Assembly (NCBI RefSeq): GCF_003688415.1
Contig: NZ_REFJ01000003.1
Span: 372,001 to 436,000 of the forward strand
DNA: 64,000 bases
Source: Umboniibacter marinipuniceus
GTDB taxonomy: Bacteria; Pseudomonadota; Gammaproteobacteria; Pseudomonadales; DSM-25080
Direction of reading: 5' to 3'
In this document: piece after piece, positions 1 to 64,000 of the stretch
How the letters are laid out: the number at the start of each line of letters is the position of its first letter
Numbering within the stretch: position 1 is the stretch's first letter
Translations under genes and position numbers: made by a program
Notes under the pieces: model-generated
Database searches by the model: none
What the model saw: the letters and a program-made list of their open reading frames with translations, nothing else
What the model was told of the DNA's origin: nothing

Positions 1-1
1 C

Positions 2-346
2 TCTACTCAAGAAGCACAAGAAAATATTGGTATTGAGGTAGCGCTAAAGTTTGCCAAATATAGTGACAATGGCACCACTACCAGCGCCGTAAATTTCCCA
101 GAGGTGGCACTTCCAGAACACCACAACAGTCACCGTATCTTGCACGTTCATAAAAACGTCCCCGGAGTCTTGGCGGCAATTACTGATGTATTGTCTAGTA
201 ACGGTGTAAATATCACTGGTCAATATCTTCAAACCGCTGAGGATATTGGCTATGTTGTGGTTGATGTTGAGCACGGTCAAGGTTCTAAAGCGCTTGATAA
301 GCTATCCTCTATTGAGCACACCGTTCGCTGTCGAGTTCTTTTCTAA
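2..346 (+). CDS. serA: D-3-phosphoglycerate dehydrogenase, C-terminal end (partial)
   Basis: Only the last 114 residues are in the window; the reading frame is open to the left edge. It contains the end of the nucleotide-binding region (STQEAQENIG, the helix that follows the catalytic domain in SerA) and a complete C-terminal ACT domain (HRILHVHKNVPGVLAAITDVL, then GVNITGQYLQT). In SerA the ACT domain binds L-serine and mediates feedback inhibition of the first step of serine synthesis. The gene is transcribed towards the minus-strand bacteriocin-like cluster, and an inverted repeat follows its stop. Identification rests on the ACT domain plus the typical upstream helix and is secure; the catalytic part cannot be checked. 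Confidence 0.9.
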   Translation, partial: STQEAQENIGIEVALKFAKYSDNGTTTSAVNFPEVALPEHHNSHRILHVHKNVPGVLAAITDVLSSNGVNITGQYLQTAEDIGYVVVDVEHGQGSKALDKLSSIEHTVRCRVLF

Positions 347-360
347 GCTGATGTGAACAG

Positions 361-400
361 CTATCGGTAGTGTTTAGCGTCAAGCTCAGCCTACCGATAG
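361..400. terminator. Inverted repeat between convergent serA and the bacteriocin-like cluster
   Basis: A perfect 10-bp inverted repeat, CTATCGGTAG and CTACCGATAG, is separated by 20 bases. The right arm includes the last codons and stop of the minus-strand membrane protein. It lies exactly between convergent genes, where a bidirectional terminator is expected, but neither side has a clear T-run, so rho-independent termination is not certain. Confidence 0.4.
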
Positions 401-744
401 AGCTTGGGAACGCGAAAATAGTATACCGCGTAGAGTATGGCGCTAAGCCAGATAAATCCGGCCAAAAACGCATGCATATAAGGGCTCAATAGCGCGTAAA
501 CACTTCCTGCAGCACCCATGGCCACCAAATATTGCACCCCCACTCTTGCCGTCACGGGTCCATCCTCACGATTTGCGGGAAACAACCACACTAACAATCC
601 ATAGAGGGCCACAATCGGCACCCAGGCTTTCCAAGAAAACAAAGTAACGAAGAATCCTGCAAACATTGATGCTGCCGCCGTGGCGATGGTCAAGCTGACC
701 GGCTCTTTAAAACTGACCAGTTGAGTTAACGTTTCTCGAGTCAT
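391..744 (-). CDS. Small four-helix membrane protein; candidate bacteriocin immunity protein
   Basis: This is a 117-residue protein that I cannot place in a named family. Four hydrophobic stretches at about residues 17-38, 42-56, 68-86 and 89-109 suggest an inner-membrane protein; short charged loops lie between them (for example PANREDGP). A good ribosome site (AGGGAG) precedes the ATG. It is the last gene on the same strand as the adaptor, C39 ABC transporter and three double-glycine peptides, 90 bases after the last peptide. Small multi-helix membrane proteins beside such peptides are often their immunity factors, so that role is inferred from position and topology only. A hairpin in the gap may set a different expression level. 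It could equally be an unrelated membrane protein. Confidence 0.75.
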   Translation of the reverse strand: MTRETLTQLVSFKEPVSLTIATAAASMFAGFFVTLFSWKAWVPIVALYGLLVWLFPANREDGPVTARVGVQYLVAMGAAGSVYALLSPYMHAFLAGFIWLSAILYAVYYFRVPKLYR

Positions 745-793
745 TGTAGCTCCCTGCTAAGTGATGATAACGTCCGTTGTTAATCAGAAGGTA

Positions 794-813
794 ACACTGA
801 GCAAGCTCAGTGT
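794..813 (-). other. Hairpin between peptide genes and candidate immunity gene
   Basis: ACACTGAG and CTCAGTGT form an 8-bp perfect stem around a CAAG loop, with CTTCTG rather than a T-run downstream on the minus strand. It sits after the third peptide gene and before the membrane protein gene. It may be a weak attenuator or an RNA stabiliser that separates high peptide expression from lower expression of the next gene. Confidence 0.4.
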
Positions 814-833
814 CACTGTTACTCCTTGTTGAA

Positions 834-1022
834 TTACGCGGGTTGAGCCGCTTCCTCCTTCGGCGGTGGTGCTGGAGCCGGATCATCTAGTCCATCTAAG
901 AATTGACTCGTCTTCTCAGCAATGTAGCCCAACGCAACGCCGGCCAGAAAGGCGCCCCCAACAATCAAGATGACGCCACCGCCATCCACTTCGGCCTGTT
1001 CGTCCAAGGTGAGTTCCCGCAT
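834..1022 (-). CDS. Double-glycine leader bacteriocin-like peptide C (62 aa)
   Basis: The precursor starts with MRELTLDEQAEVDGGG, very like the leader of colicin V and of lactobin A/cerein 7B-type class IIb peptides, so cleavage after the Gly pair by the neighbouring C39 transporter is expected. The core opens with a hydrophobic, glycine-spaced helix (VILIVGGAFLAGVALGYIA) with GxxxG-like spacing, followed by an acidic and Pro/Ala-rich tail ending in AAQPA. The start is set by a GGGGGTGAG ribosome site just upstream; an upstream ATG that would add 11 residues has no comparable site and would break the leader pattern. That ribosome site lies in the last codons of peptide B, and the two genes are one base apart, which suggests translational coupling. 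The product is probably secreted; its activity is unknown. Confidence 0.85.
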   Translation of the reverse strand: MRELTLDEQAEVDGGGVILIVGGAFLAGVALGYIAEKTSQFLDGLDDPAPAPPPKEEAAQPA

Positions 1023-1023
1023 G

Positions 1024-1212
1024 CTACTCACCCCCATCCGAAGCAAGATAGCCACCTACAGCACTGCCTACAGCGGTGGCTGTAGCCGCCGCTGCCGATA
1101 GCACGTAAGGTGAAGCGTAGGTTACCAAACGTACGGCCAGCATCACCGTTACTGGGTTAATGAAGATGCCGCCGCTCACTTCCTGTTGTTGCTCAGAGTT
1201 TAGTAATTCCAT
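1024..1212 (-). CDS. Double-glycine leader bacteriocin-like peptide B (62 aa)
   Basis: The precursor begins with MELLNSEQQQEVSGG, a double-glycine leader ending in the usual VSGG. The core is hydrophobic and small-residue rich: a VTVMLAVRLVTYASPYVL segment, then an Ala/Thr/Gly segment (SAAAATATAVGSAVGGYLA) and a polar SDGGE end. This resembles pore-forming two-peptide bacteriocins and microcins. An AGGAGGT ribosome site precedes the ATG and is embedded in the last codons of peptide A, only two bases away. Peptides B and C have matching lengths and both carry Gly/Ala-zipper segments, so they are plausible partners. No cysteines occur in the core. Function is inferred from leader, composition and transporter context. 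Confidence 0.85.
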   Translation of the reverse strand: MELLNSEQQQEVSGGIFINPVTVMLAVRLVTYASPYVLSAAAATATAVGSAVGGYLASDGGE

Positions 1213-1214
1213 TT

Positions 1215-1379
1215 CTAGACACCTCCTGTGGCGCTTTGATCAAAGACGAGTTCCTCGGGGGTCCAACCAAACATTTCAAATTCTGGTCGAACACCATTCG
1301 GCAGTTCGATGTAGATGATTGATGGTGGCGGATAGCCACCGCTTACTTGTTGCGCTTCACTGATAGATAACTCAGTCAT
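1215..1379 (-). CDS. Double-glycine leader peptide A (54 aa), unusual acidic Pro-rich core
   Basis: A short frame below usual size cut-offs encodes a 54-residue precursor. It starts with MTELSISEAQQVSGG, an unmistakable double-glycine leader, preceded by a ribosome site (AGGAG). The predicted core begins YPPPSIIYIELPNGV and continues with Glu/Phe/Trp-containing sequence (EMFGWTPEEL) to a TGGV end. It is acidic, Pro-rich and not strongly amphipathic, unlike the two hydrophobic peptides that follow. It is 27 bases after the C39 transporter gene and two bases before peptide B. It could be a third bacteriocin component, a secreted signal, or a chaperone-like accessory peptide; the sequence does not decide this. 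The closing GGV codons also form the ribosome site of the next gene. Confidence 0.8.
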   Translation of the reverse strand: MTELSISEAQQVSGGYPPPSIIYIELPNGVRPEFEMFGWTPEELVFDQSATGGV

Positions 1380-1406
1380 ATTGCACTCCTTTGCTTCGCC
1401 TGAACC

Positions 1407-3488
1407 TCAGGCCTGGACTGATGCACCTTGCATCAATTTGCTTACATCCACCAAGCCGGTGGCTGTTAATTCATAAACGGTATTGGCGGCGGCGATTGCA
1501 GCGCGGCGATGGGCAATAGACACCACGGTGATACGCAGAAGCTTAATATTAGCCAGAAGCTGAGCTTCAGCGGCATCGTCTAAATGGCTTGTTGCCTCAT
1601 CTAGCAGTAACAGCTTAGGGCCCTGATAGAGTGCTCTTGCGAGGAGCACCCGTTGAATTTGTCCCTGCGAAAGTGCTGTATCTAGATCGCCAACAATGGT
1701 TTCTAAGCCCATTGGAAGCTGCGCTACCAAGTCATGTAGTCCGCAACACTGCATAGCTCGCTCCAGCGCAGCTTCGTCAACCTGACCCGCGAAACTACTA
1801 ATGTTCTCTATCAGGGTCCCCGAGAGCAGCCGATCATCCTGTAGCACTTGGGCCACTGACGGGCGAATGTCAACACCTACCCCATAACCTACTTCTTCTC
1901 CGTGAATGAACACAACCCCCCGATCAGCGGGTAAATGACCACCAATAATTGCCATCAGCGTAGACTTTCCAACACCAGAAGGGCCGGTAATAACAATCAT
2001 CTGCCCCGGTTCAACATGTAATTCAAGCTGGCTAAATAGCTCCACCGAGCTATGGGCAATTCGATAGGAGATATCGTGAATACTAAGAGTTCCCGCCCCG
2101 TCGCGAAGCAGCGTTTTCAGCTGCTTGGGCTGCGCTTCAATCAAGTCATCGATACGATCGAGGTGAAGACCCATCACACGGAGCTGACACACTTTGTCCA
2201 CCACGGTATTAATCCGCTCATAGAACAACCCTCGATAACTTACGTAAGCAACCATATGACCAAGCGTCCAAACGCCATCAAGTACCAAATGAGACCCCAT
2301 GAAACTGAGAACCAGGCCTTCACCGGCAATAATTAACAGTTGAATTTGATTGGCCCGAAGTAGCTTCATACCCGCTTGATAGCTCAGATCTGCGGACTTT
2401 TCCTGAGTCGTGTTCCAGCGTTGAAGGAATGACGCTTCCATACTCAGTGACTGAATGGATACCATACTTCGTAGCATTTCAACTCGTTGCGAATGCTCCT
2501 CCGCCGCAGCGATAACGGCGCGCTGCTGGAGTGCCCGTACGCTTGCATAGTGCCACCAACGAATAGCGATAAGTAACAGACTCATTGCACAGCTTATTAA
2601 CGCTAGGGTTAAAGAGTAGAAAAACAATACCACGCAGAGCAGCAGGGCAAAGCTTATGGCAATCGCCAAGGGAACCAGAAGCTGGCTGAATGCGCCCCGT
2701 AGCTCCCGAATCGATTCAAACCTAGAGATGAGATCACCAATATTACGCTGCCGAAAGAAGTCCACGGGGATGGTTAGCAAGTGCCGAAATAGCTGCCAAG
2801 ATAGTGACTTGTACAAACTATTATCAACGTTTGCCAACAGCCAATCCCGCGTATACTGCAACGCCACTCGCAAGACTAATAACAGAGAAAAGGCCGCGAG
2901 AAGCAACGTCATTAGGCGCGTATCACCCAGCATAATCCCGCGATCAATAAGTAACTGAATGTAATAGGGAGCTGTCAGCATGAGTAGCTGCGCCGCGATA
3001 CTTAAGCCTACCAACCAGAGCATCGCTCGATTGAAGCTGGCACCCACTTTGATCCACTTGCGAAGCGACCCGCTGCCTGCTGGCAAAGTTAGTCTTACCG
3101 ACGTATCAGCAGAGCACTCCAGTGCAACGCCGGTGAATTGTTCACCAACCTCAAGCCAGTCACAACGACGTCTCCCCACGGCTGGATCAATGATGTCTAT
3201 ACCCTGACGACCAACCTTCTCAAGGACCACAAAATGGTTGAAGCCCCAGTGAATAATGCATGGCAGTGTCAGTTGACTCAGTTGAGCTTTGGAAAGTCGA
3301 AGCGCTCGACAGCGGAATCCTAGCTGCTGCGCTGCCTCCGATAGTTGCATCAACGTCATCCCAGACTGAAAGCTAGAGAACTTTCGCCGCATCGCCCCTA
3401 GGTCCACCTTTGCATCGTAGTGATTGGCTACCATGGCTAGCGAAGCGAGACCGCACTCCGCCATGCCGGCCTGAAGAAACACCTTCAT
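1407..3488 (-). CDS. Bacteriocin-processing ABC transporter with C39 peptidase (CvaB type)
   Basis: This 693-residue protein would cut double-glycine leaders and export the peptides. The N-terminal C39 domain has oxyanion Gln6, catalytic Cys12 in AECGLASLAM, His85 in HWGFNHFVVLE and Asp101 in DPAVG, so the protease looks active. About six membrane helices follow (roughly residues 155-430). The ATPase domain has Walker A GPSGVGKST (502-510), signature LSQGQ (606-610), Walker B LLLLDEA (626-632) and a His switch in SIAHRR (660). The N-terminus is short: only five residues precede Gln6, where CvaB has about 20 more. Its ATG overlaps the adaptor stop by four bases, so the two are co-translated. 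The tandem leader peptides directly downstream are the obvious substrates. Confidence 0.95.
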   Translation of the reverse strand: MKVFLQAGMAECGLASLAMVANHYDAKVDLGAMRRKFSSFQSGMTLMQLSEAAQQLGFRCRALRLSKAQLSQLTLPCIIHWGFNHFVVLEKVGRQGIDIIDPAVGRRRCDWLEVGEQFTGVALECSADTSVRLTLPAGSGSLRKWIKVGASFNRAMLWLVGLSIAAQLLMLTAPYYIQLLIDRGIMLGDTRLMTLLLAAFSLLLVLRVALQYTRDWLLANVDNSLYKSLSWQLFRHLLTIPVDFFRQRNIGDLISRFESIRELRGAFSQLLVPLAIAISFALLLCVVLFFYSLTLALISCAMSLLLIAIRWWHYASVRALQQRAVIAAAEEHSQRVEMLRSMVSIQSLSMEASFLQRWNTTQEKSADLSYQAGMKLLRANQIQLLIIAGEGLVLSFMGSHLVLDGVWTLGHMVAYVSYRGLFYERINTVVDKVCQLRVMGLHLDRIDDLIEAQPKQLKTLLRDGAGTLSIHDISYRIAHSSVELFSQLELHVEPGQMIVITGPSGVGKSTLMAIIGGHLPADRGVVFIHGEEVGYGVGVDIRPSVAQVLQDDRLLSGTLIENISSFAGQVDEAALERAMQCCGLHDLVAQLPMGLETIVGDLDTALSQGQIQRVLLARALYQGPKLLLLDEATSHLDDAAEAQLLANIKLLRITVVSIAHRRAAIAAANTVYELTATGLVDVSKLMQGASVQA

Positions 3489-4693
3489 AGATTCACCCGC
3501 TCTAGTGGCAGATGTTGCCAGGCACGTTCCAGTAATGTGGCTTGCGATAGCTCAACATCAACTGTCACCGGCAAACCATCTACTAGATGTGAGGCCGCCA
3601 AGCTATCCGAGCGAATAACAGCTTCAGCCCAGTAACCCTGACCGCTATCCGTGATGACAGAGGATGATGCTAAGGTAGTTAGCGCGGCATCAATTAAGCC
3701 TAACTGCCTACCCCGCTCCCCAGCGAGGCGTAATTTAACCGGCGTAGTGAGCCCCACGCGATAGCGCTCATCCGCCGAGAGAATAAACTTCACTCGATAG
3801 TCCTGTTGGCCTGGGGCGAGGCTAAATAGTAAAGCCTGACTATCAACCAGCTGGCCTTCACGCACTGGCATCCAGTCAACAATGCCATCTTCCGGTGCCA
3901 CAATGGTTAGGTGATCATTGCTTTCCAGTGTATAGATCTGCTGATGGATAGCGCGCTGGCGTGATTGAAAACTAAGCTGGTCACTATCCTGTTGCTCTAC
4001 GAGCTGCCATTGACGCTGATGCAATGCCTCAAGCTGTTGATAATGGTGATGAAGGTTGTTAACACTTTCTATTAATTGGATTTCAGCGGTATCCAATTGC
4101 CCCTTCTCCTGATCTAAGTTGGCGTTAGCTAGCCATCCGCGTTCACTGAGTGTTTGCGCCGCAACGTATCGAGCTTTAACACGCCGATGTTCATCAACAC
4201 GCAGTTCTCGGAGCCTCGCCATATCCGTGAGCAGACGATTCAACTGCGTAATTTGTGTTTGCGTTGCTGTCCATTGACGTAGCCTAGCTTGGCGCTGTAG
4301 TTCAAGCTGTGCTACCTCGCCATGCAGTTCCGCCAGCAAGGCATCCTGCTGCTCTCGCACTACCGAGCGCCCGGCCTGCCCCACCATCCACGAACGAAGC
4401 TCGGCCACAACCTGCCCCTGAGTGACTTTTTCTCCAGGACGAATAGATAATTTACTAATATAGGCAGCGGCATCACTACGAATTTCGACCGCGGGCTGGG
4501 CTGCAAAAACCCTTGCTGGAAAGGAGCGATAATCAGGAAACCGCCATGCCGCTACGATCACCACAAAAAGGACGAAGACAACCGCAACGCAGATGGCGGC
4601 CAACTCCAGCCTCCAGGGACTACGATAATTGATCCGAGCGCAGAAATGCGACTCTCGGGCCTCAATAGCTTGCTGGCGAAAGATGTTCCCCAT
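3485..4693 (-). CDS. HlyD/CvaA-family periplasmic adaptor for peptide export
   Basis: A 402-residue membrane-fusion protein. One transmembrane helix lies at about residues 30-50 (AAICVAVVFVLFVVIVAAW), followed by a lipoyl/barrel half (EIRSDAAAYISKLSIRPGEKVTQGQVV), a long Gln/Leu/Arg-rich coiled coil (about 115-250) and the returning lipoyl/barrel half (TIVAPEDGIVDWMPVREGQLV). It should link the C39 ABC transporter to a TolC-type outer-membrane channel, which is not encoded nearby. A strong GAGGAGG ribosome site precedes the ATG. As the first gene of the cluster, preceded by the terminator of malic enzyme, it probably starts the operon, although I could not identify a convincing promoter. Confidence 0.9.
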   Translation of the reverse strand: MGNIFRQQAIEARESHFCARINYRSPWRLELAAICVAVVFVLFVVIVAAWRFPDYRSFPARVFAAQPAVEIRSDAAAYISKLSIRPGEKVTQGQVVAELRSWMVGQAGRSVVREQQDALLAELHGEVAQLELQRQARLRQWTATQTQITQLNRLLTDMARLRELRVDEHRRVKARYVAAQTLSERGWLANANLDQEKGQLDTAEIQLIESVNNLHHHYQQLEALHQRQWQLVEQQDSDQLSFQSRQRAIHQQIYTLESNDHLTIVAPEDGIVDWMPVREGQLVDSQALLFSLAPGQQDYRVKFILSADERYRVGLTTPVKLRLAGERGRQLGLIDAALTTLASSSVITDSGQGYWAEAVIRSDSLAASHLVDGLPVTVDVELSQATLLERAWQHLPLERVNL

Positions 4694-4778
4694 AGGACCT
4701 CCTCATCAAAACGAGGAAGTAGATTAGAGCGTGACAAAAGGAATAACGACTGCTGAAAAGCAGAGAAAAACGAGTTTT

Positions 4779-4816
4779 CGTCGCCCTAGCTGAGCAAGGT
4801 GCTCACTAGGACGACG
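4779..4816 (-). terminator. Strong hairpin terminator after malic enzyme
   Basis: Arms CGTCGCCCTAGCTGAGCA and TGCTCACTAGGACGACG pair over about 17 bp with one mismatch and one bulge around an AGG loop. On the minus strand the hairpin is followed by AAAACTCGTTTTTC. It closes the malic enzyme transcript and insulates the downstream peptide-export operon from it. Confidence 0.7.
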
Positions 4817-4826
4817 TAATACCCAG

Positions 4827-6068
4827 TTAGAGTGGGTAGTGAGCAGGGTAAGGCAGACGCGCAGCACCAGTAGAGATAGCAGCCTTGGCTACGGCATCCG
4901 AGACAACGGTTAGAAGCCTTGCATCCATTGGCTTAGGAATGATGTATTCAGGGCCTTTGCTCAAACTCTCAACACCACAGGCGTCTAACACTTCCTGGGG
5001 TACCGGCTCATTGGTCAGTGCCGCAATCGCGTAGGCTGCAGCCAATTTCATTTCCTCATTGATCTCACGCGCACGCACATCCAAAGCGCCACGGAAAATG
5101 TACGGGAAACCTAACACGTTATTCACCTGGTTTGGAAAGTCAGAACGACCCGTAGCCATGATGACATCGGGACGAATAGCTTTCGCAACCACCGGATCAA
5201 TCTCTGGGTCAGGGTTCGAACAAGCAAAAACGATTGGCTTAGGCGCCATTTTCTTCATTTGAGACTCAGACAGTAAGTTCGCACCAGAGAGTCCCAAAAA
5301 GATATCCGCACCATCGATCGCATCATCCAAAGTACGGCGATCCGTCTCGATGGCAAACGCCTGCTTGTATTCGTTCAGGTCGTAGCGCTCGGTTTGAATT
5401 ACACCACCACGATCAAGCATGAAGACATTCTCTCGTTTCAAACCAGCAGAGATCAGTAGATTGGTGCAAGCAATTGCCGCAGAGCCGGCGCCTAAACATA
5501 CCATTTTCACATCTTCGATACGCTTACCTTGAACTTCTAAGGCACTCAACATTCCAGCTACCGTTACGATTGCCGTACCATGTTGATCATCGTGGAAGAC
5601 TGGAATATCACAGGCTTCAATACAGGCTTTTTCAATTTCGAAGCATTCCGGCGCTTTGATATCTTCGAGGTTAATGCCGCCAAATGTTCCCGCAATACGA
5701 ACGACGGTATCAATAATATCCTTGGGCTCAGACGCATCAATCTCGATGTCAACAGAATCAATATTCGCAAAACGCTTAAACAGTAGCGCTTTACCTTCCA
5801 TTACTGGCTTTGAAGCCAATGGCCCCAGATTCCCTAGGCCGAGAATGGCACTTCCCGTTGAAATGACCGCAACCAGATTACCTTTGCCTGTATAACGGTA
5901 GGCAGCTTCCGGATCTTCGGCAATGGCCTTAACGGGTTCAGCAACACCTGGACTATAGGCAAGCGCCAAGTCACGCTGAGTTTCCGCTGAGGTCGTCAGC
6001 TCAATACTAATTTTCCCGGGGGTCGGGTACTGATGGTAATCTAGCGCAGCTTGCTTTTCGTCTGTCAT
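4827..6068 (-). CDS. maeB: Malic enzyme, short form without phosphotransacetylase domain
   Basis: Malate plus NAD(P)+ is converted to pyruvate and CO2. The 413-residue protein has the malic N-terminal domain with YSPGVAEPV and the catalytic Lys region GKALLFKRFANID, metal-binding acidic residues in HDDQHGTAIV, and a Rossmann domain starting MVCLGAGSAAIACTNLL. Family members called MaeB in enteric bacteria are about 760 residues with a C-terminal phosphotransacetylase-like domain; here that domain is absent, as in many pseudomonads. Cofactor preference cannot be judged. Its place upstream of rpmE and priA is conserved in related bacteria, which suggests that the peptide-export cluster was inserted between it and serA. 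Confidence 0.93.
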   Translation of the reverse strand: MTDEKQAALDYHQYPTPGKISIELTTSAETQRDLALAYSPGVAEPVKAIAEDPEAAYRYTGKGNLVAVISTGSAILGLGNLGPLASKPVMEGKALLFKRFANIDSVDIEIDASEPKDIIDTVVRIAGTFGGINLEDIKAPECFEIEKACIEACDIPVFHDDQHGTAIVTVAGMLSALEVQGKRIEDVKMVCLGAGSAAIACTNLLISAGLKRENVFMLDRGGVIQTERYDLNEYKQAFAIETDRRTLDDAIDGADIFLGLSGANLLSESQMKKMAPKPIVFACSNPDPEIDPVVAKAIRPDVIMATGRSDFPNQVNNVLGFPYIFRGALDVRAREINEEMKLAAAYAIAALTNEPVPQEVLDACGVESLSKGPEYIIPKPMDARLLTVVSDAVAKAAISTGAARLPYPAHYPL

Positions 6069-6210
6069 GTCGTGTGCCTAAAAAGGTATGTGGAGTGCCA
6101 GTCAATATAACAAATGATGAACCACTTGAGGGTTCAAATAATCAATAGTAAGTATGCACTTTAGTAATGGTAGCCAATAAAATGTGACCGACCAGTCATT
6201 TTAAGTGCAA

Positions 6211-6237
6211 AAAAAAGCGCTCCGAGAGCGCTTTTTT
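6211..6237 (-). terminator. Rho-independent terminator of rpmE
   Basis: AAAAAAGCGCTC and GAGCGCTTTTTT form a 12-bp stem around CGA, with T-runs on both strands. It lies 18 bases after the rpmE stop and could also stop any transcription coming the other way. Confidence 0.9.
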
Positions 6238-6254
6238 CTTCAGCGTAGGGTGTC

Positions 6255-6467
6255 TTACTTGTAAGAACGACCGCCGAAACGCTGTTTGAAACGATCAACA
6301 CGACCGCCTGCATCAAGAACCTTCTGCTTACCTGTGTAGAACGGGTGGCACTTTGAACAAACGTCGATGTGGAAATCTTTACCGATAGTAGACTTAGTCT
6401 CTACCTTGTTGCCGCAAGAACAGGTTGCAACAACTGAATCGTATGCTGGGTGAATATCGTTTTGCAT
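6255..6467 (-). CDS. rpmE: 50S ribosomal protein L31, zinc-binding type
   Basis: A 70-residue L31 of the zinc form: four cysteines occur as CSCG (16 and 18) and CSKC (37 and 40), followed by the conserved HPFYTGKQK and [12 protein letters not shown]31 bridges the two ribosomal subunits. The zinc type is usually the main copy under zinc sufficiency, with a Cys-less paralogue used under limitation; no paralogue is in the window. It is divergent from priA, as in many gammaproteobacteria. Confidence 0.97.
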
Positions 6468-6644
6468 GATGAACCTCGTTATGTGCCGCCACTTGATCTC
6501 TCGTCAAGCACCGCACCAAGTCAATGAAATTTGAGCGCGCATCCTAACAGAAGAATTGATAATTGCCAAACGTATTTAATGTGGTTACAAATGCGTATAC
6601 TAACAAACTCAGCAACAAATACTCAGTCGATAGGTGAAACAACT

Positions 6645-8801
6645 TTGAGCGCACACACCATTGCCGTGGCGTTACCCGTCCCCCTAAAGCGAAACTTTCA
6701 TTATCTGAGTGATTCAGCTGTGTCACCAGGCTGTCGCGTTCGCGTGCCGTTTTCAAATCGCGAGTTGATTGGGACCGTGGTTGAGGATAACAGTACTCCG
6801 CATAGCGGAGAGCTTAAGGCAATAATTGAGATTATCGATGAGGCACCTTTCGCCAATCAGCGTTGGTGGCAGCTCATTAACTTTACCGCGAGTTACTATC
6901 TCGCTCCAATTGGTGAGGTCATTAGCTCTGCTTTGCCAAAAAACCTGCGAGACGGTCGACCACTGTCAAATTATCGTGCCGACTGGTTTCAACTTACCGA
7001 TGTCAATGCCGTTGCGAAGGGTGTTCAACAGCAACGCTGTTTAGACGCCTTAAGAAGTGGCCCCATGGAATGGTCTCAGCTGCGCGAAGCAAAAGTTACC
7101 AGAGCCACCCTGAAACGTTTGCTCGAATTAGAGCTAGTCGCTGAATACGACCACCTGGGTGCTGAGACGCCCTGCCGTTTAACCCAGTCCCCCCCAGAAC
7201 CCAATGCAGAGCAACTTGCTGCCATTACCGCTATCACCCAAAGTACGGGTTTCAGCTCTTGGTTGATCGACGGTATCACTGGCTCGGGAAAGACCGAAGT
7301 ATATCTGCGGTCCATTGAGCATTGTTTGGCTCAGGGTCAACAGGCTTTGGTATTAGTCCCTGAAATTGCCCTCACGCCACAGACTCTCGAGCGCTTCAGT
7401 GCCCGCTTTGCCACCCGCATTGCCGTTCTGCATTCAGGGCTCGCGCGCGGCGCGCGCTGTGAAGACTGGGTCAGCGCGGCTGATGGTTTAGCCAGAATCA
7501 TTATCGGTACCCGATCAGCCATTTTCGCCCCCATTCCGAAGCTTGGCCTTATCGTAGTAGATGAAGAGCACGATTTATCCTATAAACAGCAGGACGGCTT
7601 TCACTATAGTGCCCGTGACCTTGCTATCGTTCGCGCTAAGCACGCTCAATGCCCTGTTATCTTAGGATCCGCTACGCCTTCGCTTGAGTCGCTCGCCAAT
7701 GCCGAACGAGGCGCTTATCAAAGGCTCGAACTCTCCGCACGTGCTGGCGGCGCTAGTAGCCCCAGCGTTGAGCTAGTCGATATTCGCCAAGCCTCGCGTG
7801 ATACCGGCTTGACCATGGCGGCGTTAGACTCCATTTCGTCCTGTCTCGCTCGCGGTGAGCAAGCGCTTGTTTTTATCAATCGGCGAGGCTATTCGCCGGC
7901 ACTTATGTGTCAGCACTGCGGCTGGATTGCCGACTGCCCTGCCTGCACTCGTCACTTTACCGTCCATCAACGTCATCAACAGTTAGTTTGCCATCATTGT
8001 GATGTGGTTGAGCCGGTAACTCACCGCTGCCCTCAGTGCTTTAGTCAGCAGTTAGATCGCGTTGGCGAAGGCACCGAGCGAATCGAAGAGCGACTAATAC
8101 AGCTGTTTCCTGATACGCCAACGATTCGCATTGACCGCGACACCACTCGGAGCGCTCAACAACTCGCCGAAAACCTTGAACTGGTCAACAACGGCCAGCC
8201 CTGTATTTTGGTTGGCACCCAGATGCTCGCCAAAGGGCACCATTTTGAGCGAGTCACGCTTGTGGTTGTGCTAGACATTGATAGCGGGCTCTATGCCGCT
8301 GATTTCCGCGCACCAGAAAGAACTGGGCAGCTACTGACCCAAGTAATGGGCAGAGCTGGACGCGCTGAATTAGCCGGACAGGTGTTAGTACAGACATCTT
8401 TACCTGACCACCCTCTGCTGCAATCACTCTTATCACAGCCGTATCGCATTTACGCATCCATGCTGCTTGCCGAGCGCCAGCGTTTTGGCCAGCCGCCATT
8501 TAGTGCGGCGGCGCTGTTAAGAGCGGACCATCCTCACCAACACCAAGTGGATCAATGCCTCTCGCTGGCCAGGAACTTCTGCGCCAACGCAGTTCAACAT
8601 GGCGTTCTCCAATGCCAAGGGCCTATGCCAGCCCCCTTAGCAATGCGAAACGGTCGTCAACGTGGTCAACTTTGGTTCTTTGCTAGCCATCGGAATAAGC
8701 TGCATAGCGCTATGCAAGCCTTAGACGAACTACTCACAAATAGTAAACTCGTAGGCGGCTTACGCTGGTCTATTGACATTGATCCGCAGGATAGCAATTA
8801 G
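6645..8801 (+). CDS. priA: Primosomal replication restart helicase PriA
   Basis: PriA recognises stalled forks and reloads the replisome. From the chosen TTG start the protein has 718 residues, near the 732 of E. coli. It shows the N-terminal 3'-end-binding domain (TIAVALPVPLKRNFHYL), Walker A GITGSGKTEVY, a DEEH box in VVDEEHDLSYKQ, a double zinc cluster (CQHCGWIADCPAC and CHHCDVV...CPQC) and helicase motif VI in MGRAGRAELAGQV. The start is set by TAGGTG eight bases upstream and because families begin at this point; an in-frame ATG 114 bases earlier would add an unconserved extension. The long helicase is followed by argS with its own promoter. Confidence 0.95.
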   Translation: MSAHTIAVALPVPLKRNFHYLSDSAVSPGCRVRVPFSNRELIGTVVEDNSTPHSGELKAIIEIIDEAPFANQRWWQLINFTASYYLAPIGEVISSALPKNLRDGRPLSNYRADWFQLTDVNAVAKGVQQQRCLDALRSGPMEWSQLREAKVTRATLKRLLELELVAEYDHLGAETPCRLTQSPPEPNAEQLAAITAITQSTGFSSWLIDGITGSGKTEVYLRSIEHCLAQGQQALVLVPEIALTPQTLERFSARFATRIAVLHSGLARGARCEDWVSAADGLARIIIGTRSAIFAPIPKLGLIVVDEEHDLSYKQQDGFHYSARDLAIVRAKHAQCPVILGSATPSLESLANAERGAYQRLELSARAGGASSPSVELVDIRQASRDTGLTMAALDSISSCLARGEQALVFINRRGYSPALMCQHCGWIADCPACTRHFTVHQRHQQLVCHHCDVVEPVTHRCPQCFSQQLDRVGEGTERIEERLIQLFPDTPTIRIDRDTTRSAQQLAENLELVNNGQPCILVGTQMLAKGHHFERVTLVVVLDIDSGLYAADFRAPERTGQLLTQVMGRAGRAELAGQVLVQTSLPDHPLLQSLLSQPYRIYASMLLAERQRFGQPPFSAAALLRADHPHQHQVDQCLSLARNFCANAVQHGVLQCQGPMPAPLAMRNGRQRGQLWFFASHRNKLHSAMQALDELLTNSKLVGGLRWSIDIDPQDSN

Positions 8802-8850
8802 AAAAGAGCGGTAAATCGCCCTAATGACGAAAGATTTTCCCCACGAGTCC

Positions 8851-8879
8851 TTGTTAGACGGCTAAAATACAACGATAAT
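8851..8879 (+). promoter_or_regulatory. Likely sigma-70 promoter of argS
   Basis: TTGTTA and GATAAT boxes are separated by 17 bases in the 119-bp gap between priA and argS. Four of six and five of six bases match the consensus. This is pattern evidence only. Confidence 0.45.
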
Positions 8880-8920
8880 TCACCGTTTTAACCGTCAGCA
8901 CTCATGTAGCACAGGACTCT

Positions 8921-10606
8921 ATGAAACAGCATATCAGTGATCTCATCAATCAGGCTTTAATTAACATGCAGAACGGCGGTCAATTACCCGCCGAGCTCAG
9001 CCCCAATTTCAATGTCGATCACACCAAGGACAAAAGCCATGGAGACTTCGCTACCAATGTAGCCATGACGCTGGCGAAACCGGCTAAATCAAATCCGCGG
9101 GCCATTGCGCAGATGATTATCGACGCCCTTCCTGAATCGTCGAAAATCAGCAAGGTCGAAATCGCTGGACCTGGCTTCCTAAATTTCTTTCTCAGTGCCG
9201 ACTCCGCTCAATCAATTATCAATGATGTACTAGCCGCGGGTGCAAGCTTCGGCCACAACAACAGCGCTGAGGGCACCAAGGTGCAAGTTGAGTTCGTCTC
9301 AGCAAACCCTACCGGCCCGCTTCATGTTGGCCATGGGCGAGGCGCAGCGATTGGCGACTGCCTCTGTCGACTATTGAAAGCAACAGGGCACGAGGTCACC
9401 GCGGAATTCTATTACAACGACGCGGGCCAGCAGATTAACAACCTGGCTCTTAGCGTTCAGGCTCGCGCCAAGAATTTGGGACCGGAAGACGATAGCTGGC
9501 CAGCCGACGGCTACCAGGGGCAGTATATTGTTGATGTGGCAGAGTCGTTCATCCAGGGTGATACGGTAACAGCTGCCGACAAAGCAGTCACTGCTAATAA
9601 GAATGTTGAAGACCTCAGTGCTATTCGCGATTTTGCCGTGGCCTACCTACGCCGTGAGCAAGATCAAGATCTTAAGGCCTTCGGTGTCAACTTCGACATC
9701 TACTTCCTAGAGTCTTCGCTCTACGAAAGTGGCTCGGTAGAAGCTACCGTCCAATCACTAATTGATAGCGGCTACACCTATGAAGATGGCGGCGCTCTCT
9801 GGCTGCGCACCACTGATTTCGGTGACGACAAAGACCGCGTCATGCGTAAACGAGAAGGTGGCTACACCTACTTTGTTCCCGATGTTGCCTACCACCACAA
9901 CAAATGGCAGCGCGGCTTCAAGCGTGTCGTCAACGAACAGGGCGCCGACCACCATAGTACCATCACTCGTGTTCGCGCAGGGCTTCAAGCGCTGGATGTT
10001 GGTATCCCGAAGGGATGGCCCGAGTACGTTCTGCATCAGATGGTGACGGTCATGCGCGGTGGCGAAGAAGTTAAACTTTCAAAGCGGGCCGGCAGCTACG
10101 TGACAGTAAGCGACCTAGTGGAAGAGGTGGGCCGTGATGCCACACGTTATTTCCTTGCAGCGCGCTCTGCCACATCTCAGCTCACCTTTGATATTGATTT
10201 GGCTACCGCTCAGTCAAATGACAACCCGGTCTATTACATTCAATATGCGCACGCGCGTTGCTGCGCAGTCATGCGCAAGCTGGCCGAACTTGGCGAAAGC
10301 TGGGACCAGGCAGATGCTTTAGGCAAATTGGATGCCCTTGGCGAAGAAGCCGAGAATCAGCTAATGAAGCGGTTATCGCAATTCCCAGAAGTGGTCAATA
10401 ATGCGGCTCAACGTCTTGAGCCACATACTATTGCCAACTACCTTCGTGAGCTAGCGGGTGAGTTCCATACCTACTACAACGCGCACAAAATGATCATTGA
10501 AGATCATAAAGTTCGCGACGCACGTCTAGCACTTGTTATGGCCTGTAAAGTGGTCATTGCGAACGGCCTTGATTTACTGGGTGTATCTGCGCCTGAGCAA
10601 ATGTAG
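8921..10606 (+). CDS. argS: Arginyl-tRNA synthetase
   Basis: A class I synthetase of 561 residues that charges tRNA-Arg. The N-terminal additional domain covers about the first 110 residues. The HIGH box appears as HVGH in [19 protein letters not shown], and the KMSKS-like loop is KLSKRAG. The C-terminal DALR anticodon-binding domain ends with [13 protein letters not shown], the usual terminus. It starts at an ATG with an upstream AGGA site. The priA-argS-SPOR-hslVU order is conserved in relatives. Confidence 0.97.
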
Positions 10607-10613
10607 CTAAACG

Positions 10614-10639
10614 TGAGGCGGTGCTGCTGCGCCGCCTCA
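10614..10639 (+). terminator. GC-rich hairpin after argS
   Basis: TGAGGCGG and CCGCCTCA form an 8-bp stem with a 10-base loop, eight bases after the argS stop. AAAACTTC follows instead of a T-run, so it may be a weak terminator or a processing element before the SPOR gene. Confidence 0.35.
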
Positions 10640-10731
10640 AAACTTCGAACTTATTCTCAGCTTTCGCCTTAACACTCCCTGTTTTTATCGGTATGCTAAA
10701 GCCTCATCTTTCGGACCTATTAATAAGAGTA

Positions 10732-11328
10732 ATGCCTGCAACTATGGTCGCTACCAAGAACAAACGAAAACCTCAGCGCGGCGCGAAAAGAAGAGCCGGA
10801 AAGCGCAACGCCAACAGCCCTATGCCGAAAATCGTTGGCGGAATCCTTGGCGCGGGTGTGTTATTCGCAGGTATTGTTTGGCTAAGCCAGCTACCCAAAC
10901 CCTCCTTCAATGATGAAGCTTCATCAAGCCAAACATCAGCTGAGGTTTCAAGCTCCCAGGCCGACGCCATTGTCGAGGATGCTCCGGTAGAAATCGAATA
11001 TGAATTCTACGATACGCTACCTAACGAAGAAGTCATTGTTGATGCCCAGCCTGGACAGCGAAATGCTGGACCTCAGGATTTCTACTACAACCTGCAGGCC
11101 GCGTCGTTTCGCCAAAGCGAAGATGCTGAACGTGCGCGTGTGGAGTTATTGCTAGCGGGTCTTAACGCATCAATTCGCACTGTAAGCGATGCTGACGGAA
11201 ATCCCTGGCACCGAATTATGGTGGGCCCCTTCGAGCAATACGGACCCATGGACGAAGCTCGCCGTCAGTTGATTGAGCGTGGCATGACTCCATTAGTATT
11301 TAAGCGCCCAAAAGAAGACAACCAATAG
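10732..11328 (+). CDS. SPOR-domain cell-division protein, FtsN-like
   Basis: A 198-residue bitopic protein: a basic cytoplasmic tail (KNKRKPQRGAKRRAGKR), one membrane helix (about residues 29-50, IVGGILGAGVLFAGIVWL), an acidic periplasmic linker and a C-terminal SPOR domain (FYYNLQAASFRQSEDAERARV ... WHRIMVGPF). SPOR domains bind denuded septal peptidoglycan, so a role at the division site is likely. In relatives the gene between argS and hslV is often called ftsN; the short essential periplasmic segment of E. coli FtsN cannot be recognised here. An in-frame start 111 bases upstream exists, but the basic tail right after this ATG fits the family better and the upstream residues would add a second hydrophobic stretch. 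Confidence 0.85.
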   Translation: MPATMVATKNKRKPQRGAKRRAGKRNANSPMPKIVGGILGAGVLFAGIVWLSQLPKPSFNDEASSSQTSAEVSSSQADAIVEDAPVEIEYEFYDTLPNEEVIVDAQPGQRNAGPQDFYYNLQAASFRQSEDAERARVELLLAGLNASIRTVSDADGNPWHRIMVGPFEQYGPMDEARRQLIERGMTPLVFKRPKEDNQ

Positions 11329-11402
11329 CCCCTCTTCTTTCAGCTATGCTCGAACTTAACTTTAGTTGCGAGCCAGTGGTTTGAAAGGAGACTTAAGCGC
11401 CC

Positions 11403-11434
11403 TGCTACGCACACTCAGTGATCAATGCGTAGCA
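11403..11434 (+). terminator. Hairpin between the SPOR gene and hslV
   Basis: TGCTACGCA and TGCGTAGCA form a perfect 9-bp stem with a 14-base loop. ATGGCTTTCTT follows, with no clean T-run. It probably ends the argS/SPOR transcript ahead of the heat-shock promoter of hslVU. Confidence 0.45.
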
Positions 11435-11505
11435 ATGGCTTTCTTAGCTACTGTAAATTATCAGCTACTCACGCTAATTGATTCTCCAGCAGTAGCCGGC
11501 AAACA

Positions 11506-11532
11506 TTGAAATATTCGAAAGCACCCCCATAT
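11506..11532 (+). promoter_or_regulatory. Sigma-32 (RpoH) heat-shock promoter of hslVU
   Basis: TTGAAA and CCCCATAT are separated by 13 bases, the arrangement of RpoH promoters. The end of the -10 box is 38 bases before the TTG start of hslV. hslVU is a classic heat-shock operon, so both sequence and target support the assignment. Confidence 0.75.
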
Positions 11533-11570
11533 CAAATTAAACACGACTCAATTTTGTAAGGAATATGACG

Positions 11571-12116
11571 TTGGAACAGTATCGAGGCACAACCATTCTA
11601 TCGGTAAGAAGAAAGGGTAAAGTCGTCATTGGTGGCGATGGTCAAGTCACGCTGGGTAACACCATCATGAAAGGAAATGCTCGTAAAGTTCGTCGTTTAT
11701 ACAACGGCAAAGTCATTGCTGGTTTTGCCGGTGGAACGGCCGATGCATTCACCCTCTTTGAACGTTTCGAGGCCAAACTTGAACTTCACCAGGGACATCT
11801 TGTCAGAGCAGCCGTGGAACTAGCCAAAGATTGGCGCACCGATAAAATGCTGCGTAAGCTCGAAGCGCTGTTAGCGGTCGCCGACGAGAACGACAGCTTA
11901 ATCATTACCGGTAACGGCGATGTCGTCCAGCCAGAAGATGACCTCATTGCTATTGGTTCTGGAGGCTCATTCGCGCAGTCTGCTGCCCGCGCCCTATTAG
12001 ATAATACCGAGCTAAGCGCTGAAGATGTGGTCACCAAGTCGCTAACCATTGCCGGCGACGTCTGCATCTACACCAATCACAATTTCACCGTCGAAACACT
12101 CGACTCAAAACGCTAA
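11571..12116 (+). CDS. hslV: HslV protease subunit of the HslUV (ClpYQ) complex
   Basis: The threonine peptidase of the cytoplasmic HslUV chamber. Mature HslV starts at a catalytic Thr; here [13 protein letters not shown] follows a short propeptide. [24 protein letters not shown] and [17 protein letters not shown] are diagnostic. A TTG start (giving MEQYRG before the Thr) has AAGGA eight bases upstream, whereas the ATG two codons earlier is only two bases from it; hence TTG is preferred. The protein would have 181 residues. It is followed eight bases later by hslU and preceded by an RpoH-type promoter. Confidence 0.95.
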
Positions 12117-12124
12117 GGTTTACT

Positions 12125-13444
12125 ATGTCATCGATGACCCCAAGAGAAATCGTTCACGAGTTGGACCGCCACATTGTTGGCCAAAAAGATGCGAAGCGTG
12201 CGGTAGCTGTTGCACTCCGTAACCGCTGGCGCCGAATGCAGCTAGACGAAGAGCTGCGCGCCGAAGTAACACCTAAGAATATTCTGATGATAGGCCCAAC
12301 AGGCGTAGGTAAAACCGAGATCGCCCGCAGGTTGGCTAAGTTAGCCAACGCTCCGTTTATCAAGGTTGAGGCCACCAAGTTCACCGAAGTTGGCTATGTA
12401 GGCCGAGACGTCGAATCTATTATTCGTGATCTAGTTGAAACCTCCATCAAACTACTTCGCGAGACGGAGGTGCAGAAAGTCCGTCATCGTGCGGCCGACG
12501 CGGCCGAAGACCGAATACTCGATGTTTTGTTACCCCCGGCACGCAATAGCAGTGAAAGTGAGAGCGACTCAAGCACTCGCCAGCTATTTCGCAAGAAGCT
12601 TCGCCAGGGCGAGCTGGACGAAAAAGAAATCGAAATTGATGTCGCCTCCGCGCCAATGGGTGTCGAGATTATGACACCTCCGGGCATGGAGGATATGGCT
12701 AGCCAATTGCAGAACATGTTCAGCAATATGGGCTCTGAGCGTCTAAAGAAGCGCCGCCTCACCGTTAAACAAGCGCTCAAACAAGTGATTGATGAAGAGG
12801 CTGTGCGTTTAGTCAACGACGAAGAGATCAAAGCCAAAGCAATTGATGCTGCCGAGCAAAATGGCATTGTCTTCATCGACGAAATCGATAAGGTCGCCAA
12901 GCGTTCCGAGGGCGGTGGTACCGATGTCTCGCGCGAAGGTGTTCAGCGTGATTTATTACCTTTAATTGAGGGCTGTACCGTTACCACTAAGTACGGCACC
13001 ATCAAGACTGATCATATTCTCTTTATCGCTTCGGGCGCATTCCACCTTTCTAAGCCCTCGGACATGATTCCAGAGCTTCAAGGCCGACTGCCAATTCGCG
13101 TTGAGTTGCGAGCGCTTACCCCCGAAGACTTCGAACGTATTCTTACGGAACCCAAGGCATCGCTGGTAGAACAGTACAAAGCCCTGCTAGCAACAGAGGG
13201 CGTAGATGTTGAGTTTAGTAGCGCAGCCGTTAAACGGATTGCCGAAGTATCTTGGAAGGTTAATGACACCACCGAGAATATCGGCGCTAGACGCTTACAA
13301 ACGGTAATGGAGAAACTACTTGAAGAGATCAGCTTTGAGGCCTCTGATCGCGATGGACATCGCGTAGAGATTACCCCAGAGTTTGTCGATGGCGCCTTGG
13401 GCGAAGTTTCCAACAACGAAGACCTAAGTCGTTTCATTCTCTGA
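12125..13444 (+). CDS. hslU: HslU ATPase subunit of the HslUV protease
   Basis: A 439-residue AAA+ unfoldase that feeds substrates to HslV. Walker A is [34 protein letters not shown] contains the pore motif GYVG; the intermediate domain spans about residues 110-240; Walker B is [10 protein letters not shown]; the C-terminal end EDLSRFIL is the tail that inserts into HslV. Length and termini are typical. It is co-transcribed with hslV and probably with the following DUF971 gene. Confidence 0.97.
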
Positions 13445-13460
13445 GTAGGAAAGTAATACG

Positions 13461-13838
13461 GTGACAGCACCTCAAAAAGTAATCCTCCACCGTCGTTCAA
13501 AGACGCTAGAGCTCGCATGGCCCGATGCGTCTTTCACCCTTAGCGCCGAGTACCTGCGCGTCTGCTCGCCGTCGGCAGAGGTGCGAGGCCACGGCGGACA
13601 GAACGAAGTGTTGCAGGTGGGCAAGCGCGATGTGGCCATTAGTAAAATAGCACCTTCCGGGCATTACGCTGTGCAGATTAGTTTTGACGATGGTCACGAT
13701 ACAGGCCTTTACAGCTGGCACTATTTACGCGAGCTGGCGGAAAACTTTGCGGAACGCTGGGCGGCTTATCTGCAAGCACTTAAGGCGGCAAACCAAAGCC
13801 GCGACGCCGACACCTCCATCGTCAAATTCATTAACTAG
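13461..13838 (+). CDS. DUF971 (GBBH-like N-terminal domain) protein
   Basis: A 125-residue protein starting at GTG. The KVILHRRSKTLELAWPD segment, YLRVCSPSAEVRGHG and YSWHYLRELAEN are characteristic of DUF971, the small domain also found at the N-terminus of gamma-butyrobetaine hydroxylases. The usual cysteine/His residues of the fused domain are not all visible. Members often lie directly after hslVU, as here with a 16-base gap, suggesting co-expression. No function is known to me. Confidence 0.85.
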   Translation: MTAPQKVILHRRSKTLELAWPDASFTLSAEYLRVCSPSAEVRGHGGQNEVLQVGKRDVAISKIAPSGHYAVQISFDDGHDTGLYSWHYLRELAENFAERWAAYLQALKAANQSRDADTSIVKFIN

Positions 13839-13881
13839 CTAAGTATTAGAGGGTATTCCACTCAATCCACACTCGCTAAGC

Positions 13882-15087
13882 TTAGCCGTGGCGTACCTTA
13901 AACCCTCTATGAAGGCGATAGCAGAACATTGAAGCCGAGGCACTAATAACAATGGTCAGAGCCATATTAGTTTGCACATTAAAAGGCAAAATAGTTGACG
14001 CCGAGCCAATCAACGCGCCCACACCAAAACGAAAGCTACCCACTACCGAAGAGGCCGTGCCCGCCATTGTTGAGTGACGTTGAAGTAATTTCGCCATTAA
14101 ATTGGAGCCTACCATTGTAGTAGCACCAATAATTACCATACAGGGAATCACCACCAGCCAGATAATACCGTCCACGAAAATAGACGGCAGTAACAACATG
14201 GCTCCGAAAAATTGCACATAGAGCCCCCAACGAAGCATATGCGGAGCCCCCTTTCTACCCACAAAACGGCCATTAATAAATGTCAGTATCATCAGCGCGA
14301 CAACATTAAAGGCGAAAAGATAACCTACTTTATCGATGTCGATATCATATAGCTCAATGTAAACATATGAGCCAGAGATCAGAAACGAAAACAAGCAAGC
14401 AAAGCTGAAAGCCCCTGCGCACATCAGCGCGAGACTCACAGGGTCCGCAAAGATCTTGCGATAGTTTCTTAGTGAGCGCCCAATAGCAAGTGGTTGTCGG
14501 TATTCCTTGGCAAGCGTCTCAGGTATGAATAGCATCACTAAGATACAGGCCGCCAACCCCAGTAATGCTAGCGACCAAAAGATGCCTCGCCAACCAAACC
14601 AGAGGGCCACATAACCACCAATGAGCGGCGCAACGAGCGGAGCTAGTGTCATCACCAGAACAATGAAGCTCATCATCCTCGAGAAATCGTCCTGCTCGAA
14701 CATGTCCTTCACAATGGCCGAAATCATTACTCCTGAGGCGGCGCCCGCCACCCCCTGGAGAGACCGCCAGAGATTCAGTTCGCTAATACTTTCGGCACGC
14801 GCGCACAAAATAGCGGTGATGGCGAAGAGAATAGAGCCCACCAGCATAACTCGCCGGCGACCAACGCTATCGGAGATAGGACCAACCACTAGTTGCCCGA
14901 GGGCGAAGCCAACCGAGAATAGCGTAAGCGTTTGCTGTACCTGAGTTGCTGAAGCCTCAAAGGCCAACCCAATTTGAGGAAGCGCAGGCAAGTACATATC
15001 GATGGCCAACGGCGTTAGCGCAGCGATAAATCCGAGTAGCGCAATCAGCGGCCAATTTAGCGCTGGTAGCTGCCGTTGGTTTGACAT
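13882..15087 (-). CDS. Bcr/CflA-family MFS drug exporter
   Basis: An inner-membrane drug:proton antiporter of 401 residues with 12 predicted helices. The first helix ends in TPLAIDMYLPALPQIG, the Bcr/CflA signature, and loop 2-3 has GPISDSVGRRRVMLVGS. LWRSLQGVAGAASGVMISAIV and PLVAPLIGGYV also match the group. The ATG was chosen because GGAG lies seven bases upstream; a TTG two codons earlier is closer to it. Substrates cannot be predicted. Transcription converges with the hslVU-DUF971 operon. It may be co-oriented with the aruIH pair by chance. Confidence 0.88.
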   Translation of the reverse strand: MSNQRQLPALNWPLIALLGFIAALTPLAIDMYLPALPQIGLAFEASATQVQQTLTLFSVGFALGQLVVGPISDSVGRRRVMLVGSILFAITAILCARAESISELNLWRSLQGVAGAASGVMISAIVKDMFEQDDFSRMMSFIVLVMTLAPLVAPLIGGYVALWFGWRGIFWSLALLGLAACILVMLFIPETLAKEYRQPLAIGRSLRNYRKIFADPVSLALMCAGAFSFACLFSFLISGSYVYIELYDIDIDKVGYLFAFNVVALMILTFINGRFVGRKGAPHMLRWGLYVQFFGAMLLLPSIFVDGIIWLVVIPCMVIIGATTMVGSNLMAKLLQRHSTMAGTASSVVGSFRFGVGALIGSASTILPFNVQTNMALTIVISASASMFCYRLHRGFKVRHG

Positions 15088-15139
15088 GTACAAACTCCGT
15101 TCCGTGTTAGCTAAGCCTAATCGAGATTAGGCGTGGGTG

Positions 15140-16318
15140 CTAAGTTTCTGTTTGCCGCAGGTAGAAACGGCTCAATCGCTGAATCGCTCGCTCCATATCA
15201 GCTCGTGACACACAGAAACTCAAGCGAACAAAACCCGAGGCTGAAGTCCCGAAGGCATCCCCGACCAGCACCGAGACCCCTTCTTGATCTAATAACTGTT
15301 CGGCAAAGCCTTGTGCGCTAAGACCGGTTGGCCGAATATCTAACATTAAAAACATGCCCGCTGGCGGAATAAACGGCAAGGGTATACCCGCGGCTCGCAA
15401 AGTCGCCACGGCAACATCGCGTCGAGCGCGGTAAGTCTCTCGCATTACTTGAGTAATGGAAGCATGCTCGCTAAACGCCACTTCGGCTGCACGTTGTATA
15501 AACATTGGCATACCGTAAAGCATACACAACGCCAGATTACTTAGGTGCTCCGCGAGCTGAATTGGCCCGGTTACCCAACCTAAACGCCACCCCGTCATCG
15601 CATGTGACTTAGAGAGCGAGTTAATGGTAATCAAGTGCTGATCGATTCCGTCCAGCTCAAGTGGTAAGACATGTTCACCCTCGTAGACCAACTCACTATA
15701 AACCTCATCTACAATAAGCCATATCTTGTGCGTGACAGCTAGCTGAGCAAGCTTCTGCCAATCCCTCGAAGAGAGCATTGCACCCGTTGGGTTATTAGGT
15801 GTATTAATCACAATGGCGCGAGTGCGCTCATCAATCTTCGACTCGATATCCTCAAGGTCAATCGCCCAATTTCGCTCAGCTTGAAGTGCGGAACCTCGAA
15901 TTTCAGCTTGAGCCGCACGAAATACGGCCTCGTAGGTGATGTACATTGGCTCGGGAATGATGACATTATCGCCTGGCTCAAAGAGACACTGAGCCACACT
16001 GAAGAGGCCGCATTGTGCACCTGCCTGCACCACAATTTGCTCTGTCAAAACAGTACGTTGACGGCGCTTCGATTCCCACTGAGAAATCATTGTTCGAAGC
16101 TCAAGTTCACCCTGGCAATCGGTGTAATGAGACTCATTTTCCTGAATGGACTGGATTGCCGCCGACTTAATTAACGCGGGGGTATCCACATCGGGGTCAC
16201 CCACTGAAAGGACCACGATATCCTCACCGGCCTGTTGACGCGCCATAGCTCGGTAGTGAATATCCCATGCTGCGGCACCTTCGGAGGCAATGCGCTGGGT
16301 CAGACTAGAAAACTTCAT
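15140..16318 (-). CDS. aruH: AruH-like arginine:pyruvate transaminase
   Basis: A 392-residue fold-type I PLP enzyme. FTQRIA-like SSLTQRIASEGAAAWDIHYRA at the N-terminus, YEAVFRA, the PLP-lysine loop NSLSKSHAMTGWRLGW and FLMLDIRPTGLSAQGFAEQLL closely match Pseudomonas AruH as I remember it. AruH transfers the alpha-amino group of L-arginine to pyruvate, giving 2-ketoarginine and alanine. The ATG overlaps the stop of the decarboxylase gene (TAATG), so the two are translationally coupled; a longer frame with 15 more residues lacks support. Generic aspartate-family aminotransferases are the alternative, but the partner gene argues for AruH. Confidence 0.8.
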   Translation of the reverse strand: MKFSSLTQRIASEGAAAWDIHYRAMARQQAGEDIVVLSVGDPDVDTPALIKSAAIQSIQENESHYTDCQGELELRTMISQWESKRRQRTVLTEQIVVQAGAQCGLFSVAQCLFEPGDNVIIPEPMYITYEAVFRAAQAEIRGSALQAERNWAIDLEDIESKIDERTRAIVINTPNNPTGAMLSSRDWQKLAQLAVTHKIWLIVDEVYSELVYEGEHVLPLELDGIDQHLITINSLSKSHAMTGWRLGWVTGPIQLAEHLSNLALCMLYGMPMFIQRAAEVAFSEHASITQVMRETYRARRDVAVATLRAAGIPLPFIPPAGMFLMLDIRPTGLSAQGFAEQLLDQEGVSVLVGDAFGTSASGFVRLSFCVSRADMERAIQRLSRFYLRQTET

Positions 16319-17910
16319 TAATCTCGTTGCTCCAAAGCATTGGCATCTAACTCCACAAACCAACAGCCGGATTCGGCTTGAAGGCGCTGCAACGTTGCCG
16401 CTATCTCACTCATTTGACTGATCTTTTGATAACCAAAATGGTAGCCCCGCGCAAGGAGTTCGAAGTCAGGGTTATGCATCGCGACCGCAACCGGCTCAAT
16501 ATTTCGCAATTCCATGTCGTCCCAAATCTGCCCTAAACGACTGTTATTCCACATCAACACAATGAAACTCTGCTCGGATAGATATTCCGCCGCCGTGGCG
16601 AGCTCATTAATGGTGTATTGCAAACCACCGTCTCCCACTAACACCACCACAGGTAACGGTTCGCCAATCGCGGCGCCAATTGCGCTGGGTAGCGCGTAAC
16701 CCAAGGTCCCGTAGCCCGTTGGGTGGAGCCATTTATTAGGTTGTTCTACCGAATAGAAGATATTTCCAGAGTAAGCCAATTGCGTCATGTCAGTACTGAT
16801 CACAGTGGCCGGCGACAAGCCGTCGCGAATAGCGGCTAACACCTGTTGATGAGATTGATACATCAATGGCAAGTTGTCTTGCAATGCCGCCCTCAATTGT
16901 CTCACCCGCTCCTCAGCCGCCGCCTTTTCTCGGACGGCCAACTGATTATTCAGGGCGCGCAGCGTGATGACCGAGTCGGCTACCATGGCAACCTTGGCGG
17001 GATAAATCCCGGTCATCTTCTCTGGGTCCACATCAATACGAATCAAGTTAGCGCTTATTTCGATGCGGTCGCGCCAGAAGTCCGTATCCGCCAACTCAGT
17101 TCCTACGGCGATCACGCAATCGGCTTCGGCAATCATCTGCCAACCGGGCTCTACACAGAGCAAGGACCCCGCCAGCAGCGAATGAGTGCTTGGTAATACT
17201 CCCTTCGCCGCAACCGAAGTAAACACGGGGGCAGCAATGGTCTCGGCCAGTTGCTGTAATTCCGCCGCCGCGACAACAGCGCCGCCACCGGCGATGATCA
17301 TGGGTTTCTTAGCAGAATTCACTAGTGCTAGCGCGCGTTCCAGCTCTACTAGGTGCGCTGGACGCTGGGGGAGTTCTTTCGCCGTCCACATTTCCGTCAC
17401 AGGCAGTGCTAAGATATCCAATGGCACCTCAATATGCACCGGCCGCGGTCGTGCTGAAGAAAAGATTGCGAAAGCTTGATGAATCAGCTGCTCCGCTTCG
17501 CTGGGAGACGACGCTCTCGCCGATAGCGCCGTCACCGGCCGGGTAAAGTCCAGTTGTTCCTTCGACTCATGCAACCTTCCGGCACCCTTGCCCAAGCTCC
17601 AAGATTCATTAACACTTGAAACCACCAGCATGGGAATTGAATCGGAAAACGCCTGCCCTATCGCGGTGGCAATATTGCTAACGCCAGGTCCGGTAATCAC
17701 GAATGCTACACCCGCCTTCCCAGTGGTTCGCGCATAACCATCAGCCATAAAGCCAGCCCCCTGCTCGTGTCGAGACAGGACGTGGCGGATAGGGGATTCA
17801 GCCAACCCTCTATACAGCTCTAAATTGTGTACGCCGGGAATACCAAAAACGGTATCTACACCGTAGCTTTCCAGTAACTTCACCATCGCCTGACCGCAGT
17901 TTTGCGTCAT
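16318..17910 (-). CDS. aruI: AruI-like 2-ketoarginine decarboxylase (ThDP enzyme)
   Basis: A 530-residue thiamine-diphosphate enzyme of the acetolactate synthase fold. The N-terminal domain has GIPGVHNLELYRGL and catalytic Glu in SRHEQGAGFMADGYAR; the ThDP/Mg site is GDGGLQYTINELATA ending in NNSRLG. The best match is 5-guanidino-2-oxopentanoate decarboxylase (AruI), which turns 2-ketoarginine into 4-guanidinobutanal. Together with AruH it forms the arginine transaminase route. The later enzymes, a dehydrogenase and guanidinobutyrase, are not in the window. It is divergent from an NhaC-family transporter gene 131 bases away. A general acetolactate-synthase-like activity is less likely given the tight pairing. 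Confidence 0.8.
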   Translation of the reverse strand: MTQNCGQAMVKLLESYGVDTVFGIPGVHNLELYRGLAESPIRHVLSRHEQGAGFMADGYARTTGKAGVAFVITGPGVSNIATAIGQAFSDSIPMLVVSSVNESWSLGKGAGRLHESKEQLDFTRPVTALSARASSPSEAEQLIHQAFAIFSSARPRPVHIEVPLDILALPVTEMWTAKELPQRPAHLVELERALALVNSAKKPMIIAGGGAVVAAAELQQLAETIAAPVFTSVAAKGVLPSTHSLLAGSLLCVEPGWQMIAEADCVIAVGTELADTDFWRDRIEISANLIRIDVDPEKMTGIYPAKVAMVADSVITLRALNNQLAVREKAAAEERVRQLRAALQDNLPLMYQSHQQVLAAIRDGLSPATVISTDMTQLAYSGNIFYSVEQPNKWLHPTGYGTLGYALPSAIGAAIGEPLPVVVLVGDGGLQYTINELATAAEYLSEQSFIVLMWNNSRLGQIWDDMELRNIEPVAVAMHNPDFELLARGYHFGYQKISQMSEIAATLQRLQAESGCWFVELDANALEQRD

Positions 17911-18041
17911 GCGTAACTCCTTATCTCTGTAAATATAACGTTTTCAGCTCGTCCAGCTTCTTGGGGCGGGCAAATGTCTTCTCGGCGCTCGATTAATAGC
18001 GGCAAGTATGATTGACTAAAACCAACTATAAGGAAACTGCT

Positions 18042-19505
18042 ATGCCAAGAAAAATAGTCAACGGATGGGACGCCCTATTCATCACGTTGTTGATCATCTT
18101 TTTCATCGGGGGAGCGATTGCCACCTTTGGTGCTGATTCACTCGCGGGCGCTACCCAAGTTGCCCTTTTTTTTAGCGCCATCTGCACCGGTCTAATCGGG
18201 GTTAAGAATGGGCTTAGCTGGGATGACATCGAAGATACCATTGTAGCTACTGTTGGCCGCGCTGTAATGCCCCTGATCATATTTTTAGCGGTTGGTTGCC
18301 TCATTGCTGGATTGATGATTTCCGGAGCTGTCCCAACGCTACTTTATTATGGTTTAGGTATGCTCTCGCCTACCTTCTTCTATCCGCTAGCCTGTTTACT
18401 CACGGCTTTGGTTGCACTGTGTACCGGCAGCTCGTGGACCACGGCGGCTACGGTTGGCGTGGCACTCATTGGCGTAGCGATGGGCTTCGATTTATCACTA
18501 CCGATTGCCGCCGGTGCAATTATTTCTGGTGCGTACTTTGGTGACAAAATGTCACCCCTATCCGAAACGACCAACCTGGCCTCAGCGATAGGCGGTGCGG
18601 ATCTATTCGTTCATATTCGGCATATGATCTGGGTATCCGGCCCCAGCTTTGCTATTAGCCTAGCGGCATTTTTTATGATTGGCCTTGCCTCGGAGCTACC
18701 GGCTGACTTAGGCGACAAGATTGAGCTTATGCAGCGCACCCTGGACCAACAGTTTAACCTCAGTTTACTCAACACACTGCCTATCCTCGCGCTGCTGTAT
18801 ATGAGTTACAAACAACAACCTGCACTACTCGCTATTTCGGCGGGCGTAGGTTTAGCCGTTATCGTCAGCTTCATCACTCAGTACGAGCTAATTCTTCGAA
18901 CCATCACACTACTTTATGGGGCCGATGGTTCCATGCTTATGACCCTATGGAAGGTGATCTACGATGGCTTTTTGATTGAAACGGGAGTTAAAGAACTCGA
19001 TGATCTGCTATCTCGCGGCGGCATGGAGTCAATGGTCTTCATGGTGTGGTTAGTTCTCTGTTCAATGATGCTTTCAGCAACCTTGAGCGCCACCGGTTAT
19101 ATTCAATACCTATTAAATAAGCTGCGCGCCATTATTCGCGGAACTGGCTCGCTCATTGCCACTACGATTGGCACCTCGGTCACCGTTAACATGCTTACCG
19201 GAGACCAATATCTTTCACTGGTACTACCCGGACAGATGTGGAAGGATGAATACGAGAAGCGAGGACTAAAGCCTGAGAACTTAACCCGCACCCTCGAGGA
19301 TGGCGGCACGATTACTTCGCCCTTGGTCCCCTGGGGGGCGTGTGGCGTATTTATGGCCGGCACACTCGGCGTACCAACGCTCGAGTATTTACTATTTTGC
19401 TTCTTCTGTCTGCTCAATCCACTGATTGCCATTTGCTACGGCATCTTCAACATTCGGATTAGCCATCAGAGCTCAGCAACCGAACTAAAACGGGCTAGTT
19501 CCTAA
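18042..19505 (+). CDS. NhaC-family transporter, possibly for arginine-pathway substrates
   Basis: A 487-residue membrane protein with about 12 helices. The motif CTGSSWTTAATVGVALIG and SGAYFGDKMSPLSETTNLAS are hallmarks of the NhaC antiporter superfamily. NhaC members exchange sodium and protons, but others move organic anions or amino acids. The ATG is chosen for its AAGGAA site; an in-frame start ten codons earlier lacks one. Its divergent position beside aruIH suggests uptake of arginine or a related guanidino compound, which is inference only. Confidence 0.8.
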   Translation: MPRKIVNGWDALFITLLIIFFIGGAIATFGADSLAGATQVALFFSAICTGLIGVKNGLSWDDIEDTIVATVGRAVMPLIIFLAVGCLIAGLMISGAVPTLLYYGLGMLSPTFFYPLACLLTALVALCTGSSWTTAATVGVALIGVAMGFDLSLPIAAGAIISGAYFGDKMSPLSETTNLASAIGGADLFVHIRHMIWVSGPSFAISLAAFFMIGLASELPADLGDKIELMQRTLDQQFNLSLLNTLPILALLYMSYKQQPALLAISAGVGLAVIVSFITQYELILRTITLLYGADGSMLMTLWKVIYDGFLIETGVKELDDLLSRGGMESMVFMVWLVLCSMMLSATLSATGYIQYLLNKLRAIIRGTGSLIATTIGTSVTVNMLTGDQYLSLVLPGQMWKDEYEKRGLKPENLTRTLEDGGTITSPLVPWGACGVFMAGTLGVPTLEYLLFCFFCLLNPLIAICYGIFNIRISHQSSATELKRASS

Positions 19506-19817
19506 TTAAAGACTCCTCTCAAGACTCCACTGTTCAGCGCCGTGAACTCCGTCTCGGCGCTGACCTTCAAGGCTAATTTCAACCCGTTGATAAGCTAGAA
19601 GCTGAACCGCTAAAACTTTTCCTTCAAAGCCAGTGTGGAAACGGTCGTACCCGTGAAAATACTTACCACAGGAAACCTTCCAACGTTTTGACTGTCTTAT
19701 CAACAGCACGCTTAGTGTGATAAAATTCACTCAGTTGGCACGCATAAATTTCATTAATAGCGCGCCTTACTAACAACCATCAGGGTTTCATTCACTCGCT
19801 CATACTGGAAGAATAGA
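19506..19817. other. 312-bp gap with an inverted repeat after the NhaC gene
   Basis: No convincing gene is present. TCAGCGCCG and CGGCGCTGA form a perfect 9-bp inverted repeat (19534-19542 and 19555-19563) with a 12-base loop about 30 bases after the transporter stop, so it is the likely terminator although it lacks a T-run. The rest presumably holds the promoter of the following secreted protein. Confidence 0.5.
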
Positions 19818-21974
19818 TTGTTACGCATTGCGCTCTTCAGCTTACTATTTTTATCGCTCCACAGCATTGCTTCCGCCCCTGTGCAGTTGCGGATCATCAG
19901 TACCGGTGATCTAAACGGCCAGCTGCTATCCTATGACTATATCGCTGATCAAGAGACCGATGAATTCGGCCTAGCTCGAGCCGCCACCCTTATTCGAATG
20001 GCAAGGAGCGAATCAGATAACAGCGTAACCGTAGACTCTGGAGATCTACTCAAAGGCAGCCCCATGGCAGCCTGGGCTGCGCAGCAAACTTTCACTCAAG
20101 CAAATGGCGGACATCCCGCCTACCAAGCCCTTGACCACCTAGACTTCAACGCTGCAGCACTGGGAGATAGTGACTTCTATTACGGCCTTGACTATCTGAT
20201 GCACTCGGCATCACTTAGTAATCTGCCTATTGTTAGCGCCAATCTCTATCGCCGCGGTATCAACGGTCAACGCGGCCCACACCTCTTGAAGCCTTGGTAT
20301 ATCGAGTCGCGGCAGCTGCGAGACATCGCCGGAAACATTCATCGTGTCAACATTGGTTACATTGGCTTTACGGATCCCAACTCACTCCGCCAAGACAACG
20401 CGCTGCAATCTCGAGTAGAAACTCGCTCCATCCTCGCGTCAGCTCGTGAAGAACTACCACGATTAAGAGCAGCTGGTGCTGATGTGATTATTGTCCTGGC
20501 TCACACCTCTCTCTCAGCCGTTGACTCGAGTCTGCCCACTCAACGAAACGTCCTTGAGTCACTCGCCAGAGAACCCCTGGTTGATGCCATTATATTCAAT
20601 CAAACTAACGGTAATTTTCCGAACCCAGCTCTGCAAACGCCCTATCGAGTTGACGCCGTTCACGGGAAGATTTTTGGCACACCTGCGGTAGCAACTCAAC
20701 GAGCAGGACAACAAGTAGGTGTGATCGATTTATGGCTTCGCAAGGATCGTGGTAGCTGGACCGTTGGTCGCTCACAGGTAGAGATCCGCTCCGTTCAAAG
20801 ACCTGGCCGAAATGTCGTAGAGTACAAAGGGCTAAGCCTTCGACTAGCCGATGCCCATCGAAAGACTCGCCACTTTGCCAACCGACCCATTGGTAGAACC
20901 AATCAAAGCTTGAGTAGTCTTCTGGCGCAGCTCCAAACGGACACAGCCACTCAGCTGTTACATCAAGTACAACTTGACTATGCCTCCAAGCAGCTCACGC
21001 TAGAGGACTCAACACCGTTGCTATCCTTAGTGTCACCGCCGTTAGTGGGTGATAACGGTAACAATCCAGAGGCTTATACTTGGATTCCTACTGGTGTGGT
21101 AACCTACCGTCAGGCCGCCGGCATCTTTCCTCGCAACGGTAAATTAAACATTGTCCGAGTTCCGCCGGCCTTAGTGGTAGAGGTGTTAGAGTGTTCCGCT
21201 GGTCAATACCTCCAGCTCAGCAGAGCTCGCGATGATGCCCAACCATTACTAAGTAAGGAATTCTCACCGGCAAATTTTGTCGATGTTAGTGGCATGTCCT
21301 ACGAGATAGACCTCTCGAAGTCTCCTCGGTATAGCAATGACTGTGCTGCCTTTTCGGCGCATGACCATCGCATTCGAGTTTCGCCCTATGACCAAGCGCT
21401 ATTTTCACTGGACTCAATCCTCTTGGTTGTTGAGGACAGCCAGCTAGCACGAATTCAACAGAGCTTTCCAAACATTGAGATTGACCTCATTCATCGTGCT
21501 GGTAGCTCCCTACAGGAACAGCTCATTCGAACCTTTGAGGCGGCTAATGTCGCAGGCGTTTCCATTCCACTCGAACAACATTGGCAATTCGCCGCGGTGC
21601 CGTCCTTCTTCCAACTCAACGCCGGCTTTGCAACGCATTCAGACCCGCGTTTTCAACACTATATTGCCGCCAACGCGACACTTAACGCGCGCTATCTAGC
21701 TGTTGGTCCCGACGGCTTCGGCGTGTACCGCTTACAATTTCCTTCGATAGAGCCAAATCTACCCGACACCTACGTGCCATCACCAGAACTGGAATTTGCC
21801 TTACCGCAGATTGCTACCACTATTGAGACGCCTATTGAAGAACAGCGCTCTCGGCATATTGAGGAGCCTGCTTCGTTGCAGCTTGATGGGGTGACGGTGA
21901 AGGCAACGCCGTTAAGATTTAGCCCCGAGGAGCAGATTGAAGTGGGAAGACCTGAAACGCCAGAGGGTGGCTAA
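19818..21974 (+). CDS. CpdB-like periplasmic nucleotidase/phosphodiesterase with degenerate active site
   Basis: A 718-residue protein with a signal peptide (about residues 1-20) that aligns along its length with CpdB, the periplasmic 2',3'-cyclic nucleotide phosphodiesterase/3'-nucleotidase: FGLARAATLIRMAR, GDLLKGSPMA, YYGLDYL, VLAHTSLS, VLECSAGQYLQL. Key metal ligands are changed: DLH is DLN (31-33), GNHE is GDSD (116-119) and GHAH is NQTN (261-264); only Asp76 and His229 remain. It therefore probably cannot bind the usual two metals. The frame is intact, so it looks like a retained non-catalytic protein rather than a pseudogene. A C-terminal extension of about 70 residues follows the usual end. 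TTG start with GGAA upstream. Confidence 0.8.
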   Translation: MLRIALFSLLFLSLHSIASAPVQLRIISTGDLNGQLLSYDYIADQETDEFGLARAATLIRMARSESDNSVTVDSGDLLKGSPMAAWAAQQTFTQANGGHPAYQALDHLDFNAAALGDSDFYYGLDYLMHSASLSNLPIVSANLYRRGINGQRGPHLLKPWYIESRQLRDIAGNIHRVNIGYIGFTDPNSLRQDNALQSRVETRSILASAREELPRLRAAGADVIIVLAHTSLSAVDSSLPTQRNVLESLAREPLVDAIIFNQTNGNFPNPALQTPYRVDAVHGKIFGTPAVATQRAGQQVGVIDLWLRKDRGSWTVGRSQVEIRSVQRPGRNVVEYKGLSLRLADAHRKTRHFANRPIGRTNQSLSSLLAQLQTDTATQLLHQVQLDYASKQLTLEDSTPLLSLVSPPLVGDNGNNPEAYTWIPTGVVTYRQAAGIFPRNGKLNIVRVPPALVVEVLECSAGQYLQLSRARDDAQPLLSKEFSPANFVDVSGMSYEIDLSKSPRYSNDCAAFSAHDHRIRVSPYDQALFSLDSILLVVEDSQLARIQQSFPNIEIDLIHRAGSSLQEQLIRTFEAANVAGVSIPLEQHWQFAAVPSFFQLNAGFATHSDPRFQHYIAANATLNARYLAVGPDGFGVYRLQFPSIEPNLPDTYVPSPELEFALPQIATTIETPIEEQRSRHIEEPASLQLDGVTVKATPLRFSPEEQIEVGRPETPEGG

Positions 21975-22041
21975 TAGGTATCATGGGAAGGTTGTAGCAA
22001 CTAAACACTAAGATACTACAACCCACTTAGCTATACTTAGC

Positions 22042-23499
22042 TCAACTAGCTGCCGGGCGATAGACCGCAACATTTTGATAGCCATCCGCTAACAACTGCT
22101 GAGCATGAAGCCCGCTCATCACGCCACGGTCACAGTAGAGTAAATAACGCTGATTGCTATCGAGCTCAAGAAACTTAGCTGACAGCTCATAGAATGGTAT
22201 TTCCAAGTGTCCTGGGCCAAGATCTATTGGTCGGAGATCAACTTCATCAGGATGACGAATATCAATAATAACTTCATTTACCTCTGCATGATCAACCTCA
22301 GGGGCTTCTTCGTATCCCTCAAGTACGTCATGTACCACGGATTCGATACCCACATTTCGAGCTGAAGCAACAGCCTCTTTCAACACCTCAAAATTAAATC
22401 GCTCTTCCTCAATCTCAACCTTGTGCATCCTAGCGCGAGTAGTTGGATTAACCGATATCACGCCGCAGTATTCAGGGATTGACTTGGAAAACTCCTCGGT
22501 GCCGATGTGTGCCGAAGTACGAATAATTTCAGTCTTATCCATGGTCGCCAGCGGGCGAAGTACGAGCATGTCTGTCACTTGGTCAATAACCGAAAGATTG
22601 CGCAATGTTTGCGAGCTTACCTGAGCAACAGATTCGCCGGTTACTAACGCTTCAATCTCAAGTTGCTCAGCGACCTCTGCTGCCGCGCGAAGCATCATCC
22701 GCTTAAGGATCACACCCATGTAACGATTATTCACATTGGTTAATAGTTCGTCCACTACGCCCTCAAAGGGAATACTGACGAACCGGACTCGATACGAAGA
22801 TCCGAAACGCTCCCAAAGATAGTAAGCGACTTCTTTCACCGCTATTTCGTGAGCCCGGCCACCCAGGTTAAAGAAGCAAAAGTGCGTTGGCATGCCTCGC
22901 TTCATAGTGAGGTAGGTAGATACAGTGGAGTCAAAACCTCCAGAGATGAGACTTAGTACCGGATCCAAGCCGCCAATAGGATAACCACCCAGCCCCTGAA
23001 TAACCTGCTCAACCACAAACAAACGCTTCTTGCGAATCTCTACACGGACCGTTTCGTCTGGATGATGTAAATCAACACCGCCAGTTTCAAGCTTGGCCAG
23101 AATCCCACCGCCGATCTTTTGCTCGGCCTCATGGGAGTTGAAATCATGAGTCCCCACGCGTTTAACACGCACAACAAAGGTCTTGTCACGCAGGCGCTCT
23201 CGGTTTACTTCGGCTACCTTCTCAATAGTGTCATCTAAGTCGACAAACTCGTATTCCTTAACCACGATGAAATTAGCGATACCGGCGATATGCGCCAGCA
23301 CATCGATCATCTCTCGCCCTTTAACCTCATCAACATCCGTAAAGATGTCTAATTTGTCCCAAGTACTTTTAACCACCACGCTGCGGTCAATCAACTTTAA
23401 CGAGCGCGTAATATTGGTTCGGAGCTTGGCGATCAGCTGCTTTCGAACAGGCTTACTTTTAATGGTGATTTCGGGGAATAGCTTAACGACGAATTGCAT
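22042..23499 (-). CDS. thiI: tRNA 4-thiouridine synthase ThiI with rhodanese domain
   Basis: A 485-residue enzyme that makes s4U8 in tRNA and supplies sulfur for thiamine thiazole. It has a ferredoxin-like/THUMP N-terminal half, the PP-loop SGGFDSTVSTYL (near residue 188), which adenylates U8, and a C-terminal rhodanese domain with active-site Cys in YLLYCDRGVMSG. The presence of the rhodanese domain means that it can carry the persulfide itself, as in E. coli (482 residues). It is divergent from glnA, an arrangement common in related genera. Confidence 0.96.
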   Translation of the reverse strand: MQFVVKLFPEITIKSKPVRKQLIAKLRTNITRSLKLIDRSVVVKSTWDKLDIFTDVDEVKGREMIDVLAHIAGIANFIVVKEYEFVDLDDTIEKVAEVNRERLRDKTFVVRVKRVGTHDFNSHEAEQKIGGGILAKLETGGVDLHHPDETVRVEIRKKRLFVVEQVIQGLGGYPIGGLDPVLSLISGGFDSTVSTYLTMKRGMPTHFCFFNLGGRAHEIAVKEVAYYLWERFGSSYRVRFVSIPFEGVVDELLTNVNNRYMGVILKRMMLRAAAEVAEQLEIEALVTGESVAQVSSQTLRNLSVIDQVTDMLVLRPLATMDKTEIIRTSAHIGTEEFSKSIPEYCGVISVNPTTRARMHKVEIEEERFNFEVLKEAVASARNVGIESVVHDVLEGYEEAPEVDHAEVNEVIIDIRHPDEVDLRPIDLGPGHLEIPFYELSAKFLELDSNQRYLLYCDRGVMSGLHAQQLLADGYQNVAVYRPAAS

Positions 23500-23613
23500 G
23501 ATGAACCTGACCGTAAAAAATATTTTCTAATTATAAGTGCAAGTCTGCCAAAGCACACGCCCAAGTGGCATAAATGTCAGTTTAGACTAAGGAATTAAGC
23601 ACTCTCGCCTCAA

Positions 23614-23630
23614 CGCACTATAATGGTGCA
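23614..23630 (+). promoter_or_regulatory. NtrC-binding site 1 upstream of glnA
   Basis: CGCACTATAATGGTGCA matches the NtrC dyad TGCACC-N5-GGTGCA at most positions, with a perfect right half. It is about 107 bases upstream of the -24 element and 44 bases from the second site, so the two centres are on a similar helix face. Confidence 0.7.
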
Positions 23631-23657
23631 AATTAGGGATCATGCAGCGCCTTGCAA

Positions 23658-23674
23658 TGCACCAATATAGTGCA
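23658..23674 (+). promoter_or_regulatory. NtrC-binding site 2 upstream of glnA
   Basis: TGCACCAATATAGTGCA has a perfect left half and one mismatch in the right half of the NtrC dyad. The pair of sites upstream of a sigma-54 promoter is the textbook enhancer arrangement for glnA. Confidence 0.75.
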
Positions 23675-23736
23675 TTAGCAATCTACATTCTCGTAGATGC
23701 AAGCTGCACACCCCAAAATTACGCGCTTGCCACAAC

Positions 23737-23752
23737 TGGCACGCTAATTGCT
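23737..23752 (+). promoter_or_regulatory. Sigma-54 (-24/-12) promoter of glnA
   Basis: TGGCACGCTAATTGCT has GG and GC at the required spacing and fits TGGCAC-N5-TTGCW exactly. It lies about 100 bases upstream of the glnA ATG, downstream of two NtrC boxes. Confidence 0.9.
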
Positions 23753-23850
23753 TTAATGCGTAGCAACAATATTAAAATAAACCAAAAAGAAGGTGTGTTG
23801 GACTAACCCTCTAATCATCTTGGTTCGCCTTTATCCATTCGGAGGAATTT

Positions 23851-25257
23851 ATGGCAGATAACACTTTAGGTCTCATTAAAGAGCATGACGTAACTTGGAT
23901 CGATCTACGTTTTACGGATACTCACGGCAAAGAGCAGCACGTCTCTATCCCTGTAACCGAATTGAACGATGACTTCTTCACAGAAGGTAAAATGTTCGAC
24001 GGCTCTTCAATTGCTGGCTGGAAGGGCATTAACGAATCAGACATGATCCTTATGCCTGACGATAGCTCTGCTGTAATGGACCCGTTCACTGACGAACCTA
24101 CCCTAATTATTCGTTGTGACATTGTTGAGCCTAACACTGGGCAAGGTTACGAGCGCGACCCACGTTCTGTTGCAAAGCGCGCTGAAGCTTACCTAGAAAG
24201 CACCGGTCTTGGCGACACTGCTTACTTCGGACCAGAGCCTGAATTCTTCGTATTCGACGGCATTCGCTGGAACGACAGCATGAGCGGTTGTTTCTACGAG
24301 ATCGAATCAGAAGAAGCAGCTTGGAACAGCGGCAAAAACTACGAAGGCGGTAACATGGGCCACCGTCCTGGTGTTAAGGGCGGTTACTTCCCAGTAGCAC
24401 CTGTTGACTCACTGCATGATATCCGTGCTGCGATGTGTTCAGCTATGACAGCTATGGGCCTAGAAGTTGAAGTACACCACCACGAAGTTGGTACCGCTGG
24501 TCAGTGTGAAATCGGTGTTCGTTTCAACACGCTAGTTCGCAAGGCTGATGAAGTTCAAATGCTTAAGTACTGTGTTCACAACGTTGCGCATGCATACGGC
24601 AAGACAGCTACTTTCATGCCTAAGCCGGTAGTTGGCGACAACGGTTCTGGTATGCACTTGCACCAGTCGTTCTCTAAAGACGGCGTTAACCAGTTCGCTG
24701 GTGATGAGTACGCGGGACTATCTGAAACTGCTCTTTACTACATTGGCGGTATCATCAAGCACGCTAAAGCACTTAACGCTTTCGCAAACGCTTCAACTAA
24801 CTCGTACAAGCGTCTTGTACCGGGCTTTGAAGCGCCGGTTATGCTTGCTTACTCAGCACGTAACCGCTCTGCATCTATTCGTATTCCTTTCGTACCTAGC
24901 CCGAAGGCTAAGCGTGTAGAAGTTCGTTTCGGTGACCCAACAGCTAACCCATACCTCATGTTCTCAGCAATGTTGATGGCTGGCCTTGACGGCATTAAGA
25001 ACAAGATCCACCCTGGCGATGCAGCTGACAAAGATCTTTACGATCTTCCACCAGAAGAAGCAGCGGCTTACCCGACTGTTGCTGGTAGCTTCGACGAAGC
25101 ACTTGCTGCCCTCGACGCGGATCGTGATTTCTTGACGGCCGGTGGCGTATTCACCAACGACATGATCGATGCATTCATCGAGCTTAAGAATGAGGAAGTG
25201 ACTCGCCTAGCGATGACTCCACACCCTGTTGAGTTTGACATGTACTACTCAGTATAA
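23851..25257 (+). CDS. glnA: Glutamine synthetase type I
   Basis: A 468-residue dodecameric enzyme that joins ammonia to glutamate with [20 protein letters not shown], the ATP-site MHLHQSF, and NRSASIRIP are standard. The adenylylation Tyr lies in [11 protein letters not shown], so it should be switched by GlnE. Codons here look more strongly biased than in neighbouring genes, as expected of a highly expressed enzyme. GGAGGAATTT precedes the ATG. It has a sigma-54 promoter with two NtrC sites upstream and a strong terminator downstream. Confidence 0.98.
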
Positions 25258-25274
25258 GTTAACTTAACCACCAA

Positions 25275-25304
25275 AAAACGAGGCTAATTAGCCTCGTTTT
25301 TTTT
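25275..25304 (+). terminator. Rho-independent terminator of glnA
   Basis: AAAACGAGGC and GCCTCGTTTT form a 10-bp stem around TAATTA, followed by an eight-base T-run. It lies 17 bases after the glnA stop. Confidence 0.93.
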
Positions 25305-25422
25305 CGTCTGTGATAAAGTCATCATCAATAGTGAGTAGCAAATACTCGACATCCATCGAATCTGAGCCCAAACTAGCACTATGGCATGAATCGCCAAATC
25401 ACCACTTTAGGAAGATAAGTTC

Positions 25423-25980
25423 ATGAGTCGCTCCCTTTGCCTGTTGTTAATCGTTATTTCATGCACCTTCTGTGCCATGACGACCTCTGCTGATATCTAT
25501 AAATATCGCGATGCCAACGGCAATATTGTCTACTCTGATACCCCAGTCGAAGGTGCAGAGCGGGTAGACATAGTAGTTTACAACCCTGCTACACCCGGCG
25601 AATCCACCGCTCAGCAGGAGTCTTCAGCCAGTTCACCTCATACTACTCAAGATGATGAGCCGGTGAGCTATAGCTTGGCAATTACTAGCCCCGTACACGA
25701 CTCAACCGTACCTATGGGACAGGAAACGCTCTCGGTCAGTCTTGCGCTCACACCATCCGCACCAGTCGAGACCACTTACCGTCTTCTGGCTAACGGCTCC
25801 CCCATTGCCCAAGGAAATCAAAATACCTTTGTCTTAGAGCAACTCTACCGCGGGGAGTTGGTATTAACGGCGGAAGCACTAGACAGCGATGGCGAAGTCA
25901 TCGCAACGGCAATAGCGGTAACCGTTCACGTGAAGCGGGCAAGTCGACGAATAACTAATTTACCCACCGGCGGAAGTTAA
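25423..25980 (+). CDS. DUF4124 exported protein between glnA and ntrB
   Basis: A 185-residue protein with a signal peptide (cut near TTSA-D). A DUF4124 domain follows at once (DIYKYRDANGNIVYSDTPVEGA), then a Ser/Thr-rich linker and a beta-rich Ig-like region (ITSPVHDSTVPMGQETLSVSL ... YRLLANGSPIAQG). DUF4124 is a short, probably periplasmic or envelope module of unknown role. Genes of this type often lie between glnA and ntrB in gammaproteobacteria, but no nitrogen function has been shown to my knowledge. Confidence 0.8.
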   Translation: MSRSLCLLLIVISCTFCAMTTSADIYKYRDANGNIVYSDTPVEGAERVDIVVYNPATPGESTAQQESSASSPHTTQDDEPVSYSLAITSPVHDSTVPMGQETLSVSLALTPSAPVETTYRLLANGSPIAQGNQNTFVLEQLYRGELVLTAEALDSDGEVIATAIAVTVHVKRASRRITNLPTGGS

Positions 25981-26081
25981 CCACTACTAAAAATCTAAGC
26001 GCAGCTAGCTGCGCTTGGGCCCTCTCGCTAAGCTAATCAGCGCCGTAATCCAGACTAACATCCCAGTGCACTAATGCTTTA

Positions 26082-26098
26082 CGCACCAAAATGGTGCA
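26082..26098 (+). promoter_or_regulatory. NtrC-binding site upstream of ntrB
   Basis: CGCACCAAAATGGTGCA is a near-perfect NtrC dyad (only the outermost base differs). It is about 100 bases before the ntrB start. With no sigma-54 box nearby it may repress its own operon, as the glnL site does in enteric bacteria. Confidence 0.8.
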
Positions 26099-26198
26099 TA
26101 ATAATCACAAAGCACTTCCTTGCCCCACGAAAACATTAGCGTCAAAGTGTGCACGGTTCTTGCTTGACTACAGTTAATCTTACTGAGAGGCAGGCTTT

Positions 26199-27281
26199 GT
26201 GATTCAACAGCAATCCCAATTTTACAAGCATTTGGTTGAGAACCTGAATGTTGCCGTCATCGTTCTGAGTGACGAGCTCAACATTAAGTTTTTGAATCCA
26301 GCCGCCGAAATGCTCATCGGCTTAGCGAATACTCGCGCCGATAATATTGCTTTACCGTTAGTGGTAGAGAGCCCAATTCCTCTTGAGAAACAGCTGAGCA
26401 CCTCGGTAGCTAACCTCCAGGTCATCTCTCAACGCGCTGCCGAGTGGTCCCTACTAATGACTGGCGACGCCTGTGTCGTGGACTACACCATTACGCCACT
26501 AAGTAACGGCAGTCACACTGAGCTCTTGATCGAAGTAGAAAAGATTGATCGCTGGCTAAAAATCTCGAAAGAGGAAGCAATGCAGGCAGCTCACGCCACC
26601 AGCCGCTCGATTATCCGCGGCATGGCACACGAAATCAAAAACCCGCTAGGAGGCATCATTGGCGCAGCACAACTGCTGGAACGCCAGTACGATGATAGTG
26701 ACCTACATGAATACTCGAATATTATTATCGAAGAGGCTAATCGGCTTCGAAATCTAGTAGATAGAATGCTCGGTCCCCGCCGTCCCCCTGAGTTCCAATT
26801 ACTTAACTTACACGAATTACTTGAAAGAACATTGGGCATCATTAGCTCAGAGCACGAAGAAAAGCTGCTTATAAGTCGTGATTACGATCCCAGCATCCCC
26901 GATATCGCGGTGGATAAAGAACAGCTGATCCAAGCATTGCTCAATTTATTGGGAAATGCCGCCGAGGCGATGCTCAACGCGAACACTCCAGACGCTGAAA
27001 TCAACATCAAAACACGGGTTATTAAACGTCACCGAGTAGACTCCAAGCACGCACAGATGATGGTCTGTATTGACATCTCCGATTGCGGACCAGGGGTACC
27101 CGACGCGCTGAAGGAAACCCTCTTCTTTCCCATGGTAAGTGGCTCAGCTCAGGGTAGCGGACTTGGACTATCAATCACTCAATCTATTATTCACCAGCAT
27201 AACGGTACCATTGAATACCGAAGTGTTCCCGGCGATACCCACTTCCTAATTTATCTACCGCTTGAGGATGACAATGCCTAA
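26199..27281 (+). CDS. glnL: Nitrogen sensor kinase NtrB
   Basis: A 360-residue soluble histidine kinase. A PAS domain occupies about residues 8-115, the phosphorylated His144 lies in MAHEIKNPLGG, and the ATP-binding domain has N, G1 and G2 boxes (NLLGNAAEAM, DCGPGVP, GSGLGLSI). It receives the PII signal and phosphorylates or dephosphorylates NtrC. GTG start with GAGAGG upstream. Its end overlaps the start of ntrC by eight bases. Confidence 0.96.
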   Translation: MIQQQSQFYKHLVENLNVAVIVLSDELNIKFLNPAAEMLIGLANTRADNIALPLVVESPIPLEKQLSTSVANLQVISQRAAEWSLLMTGDACVVDYTITPLSNGSHTELLIEVEKIDRWLKISKEEAMQAAHATSRSIIRGMAHEIKNPLGGIIGAAQLLERQYDDSDLHEYSNIIIEEANRLRNLVDRMLGPRRPPEFQLLNLHELLERTLGIISSEHEEKLLISRDYDPSIPDIAVDKEQLIQALLNLLGNAAEAMLNANTPDAEINIKTRVIKRHRVDSKHAQMMVCIDISDCGPGVPDALKETLFFPMVSGSAQGSGLGLSITQSIIHQHNGTIEYRSVPGDTHFLIYLPLEDDNA

Positions 27282-28677
27282 AGAAACCGTTTGGATCGTT
27301 GATGATGACAAGTCAATTCGCTGGGTACTTGAAAAGTCTTTGAGTGCTGCTGACATCATCACTAAGAGCTTCGCCAGTGCCGACGACGCGTTGAACACAC
27401 TAGAAGATGAATCACCGGCGGTGATTATCTCAGACATTCGCATGCCCGGTACCGACGGCCTAGGTCTGTTGGAGCTCGTCAATGAACAACACCCAAATAT
27501 TCCGGTCATTATCATGACCGCTCATTCGGATCTTGATTCCGCCGTGTCTTCCTATGAAGGCGGGGCATTTGACTACCTCCCAAAGCCCTTCGACCTCGAT
27601 GAGTCCGTGGCAATGGTTAAGCGTGCGCTCTCTGTTGCCCAAGAGCACCAGCAAAGTAACTCGTCGAGCGAGACCGCGGCCGCCAAGGAGATTATTGGCG
27701 AGGCACCCGCTATGCAGGAGGTCTTCCGAGCAATCGGTAGACTGGCCAAGTCAAATATCACCGTCCTCATTAATGGTGAGTCCGGGACTGGTAAGGAATT
27801 GGTAGCCAAAGCCTTGCATCGTCATTCACCCCGACGAGAGGCGCCATTTATTGCCCTTAATATGGCAGCGATTCCTCAGGATCTGATTGAATCCGAACTC
27901 TTTGGCCATGAGAAAGGCGCCTTCACCGGCGCACAGAGCCAACGAAAAGGCCGTTTCGAACAGGCCAATGGCGGCACTCTCTTCCTAGATGAAATTGGCG
28001 ACATGCCAGCCGACACTCAAACGCGTCTGCTTAGAGTATTAGCCGACGGTGAATTCTATCGCGTTGGGGGGCATCAACCCGTTAACGTGGATGTGCGTAT
28101 TATTGCCGCCACCCACCAAGACTTGGAAAAGCTGGTCACTCAAAATAGGTTTCGTGAGGATCTCTTTCACCGGCTAAATGTGATTCGTGTTCATATTCCA
28201 AAGCTCGCGGACCGAGCCAGTGATATCCCAGCTTTGGCTGATCACTTCCTGCTACAAGCCTCACGAGAACTTCAAACTGAATGCAAGGTACTTCTTCCCG
28301 AGACCGCCTTGTTTCTTGAGCAATTACCCTGGAGTGGCAACGTAAGGCAGCTCGAAAATACGTGCCGATGGATTACCGTTATGGCGCCAGGTAGAGAAGT
28401 TCATATCAATGACCTGCCTCCGGAACTCACCGGCCAATCCGCTGCGCCAAAACAAATCAATGGCGCTCAACCATGGCAAGATTTGTTAGTAGCGGCAATT
28501 AGAAAGGATCTCCTCGAAGGGAAAAGACAGCTATCTAAGGTTTACGTGAGTGAAGTAGAGAAGGCTTTGATTGACCAAGCTTTGGCAGCTACCGATGGCC
28601 GTAAAGTCGAAGCAGCAGAACTTATTGGCTGGGGTAGAAATACGCTAACGCGTAAGCTCGCGGAGCTGCGCTCATAA
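27274..28677 (+). CDS. glnG: Nitrogen response regulator NtrC
   Basis: A 467-residue sigma-54 activator. The receiver domain has phosphoacceptor Asp54 in ISDIRMPGT; the AAA+ domain has Walker [10 protein letters not shown] and the sigma-54 contact loop GAFTGA; a Fis-type helix-turn-helix ends the protein ([19 protein letters not shown]). The ATG that overlaps ntrB is chosen because the next residues ([12 protein letters not shown]) match the family. It should act at the glnA and TorF-glnK-amtB promoters in this window. Confidence 0.97.
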
Positions 28678-28750
28678 TCGCCGTATGCATTAAGTACTTA
28701 ATTAAAAGCTAAGGGCGGCAAAAGCTGATTCTGGTTGCAATATTCACGGC

Positions 28751-28778
28751 AAAAAAAACCCAGCTAAAAAGCTGGGTT
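28751..28778 (-). terminator. Rho-independent terminator of secB
   Basis: AACCCAGCT and AGCTGGGTT form a 9-bp stem around four A, and the minus strand continues with an eight-base T-run. It lies about 20 bases after the secB stop, between convergent ntrC and secB. Confidence 0.93.
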
Positions 28779-28799
28779 CCTTGATCGCCATCGCGATGC

Positions 28800-29315
28800 T
28801 TATTGCTCTGGCGCTGCTTGCGCTTCAGCTTGAGCCTGCGCTGCACGCTGAGCGACCGCTTGCTGGAACAAGCCATCAAAGTTGATGGGTGGTAGCTGCA
28901 CAGGCGGGAAGGAGCCTCGTACTGCCATGCTATCGATGGCTTCACGCGCATACGGGAAAAGAATGTTCGGACATACTGCGCCAAGTGTTTGCGCCAGTTG
29001 AACACCTTCTAATCCATCGATGAAGAAAATACCAGCCTGCTTAATCTCAATCAGAAAAACTGTTTCATCGTCAATTTCCGCAGTAACGGTAAGCGTGAGG
29101 ACAACCTCATGGTTCTTTTCATCAAGCTTGGTTGAAGCCGTATTGATATCTTGCTTGATAGCTGGCTGCCACTGCTTTTTGAACGCTTCTGCACCCTGTG
29201 GTGCTTCAAAGGAGATATCCTTAACGTAAATGCGCTGCATGACGAACTGCTGCTGTGGTGCTTCTGATCCTGCGGCCTCTGGGTTTACCGCTACTGTATT
29301 CTCGTTGTCTGCCAT
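28800..29315 (-). CDS. secB: Protein-export chaperone SecB
   Basis: A 171-residue tetrameric cytosolic chaperone that passes unfolded precursors to SecA. QFVMQRIYVKDISFEAPQGAE, the acidic beta segment, and LCPNILFPYAREAI-like VCPNILFPYAREAIDSM are diagnostic. An Ala/Gln-rich tail follows the core. In enteric bacteria the order is yibN-grxC-secB; here yibN is present upstream but grxC is absent from the 230-bp gap. Confidence 0.96.
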   Translation of the reverse strand: MADNENTVAVNPEAAGSEAPQQQFVMQRIYVKDISFEAPQGAEAFKKQWQPAIKQDINTASTKLDEKNHEVVLTLTVTAEIDDETVFLIEIKQAGIFFIDGLEGVQLAQTLGAVCPNILFPYAREAIDSMAVRGSFPPVQLPPINFDGLFQQAVAQRAAQAQAEAQAAPEQ

Positions 29316-29545
29316 GATAATTACCTAACTCTCTTATTTCGACTCGTGTCGATTATTGTATTTATCCACCAAAGGGTGAGTCTGTTGTTGAGGTCACCAA
29401 CCAGCTTTTAGCCTGTTAGCGCCTTGCTAGCGGTCCCTACTCGAATCGAATGCCGCTCCCCAACCCACTACTAGAAGGTTTAATGAGGAAGCAAAGCAAT
29501 TCATCCTTGCTCTGTTAAGAGATATGGGGACGGCTCAAATCAGTT

Positions 29546-29959
29546 TCAACCCTTTACTAAAGGTAAATTTGAATTTTTCCACTCAGCAATTCCGCCATTG
29601 AGTCGAAATACCTCAAAACCCGCTTTTTTTAGCTTGAGACCAATACTTCCAGTGTGCTGCCCCATCTTGTCTACCAGGATAATCGGCTTGTCTTTATCCT
29701 GCTCCAATTCAGCCATCTTTGCGTCAAACTGACTGAAACTAATGTGCTTGGAATCAACAATAAAACCTGATTTGCGCTCTTTTTTATCACGTAAGTCCAC
29801 CACAACGGCGTCACGTGAATTCACCAAAGTAGCCAGCTGATGATGATTAACCAGCGTACCGCCACGGTTACGTTCATTCATTGCAAACAGGTATATCAGC
29901 ACCATTAGCGCACTGACCAGCATCCACTGCTGACTAATGAAGATAAAAAAATGATCCAC
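29546..29959 (-). CDS. yibN: YibN-like membrane-anchored rhodanese-fold protein
   Basis: A 137-residue protein with one N-terminal membrane helix (about residues 11-27) and a rhodanese domain (NSRDAVVVDLRDKKERKSGFI). The active-site Cys of sulfurtransferases is replaced: the loop reads VDKMGQHTG, with Asp in the Cys position, so it should lack sulfur-transfer activity. E. coli YibN shows the same change (VVDGSG) and the same neighbourhood with secB. The role is unclear; a link with membrane protein biogenesis has been suggested. Confidence 0.85.
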   Translation of the reverse strand: MDHFFIFISQQWMLVSALMVLIYLFAMNERNRGGTLVNHHQLATLVNSRDAVVVDLRDKKERKSGFIVDSKHISFSQFDAKMAELEQDKDKPIILVDKMGQHTGSIGLKLKKAGFEVFRLNGGIAEWKNSNLPLVKG

Positions 29960-30143
29960 GGACTATCACTCCAAACTATCAAAAAGGCTGTAGTACCATT
30001 CTCTACCGTACTACTTATCTAGAACACGCACTATAACGGGCAGAGGTTAAGTATTCAATGCAATGATTTGTTTCGCTTAGGCACTGACAAAGCAACACCG
30101 AGTAAGGTACATTAAGGTATCTTAATAAAAGCTCATTCCAACT

Positions 30144-31271
30144 ATGCGATCACTGGTATTCATTATCTGTTTAAGTGTCTTTAGCGCTTCATTTAGCTGG
30201 GCAGAATCCGACGATGAACAGGCTGCGCTAGCGGCACTCGAGCTCCGCATCGCAGAGCTTCAAGCTGCGTTGCAATCTGATCGAGGCTCTCTAGGCGAGG
30301 TCGAAGCACAGCTTGCTGAGGACGAACAAGCCGTCAGCCGTTTAGCGGTTCAACTGCGTAGCCTTTCAAACAACCTCAACAGCGCCCAACAGGCACTCGA
30401 GGAAACCTTGGAGGCACAGACGCTGGCCCAAAACCAACTTCGCCAAACCGAACAAGAAATGGCGAGTGTCTTTCGACAGGCGTGGCGTAATAGAGATAGC
30501 AATGGCCTCGCGGCGCTATTGTCAGCGGAACCAGCAGCACAGCAGCGTCAAATCACCCATTTCGAAATTCTCAACGAAGCACAGCAACAAGCGTTTCTAG
30601 CCTACCAAGCGGAACTACTGGAATTACAAAGCATCGAACGCCAGCGTATTCGTAATCTTAGTGAGGTAAGTCAACGCCGTACGGAAGTTAATAATGGTTT
30701 GACGCAGCTAAGGAGCAGCCAGGCTCAACGGGAGCGCAGCCGAATTGAACTTGCCGAAAAAATATCCACCTCCGGCTCACAACTAGAGCAACTCACTGCC
30801 GAGCGCGCGCAACTCGAACAAGTGGTTCGCGAGCTAGAACGAGCGATTGCGTCGCTTCAGCCTCCCGCCTCTCGGATTCCCTTTGCAGAATTGCAGGGTC
30901 AACTTCCTAGCCCCGTTGCAGGTAGTGTTATCAATCGCTTCGGTCAAACACGCCAGGGCTCGATCAAGTGGCAAGGGCATAGATTCCTCGCTCGCATGGG
31001 CGATGAAGTGACTGCCGTTGCCTATGGCCGGGTAGTCTACGCTAATTGGTTAAGTGGTCAGGGGCTATTAATGGCGCTAGATCATGGCGACGGCTATCTT
31101 ACTCTTTATGCACACAATCAAAGTCTCTTACGATCCGTTGGCGAATGGGTCGAAGCCGGAGAGGTCATCGCCACCGTAGGTAATAGCGGCGGCTTAGACG
31201 AGACTGCGCTCTACTTCGAAATAAGACATAACGGCAAAGCTATAAACCCTCGACGCTGGCTTTCAAATTAG
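30144..31271 (+). CDS. envC: Murein hydrolase activator EnvC
   Basis: A 375-residue periplasmic protein with signal peptide (cut after SWA), long coiled coils (about residues 25-235) and a C-terminal LytM domain. The LytM active site is degenerate: the HxH motif is LYF in ALYFEIRHNG. This is normal for EnvC, which activates amidases AmiA/AmiB at the septum rather than cutting the wall itself. It is followed ten bases later by the S41 protease. The gpmM gene that usually precedes envC is absent. Confidence 0.92.
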   Translation: MRSLVFIICLSVFSASFSWAESDDEQAALAALELRIAELQAALQSDRGSLGEVEAQLAEDEQAVSRLAVQLRSLSNNLNSAQQALEETLEAQTLAQNQLRQTEQEMASVFRQAWRNRDSNGLAALLSAEPAAQQRQITHFEILNEAQQQAFLAYQAELLELQSIERQRIRNLSEVSQRRTEVNNGLTQLRSSQAQRERSRIELAEKISTSGSQLEQLTAERAQLEQVVRELERAIASLQPPASRIPFAELQGQLPSPVAGSVINRFGQTRQGSIKWQGHRFLARMGDEVTAVAYGRVVYANWLSGQGLLMALDHGDGYLTLYAHNQSLLRSVGEWVEAGEVIATVGNSGGLDETALYFEIRHNGKAINPRRWLSN

Positions 31272-31281
31272 GAACAACACT

Positions 31282-32589
31282 ATGAATCGTTTTATCGCTC
31301 TAACTATCGCTCTGCTCAGCTGTGCTGGGGCTCTAGCCGAAGAACCAACGGTCGACCCAGCTGTAGAGGCTGAGTTTCCCATGGAAGAGCTGAGGCGATT
31401 CACGGCAATATATGAACAGATTCGGGTTAACTACGTGAGTGAACTCGACGATAAAACCATGCTAGAGAATGCCATAAAGGGGCTGCTGAGTAATCTTGAC
31501 CCCCACTCAAGCTATCTGGATGCCGATGACTTTGTCGACCTTCGCAATAGCTCTGAAGGCGGCTATGGTGGTATTGGTGTAGAGATTGTTGGTGAGGGCT
31601 CAGGCGTTAGAGTTATCACACCTATCGATGAGACCCCCGCCGCGGCGGCCGGCATCCAAGCTGGCGATCTCATTGTGCAAATTGATGATGAGACCGTTCG
31701 TGAACTCGGCGTTGAGGAGGCCATTGATGCCCTAAGTGGTGAACCTGGCTCTACAGTAACGTTACAGATTATTCGCGAGGGCTCAGAAGGCCTCATCGAG
31801 GTAGCGATTGAAAGAGCGCGAATCAATGTCCCGAGTGTCAGGCACCAGGTATTTCGCGACAATATTGGCTATATTCGGGTCAGCCAGTTTCAAGAGGATT
31901 CAGGGGCAGAAGTAAAAGCCGCCATCACGGCGCTCATAGAATTGTCTGTTGACGGCATTATTTTGGACTTGCGCAACAACCCAGGTGGTGTGGTTAATGC
32001 TGCCAGAGATATGGCCGACCTCTTTCTGCCGCCAAGCCTGATTGTTTATACCGAAGGTCAAATGGCCGCCAACCAGTTACGCCTGTCTGGTACTACTCCT
32101 GATTTTATTGACGGTAGGCCAATCATTGTCCTTATCAATGAGGGCTCAGCGTCGGCGTCAGAGATTGTTGCCGGCGCACTACAGGACTATAACCGTGCGC
32201 TGTTAGTTGGCACGCGGAGTTTCGGCAAGGGATCGATGCAAACCGTTGTACCCATCAGCGAAACCACAGCGGTCAAACTGACCACAGCTCTTTTCTTCAC
32301 GCCGAATGGCCGCTCGATTCAAGCCTACGGGATATTACCCGACGTAGTAGTAGAGCGAGCGCGCGTGGAAGCGGTCCAACCTCGTAACCTGTGGCCGTCC
32401 GAGGCCGATCTTAGCGGCCACCTCGCCAACGGCGAAGGCCAAGAAGACTATGGCGAGCGAGAACGACTCAATGACTCAACCACCGAAGCCGCAACGTCAC
32501 TATTCAAGCGCGATAATCAGCTCTTCAGTGCACTGAACATTATGCAAGGCATGATCGCCAATAGCGCCGTGAACTCAACACCTGAGTAG
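31282..32589 (+). CDS. S41-family C-terminal processing protease (CtpA-like)
   Basis: A 435-residue periplasmic serine protease. A signal peptide of 19-20 residues is followed by an N-terminal helical region ([19 protein letters not shown]), a PDZ domain ([20 protein letters not shown] ... [13 protein letters not shown]) and the catalytic core with Ser in [15 protein letters not shown] and Lys in [11 protein letters not shown]. The pair envC-ctpA is widespread, and CTPs can control murein hydrolases by proteolysis. A 17-copy pentanucleotide repeat begins 21 bases after its stop. Confidence 0.92.
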
Positions 32590-32610
32590 CCCATTCGCTA
32601 AGCGCTTGGC

Positions 32611-32695
32611 GTGGCGTGGCGTGGCGTGGCGTGGCGTGGCGTGGCGTGGCGTGGCGTGGCGTGGCGTGGCGTGGCGTGGCGTGGCGTGGCGTGGC
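32611..32695. repeat. Perfect (GTGGC)17 tandem repeat
   Basis: Seventeen uninterrupted copies of GTGGC, preceded by one imperfect copy (TTGGC), lie between the S41 protease and the small plus-strand gene. The unit is five bases, so copy-number change by slippage would alter frame or spacing. The perfection suggests recent expansion. It is not within a recognisable gene; the minus strand reads through it as an ATPRH repeat that has no other support. Confidence 0.95.
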
Positions 32696-32837
32696 CACAA
32701 TGCTAAGGATATTTCGAGAAAGCAATATCCATTTTAGTGACGCGGTTCGCACTTTAAACTCAACCAAGTCGCTACAATTAGCGTAATGGGGATGTAAGTC
32801 ACACACGATGTGTGAAGTTGATATAGAGGGATTTCCA

Positions 32838-33035
32838 ATGTCTAATCTGGTAGCTATTCCAAGCCGCTTTTACACGGAGAACGAATTTTGGTTCTTTCGT
32901 ACCCGCGAAAGCGTGAATATCGGTCCATTTGATACCATTGAGGCGGCTCGAGCTGGACTAAATGAGTATCTAAGCTTTGCAGCGACCAACCCGAAACAGT
33001 TCTCGAAGTGGTTCGGCCCTGGTCGCGTTGCTTAG
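32838..33035 (+). CDS. Small conserved-looking protein (65 aa), possibly DUF6316
   Basis: A 65-residue soluble protein, with WFFRTRESVNIGPFDTIEAARAGLNEYL in the middle. The pattern F-x-T-R-E followed by GPF and an Ala-rich helix resembles a small pseudomonad family (DUF6316), recalled from memory and not checked. GAGGGA is six to seven bases before the ATG; an in-frame start ten codons earlier lacks such a site. No neighbours suggest a role. Confidence 0.6.
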   Translation: MSNLVAIPSRFYTENEFWFFRTRESVNIGPFDTIEAARAGLNEYLSFAATNPKQFSKWFGPGRVA

Positions 33036-33043
33036 ATTTCTTC

Positions 33044-33505
33044 TCAGAGCAATTTGATGTCGCTACGGTTATTCAGCGCTGAGATAACCGTAGCTATCTC
33101 CTTCTCCTCAATCTCCACACCCACAGCCTCATAGCCCTTCGTCAGCGCAGAAGTAAGCCGCTGAACCGTTTGGAATGAACGCTGTACACCAATGAAAGAA
33201 CCCTCCCAAGTGGCTAGCCCTACAATTAGCGCAGCTATCGGAATAAAAAAGCCCCACCCAACCGTTTCCAGAAAAGCGGCTGGAATTAACGCGTAGAGCG
33301 CCACGCTTAGGAGCAACCCTATAGCTAGGCCCGCAAAACCATATCTAAACCAATAACTGTGAAGAAAGTTGTGAAGTGTTGGTTTGGGTTTTTCCGGTGT
33401 TCGATACAGTTCGATTTGATGGTCTTCAAGGCCAAGATCGCGTAGTTTTCGATCCGCCCAAAGAATTGATTCATCATTCTGAGAAACAAAATATAGCTGT
33501 GTCAT
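33044..33505 (-). CDS. Two-helix membrane protein of unknown function
   Basis: A 153-residue protein. The N-terminal 55 residues look soluble (VSQNDESILWADRKLRDLGL), then two membrane helices (about 56-76 and 82-104), then a C-terminal region (EGYEAVGVEIEEKEIATVISAL-like) that may be an alpha/beta fold. I do not recognise the family. It has AGGTGGACC upstream of the ATG as ribosome site. A perfect 32-bp palindrome is centred about 57 bases upstream of its start and may be a control element. Confidence 0.7.
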   Translation of the reverse strand: MTQLYFVSQNDESILWADRKLRDLGLEDHQIELYRTPEKPKPTLHNFLHSYWFRYGFAGLAIGLLLSVALYALIPAAFLETVGWGFFIPIAALIVGLATWEGSFIGVQRSFQTVQRLTSALTKGYEAVGVEIEEKEIATVISALNNRSDIKLL

Positions 33506-33545
33506 AGGTCCACCTCCGAACCTAGAGCATGGTACAAATTTCCTG

Positions 33546-33577
33546 AATTGTTATAGCTACATGTAGCTATAACAATT
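33546..33577. promoter_or_regulatory. Perfect 32-bp palindrome upstream of the two-helix membrane protein
   Basis: AATTGTTATAGCTACA is immediately followed by its exact reverse complement, with no loop bases. It lies between the end of hisF and the start of the minus-strand membrane protein. A perfect loop-less palindrome fits a dimeric repressor operator better than a terminator, and no T-run follows. It could still cruciform or act at the RNA level. Confidence 0.6.
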
Positions 33578-33680
33578 GATGAACCGAAGGATGAAATTGT
33601 TCGTAGGCGGCAAACAAAGCAATCCTGCCAATTTTTCCAAACTGACGAACGTCTATGTTCACTATTTGAGAATGAGAAGA

Positions 33681-34454
33681 TTAAAGTCGGACTTCAATGC
33701 CTGCGTCAGAGAGTGCGCGCTTAGCGTCAGCTATACGATAATCCCCAAAGTGAAAGATACTCGCGGCAAGTACTGCATCGGAGCCTCCTTCAAGCACCCC
33801 GTCTACTAGATGCTGAAGATTTCCAACCCCTCCTGAGGCAATAGTGGGCACATTGACGCGTGAATTAATGGCTTTCATCAACGGTAGGTCAAAACCATCA
33901 CGCGTACCGTCTCTATCCATACTCGTCACAAGGAGCTCACCAGCACCGCGGGCGGCCATTTGCTCTGCCCACCAGAGCGCATCGATTCCGGTCGCCTTGC
34001 GACCACCGTGAGTAAATATCTCCCACTTTAGCTGACCGTCTGGGCTGGCAACTCGCTTTGCATCAATTGCTACAACAATACATTGGGCGCCGTACTTCGC
34101 GGAAGCGTTGTCTACCAAGTCGGGCGTTTTGATCGCGGCGGAATTTATGCTCACTTTATCCGCCCCACAATTGAGCAAACGGCGAATGTCATCTACTGTT
34201 CTTACCCCACCACCTACGGTCAACGGGATAAAGACTTCTCCTGCAATGGTCTCTACGGTCTTATAGGTCGTATCGCGAGCCTCGTGAGTGGCGGTAATAT
34301 CCAGGAAGGTAATCTCGTCAGCGCCTTCGTGATTATAGCGCCGGGCGATCTCTACCGGACAACCCGCGTCTCGGATACCCACAAAGTTGACACCCTTCAC
34401 GACGCGCCCGTTTTCAACATCTAAACAGGGTATGATTCGCTTAGCTAATGCCAT
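33681..34454 (-). CDS. hisF: Imidazole glycerol phosphate synthase, cyclase subunit
   Basis: A 257-residue (beta/alpha)8 barrel that closes the imidazole ring using ammonia from HisH. It starts [21 protein letters not shown]; catalytic Asp are in CLDV and in [13 protein letters not shown]; phosphate loops include GGGVRTVDD and ASGGVGN. The ATG overlaps the stop of hisA by one base. It ends the hisBHAF operon. Confidence 0.97.
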
Positions 34455-35185
34455 TATCTGAACTCATCACACAACTGCTGAGCATCGCGAAGATTCAATT
34501 TATCTTCGTAGATTGCACGCCCTGAAATAGCGCCCACTATGCCACGATGCTGGCGATTTAAGATGGCCTGGATATCGTTAATGTGACTAACGCCGCCAGA
34601 AGCAATAACAGGGATACCTACGTCGGCCATTGCGGCCGTCTGCTCAATGTTAACGCCTTGCATCATTCCGTCACGCGCAATATCTGTGTAGACAATTGAT
34701 TCAACTCCATCGTCTCTGAAGCGCTTAGCGAGATCCGTGGCCTTCACATCTGACGTCTTCGCCCAACCATCCGTAGCAACCCAGCCATCTTTGGCATCTA
34801 GACCAACAATAATATGGCCTGCAAACTCTTTACACGCCTGAGTAACAAAATCGGGATCCACCACCGCTTGAGTGCCAATAATGGCGTAGCTTACTCCAGC
34901 ACTAAGATAAGCCTCAATAGTCTTTAAATCACGGATACCACCGCCAATTTGGATGGGTAATTTCGGGTAGGCGTTGGCGATGGAGGTAATAGCGTCATGG
35001 TTCACCGGCTTGCCCTCGAAGGCGCCATTCAAATCAACCAAGTGAAGTCTACGACAGCCCTCTTCTACCCAACGAGACGCTGTGGCTAGCGGGTCATCTG
35101 AGAACACCGTGGCATCTTCCATTCGCCCTTGGAGTAAACGAACGCAAGCGCCGTCTTTCAAATCAATTGCTGGGATTACTAACAC
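34454..35185 (-). CDS. hisA: Phosphoribosylformimino-5-aminoimidazole carboxamide ribotide isomerase
   Basis: A 243-residue barrel enzyme of histidine synthesis. It begins [20 protein letters not shown] with the catalytic Asp in AIDLKDG; the second Asp is in [19 protein letters not shown] and ASGGVSH are the phosphate loops. It lies between hisH (adjacent, no gap) and hisF (one-base overlap). Confidence 0.97.
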
Positions 35186-35818
35186 CTAAATACTCCAATT
35201 TACAAAATTACTTAATAACTTAAGGCCGTCTCTACCACTTTTCTCGGGATGAAACTGCGCAGCAAAGACATTGCCGGTAGCCACCGCCACATCACAGCGC
35301 TCACCGTATTCGGTCTGCCCCACCACTAAGTTTTTATCCTGAGCTTGAACAAAGTAACTGTGGACAAAATAGAACCTCGATTCATCATCAATCCCGTCCC
35401 AGAGAGGATGAGCAATCTGTTTCACTTGATTCCAGCCCATGTGAGGGACTTTGAGGCCTGCATCGCTAACCGAAGGGAAACGATTAAAATAATTCACCGA
35501 TCCTCCGAGCAACCCTAAACAATCAACGCCACCGCTTTCGTCAGAGTGATCAAATAGCGCCTGCATACCTACGCAGATAGCAAGGATTGGCTTGGCGGTC
35601 CATTCGGCGCGGAGTATTTCATCCACTCCGTGATGTTTGATGGCGGCCATACAGTCACCAATTGCACCAACACCTGGAAAGACAATCCTATCCGCCGAGC
35701 TAATTAGTGCGCTATCGTCGGTGACCACAATCTCATCTTTGGGGGCCACAGCACTCAGCGCTTTCGCGGCGGAGTGCAAATTGCCCATACCATAATCAAT
35801 AACAGCGATACGTTGCAT
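35186..35818 (-). CDS. hisH: Imidazole glycerol phosphate synthase, glutamine amidotransferase subunit
   Basis: A 210-residue class I amidotransferase. The nucleophile Cys is in AICVGMQALF and the His/Glu pair in AAQFHPEKSGRDGL. It provides ammonia to HisF. The oxyanion region begins VFPGVGAIGDCM. It sits directly between hisB and hisA. Confidence 0.97.
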   Translation of the reverse strand: MQRIAVIDYGMGNLHSAAKALSAVAPKDEIVVTDDSALISSADRIVFPGVGAIGDCMAAIKHHGVDEILRAEWTAKPILAICVGMQALFDHSDESGGVDCLGLLGGSVNYFNRFPSVSDAGLKVPHMGWNQVKQIAHPLWDGIDDESRFYFVHSYFVQAQDKNLVVGQTEYGERCDVAVATGNVFAAQFHPEKSGRDGLKLLSNFVNWSI

Positions 35819-35824
35819 AACTAG

Positions 35825-36415
35825 TTACAACGCACCTTTGGTTGATGGCAACTGACCCGCTTGGCGAGCATCGGCGGTAAGTGCCATTCTCAAAGCCTTA
35901 CCGAATGCTTTGAAAATACTTTCGACTTGGTGGTGTGCATTCTGACCTTTGAGGTTATCAATATGGAGCGTGACATTGGCGTGATTAACAAAGCCTTGGA
36001 AAAACTCCCAAACTAGCTGTGTATCGAAACGTCCAATTGCCCCGCGGGTAAATTCAGCATTCAAAAATAGCCCCGGACGCCCAGAAAAATCAATCACTAC
36101 TCGCGATAACGCTTCATCTAGCGGCACGTAGCTATGTCCAAAACGAGTGATACCCACTTTATCGCCAACGGCTTGAGCTAGCGCCTGACCAATTGTGATA
36201 CCAGTGTCTTCTACCGAGTGGTGGTCATCAATATAGGTATCCCCTACGGTCTTAACTCGCAAATCGAACAATCCATGGCGAGCTATTTGATCCAACATAT
36301 GATCAAGAAAAGGGACGCCCGTGTCTAAATCTGCCTGACCCGTTCCGTCAATATTTAGCTCTACTTCAATCTGAGTTTCTTTGGTATTACGCGTGACTGT
36401 TGCGCTGCGCTGCAT
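35825..36415 (-). CDS. hisB: Imidazoleglycerol-phosphate dehydratase
   Basis: A 196-residue monofunctional IGPD, lacking the phosphatase domain of the enteric fusion. Two metal motifs, [10 protein letters not shown] and [13 protein letters not shown], are intact. It heads the hisBHAF operon, with hisH six bases downstream. Confidence 0.97.
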
Positions 36416-36643
36416 GAGTTATCTCCCCTGTCGACTGAGCAATTATAACCTATGCATCAGTTTGAAGTAGTCGAATGTATTGTAATTAGTATGACTCAAT
36501 TGTATGTACAATCGAGTAAAATTTTGGCCCGAGCTTTGTTCGCTAGTCCCTGCATAAAAGATCACTTCGATAAAAAACTTTTTAGCATATTTTGCCACCT
36601 CTGTTAGGCTCGTCCACTCAATAAATGATTCAGCGTACTAACT

Positions 36644-37720
36644 ATGACAACGGAAATCTCTCCCGATCAAGCAACGAGCTTCTACAAATCGGTTTTATCA
36701 TGGTATGACGAGGTAGGTCGTAAGGACCTTCCCTGGCAGCAAAGCAAGACTGCCTATCGGGTCTGGCTCTCTGAAATTATGCTTCAGCAAACTCAGGTAA
36801 AAACAGTCATCCCTTACTATCTCAAATTCCTCGATGAGTTCCCCACTGTTAGTGAACTCGCCGCCGCCCCAATCGATCATGTACTTCACCTATGGAGTGG
36901 ATTAGGTTATTACGCTCGCGCCCGAAACTTACATCGCTGTGCGCAGATAGTATGCCTGGAACATCAGGGCGCTTTCCCAATTGGCGTTGAAGCACTTAGC
37001 GAGCTCCCCGGAATTGGTCGCTCTACCGCCGGCGCAATTGCCAGTATCGCCCAAGGTCAGCACGCAGCCATTCTGGACGGCAATGTTAAGCGAGTACTCT
37101 GCCGAGTGTTCGCTGTTGAGGGTCATCCAAGTATCCGCGCCACCGAGAAATTGCTTTGGACACTAGCGGAGGCAACCACGCCCGCTTCTCGCTGCGCCGA
37201 CTACACTCAGGCGATTATGGATTTGGGTGCAACAACCTGCTCGCGTTCAAAGCCCGATTGTGAACGCTGTCCCGTCAAGACTCATTGCATTGCAAAACAA
37301 CAGCAAACGCAAACCAACTATCCCAATAAAAAAGTTAAGAAGGTGACGCCAACTAGAGTAAGCTACCCACTGCTACTCCAGCGTCCAGATGGCTCAGTTT
37401 GGCTGGAAAAACGTCCGCCAACAGGGATCTGGGGGGGACTTCATTGCTTTCCGGAAGTTGCCGACCCCAGTGAACTCGAATCCTATTCCGCGCTAATACT
37501 GCAGCCACCTAATGCCAAAGAGCTCAGCACTATCGAGCATGCTTTCAGTCATTTCAAACTACACATGAAACCGCTTCTAGTTAGCATCTCAGATGCTAGT
37601 CATGTGGCTGAAACGAGCGGGGTTTGGTATCATCCAGCCTTTCCTGCACAAGTAGGTATCGCTCGCCCGGTTGAGCGAATTTTAAGTATGCTGTTCTCGG
37701 AGGCACCGCTAATCAAATGA
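36644..37720 (+). CDS. mutY: Adenine DNA glycosylase MutY
   Basis: A 358-residue base-excision enzyme that removes A opposite 8-oxoG. The N-terminal glycosylase domain has the helix-hairpin-helix LPGIGRSTAGAI, catalytic Asp in ILDGNVKRVLCR, and a [4Fe-4S] loop C-x6-C-x2-C-x5-C (CSRSKPDCERCPVKTHC). The C-terminal NUDIX-like domain recognises 8-oxoG (HAFSHFKLHMKP). It overlaps yggX by four bases, the usual pair. Confidence 0.97.
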   Translation: MTTEISPDQATSFYKSVLSWYDEVGRKDLPWQQSKTAYRVWLSEIMLQQTQVKTVIPYYLKFLDEFPTVSELAAAPIDHVLHLWSGLGYYARARNLHRCAQIVCLEHQGAFPIGVEALSELPGIGRSTAGAIASIAQGQHAAILDGNVKRVLCRVFAVEGHPSIRATEKLLWTLAEATTPASRCADYTQAIMDLGATTCSRSKPDCERCPVKTHCIAKQQQTQTNYPNKKVKKVTPTRVSYPLLLQRPDGSVWLEKRPPTGIWGGLHCFPEVADPSELESYSALILQPPNAKELSTIEHAFSHFKLHMKPLLVSISDASHVAETSGVWYHPAFPAQVGIARPVERILSMLFSEAPLIK

Positions 37721-37989
37721 GTAGACTAATTCACTGCCAGAAATTAAAACGAGAACTTCCTGGGTTAACTCGACCGCCGATGCCCGGCGCACTCGGCCAG
37801 GAGCTTTACAACAGTATCTCGCAAGAAGCTTGGGACGGCTGGCTACAGCACCAGACTCGGCTAATTAATGAGAAGCGTCTGAGCCTGATGGATAAGCAAC
37901 ATCGCAGCTACCTCACAGAACAGCTAAAGGCTTATATGAGCGGAGAAAGTTACGACCAAGCCGATGGCTACATACCTGAGGAAGATTAA
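37717..37989 (+). CDS. yggX: YggX-type Fe(II)-trafficking protein
   Basis: A 90-residue protein of the YggX family: C at position 7 in IHCQKLKRELPGL, PPMPGALGQELYNSISQEAWDGW and KRLSLMDKQHRSYLTEQL. It protects iron-sulfur enzymes from oxidation, fitting its neighbour MutY, which has such a cluster. The ATG lies in the mutY stop (ATGA). Confidence 0.95.
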   Translation: MSRLIHCQKLKRELPGLTRPPMPGALGQELYNSISQEAWDGWLQHQTRLINEKRLSLMDKQHRSYLTEQLKAYMSGESYDQADGYIPEED

Positions 37990-38158
37990 AACAACGCCAT
38001 CCACGGCTGGCTGGCGTCCTTTGCAAAGAGCACGATGAACTAACTGTTTTTTGACTGCTAAATTTGCTTCCTTGGGGGGCCATTGATCAGGCAACTTGAA
38101 ATTCCTGCTCTCTTAATGGCTAACAGATTGAATTAAATGAATTTTTTGAAAAAATAGG

Positions 38159-38187
38159 TTGACGATAAAGGCTAAAATTCGTTTAAT
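38159..38187 (+). promoter_or_regulatory. Stable-RNA-type promoter of the tRNA-Phe pair
   Basis: TTGACG and TTTAAT boxes are 17 bases apart. An A/T-rich stretch (GAATTTTTTGAAAAAAT) just upstream looks like an UP element, and the GC-rich ACGCCCCG after the -10 box is a stringent-type discriminator. The first tRNA begins 20 bases downstream. Confidence 0.75.
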
Positions 38188-38207
38188 ACGCCCCGTTGTT
38201 AATGATT

Positions 38208-38283
38208 GCCCAGATAGCTCAGTCGGTAGAGCAGCGGATTGAAAATCCGCGTGTCGGTGGTTCGATTCCGCCTCTGGGCACCA
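38208..38283 (+). tRNA. tRNA-Phe (GAA), copy 1
   Basis: A 76-base tRNA with encoded CCA. Acceptor arms are GCCCAGA and TCTGGGC, the anticodon loop TTGAAAA presents GAA, and the T loop is TTCGATT. It reads phenylalanine codons. Confidence 0.97.
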
Positions 38284-38343
38284 CTTTTTATATTCGTTTC
38301 TTTTCCCAGTATTAGCCTCGAATTTACAACCCTGTTACACCTT

Positions 38344-38419
38344 GCCCAGATAGCTCAGTCGGTAGAGCAGCGGATTGAAAATCCGCGTGTCGGTGGTTCG
38401 ATTCCGCCTCTGGGCACCA
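38344..38419 (+). tRNA. tRNA-Phe (GAA), copy 2
   Basis: Identical in all 76 bases to copy 1, 60 bases downstream. Both probably come from the same transcript, as a strong terminator follows this copy. Confidence 0.97.
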
Positions 38420-38424
38420 CCTTA

Positions 38425-38453
38425 AAAACCTCGTCTCTGACGAGGTTTTTTTT
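38425..38453 (+). terminator. Rho-independent terminator of the tRNA-Phe operon
   Basis: AAAACCTCGTC and GACGAGGTTTT form an 11-bp stem around TCT, followed by more T. It starts six bases after the second tRNA. Confidence 0.93.
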
Positions 38454-38618
38454 CGTCTAAATTCCCTTCGTTGCTACACCAAGCTAGTTGCTCAACTCCG
38501 AGGCAAAAGGACCATTAACAACAGGCGGATCAACCGTTTGCGTGAACAGCCAATCAACGTAACGGCAGATCTCAGCTGGTGATTCTCAATTTTCTACTCA
38601 TTAGGTGAGAGCTAACAG

Positions 38619-40595
38619 TTAAGGACCGTCCGAACTAATTATCAGGCTTGATCTCGGCGGTAAGTGAAAGACAATGCTTTGCTCTCGATGCTCCAACTCA
38701 ATGTCGGAAAGAAGACTTTGATATTGCCAGCTCGCCACCGAGAGCGGCAGCTCTATTTCCTGCGAGTACCCAGCAAGGTTAAACACTACGTAACTATCTC
38801 CAAGCTGCCCCGGAATCCAACGACGATATCCCCAAGTACGTGCGCTACCATCGATCAAGACGTGTTCGAGCTCTCCTCGTCTCAACTCCACCCTTTGGTT
38901 GCGAAGCGCTGCAAGTTGTTGGTAGTAGCGATGAAGTGATTCATCGAAGCGAACTTCATCGTGCGGCCGTTCCTCTCCGAATGGATGCGCTACTTCAGGA
39001 TCGAACTCAAACTCCGGCCAGATAAGCGGTTTTCGAGTATGCGGGTCGTCAGCACCCCACATCCCCATCTCATCGCCCGCCCAAATTTGTGGCGCGCCAA
39101 TGTAGCTAAACTGATGAGTAATTAACAGCCTAACGTCATTAAACGCTACGTCATTAGGACGTTCAACTTTATAATCCCTATCTGGCGCAGGTGACGCATC
39201 GAACTTGTAGAGATTATCGTTATAAAGCGAGGTAGAAAGCCGAGGTGAATCATGACTCGCGCTCATATTCATGAAGCTCATCAGCTGCCTAGTTGATATA
39301 CCCTGTTTGATATCTTCTAAACGGCTGACCGCGGCGGATATGGCAAGCTCATCGGGCGCACTAGCAATGAGTTGTCGAGCTATTCGGTACCAGCGATAGT
39401 TCATATGAGCATCGAATAGATCACCCTGCAAATAGGGTTTAGGATCCAATAATTCATGGGGGAATTTCTCCCACCACACCTCTCCAATCAAGTAGGCTTC
39501 TGGATTTATACTCCTAACATGAGCTCTGAATTCCCTCCAGAAGCCAAGCGGAAGCTCAGCCGCTACGTCTAGCCGAAATCCGTCCACACCATCGCTTGGA
39601 TCACCATCGCCATCAGGGTCCAACCAACGACTGGCAACGGCGAAGATATGTGCTTTTGCGGCCTCACTGAAGATATTACCTTCAAAGGCGTAGGTACGCT
39701 CGCTATGATCTGCGTATTCAGTCTCACGAATTTCAGGCAATGAATGAACGCCTAACCAGCCACGATACTCGAACTCAGATACATCGGTCTCAGGATTATC
39801 AAACTGCTTAACCCAATACCAATCGGCGAATTCTGAATGACTTTGATGTAGCAATACATCCTGCCAAGCCCAGAAGTTGATCCCGGTGTGATTCCAGGAA
39901 AAGTCCATGATTACGCGAATATCGCGCTGGTGAAATTCAGCTACCAATTCAATAAAGTCCCTATCAGCGCTGGTCCAGATCCAGTTATCGCTATCTAGCG
40001 GATCTTCCTCGTCCATCATTGCCACATCGGCGGTGGGATTAGGCCCGAAGTTTCTATCTATATGGTGCCAGCTAGCGGCATCATATTTATGTAGCGATGG
40101 CGCATCGTTGAGTGGGTTGAAATAAATCGCCGTTACACCCAGCGCTTGGATATAGTCCAACTTCTGCCGAACGCCTGCTAAGTCACCACCGTAGCGGCGC
40201 CACGCCGACTTTTGATTAAAGCTATTGATCTCATTACCATAGAAATCTTTGCCAAGGTCGTTCCCCTGGGCGTAGTCATCCAACTGATACCAATCCTGGG
40301 TCCAGGGTGTTATATGCCAACTTGTAGGGGCTATCCCAGGATAGGAGCCCTGAATATCTTCAAGACGCGGGTCGTTCGACGTATCACCGTTATAAAAGCG
40401 CTCTACGAATATCTGATACCAGATCGCATCCAGAGTCCAATCGGGTGGCTCCGAGAATTCGGGCGACTGTGCATTAGCATTGAGGGGACTGGGGGGCTGG
40501 AGCGAAGATTCCGAGGCTGCCATTTCGGTTCGTGCACTGCCATCACACCCAATTAGCGCGCCAATTAAACTTATACTCGCAATTAAACTTCGCAC
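38619..40595 (-). CDS. GH13 alpha-glucan hydrolase lipoprotein (neopullulanase/cyclomaltodextrinase-like)
   Basis: A 658-residue secreted enzyme. A lipobox LIGC (Cys17) indicates attachment to the membrane. The (beta/alpha)8 barrel shows nucleophile Asp343 in DGFRLDVAAE, acid Glu372 in LIGEVWWEK and Asp449 in SASHDSPRL, with a Ca-type DPDGDGDPSDG loop before the nucleophile. It probably cleaves starch-like or cyclic maltooligosaccharides near the cell surface. GTG start with GAGGTGA upstream. No sugar-transport genes lie nearby, so it may act alone. Confidence 0.85.
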   Translation of the reverse strand: MRSLIASISLIGALIGCDGSARTEMAASESSLQPPSPLNANAQSPEFSEPPDWTLDAIWYQIFVERFYNGDTSNDPRLEDIQGSYPGIAPTSWHITPWTQDWYQLDDYAQGNDLGKDFYGNEINSFNQKSAWRRYGGDLAGVRQKLDYIQALGVTAIYFNPLNDAPSLHKYDAASWHHIDRNFGPNPTADVAMMDEEDPLDSDNWIWTSADRDFIELVAEFHQRDIRVIMDFSWNHTGINFWAWQDVLLHQSHSEFADWYWVKQFDNPETDVSEFEYRGWLGVHSLPEIRETEYADHSERTYAFEGNIFSEAAKAHIFAVASRWLDPDGDGDPSDGVDGFRLDVAAELPLGFWREFRAHVRSINPEAYLIGEVWWEKFPHELLDPKPYLQGDLFDAHMNYRWYRIARQLIASAPDELAISAAVSRLEDIKQGISTRQLMSFMNMSASHDSPRLSTSLYNDNLYKFDASPAPDRDYKVERPNDVAFNDVRLLITHQFSYIGAPQIWAGDEMGMWGADDPHTRKPLIWPEFEFDPEVAHPFGEERPHDEVRFDESLHRYYQQLAALRNQRVELRRGELEHVLIDGSARTWGYRRWIPGQLGDSYVVFNLAGYSQEIELPLSVASWQYQSLLSDIELEHREQSIVFHLPPRSSLIISSDGP

Positions 40596-40770
40596 TATTC
40601 ACCTCTTCCTGAGCTACTATTTTCCTAGAGTCTAGCAAAGCAACCAGCCGCTGCTATCCCCCTCGTAGAGGCGGATCTTGTAGCGGCTATTAGGGATGAG
40701 GCGAGTATTGGTGAGTAGGCGCTGGCTAGGCGCCTTAAATGGCGAACATGTTAAGAAGATTGAAACGAAA

Positions 40771-41874
40771 TTAATCGATCAGATCAAATTCTTCAGCCAA
40801 AATGTGAATGATTTCAGCACGTGGATTGGCCGAAAGCACCAACTTGCGACCAATGATTTGCTCTACCGTACTAAGATAGGTTTTGGAGACATCAAGTAGA
40901 AATTCCGCAGGTAGCTCATTGTCAGACGCTAACTTCTCTCGCTCATCCATTCGTTCTTTGTTTAGTAAGATATCAGCGTCGGGGAAGTATTCAAGCAGGC
41001 GCTGACGGAAGCCTTCTTTGGAGTTTTCAATGATTTTTCCTTTGGCGTGAGCGCTAGCATCCCACATTCTTGATGAGTCAGGCGTACCTACCTCATCCAT
41101 ATAGATAAGCTCCTGTTCACCGTCACTATTGGTGACATAGCCAAACTCAAACTTGGTATCTACGAAAATCTGACCGGCATCCGCCAGGGCTTCTTCGATT
41201 AATTTGAAGCCGTCACTCAAAAAGCGCTCATAGCAACTGATATCGTCAACTGAAAGAAAATTGAAGTCGGCGTAATTCGCAACGATGTCGGCACGACTAA
41301 TGTTGACATCATCCGCCTCAGGAACGCCGGGAATTCCCTTTAATATCCCTTTTGTAGAGGGCGTAATGAGTAAGTCTGGAAGTCTCTGATCCTTCTCGAG
41401 TCCCTCAGGCAATTCAATCCCACAGAAGTTTCGTTCACCTTGACTGTATGCTCGCCACATTGAACCGGTGATATAGTTTCTGGCAATCGCTTCAATCTTT
41501 ACCGGCTTAGCTTTGCGAACAATCCAGACCAACGGATGGGGGACTTCCAATATATGACTGCCCGCTAAACCATGCTCTTTGAATAGTTCAAACCAATGAT
41601 GTGAGATAGCATTGAGCGCGGCACCCTTTCCTGGAACACCTGCCAGCCCACCTTCTCCCTTCCAGATACAGTCAAAAGCCGACAGCCTATCGCTGATTAC
41701 CATGATTGCTAACGGAGTATCTGCCGGTACCTCATAGCCTCGATCACGGATCAGACGCGCACTGTCAGTGGCCGTTAGCCAGTAAACTGAGCGAACTTTG
41801 CCTGAGTGAATGGGGGCATCTGTGCGAATGGGTAAGTCATCATTAACAGCCAAAACCTGCTGGGCGATGGTCAT
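40771..41874 (-). CDS. purC: SAICAR synthetase, long form
   Basis: Purine step joining CAIR and aspartate. This 367-residue version is longer than the usual 237; it resembles the form in Vibrio and Shewanella. [40 protein letters not shown] and [12 protein letters not shown] are family signatures. It stands alone. Confidence 0.93.
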
Positions 41875-42126
41875 GTGAAATCCTCAAGAACAATATCATT
41901 ATTGAGGGCAGGATAACTGAGCCTGCAGGGGTAGCAAGCGTATGGTAATTTTTGCCATAAACCAACAGCTATTGAGGCACCACCGAAGTCCGTCACTAAC
42001 AAGCAAGCTTGTTGGGACACTGCGCCCAAACTACTAGCGCGGTAGCAAACCAGCCATCTATGGAATATTGACGACGCTATCCTTCTCTGAACTGCTTTTC
42101 TATAAATAGCACCTTCCAGACACCAA

Positions 42127-42152
42127 AAGGGCGACGCTATCGCGTCGCCCTT
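42127..42152 (-). terminator. Terminator of the metalloprotease gene
   Basis: AAGGGCGACGC and GCGTCGCCCTT form an 11-bp stem around TATC; on the minus strand TTTTGG follows. It starts 26 bases after the protease stop. The remaining 250 bases up to purC show no gene. Confidence 0.8.
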
Positions 42153-42177
42153 GGCCTCAGGAGTTTAACCCTAGTGA

Positions 42178-43722
42178 TTAGCTACCTGGTACCGAGCTGA
42201 CGCCCTGACCTGGCTTTCCATCTACCTGATAAAGACTTAGGTTGTAGTCACCGGTGCGCAGCGAACCATTACCCGTTTCGTCCAAGGGAAATAGCTGTGG
42301 ATTACCTGCGGAGTCGTAGCCGAAGCTAAGCAAATTTGGAGCACTGACTTCTAGGCGGTAGATTCCGTCAACAGGAAGCTCAGCATCAATTAAAAGCGCA
42401 TCAAAGCCTTCAAAATTCTGAAAGTTCTCCGCAACCAGCTCACTCGAGCCATCTCCTAATTCAAGATACAGTGACACCGCGCCAATGACAGGCTCGCCTA
42501 CCGGGACGTCGAAACCGTTAAACTCGGCGCTGACAAAAGAGCCACCTTTGCCACGAAAGCGATAGCTGTCGACCTCGCCAGACTGATCTATTCGGCCTCG
42601 AATAAGCGCCTCATTAATAGCCAATTTTCCATCGGCGTTTTCACCCTCTATCAAAGTATTCGGCGCCACTACCTTGCGTAGATGAACCAATTTGTTGCCA
42701 CCTGTTACCGAAGATTCGGTAACCAAACGAGGACGTTCACCCGCGGCCAACTTGATCACCGAACGTTCTGAGAAGAAACGGTCGCGCAGCGTACTATCTG
42801 ACAAACCAATACCAACACTTGCTCCCGATGCCATCATATGCAGCTGAGCTTCGTCACCGTCGGCCAGCCCCTCAAAGACGGGGAAGAAATCAAAGCGCGA
42901 CGGAACGCCAGTTGTAGGAATGCCGGTTCCAGGCGAACCGAAAGAATCATGATGACGTAAGCCTAGGTTATGACCCAGTTCATGGGCCGCTGTGTTAGAA
43001 GCTTGGTTCACCGTTGCCGTGGATAATGCCGCAGCAACATCACCATTTTCAACGGGAATACCCGATAACGAGGTTAGGAAGTTTCCAGATGGATCTAACT
43101 GGGCAAACACCGACCATAGATTCGCATCAACAAACGCTGAGTCATCACGAACCTGATTACCTATATCAATTCCCTGAGCTCGACCAAAGAGAATACCACC
43201 CGTAAAGTCAATACAGATTTGGTCTTCACATTCAAAATTGAGGGTTGAGAACTGACCAAGCTCTGGGCGAGTCTGAGTAAAACTGATATCAAAACCTGCG
43301 TAATCAGCCTCTAGTCGACGCTGAATCTCATTACGCTCTTCGACAGAAAATTCATAATTAGGGAATTGGGCGAGCTGCCCACCAAAGATTACTGCCCAGA
43401 AGAACGGTGAGCTGTTATCGAAGTCTAGGTAAACTACTTGAGTATCGTTATTACCAAGTCCAACCGCCAAGCCCTGGCCCTTCGATGCTGAGCTAGCGTT
43501 ACGCGATTCACTGTTTAAACTCTTACGCGCCTGAGCTTGCGCACTATCTAATACCAGTTGGAGCTGATCAGACGTTAGGTTACGACGATCGAAGCACCCT
43601 GCGCCCCCACAGTCGTCCGTAATGACTTTAAGCTCTGAATAGTCCGAAACATCCTGGGCAATAGCCAGAGGCGAGATCGCTAAAGCCAGAAGGCTTGGCG
43701 CTATAATATCCTTAATTTTCAT
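42178..43722 (-). CDS. Secreted metzincin-like zinc metalloprotease
   Basis: A 514-residue protein with a signal peptide of about 22 residues (cut at AIA-Q). The zinc motif HELGHNLGLRH (His247, Glu248, His251, His257) is the metzincin pattern HExxHxxGxxH. A beta-rich C-terminal part (about 360-500, RGRIDQSGEVDSYRFRGKGGSFVSAEF) resembles a pre-peptidase C-terminal (PPC) domain. It has two Cys pairs (CGGAGC and CEDQIC). The ATG is chosen because GAAAGGA precedes it; an earlier in-frame start 15 codons upstream would hide the signal peptide. Secretion system and substrate are unknown. Confidence 0.8.
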   Translation of the reverse strand: MKIKDIIAPSLLALAISPLAIAQDVSDYSELKVITDDCGGAGCFDRRNLTSDQLQLVLDSAQAQARKSLNSESRNASSASKGQGLAVGLGNNDTQVVYLDFDNSSPFFWAVIFGGQLAQFPNYEFSVEERNEIQRRLEADYAGFDISFTQTRPELGQFSTLNFECEDQICIDFTGGILFGRAQGIDIGNQVRDDSAFVDANLWSVFAQLDPSGNFLTSLSGIPVENGDVAAALSTATVNQASNTAAHELGHNLGLRHHDSFGSPGTGIPTTGVPSRFDFFPVFEGLADGDEAQLHMMASGASVGIGLSDSTLRDRFFSERSVIKLAAGERPRLVTESSVTGGNKLVHLRKVVAPNTLIEGENADGKLAINEALIRGRIDQSGEVDSYRFRGKGGSFVSAEFNGFDVPVGEPVIGAVSLYLELGDGSSELVAENFQNFEGFDALLIDAELPVDGIYRLEVSAPNLLSFGYDSAGNPQLFPLDETGNGSLRTGDYNLSLYQVDGKPGQGVSSVPGS

Positions 43723-44064
43723 TTTAAAATCCTTTCTATGACAGACGATGAAATACTGAGACCCCAATAGCGTTTTAGCAGTTCAATGGAATCCAGTGCA
43801 AGCACCACTGTTAAGCAGCAGCTCTATTGATTACGCAATTAAATGCTCTAAAGATCAATAACAAAGGATCAAAGCCATCCAATTTGATTATTTTATGCAC
43901 AGCATTCGAATGCAAAGAAGACTCAAGAATTAGTTATTTCGGTTGGACTTATGAATATTTAAAATTAGCGGTACTACCACTATTAAAGCGAGAACTAACA
44001 AGGGGTGTTGCGAGGGGGAGGGTAAGGTTTGAACTGTTCAAAGACAGTTCAAACCTAATAAGGA
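43723..44064. other. 342-bp gap with a long hairpin at one end
   Basis: No convincing gene. GGTTTGAACTGT and ACAGTTCAAACC form a perfect 12-bp stem (44026-44037 and 44044-44055) around TCAAAG, ten bases after the stop of the minus-strand binding protein, so it probably ends that transcript although no T-run follows. The rest is AT-rich and includes the metalloprotease promoter. Confidence 0.6.
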
Positions 44065-45159
44065 TTATTCGGCAGACCAGTCAGCGCCGCGAATTGATAA
44101 CCAGCCGCGAAGTTTTAACTGAGTGATTTCATCCGAGTCTGCTGCGGGGATAATTAGCCGTGCTCGAACCGAGTCCGGAGGGTAAATTCCTTCATTGGTT
44201 TGAACCTCTGGATCAACAAAGGCTTCAGCCGCTCGAACTGCTGAGGGGTAGGCAATCTCATTAACAATTGCAGCATTTACTTCAGCGTCTAGCAGAAAGT
44301 TAATGAATTCATGAGCTCGCTCTGGGTTTGCGGCGTTGGCGGGGATAGCCACCATATCAATCCATAGGATACTTCCCTCTTCTGGAATGATATATGCATA
44401 GTTATCGGCGTTGTCCACTTCGTCAAACGCGGCAATAACGTCACCATTCCACGCCACGGTCAAGCAAGTTTCTCCGGACGTCAACCCAACTTCGAAGTCC
44501 TCCATCGAAAACTCAACGTAGTTGGATGCTCGTTTAATTAAATTGACAGCCTCTTGGATATCAGCAGGCGAGTTGGCATTTGGTGATTTTCCAAGGGCCA
44601 GGAAAGCAAGTGGCAACATCTCGTCTGGAGAGTCAAAAAAGTTCACGCCACAGCGTTGAAGCTTGCGCAGGTTCATTGGATCAAAGAGCTGAGCCCAACT
44701 CGTGAACGTGAAGTCCGCTCCCATTACCTCAGCTATTTTCGCTTTGTCGATGGCTATGCCAGTGGTACCCCAGAGGTAGGGAAGACCAAAGCGATTACCT
44801 GGATCAATATCCGTTTGCATACGGGCAAGAAAGCTACGGTCCAAATTTGTGTAGTAGTTAGGGATATTACGTTTAGATAGCGGTGTGTAAAGACCATCGC
44901 GAAGCTGGGATACAAAGAAGTTATCCGATGGAAAAACAACATCCCAGACGTCTGTGCCCGATCGCAGCTCTCTATCTAGCCGTTCATTTGATTCGTACTC
45001 ATCGTAAACAACGGTAACACCCGTCTTTGCTTCAAATTGAGCGATGGTGTCCTCTGCAACATAATCAGACCAGTTGAAGACACGAAGCGTCTCGCTTAGC
45101 GACAGAGACGGAATTAGAGCTAGAAGCGCAAACCCTCCTAGTTTTACTTTGAAGCGCAT
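44065..45159 (-). CDS. Orphan polyamine-type solute-binding protein (PotF/PotD-like)
   Basis: A 364-residue periplasmic binding protein. Signal peptide MRFKVKLGGFALLALIPSLSLS, then LRVFNWSDYVAEDTIAQFEAKTG, the standard start of PotD/PotF. VFPSDNFFVSQL, YLWGTTGIAIDKAKI and ILWIDMVAIPANAANPERAHEFINFLL follow. It should bind putrescine or spermidine, but no permease or ATPase genes are adjacent. It could serve a transporter elsewhere, or act as a sensor. Downstream is a 12-bp hairpin; upstream is the amtB terminator. Confidence 0.87.
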   Translation of the reverse strand: MRFKVKLGGFALLALIPSLSLSETLRVFNWSDYVAEDTIAQFEAKTGVTVVYDEYESNERLDRELRSGTDVWDVVFPSDNFFVSQLRDGLYTPLSKRNIPNYYTNLDRSFLARMQTDIDPGNRFGLPYLWGTTGIAIDKAKIAEVMGADFTFTSWAQLFDPMNLRKLQRCGVNFFDSPDEMLPLAFLALGKSPNANSPADIQEAVNLIKRASNYVEFSMEDFEVGLTSGETCLTVAWNGDVIAAFDEVDNADNYAYIIPEEGSILWIDMVAIPANAANPERAHEFINFLLDAEVNAAIVNEIAYPSAVRAAEAFVDPEVQTNEGIYPPDSVRARLIIPAADSDEITQLKLRGWLSIRGADWSAE

Positions 45160-45274
45160 AAAATTTCCTATTACAGCGTACGACAGTGTTTATTATTGGA
45201 TAGATTTTAACTGTTAATGTGATCACATATCCACCACTTAGCGCACAGAACACTTGAATTATTTGGTCTCATGC

Positions 45275-45300
45275 AAAAAAAAGGCGCTCAAAAGAGCGCC
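45275..45300 (-). terminator. Rho-independent terminator of amtB
   Basis: GGCGCTC and GAGCGCC pair around AAAA, and the minus strand continues with eight T. It starts 23 bases after the amtB stop. Confidence 0.93.
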
Positions 45301-45322
45301 AACACACTGGGACGTGTCAAAC

Positions 45323-46582
45323 TTACTTCGATGTGAACTCTGGATAGGCCTCCATACCACATTCAGCAATATCCACACCGCTAAACTCTTCTTCCTCCGA
45401 AACTCGAATCCCGAAGATAACCTTGATTAGCATCCAAACCACCAGACTAGCTGAGAATACCCAGACAAAGATGGTTAATGCACCCACGATTTGTCCAACG
45501 AAGGTTGCGCCATCATTGGTAATAGGAACCAAAAGTAGACCAAGCAGACCAACGGTACCGTGTACCGAGATAGCACCAACGGGATCATCAATCTTCAATT
45601 TCTCTAGGCCTAGGATGGACAATACAACAAGTAAACCACCTAAGGCACCAAATAGAGTTGCTTGCAACGCCGTTGGCGTAGACGGCTCGGCGGTGATGGC
45701 CACTAACCCTGCTAGCGCGCCATTCAACGCCATGGTTAAGTCTGCCTTACCAAAAAGGAGTCGAGCCAGTACCAGAGCGGCAACTAAACCACCTGCTGCG
45801 GCGGCGTTGGTGTTCAAAAATACCATTGCGACGCTATGTGCGCTTGACGCATCGCCTAGCTTAAGGACTGAGCCACCATTAAAGCCGAACCAACCCATCC
45901 AAAGGATGAAGGTACCTAGCGTAGCAAGCGGAAGGTTAGCACCAGGAATAGCGTTAACTTGACCGTTTGAACCGTATTTACCTTTTCGAGCACCTAGGAG
46001 CAGTACACCTGCTAATGCAGCGGCTGCACCAGCCATATGAACAATACCCGAGCCGGCAAAATCAGAGAAACCAAAATCATCGCCAAGACTAAATAAACCG
46101 AATACTTCCTGACCACCCCATGTCCAGCTGCCCTCTAGCGGGTAGATGAGGCCAGTCATAACAACTGTGAAAGCAAGGAATGCCCAAAGCTTCATTCGCT
46201 CAGCAACCGCTCCTGACACAATACTCATTGCGGTAGCAACAAAAACCACTTGGAAGAAGAAATCCGACGCTGCAGAGTAGACTGACGCACCAGCGAAGCC
46301 TTCTTCAGCTGAAGAAGCGAGCACTTCCTCTTGGCTGAATGCTTCGATCCCTGAAAGGAAGAAACCGCCATCGTACATGATCGCATAACCACAGATGAGG
46401 TACATGGTGCATGAAATTGCGAATAACGCCACGTTCTTGGTAAGAATCTCAGTGGTATTCTTTGAGCGAACAAGCCCAGCTTCTAACATCGAAAAGCCAG
46501 CTGCCATCCACATCACTAGCGCACCACACACTAGAAAATAAAAGGTATCCAATGCATATTGGATTTCATAGATCTCGTTCAT
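45323..46582 (-). CDS. amtB: Ammonium transporter
   Basis: A 419-residue Amt channel with 11 predicted helices. The twin pore histidines are in GIVHMAGAAAAL and ISVHGTVGLLG; FNGGSVLKLG and the GxFxLWxGWxGFN segment are typical. It starts without a cleaved signal obvious in E. coli AmtB, with residues QYALDTFYFLVCGALVMWMAAGF. GlnK, encoded 33 bases upstream, binds it to block transport. Confidence 0.95.
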   Translation of the reverse strand: MNEIYEIQYALDTFYFLVCGALVMWMAAGFSMLEAGLVRSKNTTEILTKNVALFAISCTMYLICGYAIMYDGGFFLSGIEAFSQEEVLASSAEEGFAGASVYSAASDFFFQVVFVATAMSIVSGAVAERMKLWAFLAFTVVMTGLIYPLEGSWTWGGQEVFGLFSLGDDFGFSDFAGSGIVHMAGAAAALAGVLLLGARKGKYGSNGQVNAIPGANLPLATLGTFILWMGWFGFNGGSVLKLGDASSAHSVAMVFLNTNAAAAGGLVAALVLARLLFGKADLTMALNGALAGLVAITAEPSTPTALQATLFGALGGLLVVLSILGLEKLKIDDPVGAISVHGTVGLLGLLLVPITNDGATFVGQIVGALTIFVWVFSASLVVWMLIKVIFGIRVSEEEEFSGVDIAECGMEAYPEFTSK

Positions 46583-46615
46583 TACGAGCCTCCAATGGTT
46601 CGTTATTAAATCGGG

Positions 46616-47005
<390 letters not shown>

Positions 47006-47674
47006 TTAGTTGCCTATAGGTAGGCTATATCCCACTAGAAATTGCACATCATCCGAGTAGTTCGTCACGATGCCGTCACCGTAGCTACCATCAGTAGTCA
47101 GAATTTTCGAAACGGTAAAAGACAGTTCCTCTGTTAGCGAATAGCTAAGGTCTAAGTGAACATAACTTCCGTCATCCATACCATCGTCCCAAGCGTCGTA
47201 ACCTACCAACGCTGAAAATGCCCCGAACTCGCCTGAGAACGTAAGATAGTCCCAGTCAATGTCGTCGTAGTCAGACCCTACGGTGTGCATATAGCCAACG
47301 TAGAAGTCGCCGAAGCCTACGCCTGCTGTAAGATCCACATAGTCGCCGAAGTCAGTATCTTCGTACTTGTAAAAGACCGCGCCAACATCAATGGAGACAT
47401 TCTCTGATACGGCGAAGTTATAGCTCGGCACTAGGTTCAACTCGTAACTAGTTGACGCGAGGCTACTAATCCACAGAGAGGTAGAGAAACCTCCTGCGGT
47501 GTAATCGGCCTGGCCCCAGAACTGAGGAGAATCAAGGTCTAAACCACGAAGTAAATAGGCGGTTGATAGGCCTGCTGAGCCACTAAAAGCACTTTCTTCT
47601 GCGTGGGTGCTGACTGACACCGAACCCAATAGTGCTGCGGTTAACGCTACGACTGACGCTTTCTTTGAAAACAT
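47006..47674 (-). CDS. TorF-family putative porin upstream of glnK-amtB
   Basis: A 222-residue outer-membrane protein with signal peptide (cut at THA-E) and alternating beta strands, starting SGSAGLSTAYLLRGLDLDSPQFWG, the TorF (TIGR02001) signature, and ending in QFLVGYSLPIGN. TorF genes frequently precede glnK-amtB. It may form a small pore useful in nitrogen stress. The sigma-54-like promoter upstream suggests that all three are co-regulated. Confidence 0.87.
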   Translation of the reverse strand: MFSKKASVVALTAALLGSVSVSTHAEESAFSGSAGLSTAYLLRGLDLDSPQFWGQADYTAGGFSTSLWISSLASTSYELNLVPSYNFAVSENVSIDVGAVFYKYEDTDFGDYVDLTAGVGFGDFYVGYMHTVGSDYDDIDWDYLTFSGEFGAFSALVGYDAWDDGMDDGSYVHLDLSYSLTEELSFTVSKILTTDGSYGDGIVTNYSDDVQFLVGYSLPIGN

Positions 47675-47805
47675 GGTTACTCTCCCTGAAAATGTTTTGC
47701 ATATGATCGACTCTTTGTTCGATCTTTACCCTATGCGATTAAGTCTTTCTAATGAGCTACTTTGGCTCAATTGAGCGCACTTCCTTGTCCACTCAATGAT
47801 GTCAA

Positions 47806-47821
47806 AGCAGAATTCGTGCCA
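47806..47821 (-). promoter_or_regulatory. Sigma-54-like promoter of the TorF-glnK-amtB operon
   Basis: On the minus strand TGGCACGAATTCTGCT has the -24 GG and -12 GC at the same spacing as the glnA promoter. It is about 130 bases upstream of the TorF ATG. A degenerate NtrC-like half-site (GGCACC) lies about 90 bases further upstream. The rest of the 380-bp gap shows no gene. Confidence 0.75.
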
Positions 47822-48054
47822 ACTTCGCTAATCCACCTAAAGTATTGGCCTAACGAGTATTCCGAAGGCTAAATTGCTTTGCCGTGGCGGCGGCGCCGAA
47901 GTGGTTTCAGGCACCATTTTGGAATGCGCGCACCAGAATAGAACGCTCTATATACCTGCTAGCTAAGCGCACAGAAGACAAAAGAAACCACCTTTAGACG
48001 GAGCTGCCATCGCGACGTAGATTTGCTAAAGTAGCGATAACTAGGAGAAAAACT

Positions 48055-48282
48055 ATGCAAAAGCCCAACTTCACCACCATTACTAACCAACTCAGAGAAG
48101 TCTTTAACAGTAGCGCTATCGAAGACACTGAAGCCCACGTTAAGTCGCTACTTCAATCTCAGTTACGAAAAATGGATGTAGTAAGCCGTGAGGAGTTTGA
48201 TGCTCAAAGTGCAGTTCTCATGCGCACGAGAGAGCGCCTGCAAAATTTAGAACGTCAATTTGAAGCCCTCGAAAAACGTTAG
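48055..48282 (+). CDS. ubiK: UbiK ubiquinone-synthesis accessory factor
   Basis: A 75-residue coiled-coil protein of the YqiC/BMFP family (QLRKMDVVSREEFDAQSAVLMRTRERLQNLE). UbiK aids ubiquinone assembly under oxygen by associating with UbiJ and lipids. GGAG lies before the ATG. It lies between TorF and comM, as in pseudomonads. Confidence 0.92.
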   Translation: MQKPNFTTITNQLREVFNSSAIEDTEAHVKSLLQSQLRKMDVVSREEFDAQSAVLMRTRERLQNLERQFEALEKR

Positions 48283-48357
48283 TCCAAGCATTTCGTCTAG
48301 CTAAGTTTTGTAGGCTGAAATTCCAACCTGTTATGCCGGATACCAAGGAAGGTGCGA

Positions 48358-49851
48358 ATGGCTGTAGCAACAATCTTTACCCGAGCTATGCGCGGAATCA
48401 CTGCCGAATCTGTTAGCGTGGAAGTTCACCTTAGTAACGGGCTCCCCAATTTCTGCCTCGTAGGACTGCCAGAATTGGCGGTCAAGGAATCACGAGAGCG
48501 AGTTCGCAGCGCCTTAAAGAATAGTGGCTTCGAATTTCCAATTAAGCGTATTACCGTCAACCTTGCTCCAGCCGACCTTCCTAAGCAAGGAGGACGATAC
48601 GACTTGGCCATCGCCCTGGGAATTCTTGCTGCGAGTCAGCAGCTTCCTCCGCACGCGATTGGCGATCGTGAATATCTCGGCGAGCTCGCGCTAGACGGCA
48701 GCTTACGTGTGGTTCACGGAACACTTGCTGCGGCGATGGCGGCAAGTGCTAGTGGTCGAACACTGGTGTGCCCTAGCCAGGAACACGAGCCCGCAGCACT
48801 CTCTGACAACCAAGTGTTCCACGCGAGTAGCTTGAGATCACTCTGCGACCAACTTGCCCTACAGCATCCATTAACACCTTGCCCCAACGCAGAAACTGCA
48901 AGCACCGACGTCCAGCCTGATCTGCGTGATGTGATTGGTCAGAAGGAGGCAAAATACGGTTTAGCGCTGGCGGCGGCGGGCCGTCACCACCTGCTATTCC
49001 ACGGCATTCCAGGCGCAGGAAAATCGATGCTCGCTAAACGCTTAGCGCCACTTCTACCTGCTTGCACACTCACTGAATCACTGGAGATTCAATCCGTTTA
49101 TTCCGCGGTAGGAAAGACGCACCCTTTCGGCACACGGCCTTTTCGCGCACCACATCACTCGGCCTCCGCCGCCGCGCTAATAGGAGGTGGAAACCCTCCT
49201 CAACCCGGCGAAATCACCTTTGCCCACGGCGGCGTTTTATTTCTCGACGAGCTTGCCGAGTTCCCGCGTCACATACTTGATCACCTTCGCGAACCACTCG
49301 AGAATCGTCAAATTCACATTTCTCGGTCGGGTCATCGTGTCAATTTTCCTGCCAGTTTCCAACTAATTGGTGCCACAAACCCTTGTCCCTGTGGATACTT
49401 TGGAACGGCATCCTGTCGATGTTCTCAGGCTCAAGTAGACAGATATCAAAGCCGCTTAAGTGGCCCACTATTGGACCGCTTTGACCTAATGATTGAATTA
49501 AAACCCGTAGCAATGACCGAATGGATTAACGGAAAGAATGGATCGCAAACCTCATCCGATGAAACTCGTGGCCAAGTGGCGAAGGCACGTGCACGTCAAC
49601 TTGAGCGCCAGGGCTGCTTCAACAGTGATCTGAGTTCCTCGCAACTCGCTGAGGTCGCCCCGCTCTCCTTGAGCCTGAAGCAGCAGCTCGCTAAGATCTG
49701 TGAGCAACGTGGCTGGTCCATGAGAGCCTGGGATAGGATTCATCGCTTAGCGTTAACGATTGCTGATTTTCACGCAAGCGAAGGTATTGAGTTAAACCAC
49801 CTCATGCAAGCGATACACTTTCGTTCAGCGTCGCTGAGTCCCAAAGACTAG
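48358..49851 (+). CDS. comM: ComM/YifB-family AAA+ ATPase
   Basis: A 497-residue Mg-chelatase-like AAA+ ATPase. The N-terminal domain is MAVATIFTRAMRGITAESVSVEVHLSNGLPNF; Walker A is GIPGAGKSMLAKRL; Walker B is GGVLFLDELAEF; a CPCGYFG...CRC zinc-like loop follows. ComM is a branch-migration helicase that aids transformation. ATG chosen for AAGGAAGG five bases upstream. Confidence 0.93.
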   Translation: MAVATIFTRAMRGITAESVSVEVHLSNGLPNFCLVGLPELAVKESRERVRSALKNSGFEFPIKRITVNLAPADLPKQGGRYDLAIALGILAASQQLPPHAIGDREYLGELALDGSLRVVHGTLAAAMAASASGRTLVCPSQEHEPAALSDNQVFHASSLRSLCDQLALQHPLTPCPNAETASTDVQPDLRDVIGQKEAKYGLALAAAGRHHLLFHGIPGAGKSMLAKRLAPLLPACTLTESLEIQSVYSAVGKTHPFGTRPFRAPHHSASAAALIGGGNPPQPGEITFAHGGVLFLDELAEFPRHILDHLREPLENRQIHISRSGHRVNFPASFQLIGATNPCPCGYFGTASCRCSQAQVDRYQSRLSGPLLDRFDLMIELKPVAMTEWINGKNGSQTSSDETRGQVAKARARQLERQGCFNSDLSSSQLAEVAPLSLSLKQQLAKICEQRGWSMRAWDRIHRLALTIADFHASEGIELNHLMQAIHFRSASLSPKD

Positions 49852-49885
49852 AAAAATGTGTTAGCAAACTATGCGCTTTGAACAG

Positions 49886-50629
49886 TTAGCTTTGAACAAG
49901 CGCGCGTCCAGCAGAATTCTGAAGCAATTGCTTTAGGGTTAGTGCCAGTTTCTCCGAAACCGAATCGAGGTTGCCTGCAAACTCGCCATGCGCTTCGTCG
50001 CCAGCAGCATTCGCAACTACCTTCATACCAGCGGCGTGGCCACCTAGTTCAGCCGCCACCTGCGCTACCGCGGCAAGCTCCATCTCCTTTGCCGCGGCTC
50101 CCAAACGGCTTAGGTTAAGGGAATCTCGCTCACTTAGGTCAAGCGAACTGCCGGTAGACACCTTCATACAATGAATAGGAGAGTCTAGCAACGGCGCTAG
50201 GTTGACTAGCGGATAGCCACCATCCGCATAGTGGGTAAATTCAGCAAGCGCTACGCGATGATCGTAAAAGGTCGCCGGTGACTGGGCAGCAATTATATCA
50301 CCCACCACCAATCCGGAGCTGACTCCACCACAGGTCCCCGCTGACACAAGACAGCTGTTAGGTGCCAATAGTAGAGCTTCTCTCGCCATGACCGCCGCAG
50401 CAACTTGGCCAATCCGATCACAGTCGTGAATTTTACTGACTCCCGCGATCACAACCAGACACTCAACACCCCCGCTTGACCAGATTAAAAACTGGCTTGT
50501 GGTTCGAAACTCAACCTGTAAAACTTCCACCTCACCCAGGGAAAGGAATGGCTCGGCCTCAGACCGCATAGCGAAAAGGATGGTATAGCTAAGAGATGAA
50601 TAGCTGGTTAACAACAAGGAGTTAGACAT
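49886..50629 (-). CDS. MTA/SAH-nucleosidase-like phosphorylase-family protein
   Basis: A 247-residue protein of the nucleoside phosphorylase/MTAN fold. ILFAMRSEAEPF, VSAGTCGGVSSGLVVGDII, the substrate-site KEMELAAVAQVA (compare MEMEAAA) and an acidic ANAAGDEA fit MTAN. It may cleave methylthioadenosine or S-adenosylhomocysteine; divergence from the standard SDxA and EMEA motifs leaves the substrate open. ATG is preferred to an earlier TTG. Confidence 0.75.
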   Translation of the reverse strand: MSNSLLLTSYSSLSYTILFAMRSEAEPFLSLGEVEVLQVEFRTTSQFLIWSSGGVECLVVIAGVSKIHDCDRIGQVAAAVMAREALLLAPNSCLVSAGTCGGVSSGLVVGDIIAAQSPATFYDHRVALAEFTHYADGGYPLVNLAPLLDSPIHCMKVSTGSSLDLSERDSLNLSRLGAAAKEMELAAVAQVAAELGGHAAGMKVVANAAGDEAHGEFAGNLDSVSEKLALTLKQLLQNSAGRALVQS

Positions 50630-50715
50630 GGGCAATTTCCATTATTTCGCGCATCTGAGGCTCGTTTAACGAGCGCGTTGAGTTTACAATAACGTTCCCC
50701 GAAGGAGCTAGCCAA

Positions 50716-52737
50716 TTGTCCAAACTAAATCCACGCCAAGCTGAAGCAGTCAAATACATCGATGGTCCACTCTTGGTGCTGGCCGGGGCAGGCTCGGGAA
50801 AGACCAGCGTAATCACCCGTAAGATCGCCTACTTGATTGAAGAGTGCGGTTATCCTGGCCAGGCTATTGCTGCCGTAACCTTCACCAACAAGGCGGCCCG
50901 CGAGATGAAGGAGCGGGTTGCTCAGCTGGTAGACAAGAAGAAAATACGTGGATTGATGGTTTGTACCTTTCATACCCTCGGCTTGACGATTATTAGGCGC
51001 GAGCTTAGAACATTAGGCTATCGACCTGGATTTTCTATCTTTGATCAATCCGATGCGTTAGCACTGCTTAAAGAGCTCATGATGAAAGACGGGGATATTG
51101 ATATGGATCACGTCGAGATGATCCAAAATATGATCTCCAACTGGAAGAACGAACTCATCTCACCTGAGAAGGCACTTTCGATGGCAGGTTCTCAAGGCGA
51201 GCAACAGATTGCGGCTATTTATCAGCATTACAATCGCGCACTTAAAGCCTACAACGCCTTCGACTTCGATGATCTTATCTTACAGCCCAGTTTACTCTTT
51301 GACGAACATCCCGATATCCTCCAACGCTGGCGCGCCAAGTTACGTTATCTTCTGATTGACGAATATCAGGATACCAATGGCGCCCAGTATCAGTTAATTC
51401 AAACCCTGCTGGGTAATCGCGGTGGACTAACGGTAGTCGGCGACGATGATCAGTCAATCTACGCCTGGCGTGGTGCAAGGCCCGAGAATATTGCCCAGCT
51501 TAGTAAGGATTACCCCGGCCTACACGTAGTGAAACTTGAACAGAATTATCGGTCGACTAGTCGCATCCTCAAAGCAGCGAATCACCTCATTGATCATAAC
51601 CCGCACGATTTCAATAAGAAACTGTGGAGCGAAATGGGCTACGGTGATCCAATTCGGGTCATTCGTACTGCCAATGAAGACGCCGAGTGCGAGCGGGTCG
51701 CAACAGAGATCATGGACCAGCGCTTACGAACCGGTGGTAGGTATAGCGATTTTGCCGTGTTATACCGAGGCAATCACCAATCTCGATTGCTGGAAATGAA
51801 ACTACAGCAATTCCAAGTTCCGTATATTATGTCTGGTGGTACTAGCTTTTTCTCTCGCCAAGAGGTGAAAGATTCGCTGGCCTATCTCCGATTATTGGTG
51901 AATCCTACGGATGATAATGCCTTTCTTCGAATCATTAATGTCCCGCGCCGAAAAATCGGCCCTAGCACGCTAGAGAAGCTGGCGGGTATTGCGGTTCAAA
52001 GAGAACAAAGCCTCTTTAATACCTGCGGAGACGCTCATGCCCTAAACGCTAACTTTCCGCCCGAGGCAGCGAAGCGACTATTCGACTTTCACGACTGGAT
52101 TTCTGGCGTGCGTCAGCGAGCCGACGAGGGTGATCCCATCGCGGCAGTAAGGGCGATGATTGATGAATCAGATTATGAAAACTGGCTGCATCAGAATGCC
52201 TCTTCACCAAACGTAGCGGAAAAACGCATGGGCAATGTCCATTCGCTCGTTGATCAGCTTAAGCAAACTTTAGGCTGGCTGCAGGAAGACGATCCGGATG
52301 CAGACCTCGAAGCTGTCATCAACAGATTACTGCTTCGTGACATGCTTGAGCAACAAGAGGAAGAAGATGATTCTGATCGAGTTCAATTACTGACGATTCA
52401 CGCCTCGAAAGGACTGGAGTATCCGAACGTATTCCTATTAGGCTGGGAAGAAGAGATTCTGCCTCATCGCTCTTCTATTGAAGAAGGCAATGTCGAAGAA
52501 GAACGCCGATTGGCGTATGTAGCTATAACCCGAGCAAAGCGAAACCTAACGATAACTTTGGCTGCCAAACGCAAGCAATTTGGCGAATGGCAGACGTGCC
52601 AGCCCTCTCGATTCCTTGATGAACTGCCCGAAGAAGATATTGATAAACTTGGTTTTGGTACGGATACAGAGAAGGCGCAGAATAAAGAACGCGGCCGAGA
52701 AACCCTAGCCTCGTTGAGGGATCTACTAAAGAAGTGA
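50716..52737 (+). CDS. rep: ATP-dependent DNA helicase Rep
   Basis: A 673-residue superfamily I 3'-5' helicase. LNPRQAEAVKYIDGP, Walker A LAGAGSGKTSV, DEYQDTN, VVGDDDQSIYAWRGARPEN, and the C-terminal motif VQLLTIHASKGLEYPNV are all intact. Rep removes protein blocks ahead of the fork. TTG start with AAGGAG at eight bases. The whole protein aligns with Rep rather than UvrD. Confidence 0.97.
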   Translation: MSKLNPRQAEAVKYIDGPLLVLAGAGSGKTSVITRKIAYLIEECGYPGQAIAAVTFTNKAAREMKERVAQLVDKKKIRGLMVCTFHTLGLTIIRRELRTLGYRPGFSIFDQSDALALLKELMMKDGDIDMDHVEMIQNMISNWKNELISPEKALSMAGSQGEQQIAAIYQHYNRALKAYNAFDFDDLILQPSLLFDEHPDILQRWRAKLRYLLIDEYQDTNGAQYQLIQTLLGNRGGLTVVGDDDQSIYAWRGARPENIAQLSKDYPGLHVVKLEQNYRSTSRILKAANHLIDHNPHDFNKKLWSEMGYGDPIRVIRTANEDAECERVATEIMDQRLRTGGRYSDFAVLYRGNHQSRLLEMKLQQFQVPYIMSGGTSFFSRQEVKDSLAYLRLLVNPTDDNAFLRIINVPRRKIGPSTLEKLAGIAVQREQSLFNTCGDAHALNANFPPEAAKRLFDFHDWISGVRQRADEGDPIAAVRAMIDESDYENWLHQNASSPNVAEKRMGNVHSLVDQLKQTLGWLQEDDPDADLEAVINRLLLRDMLEQQEEEDDSDRVQLLTIHASKGLEYPNVFLLGWEEEILPHRSSIEEGNVEEERRLAYVAITRAKRNLTITLAAKRKQFGEWQTCQPSRFLDELPEEDIDKLGFGTDTEKAQNKERGRETLASLRDLLKK

Positions 52738-52745
52738 CCAACAAA

Positions 52746-52777
52746 AATGGCGAGCCTCACAAAGATCACTCGCCATT
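52746..52777. terminator. Bidirectional terminator between rep and the thioesterase
   Basis: AATGGCGAG and CTCGCCATT form a 9-bp stem with a 14-base loop, followed by GGATTTTTC on the plus strand and TTTTTG on the minus strand. It lies between convergent genes. Confidence 0.8.
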
Positions 52778-52805
52778 GGATTTTTCACTACGCCAATCAA
52801 TGCTG

Positions 52806-53225
52806 TTAAACCAAGTATGCTGTTGCCCGCGCCCGCCAATCATCAGAGAATGCGATGGCTTTTCTGGCATTGGTATCAAACAGTACCGAGGTACTCTCTA
52901 GCGTTGCCACCAGCTCTGCTGTTTGACTGTTATACATACTGTACAACACCGTCATCGACTTGCCGCCTAGCTTCGTTAGCTGCGCGGAGATGGACAGCAA
53001 TTCCCCGCTGCCAACCTCTGCTTGGTACTCAATCACATGCTTCACATCAGCGAAGCCAATTCCATCTTCTTTCACCTGCGTGGCAGTCCAGCCAAACACT
53101 TTATGCAGGAAGTGATAGCTCGCATCATCGAACATCGCCATATAATGGCGAGTCGTGAGATGTAGCATGGCGTCACACATCCATGGATGTGCAACAGCTT
53201 GGAAAACAACATTGTTGATCGTCAT
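52806..53225 (-). CDS. 4HBT thioesterase, betainyl-CoA thioesterase-like
   Basis: A 139-residue hot-dog-fold acyl-CoA thioesterase. Asp in MFDDASYHFL takes the catalytic place of YbgC/FadM types; ISAQLTKLGGKSMTVLYSMYN is the beta-sheet core. It lies 56 bases downstream of the dehydrocarnitine-cleavage homologue on the same strand; in Pseudomonas the equivalent (CdhB) hydrolyses betainyl-CoA to glycine betaine. That role is inferred from the neighbour. Confidence 0.75.
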   Translation of the reverse strand: MTINNVVFQAVAHPWMCDAMLHLTTRHYMAMFDDASYHFLHKVFGWTATQVKEDGIGFADVKHVIEYQAEVGSGELLSISAQLTKLGGKSMTVLYSMYNSQTAELVATLESTSVLFDTNARKAIAFSDDWRARATAYLV

Positions 53226-53281
53226 GAACTCATGCCCTAAAAGCTTTAGTGGTCGAATAGTTGAGCCTAATTGAACTTGGA

Positions 53282-54214
53282 CTAGCTTGCTAGCGCTGCG
53301 CCACCGCTGAACGCTTTGATTTTAGCTTCCTGCTTTACAAGTCCTAGCTGCTCGCGAGCTTGTGCTGGCGTTTGAATACTAGCACCCATGAGCTCAACAA
53401 TGTTGCGAGCACGTTCAACCAACTGCGCGTTGGTAGCCAACTGACCTCGACTGAGGAATAGATTATCCTCTAAACCAACGCGAACGTTTCCGCCAAGCAG
53501 CGCCGCTTGAGCAACCATAGGCATTTCCATGGCACCAAGTCCAAAGCCCGCCCAGTTTGCTTCAGCAGGCAAATTAGCGACCATTGTTTGGAAGTTCTGT
53601 GTACTTGCTTCTGCACCCCAACGAACACCCATACATACTTGGAACAATGGTGGGGCTTTCAACAGACCCTCTTGCATCATCTGCTTAGCAAACCAAATGT
53701 GGCCAAGGTCGAAAACTTCCAATTCAGGCTTAACGTCAAGGTTTAGTAGGCGCTTAGCACCTAGGCGAAGCATATCTGGCGTAGAGACATAAACGTAATT
53801 GCCTGCCGGATAATTAAATGAACCACAATCCAGCGAACAAATTTCCGGCAGTAGGGTTTCAATATGAGCTTGACGTTCAATCTGACCCACTAAGTCCGTC
53901 TCAACACCTAGCTCTAAAGGGTTGTCATCGGGACCGAGGTAGAGGTCACCACCCATACCGGTAGTTAGGTTAATTACCACATCGGTATCCGCCTCACGGA
54001 TACGCTCTACCACTTCTTGGTAGAGCGCTAGCTTTCGGCTTGGCGCTCCAGTCTGCGGATCGCGAACATGAATATGGGCAATTGCAGCACCGGCCTTCGC
54101 CACTTCAATCGCATCTCGAGCAATTTCTGCAGGAGTAATTGGCAAATGAGGCGTCTTGTCGGCGGTATCACCTGAACCGGTGATTGCAGCGGTAATAATA
54201 ATGCTTCTATTCAT
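53282..54214 (-). CDS. cdhC: BKACE-family dehydrocarnitine cleavage enzyme
   Basis: A 310-residue TIM-barrel enzyme. [63 protein letters not shown] match CdhC, recalled from pseudomonads. It transfers acetyl from dehydrocarnitine to CoA, giving betainyl-CoA and acetoacetate. The zinc-site His pair HxH is intact. The start has AAGGGA upstream. Carnitine dehydrogenase (cdhA) is not adjacent, so another beta-keto acid is possible. Confidence 0.8.
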
Positions 54215-54419
54215 AATATCCCTTTGACTTCTAACCTTTATTGATACTTTCTAATTGAGCGATTTAGTAAAGAATTTCTTTTAAAATTCAGCTAACATCG
54301 TAAAACAATTGGAAATTAGATAGCCTAGTTTAACGTTTTACAACCCAACAAACAATTTGAGTTCTACCTAATTGGATAGTGGTTTCCCCAAGCTGGTGTA
54401 GGCAATAAGGATACAATCC

Positions 54420-56390
54420 GTGGTTAATAGTTCCGAAAGCCCGCAGAATAAGCGCCCTAAACGAGAAGGCATCAGTAATGTCTTCATTACTTCCAGCGCA
54501 CTCTTAGTTGCTTTAATTGTTCTGGCTGTTGCCGCGCCTTCTTGGACTGAACACGCCTTTATCGCTGCACAGAGCCAAATAGTAGATTCCGCCAGTTGGT
54601 TTTACGTTTTGGTGGTAGCTTCAATCGCCATCGCCTTGATTTATTTCGCGGCAAGCAGTCTCAGTGATATACGTTTAGGTCCTGATGACTCCAGACCCGA
54701 CTACTCCTACCCAACCTGGTTTTCGATGCTATTTTCAGCTGGGATTGGTATCGGACTACTATTCTTTGGCGTCGCTGAACCGGTAATGCACTATTTAATG
54801 CCACCCGTGGGCACACCAGAGACCATTGAGGCGGCGGAACAGGCATTAGAAATCACCTTCTTTCACTGGGGCTTACATGCCTGGGGTATCTATGCACTAG
54901 TTGGCTTAGCACTAGCATACTTCGGCTATCGTCATAATTTACCCTTCACCTTGAGGTCAACCCTATACCCAGTGTTAGGCAATAGAATCTACGGCCCAAT
55001 TGGTGACTCGGTAGATATCTTTGCCATCATCGGAACGGTGCTTGGCGTCGCCACATCGCTTGGCTTCGGTGTCGCCCAAATTAACGCGGGCCTTCATTAC
55101 CTATTCGATGTGCCAAACTCCGTTAGCATCCAAGCAGGAATCATTGTTGCGGTTACCATTTTGGCCACGGCCTCGGTGCTATCTGGTCTTAACCGAGGGA
55201 TTCGGATCCTATCGCAAGTGAATATGTCTCTGGCGGTACTATTGCTGATACTCGTCTTTACAACGGGTGAGACTGTCCACTTGATGCAGACATTGATGCA
55301 GAATATCGGTATTTATCTTTCTGGAGTAGTAGGTAAAACCTTCGATTTATACGCCTACGCCCCTAACGATTGGATAGGTGGTTGGACCCTCTTCTACTGG
55401 GGATGGTGGATCTCATGGTCACCGTTCGTAGGAATGTTTATTGCGAAGATTTCACGGGGTAGAACTATTCGCGAGTTCATTCTTGGCGTCATACTGATCC
55501 CCGTAGGTTTTACCTTTACTTGGATGACAGTCTTCGGCAATAGCGCAATTAATTTAATTCGCGAGCATGGTCAATCATTGTCCGGAGCAGTATTGGAGAA
55601 CAATGCGATTGCCCTGTTCAAATTCCTTGAATATTTTCCTATGACCGAGGTTGTCTCTCTCATTGCCATACTAATGATTGTGATCTTCTTCGTCACGTCG
55701 GCCGATTCAGGCGCACTTGTCGTCAATATGCTGGCTGCGAAAGGGAACGAAAACAATCCGGTTTGGCAGCGCATTTACTGGTCATTCTCCATTGGCCTAG
55801 TGGCCATGATTTTGCTTTTTGCGGGCGGATTAAAGAGCCTGCAAACCGCAACGATTATTAGCGCGCTGCCATTTTCTTTTGTGCTTCTACTCATCGTAAT
55901 TTCTTTAATGAAGTCTCTCAATACCGAGAAGCTCAAGCGTGAGAGCATGCTTAACACCATGAATACCACGCCACATGATCAGGACATGGACTGGCGAGAG
56001 CGTATTAATCGTCTTAATACCACCAATAGTCCTAACGAAGTTCGCAGCTTCATCAGAGAAGTTGGCGTACCAGCGTTGCAGGAGCTCCATGATGCCTTCG
56101 ACGAACAGTCCGTTGATAGCGAAATATCCATTGAGGAGGATGCGGTAACCCTCGCCGTTAAGCTTGACGACGGCACAAGCTTCGCTTATCAATTGAAACT
56201 GCGTGAAGTTGATCATCATCTGGACGCACTAACGGACTCAGAGGTATCAACCGCCCGCTGTGAAGTCTATCTGCGCGAAGGCTTCCAACACTACGACATC
56301 ATGGGCTATAGCGAACAGCAAATCATCAAAGACATGCTTAATCACTGCGAGAAGCATGGCTATTTTGTACATTTAGCCCGCAAACATTAA
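54420..56390 (+). CDS. BCCT-family betaine/carnitine/choline transporter with cytoplasmic tail
   Basis: A 656-residue sodium- or proton-coupled transporter with 12 helices (about residues 20-500). The aromatic substrate box WGWWISWSPFVGMFIAKISRGRTIREF is intact. After the last helix comes a soluble tail of about 150 residues with two beta-rich blocks, as in BetT-type carriers. Divergent from the carnitine-type genes, it may import carnitine or choline. GTG start with AAGGA upstream. Confidence 0.87.
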   Translation: MVNSSESPQNKRPKREGISNVFITSSALLVALIVLAVAAPSWTEHAFIAAQSQIVDSASWFYVLVVASIAIALIYFAASSLSDIRLGPDDSRPDYSYPTWFSMLFSAGIGIGLLFFGVAEPVMHYLMPPVGTPETIEAAEQALEITFFHWGLHAWGIYALVGLALAYFGYRHNLPFTLRSTLYPVLGNRIYGPIGDSVDIFAIIGTVLGVATSLGFGVAQINAGLHYLFDVPNSVSIQAGIIVAVTILATASVLSGLNRGIRILSQVNMSLAVLLLILVFTTGETVHLMQTLMQNIGIYLSGVVGKTFDLYAYAPNDWIGGWTLFYWGWWISWSPFVGMFIAKISRGRTIREFILGVILIPVGFTFTWMTVFGNSAINLIREHGQSLSGAVLENNAIALFKFLEYFPMTEVVSLIAILMIVIFFVTSADSGALVVNMLAAKGNENNPVWQRIYWSFSIGLVAMILLFAGGLKSLQTATIISALPFSFVLLLIVISLMKSLNTEKLKRESMLNTMNTTPHDQDMDWRERINRLNTTNSPNEVRSFIREVGVPALQELHDAFDEQSVDSEISIEEDAVTLAVKLDDGTSFAYQLKLREVDHHLDALTDSEVSTARCEVYLREGFQHYDIMGYSEQQIIKDMLNHCEKHGYFVHLARKH

Positions 56391-56692
56391 TCCTGAGAGA
56401 ACTAATGGGTTGATCCGCCAGTGCGCCGTAGCTGCCAATATCAGCATCTTAGGCTCCGAGGGTCAGCCCATCCCGCTTTAACACACCCATAATCCCGTCA
56501 GCGGGTAGCGCTAAGATCTACTCAAGCTAAAGAATTACTATCGGCGCACTAGTAGGTGCCGGTCAGCTCTGAGAGCGGGTGTGGATAGAAGCTACTGGTG
56601 ATCACTGCTAGGGAGGAGAATACATCACTGGGATGCAGCGCTAGAAAGGTACTAGCCAAGCACGCCGCTACAACTTACTAAGCTGAGAATAA
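56391..56692. other. 302-bp stretch without a recognisable gene
   Basis: No frame or RNA gene could be supported between the BCCT gene and the cytochrome c5 terminator. The stretch has several short GC-rich palindromic segments but no clear hairpin terminator after the BCCT stop. Confidence 0.5.
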
Positions 56693-56723
56693 AAAATGCC
56701 GCAAGACGAACTCGCGGCATTTT
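56693..56723 (-). terminator. Rho-independent terminator of cytochrome c5
   Basis: AAAATGCCGC and GCGGCATTTT form a 10-bp stem; the minus strand continues TTATTC. It starts about 40 bases after the cytochrome stop. Confidence 0.88.
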
Positions 56724-56761
56724 CATTCCAACTCCCCAATGCCGTTAAGCAGACGGAGGAA

Positions 56762-57178
56762 TTACTTAGAGTTTTCTAGCATATAGTCGATAGCGCCATG
56801 AATCTCGTCATCCGAACAATCCATACACAAACCTTTCGCCGGCATAGCGTTAATACCATTGATTGCGTTGCTATAAAGCGTTTCTAGGCCCTTTGCTGAA
56901 AGACGGTTACTCCAATCAGCTGCATCACCTAGCTTAGGCGCGCCACTCACTCCTACCGCGTGACAAGCACCACAGGAAGCGCTGTAAACCTGCTCTCCTG
57001 AGCGAGGCTCCGCCGGTGCACTGGGTGCTGGAGCTGCTGCGCACGGATCACCTGCAAGACAGATGCTAGCTGCTGGTGCGGTACGCTCTTTGATGCTATC
57101 AGCGATATCATCAGCAATACTGGAGTTAAAACCTAAAACAACGACTAAAACTGCAATTAACTTAACAAATACTTTCAC
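56762..57178 (-). CDS. Cytochrome c5 family protein
   Basis: A 138-residue periplasmic cytochrome. Signal peptide cut near SIA-D; an Ala/Pro-rich linker (CAAAPAPSAPAEP); heme-binding CGACH; Met ligand in INAMPAKG; and the disulfide-type CMDC. These fit cytochrome c5, which takes electrons in aerobic or denitrifying chains. An extra Cys pair (CLAGDPC) before the linker is unusual. Confidence 0.9.
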   Translation of the reverse strand: MKVFVKLIAVLVVVLGFNSSIADDIADSIKERTAPAASICLAGDPCAAAPAPSAPAEPRSGEQVYSASCGACHAVGVSGAPKLGDAADWSNRLSAKGLETLYSNAINGINAMPAKGLCMDCSDDEIHGAIDYMLENSK

Positions 57179-57279
57179 TGAGAATCCCTCAAATTTACTT
57201 CACTAAAACCAATATCCAGATTCTAACGCCTTTATTGGCAATTCGCCATGCAAAAAACGCAGTGGCGAGTGCCTAACAA

Positions 57280-60200
57280 TCAATTCGGCGATTTCTCATC
57301 ACCAACTCCCTTCACTCGCTCTCGAACCGACTGAATACCAGCGAAGAAGATAGGAATCAGAACGGTACCAATCACTAACGCCGCCAACATACCTGAGAAC
57401 ACGGTAAGACCGAGGCCGCGCTGCGAAAACATCCCCGCACCAGAAGCTATAACAAGGGGGATGATGCCCAAAATAAAGGATATCGCTGTCATACAGACCG
57501 CGCGGAAACGAAGATGTGCCCCGTTTAGCGCCGCATCCCGAATCGAGTCGCCCTCTTTTTCTCGGCGCTCCCTCGCAAACTCTACAATCAAGATGGCATT
57601 CTTTGCTGCCATACCAATCAGCAATACAAAGCCAACTTGCGCGTACAGCGTCATCTTGCTGACCCCCAAGAAAACCCCTAGCGTCTTCAATCCTAGCAGG
57701 GCCCCTGCTATGGCAACCGGAACGACCAAAATAATTGCGATAGGAATGGTCCAGCTCTCATATTGAGCCACTAAAAACAGGTAGATAAAGATACTGGCCA
57801 ACGCAAACGCGACGATAGCTAAATTACCGGCCGCAGCCTGTTGATAACTCATGCCCGTCCACTCAGTCCGGTAACCATCTGGTAGGAACTCGGCTGACTT
57901 CGCCTTAATCATTTCCATTGCCGCACTAGATGCCGCTCCTGGAGCTAGGTTTACTCGTATAGTTGCGGCTCGGAAACTGTTGTGACGCGTCACAACATCA
58001 GGCCCTAAAATAGGCTCAATCTCAATCAATGACCCCAATGGAACCATCTCACCATTGTTGGTGCGTACTTCCAGAGAATTAATATCACTAATTTCGTCTC
58101 TAAACTCTGGCTCCGCCTGCATCATTACGCGGTAGGTTTGTCCAAAAACTGAGAAGTCATTGACATACATAGAGCCCAAATTAGTTTGCAAAGCACCGAA
58201 GACCTCCGTGAGTGCAATGCCTAGGCTCTTTACCTTATCCCGATCAATATCAATAAAGTATTGAGGGACATTGGCACGATAGGAAGTGGAAGCATTACCA
58301 ACCAATGGTGACGCATTCAGCTCGCCGAGAAGCGTTTGCAAGTTCCCCGCCAACTCTTCATAACTACCGCCAGTAGTGTCCTGAACCACAAACTCCACCC
58401 CACCGGTCAACCCCATACCTGGGAGCGTTGGTGGAGGGAAGAAATAGATCTCAGCTTCAGGAATTGTCTCCGCCGCCTTCTGCATAAGCGACATACCCAC
58501 CATTGCCGAGAGGTTTTCATAACCTGGACGCTCATCCCAAGGGGTTAAAACCAAGAATCCAGCCCCCGCGTTGCTCTGAGCAGCACCGTTAAAAATGGAG
58601 AAACCAGTGATGGTTGTACTGCTTTCAACACGACTTTCCTCACTGATGATTTGGGTGATAGAGTCCATCACCTGCTCACTTCGAGAAATTGAGGCAGAGT
58701 CTGGCAACTGGACGTTCATCATTAGAACACCCTTGTCCTCATAAGGTACGAAGTCACTGGGAAGGGTCTTCGCTAACCAGCCCGCACTAAATAGAATAAG
58801 GACAAAGAAAATCACCACGGTTTTGCCGCGGCCTAAAAAGTGCCTAACAGAATTGACGTAGCCATTGGTAACGCGGTCAAAGATTTCATTGAACTTAGCG
58901 TACCATCGCGCCTCATTATGTTGCTTTCGAAGTAATAATCCCGCTAACGCTGGAGACAAAGTCAGCGCGTTAATTGACGAAATCACTACCGCCACACAGA
59001 TGGTCACCGCGAATTGGTTGTACATCACGCCGGTAATACCAGGTAACATCGCCGTTGGAACAAATACTGCAAGTAACACAAGCGTAGTAGCGATAACAGG
59101 CCCTGAGACTTCTTCCATGGTCTTGGTGACGGCTTCCTTTGGCGTCATATTACCTTCGCGTAAATGCCGATCCGTATTTTCTACAACTAAGATCGCGTCA
59201 TCTACCACAATACCAATTGCCAAAATTAAGCCGAAGAGCGTGACGGTATTGATACTCATATCAATAGCAAACATTACCGCTAGGGTACCGATAAGACTTA
59301 CGGGTACGGCTACAGCAGGAATAATCGTGGAGCGAAAGTCACCCATAAACATGAAAGTAATCAGAATAACTAAAGCCACTGCTTGCATCAGCGATATAAT
59401 GACCTGCTGAATAGAGACCTCTACATACCGTGTGGTATCGTAACCGATCGAATACTCCATTCCCTGAGGGAAATCCTGACTAAGTTCCGCCAATAAATCC
59501 TTTACATTATCAGCTGTTTCAAGGGCATTCGCACCGGGAAGGAGGTAAATCATAATGACTGCACTCGGCTCTCCGTCTTTCTCGGCAGTAATCGAATAGC
59601 TAAGGCCTCCTAGCTCAATACGTGCGACATCTTTCAGTCGGAGCATGGATCGATCATCATCCACACGAAGAACAATATTGCCAAACTCTTCTTCGTCGGC
59701 AAGACGACCCTGAACTCGCAAGGTATATTCGGTAACGAGTTCGCCGTCGAACGGTGGAGCGCCAATTTTTCCTGCAGGCGCTTGAACGTTTTGTTCACGA
59801 AGAGCACTAGCAATGTCATCTCTCGAGATACCATAAGCGGCCATTTTGAATGGATCTAGCCAAATACGCATCGAGTAATCCGAACCACCAAAGGTGTCGG
59901 CACTGGATACTCCGTACACGCGTTTAATCGCGTTTTGGATATTAATTTTGGTGTAGTTAGCAATGAAGAGATCGCTTAGGCTTCCATCGGGAGAAAAAAG
60001 ATTGATGGTAAAAAGAATATCTGGTGACTTTTTGTTTACCGTAACACCTTGAGTTCTGACATCTTGAGGTAACATCGGTTCGGCGGATGAAACTCGGTTC
60101 TGAACTAGAACCTGAGCCATATCGACGTCTGTACCTACATCGAATACCACGCTTAAAGCATATGAACCATCATTACCACTTTGAGAGGTCATGTAAGTCA

Positions 60201-60426
60201 TGCCCTCTACGCCATTCACCTTATCTTCGATGATTTGCGCGACACTCTCCTCCATAACTTCGGCGGAAGCACCTGGCCATGAGGCATTTACGCTAACCTG
60301 AGGCGGAGCAACATCGGGAAATTCAGCTACAGGTAGGACTCGTAATGCGATAAAGCCCGCCAAGCTAATTACGATGGCAATCACCATCGCAAACTTAGGT
60401 CTATTAATAAATGTCTTAGATATCAT
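57280..60426 (-). CDS. RND multidrug efflux permease (AcrB/MexB-like)
   Basis: A 1048-residue inner-membrane proton-driven pump. It starts [20 protein letters not shown]; the proton relay is Asp-Asp in [16 protein letters not shown] and Lys in [16 protein letters not shown]. It fits the HAE1 group. The ATG is chosen because GGAG lies before it; it overlaps the adaptor end by 11 bases. No TolC gene follows. Confidence 0.95.
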
Positions 60427-61540
60427 CGTTTTGCTCCTGCCCAGCAATCTTGGCAGAAACCGTTTGACCTGCTCGGACTCGATGGATGCCGTTGATGATT
60501 ACCAGCGCGCCCTCTTCTAAGCCCTCTTCAATTACCACGTTTTCAGCTAGTCGCTGGCCAGTAACGATATTGACTCGGGTGACCATGTTGTCTTCACGAA
60601 CAGCCAAAACATAGGTTCCCCGCTGGTCAACCTGAACAGCCGCCTGAGGCACAACCAGTGCAGACTGAGGCTCTTTTAACGTTAGCCGCGCGGTCACAAA
60701 CTGGCCTGGGCGAAGGATATCATTTGGGTTAGGGACGGTAGCACGAACTTCAACCGTCGCGGTACTTTCGTTGACACGGTTAGCGATGTAGTCAATATAG
60801 CCAACCTCGCTGAAAACATCGCCATCATTGAAAACTAATTCAACATCAGCCACATCATACAATGACACATCAGGTAAACCATTTCTTGCAGCTCGATACC
60901 ATGCTGCCTCACTAATCTGGAAGATGACATCCATCATATTACCGCCGATGAGCGTGGCCAATGGCCCACTCTCCGGACCAACAACCTCACCCACGTTAAA
61001 ATTTGAGCGACTCATACGACCGGTTGTAGCAGCCTTTATACTTGCATGATCCAAATCTACCTGAGCGCGCTGCAAATTAGCTTCAGCGCTGCGAAGCTGG
61101 GCTGCAGCACTATTCACATCTGATTCAATTTGGTCGAATTCAGACTGTGAAATATAACCGTCATCAATTAACGCAAGCGCTCGATTTAAGGTTTTTTGAT
61201 TATTATCCAAGGTGGACTTAGCTCGAATTCGATCGGCATCAGCAGCCGCGACGTTTGCCGCGTAACTTGACGGGTCGATATCAAAAAGAGGGTCACCAGC
61301 GTTAACTACTTTCCCCTCTTCAAAGTGAATAGCCTGAAGCTCGCCGGAAACGAGTGCCGTAAGTTGCACTTCGTTACGTGACTCAAGTCGAGCATTAAAG
61401 CTCCCAACAGGTCGGTATTCAATCATCTTAGCTTCTTGAACAAAGACCTGAGGCACAGGCATCTCGACATCTTCCGGGCCCCCACACCCAGTTAAAGAAC
61501 CAACTAGAATTGCTAAGTAAATCGGGATGGACTGTCTCAT
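60416..61540 (-). CDS. RND efflux periplasmic adaptor lipoprotein (AcrA-like)
   Basis: A 374-residue adaptor with lipobox LTGC (about Cys19). The order is lipoyl, alpha-hairpin ([28 protein letters not shown]), barrel and membrane-proximal domain. It links the RND pump to an outer-membrane channel. It is the first gene of the two-gene operon. No regulator is adjacent. Confidence 0.93.
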
Positions 61541-61749
61541 TTGAAGCTCCGCAAGATAGGAATCGATGATTAGCGTTATTAGTTACTAACTATAGAAGAT
61601 AGTAGTAGTTCCTGAAAGCATAAAGCATTTAGGGGCGCGCCTCTAACAGTTTATACATCAATAGTTGACCTTAACACTGACACACTTATTTTTAGCAGAA
61701 TGGCTGGTACCCCAACGATCGACATTCCTTGTTTAACCGCTGGAAAAAG

Positions 61750-62385
61750 CTAATCTACCGAGTGGTCAGGCTGGTTTTCCGGTAAAGCACGTTGAAACGC
61801 CTCGAGCGTCGCGCAATGATGGTCTATCTCAGCCAACCGAGGAAATTCCGCGTCAACATTGATACCGAATCTCCGGGCGTTGTATAACTGTGGTACGAGA
61901 CAAATATCGGCTAACGAGGCGATTTTCCCAACACTGAACTGGTCACCCTTAAGCTGTGCGTCGAAGGCATTAAGGCCATCACGAATCCAGTGCTGAGACC
62001 AAGCCAAACGCTGGCTATCGGTAACACCAAGCTCAGAGCTAAGGTATTTCAGTACTCTTAAATTTTGCAATGGCTGAGTGTCACAGCCGAGGATCGCCGC
62101 TAACGAGCGAATTTTAGCGCGTTGCTCAGATCCCCCTAATACAAGTAAACGCTCGGGAAATTTTTCATCTAGCCAGGCCATAATGGCAAGACTCTGGGTA
62201 AGAAGTCCGTCAGTTGTTTCTAACGCAGGTAGTAGTCGTTGAGGATTCACTGAGGCGTACTCATCAAGAAGTTGATCGCCCTGTTTTAGATTAACAGGCA
62301 CTTGCGTATATCGGACGCCTTTTAAATTAAGCGCTATTCGAACTCGATAGCTCGCAGATGATCTGAAATAACTAAACAACTTCAT
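61750..62385 (-). CDS. maiA: Maleylacetoacetate isomerase (zeta-class GST)
   Basis: A 211-residue GST-like enzyme. SSASYRVRIALNLKG is the zeta-class motif with catalytic Ser; PALETTDGLLTQSLAIMAWLDE follows. It isomerises maleylacetoacetate in tyrosine breakdown. Other genes of that route are not adjacent, although an aromatic aminotransferase is divergent. Confidence 0.9.
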   Translation of the reverse strand: MKLFSYFRSSASYRVRIALNLKGVRYTQVPVNLKQGDQLLDEYASVNPQRLLPALETTDGLLTQSLAIMAWLDEKFPERLLVLGGSEQRAKIRSLAAILGCDTQPLQNLRVLKYLSSELGVTDSQRLAWSQHWIRDGLNAFDAQLKGDQFSVGKIASLADICLVPQLYNARRFGINVDAEFPRLAEIDHHCATLEAFQRALPENQPDHSVD

Positions 62386-62889
62386 GTAGAACTACCCTAA
62401 AAATTTAATCGTGTCGAAGGGCTTAATTACCCCCTCAGAATGTTCTGACTACGATGGATTAGAACTATTCGATCATTTCTATTTCTCTAATAGCCCAGCC
62501 AACCACTCGAACTTCTGTTTCTAACATAGGAGAATAGATCAAACAACCATTGATAGTACACGAGCTCATCACCGCCATCTCGAGCTAAAAGCAGCCTTCA
62601 CTTCGAATGCCACCTGCCATAGGGGACTGCCTCCCCCCTCTTTCACAACATCCCGCTCTTAGCTACCTATGACCGAGGTACCACAGAGGGCGAGATTGGC
62701 TGCCATGCCGCACGCAGCTGAACTTCGCACTGCTGTGCTTAGCTTGGTATTTTCCCGATGAGTTTAGGCAAATTTTGACATCGGTGATAATTAACATAAG
62801 TTTTTTAGTTGCATCTGAAACCAATAACGTAATACTAACAAAAAAACAGTTACAATTAGGCCGCTTAAAAAATTTGGAGAAAGTAAGTA
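62386..62889. other. 504-bp divergent gap upstream of maiA and the aminotransferase
   Basis: No supported gene. A short dyad, TCAGAATGTTCTGA (62435-62448), lies 50 bases upstream of maiA and could bind a regulator. The last 100 bases before the aminotransferase are AT-rich and presumably hold its promoter. Confidence 0.5.
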
Positions 62890-64000
62890 ATGTTCGAACT
62901 GCTAGCAAGTTTTCCAGCCGATCCGATCCTAAAGTTAATGGGTGAATATCAGGCTGACCCACGTGCCCATAAGATTGATTTGGGGGTTGGTGTCTACAAG
63001 AACGAGCAGGGCGAGACTCCCGTTCTCAAAGCTGTAAAAATTGCCGAGGAGAGACTGCTGGCTTCGGAGTCCACTAAATCCTATGTTGGCCCAGCCGGTA
63101 ATGTGGAGTTTAACACGCTGTTGAGCGCGGAGCTTCTTGGTCAACATCATTCAGCTCTCGCGGCTAATCGAGTCAAAGCGATTCAAACCCCGGGAGGGTG
63201 TGGTGCGTTAAAAGCGCTCGCTGACCTAGTAGCGCGAACTAAGGCTGGCGCAACGATCTATGTAAGTAACCCTACCTGGGCCAATCATGAAGCTATTTTT
63301 TCGGGCTCAGGTTTGACGGTGGCGTATTACGACTACTACGACAAAACAAATAGCCAACTTACTTTCGACGCTATGATGAAGGACCTAGAACAAGCTGGGG
63401 CTGGAGATTTAGTATTGGTACACGGATGCTGTCACAACCCCTGCGGCGCAGACCTTTCCCTAGATCAGTGGCAAGAATTTGCCAACCTGGCCAATAAGAA
63501 CGGCTTTACTCCGTTCATTGATGTAGCCTACCAGGGCTTTGGCGCGAATCTCGAAACAGATGCGGCGGGCCTGCGTCTTGTTGCCGAACAATGTAACGAA
63601 GTACTAATCGCGGCAAGTTGTTCAAAGAATTTTGGACTTTATCGAGAGCGGACTGGACTGGCAATGCTTATCACTCAGGATGAAGCGGCGAGCAATAGGG
63701 CGCTGAGCCAACTACTGGCCGCTACGCGAGCTAATTACTCAATGCCTCCTTCACATGGAGCTTCTGTTGTTGCCGAGATTCTTAGCTCGGAATTGAGGGA
63801 TCTGTGGATTGATGAACTCGCAGCGATGCATGGCCGAATTTCAGGACTGCGCAAAGCCTTAAATCAAGCATTGAAAGCTCGGGGTGCCGATAACTTCGAT
63901 TTCATCGAAGAGCAAAAGGGAATGTTTAGCTTTTTAGGCCTCAGTGAATCGCAAGTTGAACGTTTGAAGTCTGAATACGCAATATACATGGTTGGCTCGT
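62890..64000 (+). CDS. Aromatic/aspartate aminotransferase (partial, runs off the window)
   Basis: The frame is open to the right edge (370 residues seen of about 400). It starts MFELLASFPADPILKLMGEY, the N-terminus of AspC/TyrB; IDLGVGVYKNEQGETPVL, the PLP-stacking region, and the PLP Lys in SCSKNFGLYRERTG are intact. GGAG precedes the ATG. Whether it prefers aromatic or acidic amino acids cannot be judged. Divergent maiA hints at tyrosine catabolism. Confidence 0.93.
   Translation, partial: MFELLASFPADPILKLMGEYQADPRAHKIDLGVGVYKNEQGETPVLKAVKIAEERLLASESTKSYVGPAGNVEFNTLLSAELLGQHHSALAANRVKAIQTPGGCGALKALADLVARTKAGATIYVSNPTWANHEAIFSGSGLTVAYYDYYDKTNSQLTFDAMMKDLEQAGAGDLVLVHGCCHNPCGADLSLDQWQEFANLANKNGFTPFIDVAYQGFGANLETDAAGLRLVAEQCNEVLIAASCSKNFGLYRERTGLAMLITQDEAASNRALSQLLAATRANYSMPPSHGASVVAEILSSELRDLWIDELAAMHGRISGLRKALNQALKARGADNFDFIEEQKGMFSFLGLSESQVERLKSEYAIYMVGS

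Follow-up and report, generated by a model that had tools for sequence, protein, structure and literature searches.

A CpdB homologue stripped of its catalytic residues is maintained by selection in one bacterial genus, probably as a periplasmic binding or scaffold protein

The gene at positions 19818-21974 (+) of the window (the whole 64-kb stretch of DNA that was analysed) encodes a homologue of CpdB, the 2′,3′-cyclic-nucleotide phosphodiesterase/3′-nucleotidase. Its catalytic residues have been lost while purifying selection on the protein continues, the combination by which a functional pseudoenzyme is recognised. The same losses were found in the orthologue of a congeneric species, and the combined loss was seen in no other relative sampled; by its sequence the gene is a lineage-restricted, selected pseudoenzyme. 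The reading that we favour, with a probability of about 0.72, is that this CpdB has been without catalysis or nucleotide binding since the stem of one genus and has been kept for another job as a periplasmic binding or scaffold protein.

The reading frame was open over all 718 codons, as the earlier note on this DNA had described, and begins with TTG. A Shine-Dalgarno-like GGAAG was located 6 nt 5′ of the TTG (19807-19811, +) and a similar GGAAA was present in the sister species (G002), the orthologue of which (L002, 1498-3651) was 73% identical; the TTG start and an upstream GGAA(G) are common to both species. Residues 1-18 (19818-19871, +) were assigned by eye to a Sec signal peptide, with the predicted cut falling between SIA and S in the window protein and between AFA and T in the sister species. 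The 718-residue product is probably exported through this signal to the periplasm. The signal is followed by a metallophosphoesterase-type N domain (residues 21-345; 19878-20852, +), which was aligned to 3jyf, 5eqv and 3gve, the closest solved chains and, judging by their length, N-domain constructs. A 5′-nucleotidase-type C domain comes next (residues 346-641; 20853-21740, +), the borders of both domains having been chosen by us, and an acidic, proline-rich C-terminal tail completes the protein (residues 642-718; 21741-21971, +).

Homology to CpdB was evident from comparison of profiles. When aligned by hhalign against seven CpdB sequences, residues 14-642 matched with a probability of 100 (E 8.6e-78), and the best curated model, the CpdB equivalog NF006938, matched residues 12-641, so that the two-domain CpdB architecture was covered over its full length. 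The cut-offs of the curated models were not reached: NF006938 scored 408 bits (cut-off 486) and TIGR01390 363.7 bits (cut-off 883), and the Pfam families Metallophos (PF00149) and 5_nucleotid_C (PF02872) scored 14 and 20.5 bits, below their gathering cut-offs of 21.5 and 23.6. The protein is a CpdB homologue that fails the curated membership scores. The earlier statement that CpdB is followed throughout is correct within residues 14-642 and fails for the last 76-77 residues, which have no CpdB counterpart. This tail of 77 residues matched no Pfam family above cut-off (best Nop10p, E 0.11), occurred only with the pseudoenzyme gene in genomes G000 and G002, and was not found as a second copy in either. 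Structure prediction by AlphaFold2 from a three-sequence alignment (P0001, L043 and the partial L072) gave an unusable model (pLDDT 36.5), and the fold assignment therefore rests on sequence homology.

Active-site residues were read from an alignment of the protein with 45 homologues in addition to E. coli K-12 CpdB and are given in E. coli numbering. The metal-ligand pattern of this fold is D-x-H, D, N, H, H-x-H, the same seven-residue pattern that is given for PolD DP1 in the excerpted text of PMC4996933. At CpdB positions 31, 33, 76, 116, 117, 118, 225, 257 and 259 the window protein carries D, N, D, D, S, D, H, Q and N, and the sister protein D, N, D, E, A, D, H, Q and N. Three of the seven metal ligands are kept (D31, D76 and H225) and four are replaced (H33N, N116D, H257Q and H259N); the catalytic H117 has become S in the window and A in the sister species, and E118 is D in both. 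The replacements lie in DLN for DLH (19908-19916, +), where D31 is kept, in GDSD for GNHE (20163-20174, +; GEAD in the sister species) and in NQTN for GHAH (20598-20609, +; NQPN in the sister species). The bridging D76 is kept in DSGD (20034-20045, +), and the kept ligand H225 of CpdB is H229 of the window protein (20502-20504, +). The alignment agrees with the earlier note on these three motifs and on the five metal or catalytic residues replaced, and adds E118D. Overlooked there was the loss of the substrate-binding tyrosines: base-stacking Y440 is replaced by R439 (21132-21134, +) and base-stacking Y544 by Q542 (21441-21443, +), the sister species carrying H and Q. Neighbours of these tyrosines in CpdB, namely N442, N542, N543, R545 and G549, are also replaced. 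Losses at H117, at the ligands and at both stacking tyrosines would affect both halves of CpdB function.

A census of relatives was compiled from 390 genomes of the order, 369 of the class and 398 of the phylum, together with E. coli and one Bacillota locus. In the order, 41 genomes gave a match at E ≤ 1e-20, and two of them belong to the genus; the class yielded 6 matching genomes and the phylum 90. The three genome sets overlap and each was drawn from a larger group. Removal of UshA-like loci and duplicates left 146 rows, some of them close kin, besides the two degenerate ones. D76, N116, H117, H225, H257 and H259 were intact in all 146 rows, and D31 and H33 in all 144 rows that reach them (L054 and L055 are cut before both). 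The functional positions varied only by E118D and by replacement of the tyrosines; both tyrosine positions were Y or F in the other rows, apart from L152, which has H at 544, and L054, which was unread at 544. The combined loss in the window protein is more than chance.

Both degenerate rows come from one genus, the family of which is represented by three genomes in the sample. The only orthologue found was that of the congeneric G002, with the same losses in slightly different letters, and an assembly error was rejected since a second congeneric genome carries these losses. The gene was not matched in a third species (G001), in which contig C84 (4406 bases) ends inside nhaC on the expected side, thiI was likewise not found and the assembly is 87% complete; the locus therefore probably lies in a gap, and absence was not concluded. 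No closer relative was seen outside the genus: the highest identities listed were 33% in the order and 31% in the class, identity did not exceed 32% in any row of the joint alignment outside the genus, and the best identities were 30.6% among the 10 of 59 plasmid records listed and 30.2% among the phage records, of which all 8 were listed. The phylum-level survey was a profile search, which yields no identities. Scanning of genome contigs with two clade-specific peptide patterns recovered one canonical relative (31%) and carries little information on distant forms. In viral contigs the clade query recovered no relative, and a canonical CpdB query recovered four distant or partial ones. Among the matches listed in the open-licence literature no described CpdB-family pseudoenzyme was found; the inactive proteins described in the accessible part of PMC12943098 are HD-GYP proteins and not CpdB.

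Losses were not confined to the known sites. Sixty-four columns were at least 95% identical over the 146 rows, and 39 of the 64 are kept in both species. Small or hydrophobic invariant columns were kept more often (25/34) than polar or Tyr columns (14/30; Fisher p 0.04), and functional columns were numerically less often kept (3 of 9) than the others (36 of 55). Polar losses beyond the listed ligands include Q79, D85, E238 and R568. Though concentrated at the known sites, the loss extends beyond them, and general divergence explains part of it. As a separate observation, L042, L173, L174 and related class-level rows formed a divergent CpdB-like group in which the active sites are intact; 77% of the otherwise invariant columns are retained in L042, and the G893 locus L174 scored 132 bits with the A1 profile. 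This group possibly represents a separate specificity.

The window protein also carries C459 (21192-21194, +) and C509 (21342-21344, +), which correspond to positions 460 and 511 of E. coli CpdB and would be joined in a structural disulphide. Both cysteines were present in 48 of 148 rows (46 of the 146 canonical rows and both pseudoenzyme rows) and neither in the remaining 100; one was never found without the other. This pattern suggests a disulphide that marks one CpdB branch, and its occurrence here points to an origin within the E. coli-like branch that bears these cysteines. A quick IQ-TREE tree grouped the two species with E. coli-type CpdB (SH-aLRT 99, 14 rows), a result that came with warnings of long branches and unusual composition for both rows and with the fuller search unfinished. 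FastTree placed them beside 11 divergent rows (support 0.65), which may be due to long-branch attraction. The cysteine pair agrees with the IQ-TREE placement and not with that of FastTree, and the family placement differs between the two trees.

Selection on the gene was estimated by a pairwise codon-model fit of the window sequence against G002, which gave a dN of 0.183, a dS of 2.07 and an omega of 0.088 (95% grid 0.07-0.10). With two clade sequences only and a saturated dS of about 2, this omega is an averaged value whose denominator is soft. An omega of 1 was strongly rejected (2ΔlnL = 510). By part of the protein, omega was 0.048 in the N domain, 0.105 in the C domain and 0.17 in the tail, for which the interval is wide (95% grid 0.01-0.3); the N domain, the site of the lost catalytic residues, is more constrained than the C domain, although these values too are softened by the saturated dS.

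Fast evolution of the kind expected from a decaying pseudogene was indeed observed. Among the 26 orthologue pairs of the syntenic stretch the gene ranked first in dN and second in omega, and the flanking NhaC-type and ThiI-like products were 94% and 96% identical to their G002 counterparts. No inner branch of the FastTree tree was longer than the stem of the pair (2.09, median 0.07), and in the quick IQ-TREE tree this stem measured 5.1. Decay can nevertheless hardly be the explanation. In 200 neutral simulations at the same divergence, with substitutions only, every run ended with 13 stops or more and with an identity no higher than 11%, and at 0.30 substitutions per site there were at least 5 stops, as compared with no stops and 73% identity observed at saturating divergence; the start codon is also kept. 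Pseudogene decay was rejected on omega and the absence of stops, and this rejection holds unless dS is grossly misestimated. The dN/dS check that the earlier note had proposed gave a value far from one. Its view that selection keeps the fold without the usual chemistry is supported as to selection by omega, by the intact frame and by the same loss in two species, the part concerning the fold coming from sequence homology. The simplest history would be a burst of change upon loss of the old function, followed by constraint under a new one.

The former active site could still bind metal, having been retuned from a His-rich site for a transition metal to oxygen ligands for Mg2+ or Ca2+, with a structural role or a new catalytic role independent of H117. 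D31, D76 and H225 are kept, and all four replaced ligands have become Asn, Asp/Glu or Gln, which are oxygen donors, in both species; among the other polar invariant columns that were lost, this was so for 3 of 12 (p 0.019 in a one-sided Fisher test, which was post hoc and involves four positions). Exchanges of H to N or Q and of N to D are common in general, which counts against retuning. Of the 24 invariant columns changed in the window, 19 carried the same residue in the sister protein, barely above the protein average of 73%. D76, D119, H229 and N264 of the window protein use different synonymous codons in the two species, as is expected if the residues are held at the protein level, but the codons for N33 and Q262 are identical in both and hence uninformative. 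A comparable Asn-to-Asp ligand change, with no catalytic His, occurs in human Vps29 according to the available portion of PMC2674652. Taken together, a retuned metal site seems unlikely; the earlier proposal of a new metal site has the four oxygen donors in its favour, on support that is post hoc and weak. Slightly more doubtful is a fuller version in which the His-rich dimetal centre was rebuilt as an oxygen-ligand site of Ca2+/Mg2+ type, making the secreted protein a nucleotide-independent, cation-dependent periplasmic scaffold or receptor of one genus under CRP control.

A receptor that binds nucleotides or nucleosides without cutting them, as the earlier note had supposed, would fit the retention of the C domain and the descent from a nucleotide enzyme. 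The base sandwich formed by Y440 and Y544 is, however, now R/H and Q/Q in the two species and the neighbouring residues listed above are replaced with it, and in CpdB the single substitution Y544A raised the KM 60-fold. These replacements disfavour the idea, which we consider quite improbable. Weak and broad residual phosphodiesterase activity is given even less credence. Three ligands remain, and E. coli CpdB H117A retains some measurable activity on bis-4-NPP and 2′,3′-cAMP, so that zero activity of the window protein is not certain; but H117 and four ligands are gone together here, and 0 of the 146 relatives had even one such loss where it could be read.

The preferred reading remains that of a periplasmic pseudoenzyme. 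CpdB would have lost catalysis and nucleotide binding on the genus stem, and the protein would be exported by its Sec signal with the two-domain CpdB fold and the disulphide retained. In the periplasm it would bind a partner, which could be a protein, a glycan or a small ligand, within the cleft of the former active site or close to it, without hydrolysis.

Upstream of the gene, a CRP-like palindrome TGTGA-N6-TCACT was located at 19716-19731 (+) and aligned with a perfect TGTGA-N6-TCACA in G002 (L050, 10630-10645). CRP-like sites within one mismatch were about as frequent in the 64 kb as expected (2 found, 1.63 expected), and the genome encodes CRP (357 bits, cut-off 266). The position of the site, its preservation in a spacer of patchy conservation and the presence of the CRP gene are no more than suggestive of CRP control. 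Rfam models matched nothing at the gathering threshold in 19000-23900, and a promoter and terminator scan gave sites no more numerous than in shuffled sequence.

In both species the gene sits between an NhaC-type antiporter gene (18012-19505, +; TIGR00931, 397 bits, cut-off 370) and a convergent gene that we take to be ThiI-like (22042-23499, -), and no gene pointing to a partner was found among the neighbours at the locus in either species. Elsewhere in the window, divergent from the antiporter gene, a cluster at 13882-17910 (-) encodes an MFS transporter, an aminotransferase and a TPP enzyme. The TPP enzyme scores 670.7 bits with the NCBIfam model for 5-guanidino-2-oxopentanoate decarboxylase, above the cut-off of 500, and the gene order is kept in G002; the cluster may be an arginine transaminase pathway with its transporter. 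A small, apparently secreted protein is encoded at 25423-25980 (+), between genes presumed to be glnA-like and ntrB-like, and had the second highest dN of the 26 pairs (0.164).

Annotation by similarity would probably label the gene a CpdB nucleotidase. In its own genome the gene was the sole match at E ≤ 0.001 to TIGR01390 and to PF02872, and a metabolic model could therefore wrongly credit the organism with CpdB activity. The gene would also be a clear example of a secreted bacterial metallophosphoesterase still under selection after the loss of its catalytic and specificity sites.

Compared with CpdB itself (structures 3jyf and 5eqv), the window protein shares the two-domain architecture, the signal peptide, three of seven ligands and the cysteine pair of the E. 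coli enzyme, but has lost the catalytic His together with four ligands and both base-stacking tyrosines, is about 30% identical, carries the extra tail and scores under the curated cut-offs. UshA 5′-nucleotidase shares the two-domain plan and was matched weakly (1ush, E 1.5e-4); it is far more distant than CpdB and is an active enzyme. The closest precedent in logic is Vps29, which is cytosolic and has a single domain. As described in the portion of PMC2674652 noted above, Vps29 is a non-enzymatic metallophosphoesterase fold that lacks the catalytic His of GNH[DE] and has an Asn-to-Asp change at a metal ligand; it is a eukaryotic retromer subunit of a different family, and the analogy is one of logic. 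Similarly, according to the excerpts of PMC4187176 and PMC4996933, the B subunits of eukaryotic replicative DNA polymerases have a calcineurin-like phosphoesterase fold with the catalytic residues replaced and act as regulatory subunits. They belong to an unrelated subfamily and, unlike the window protein, have a known partner.
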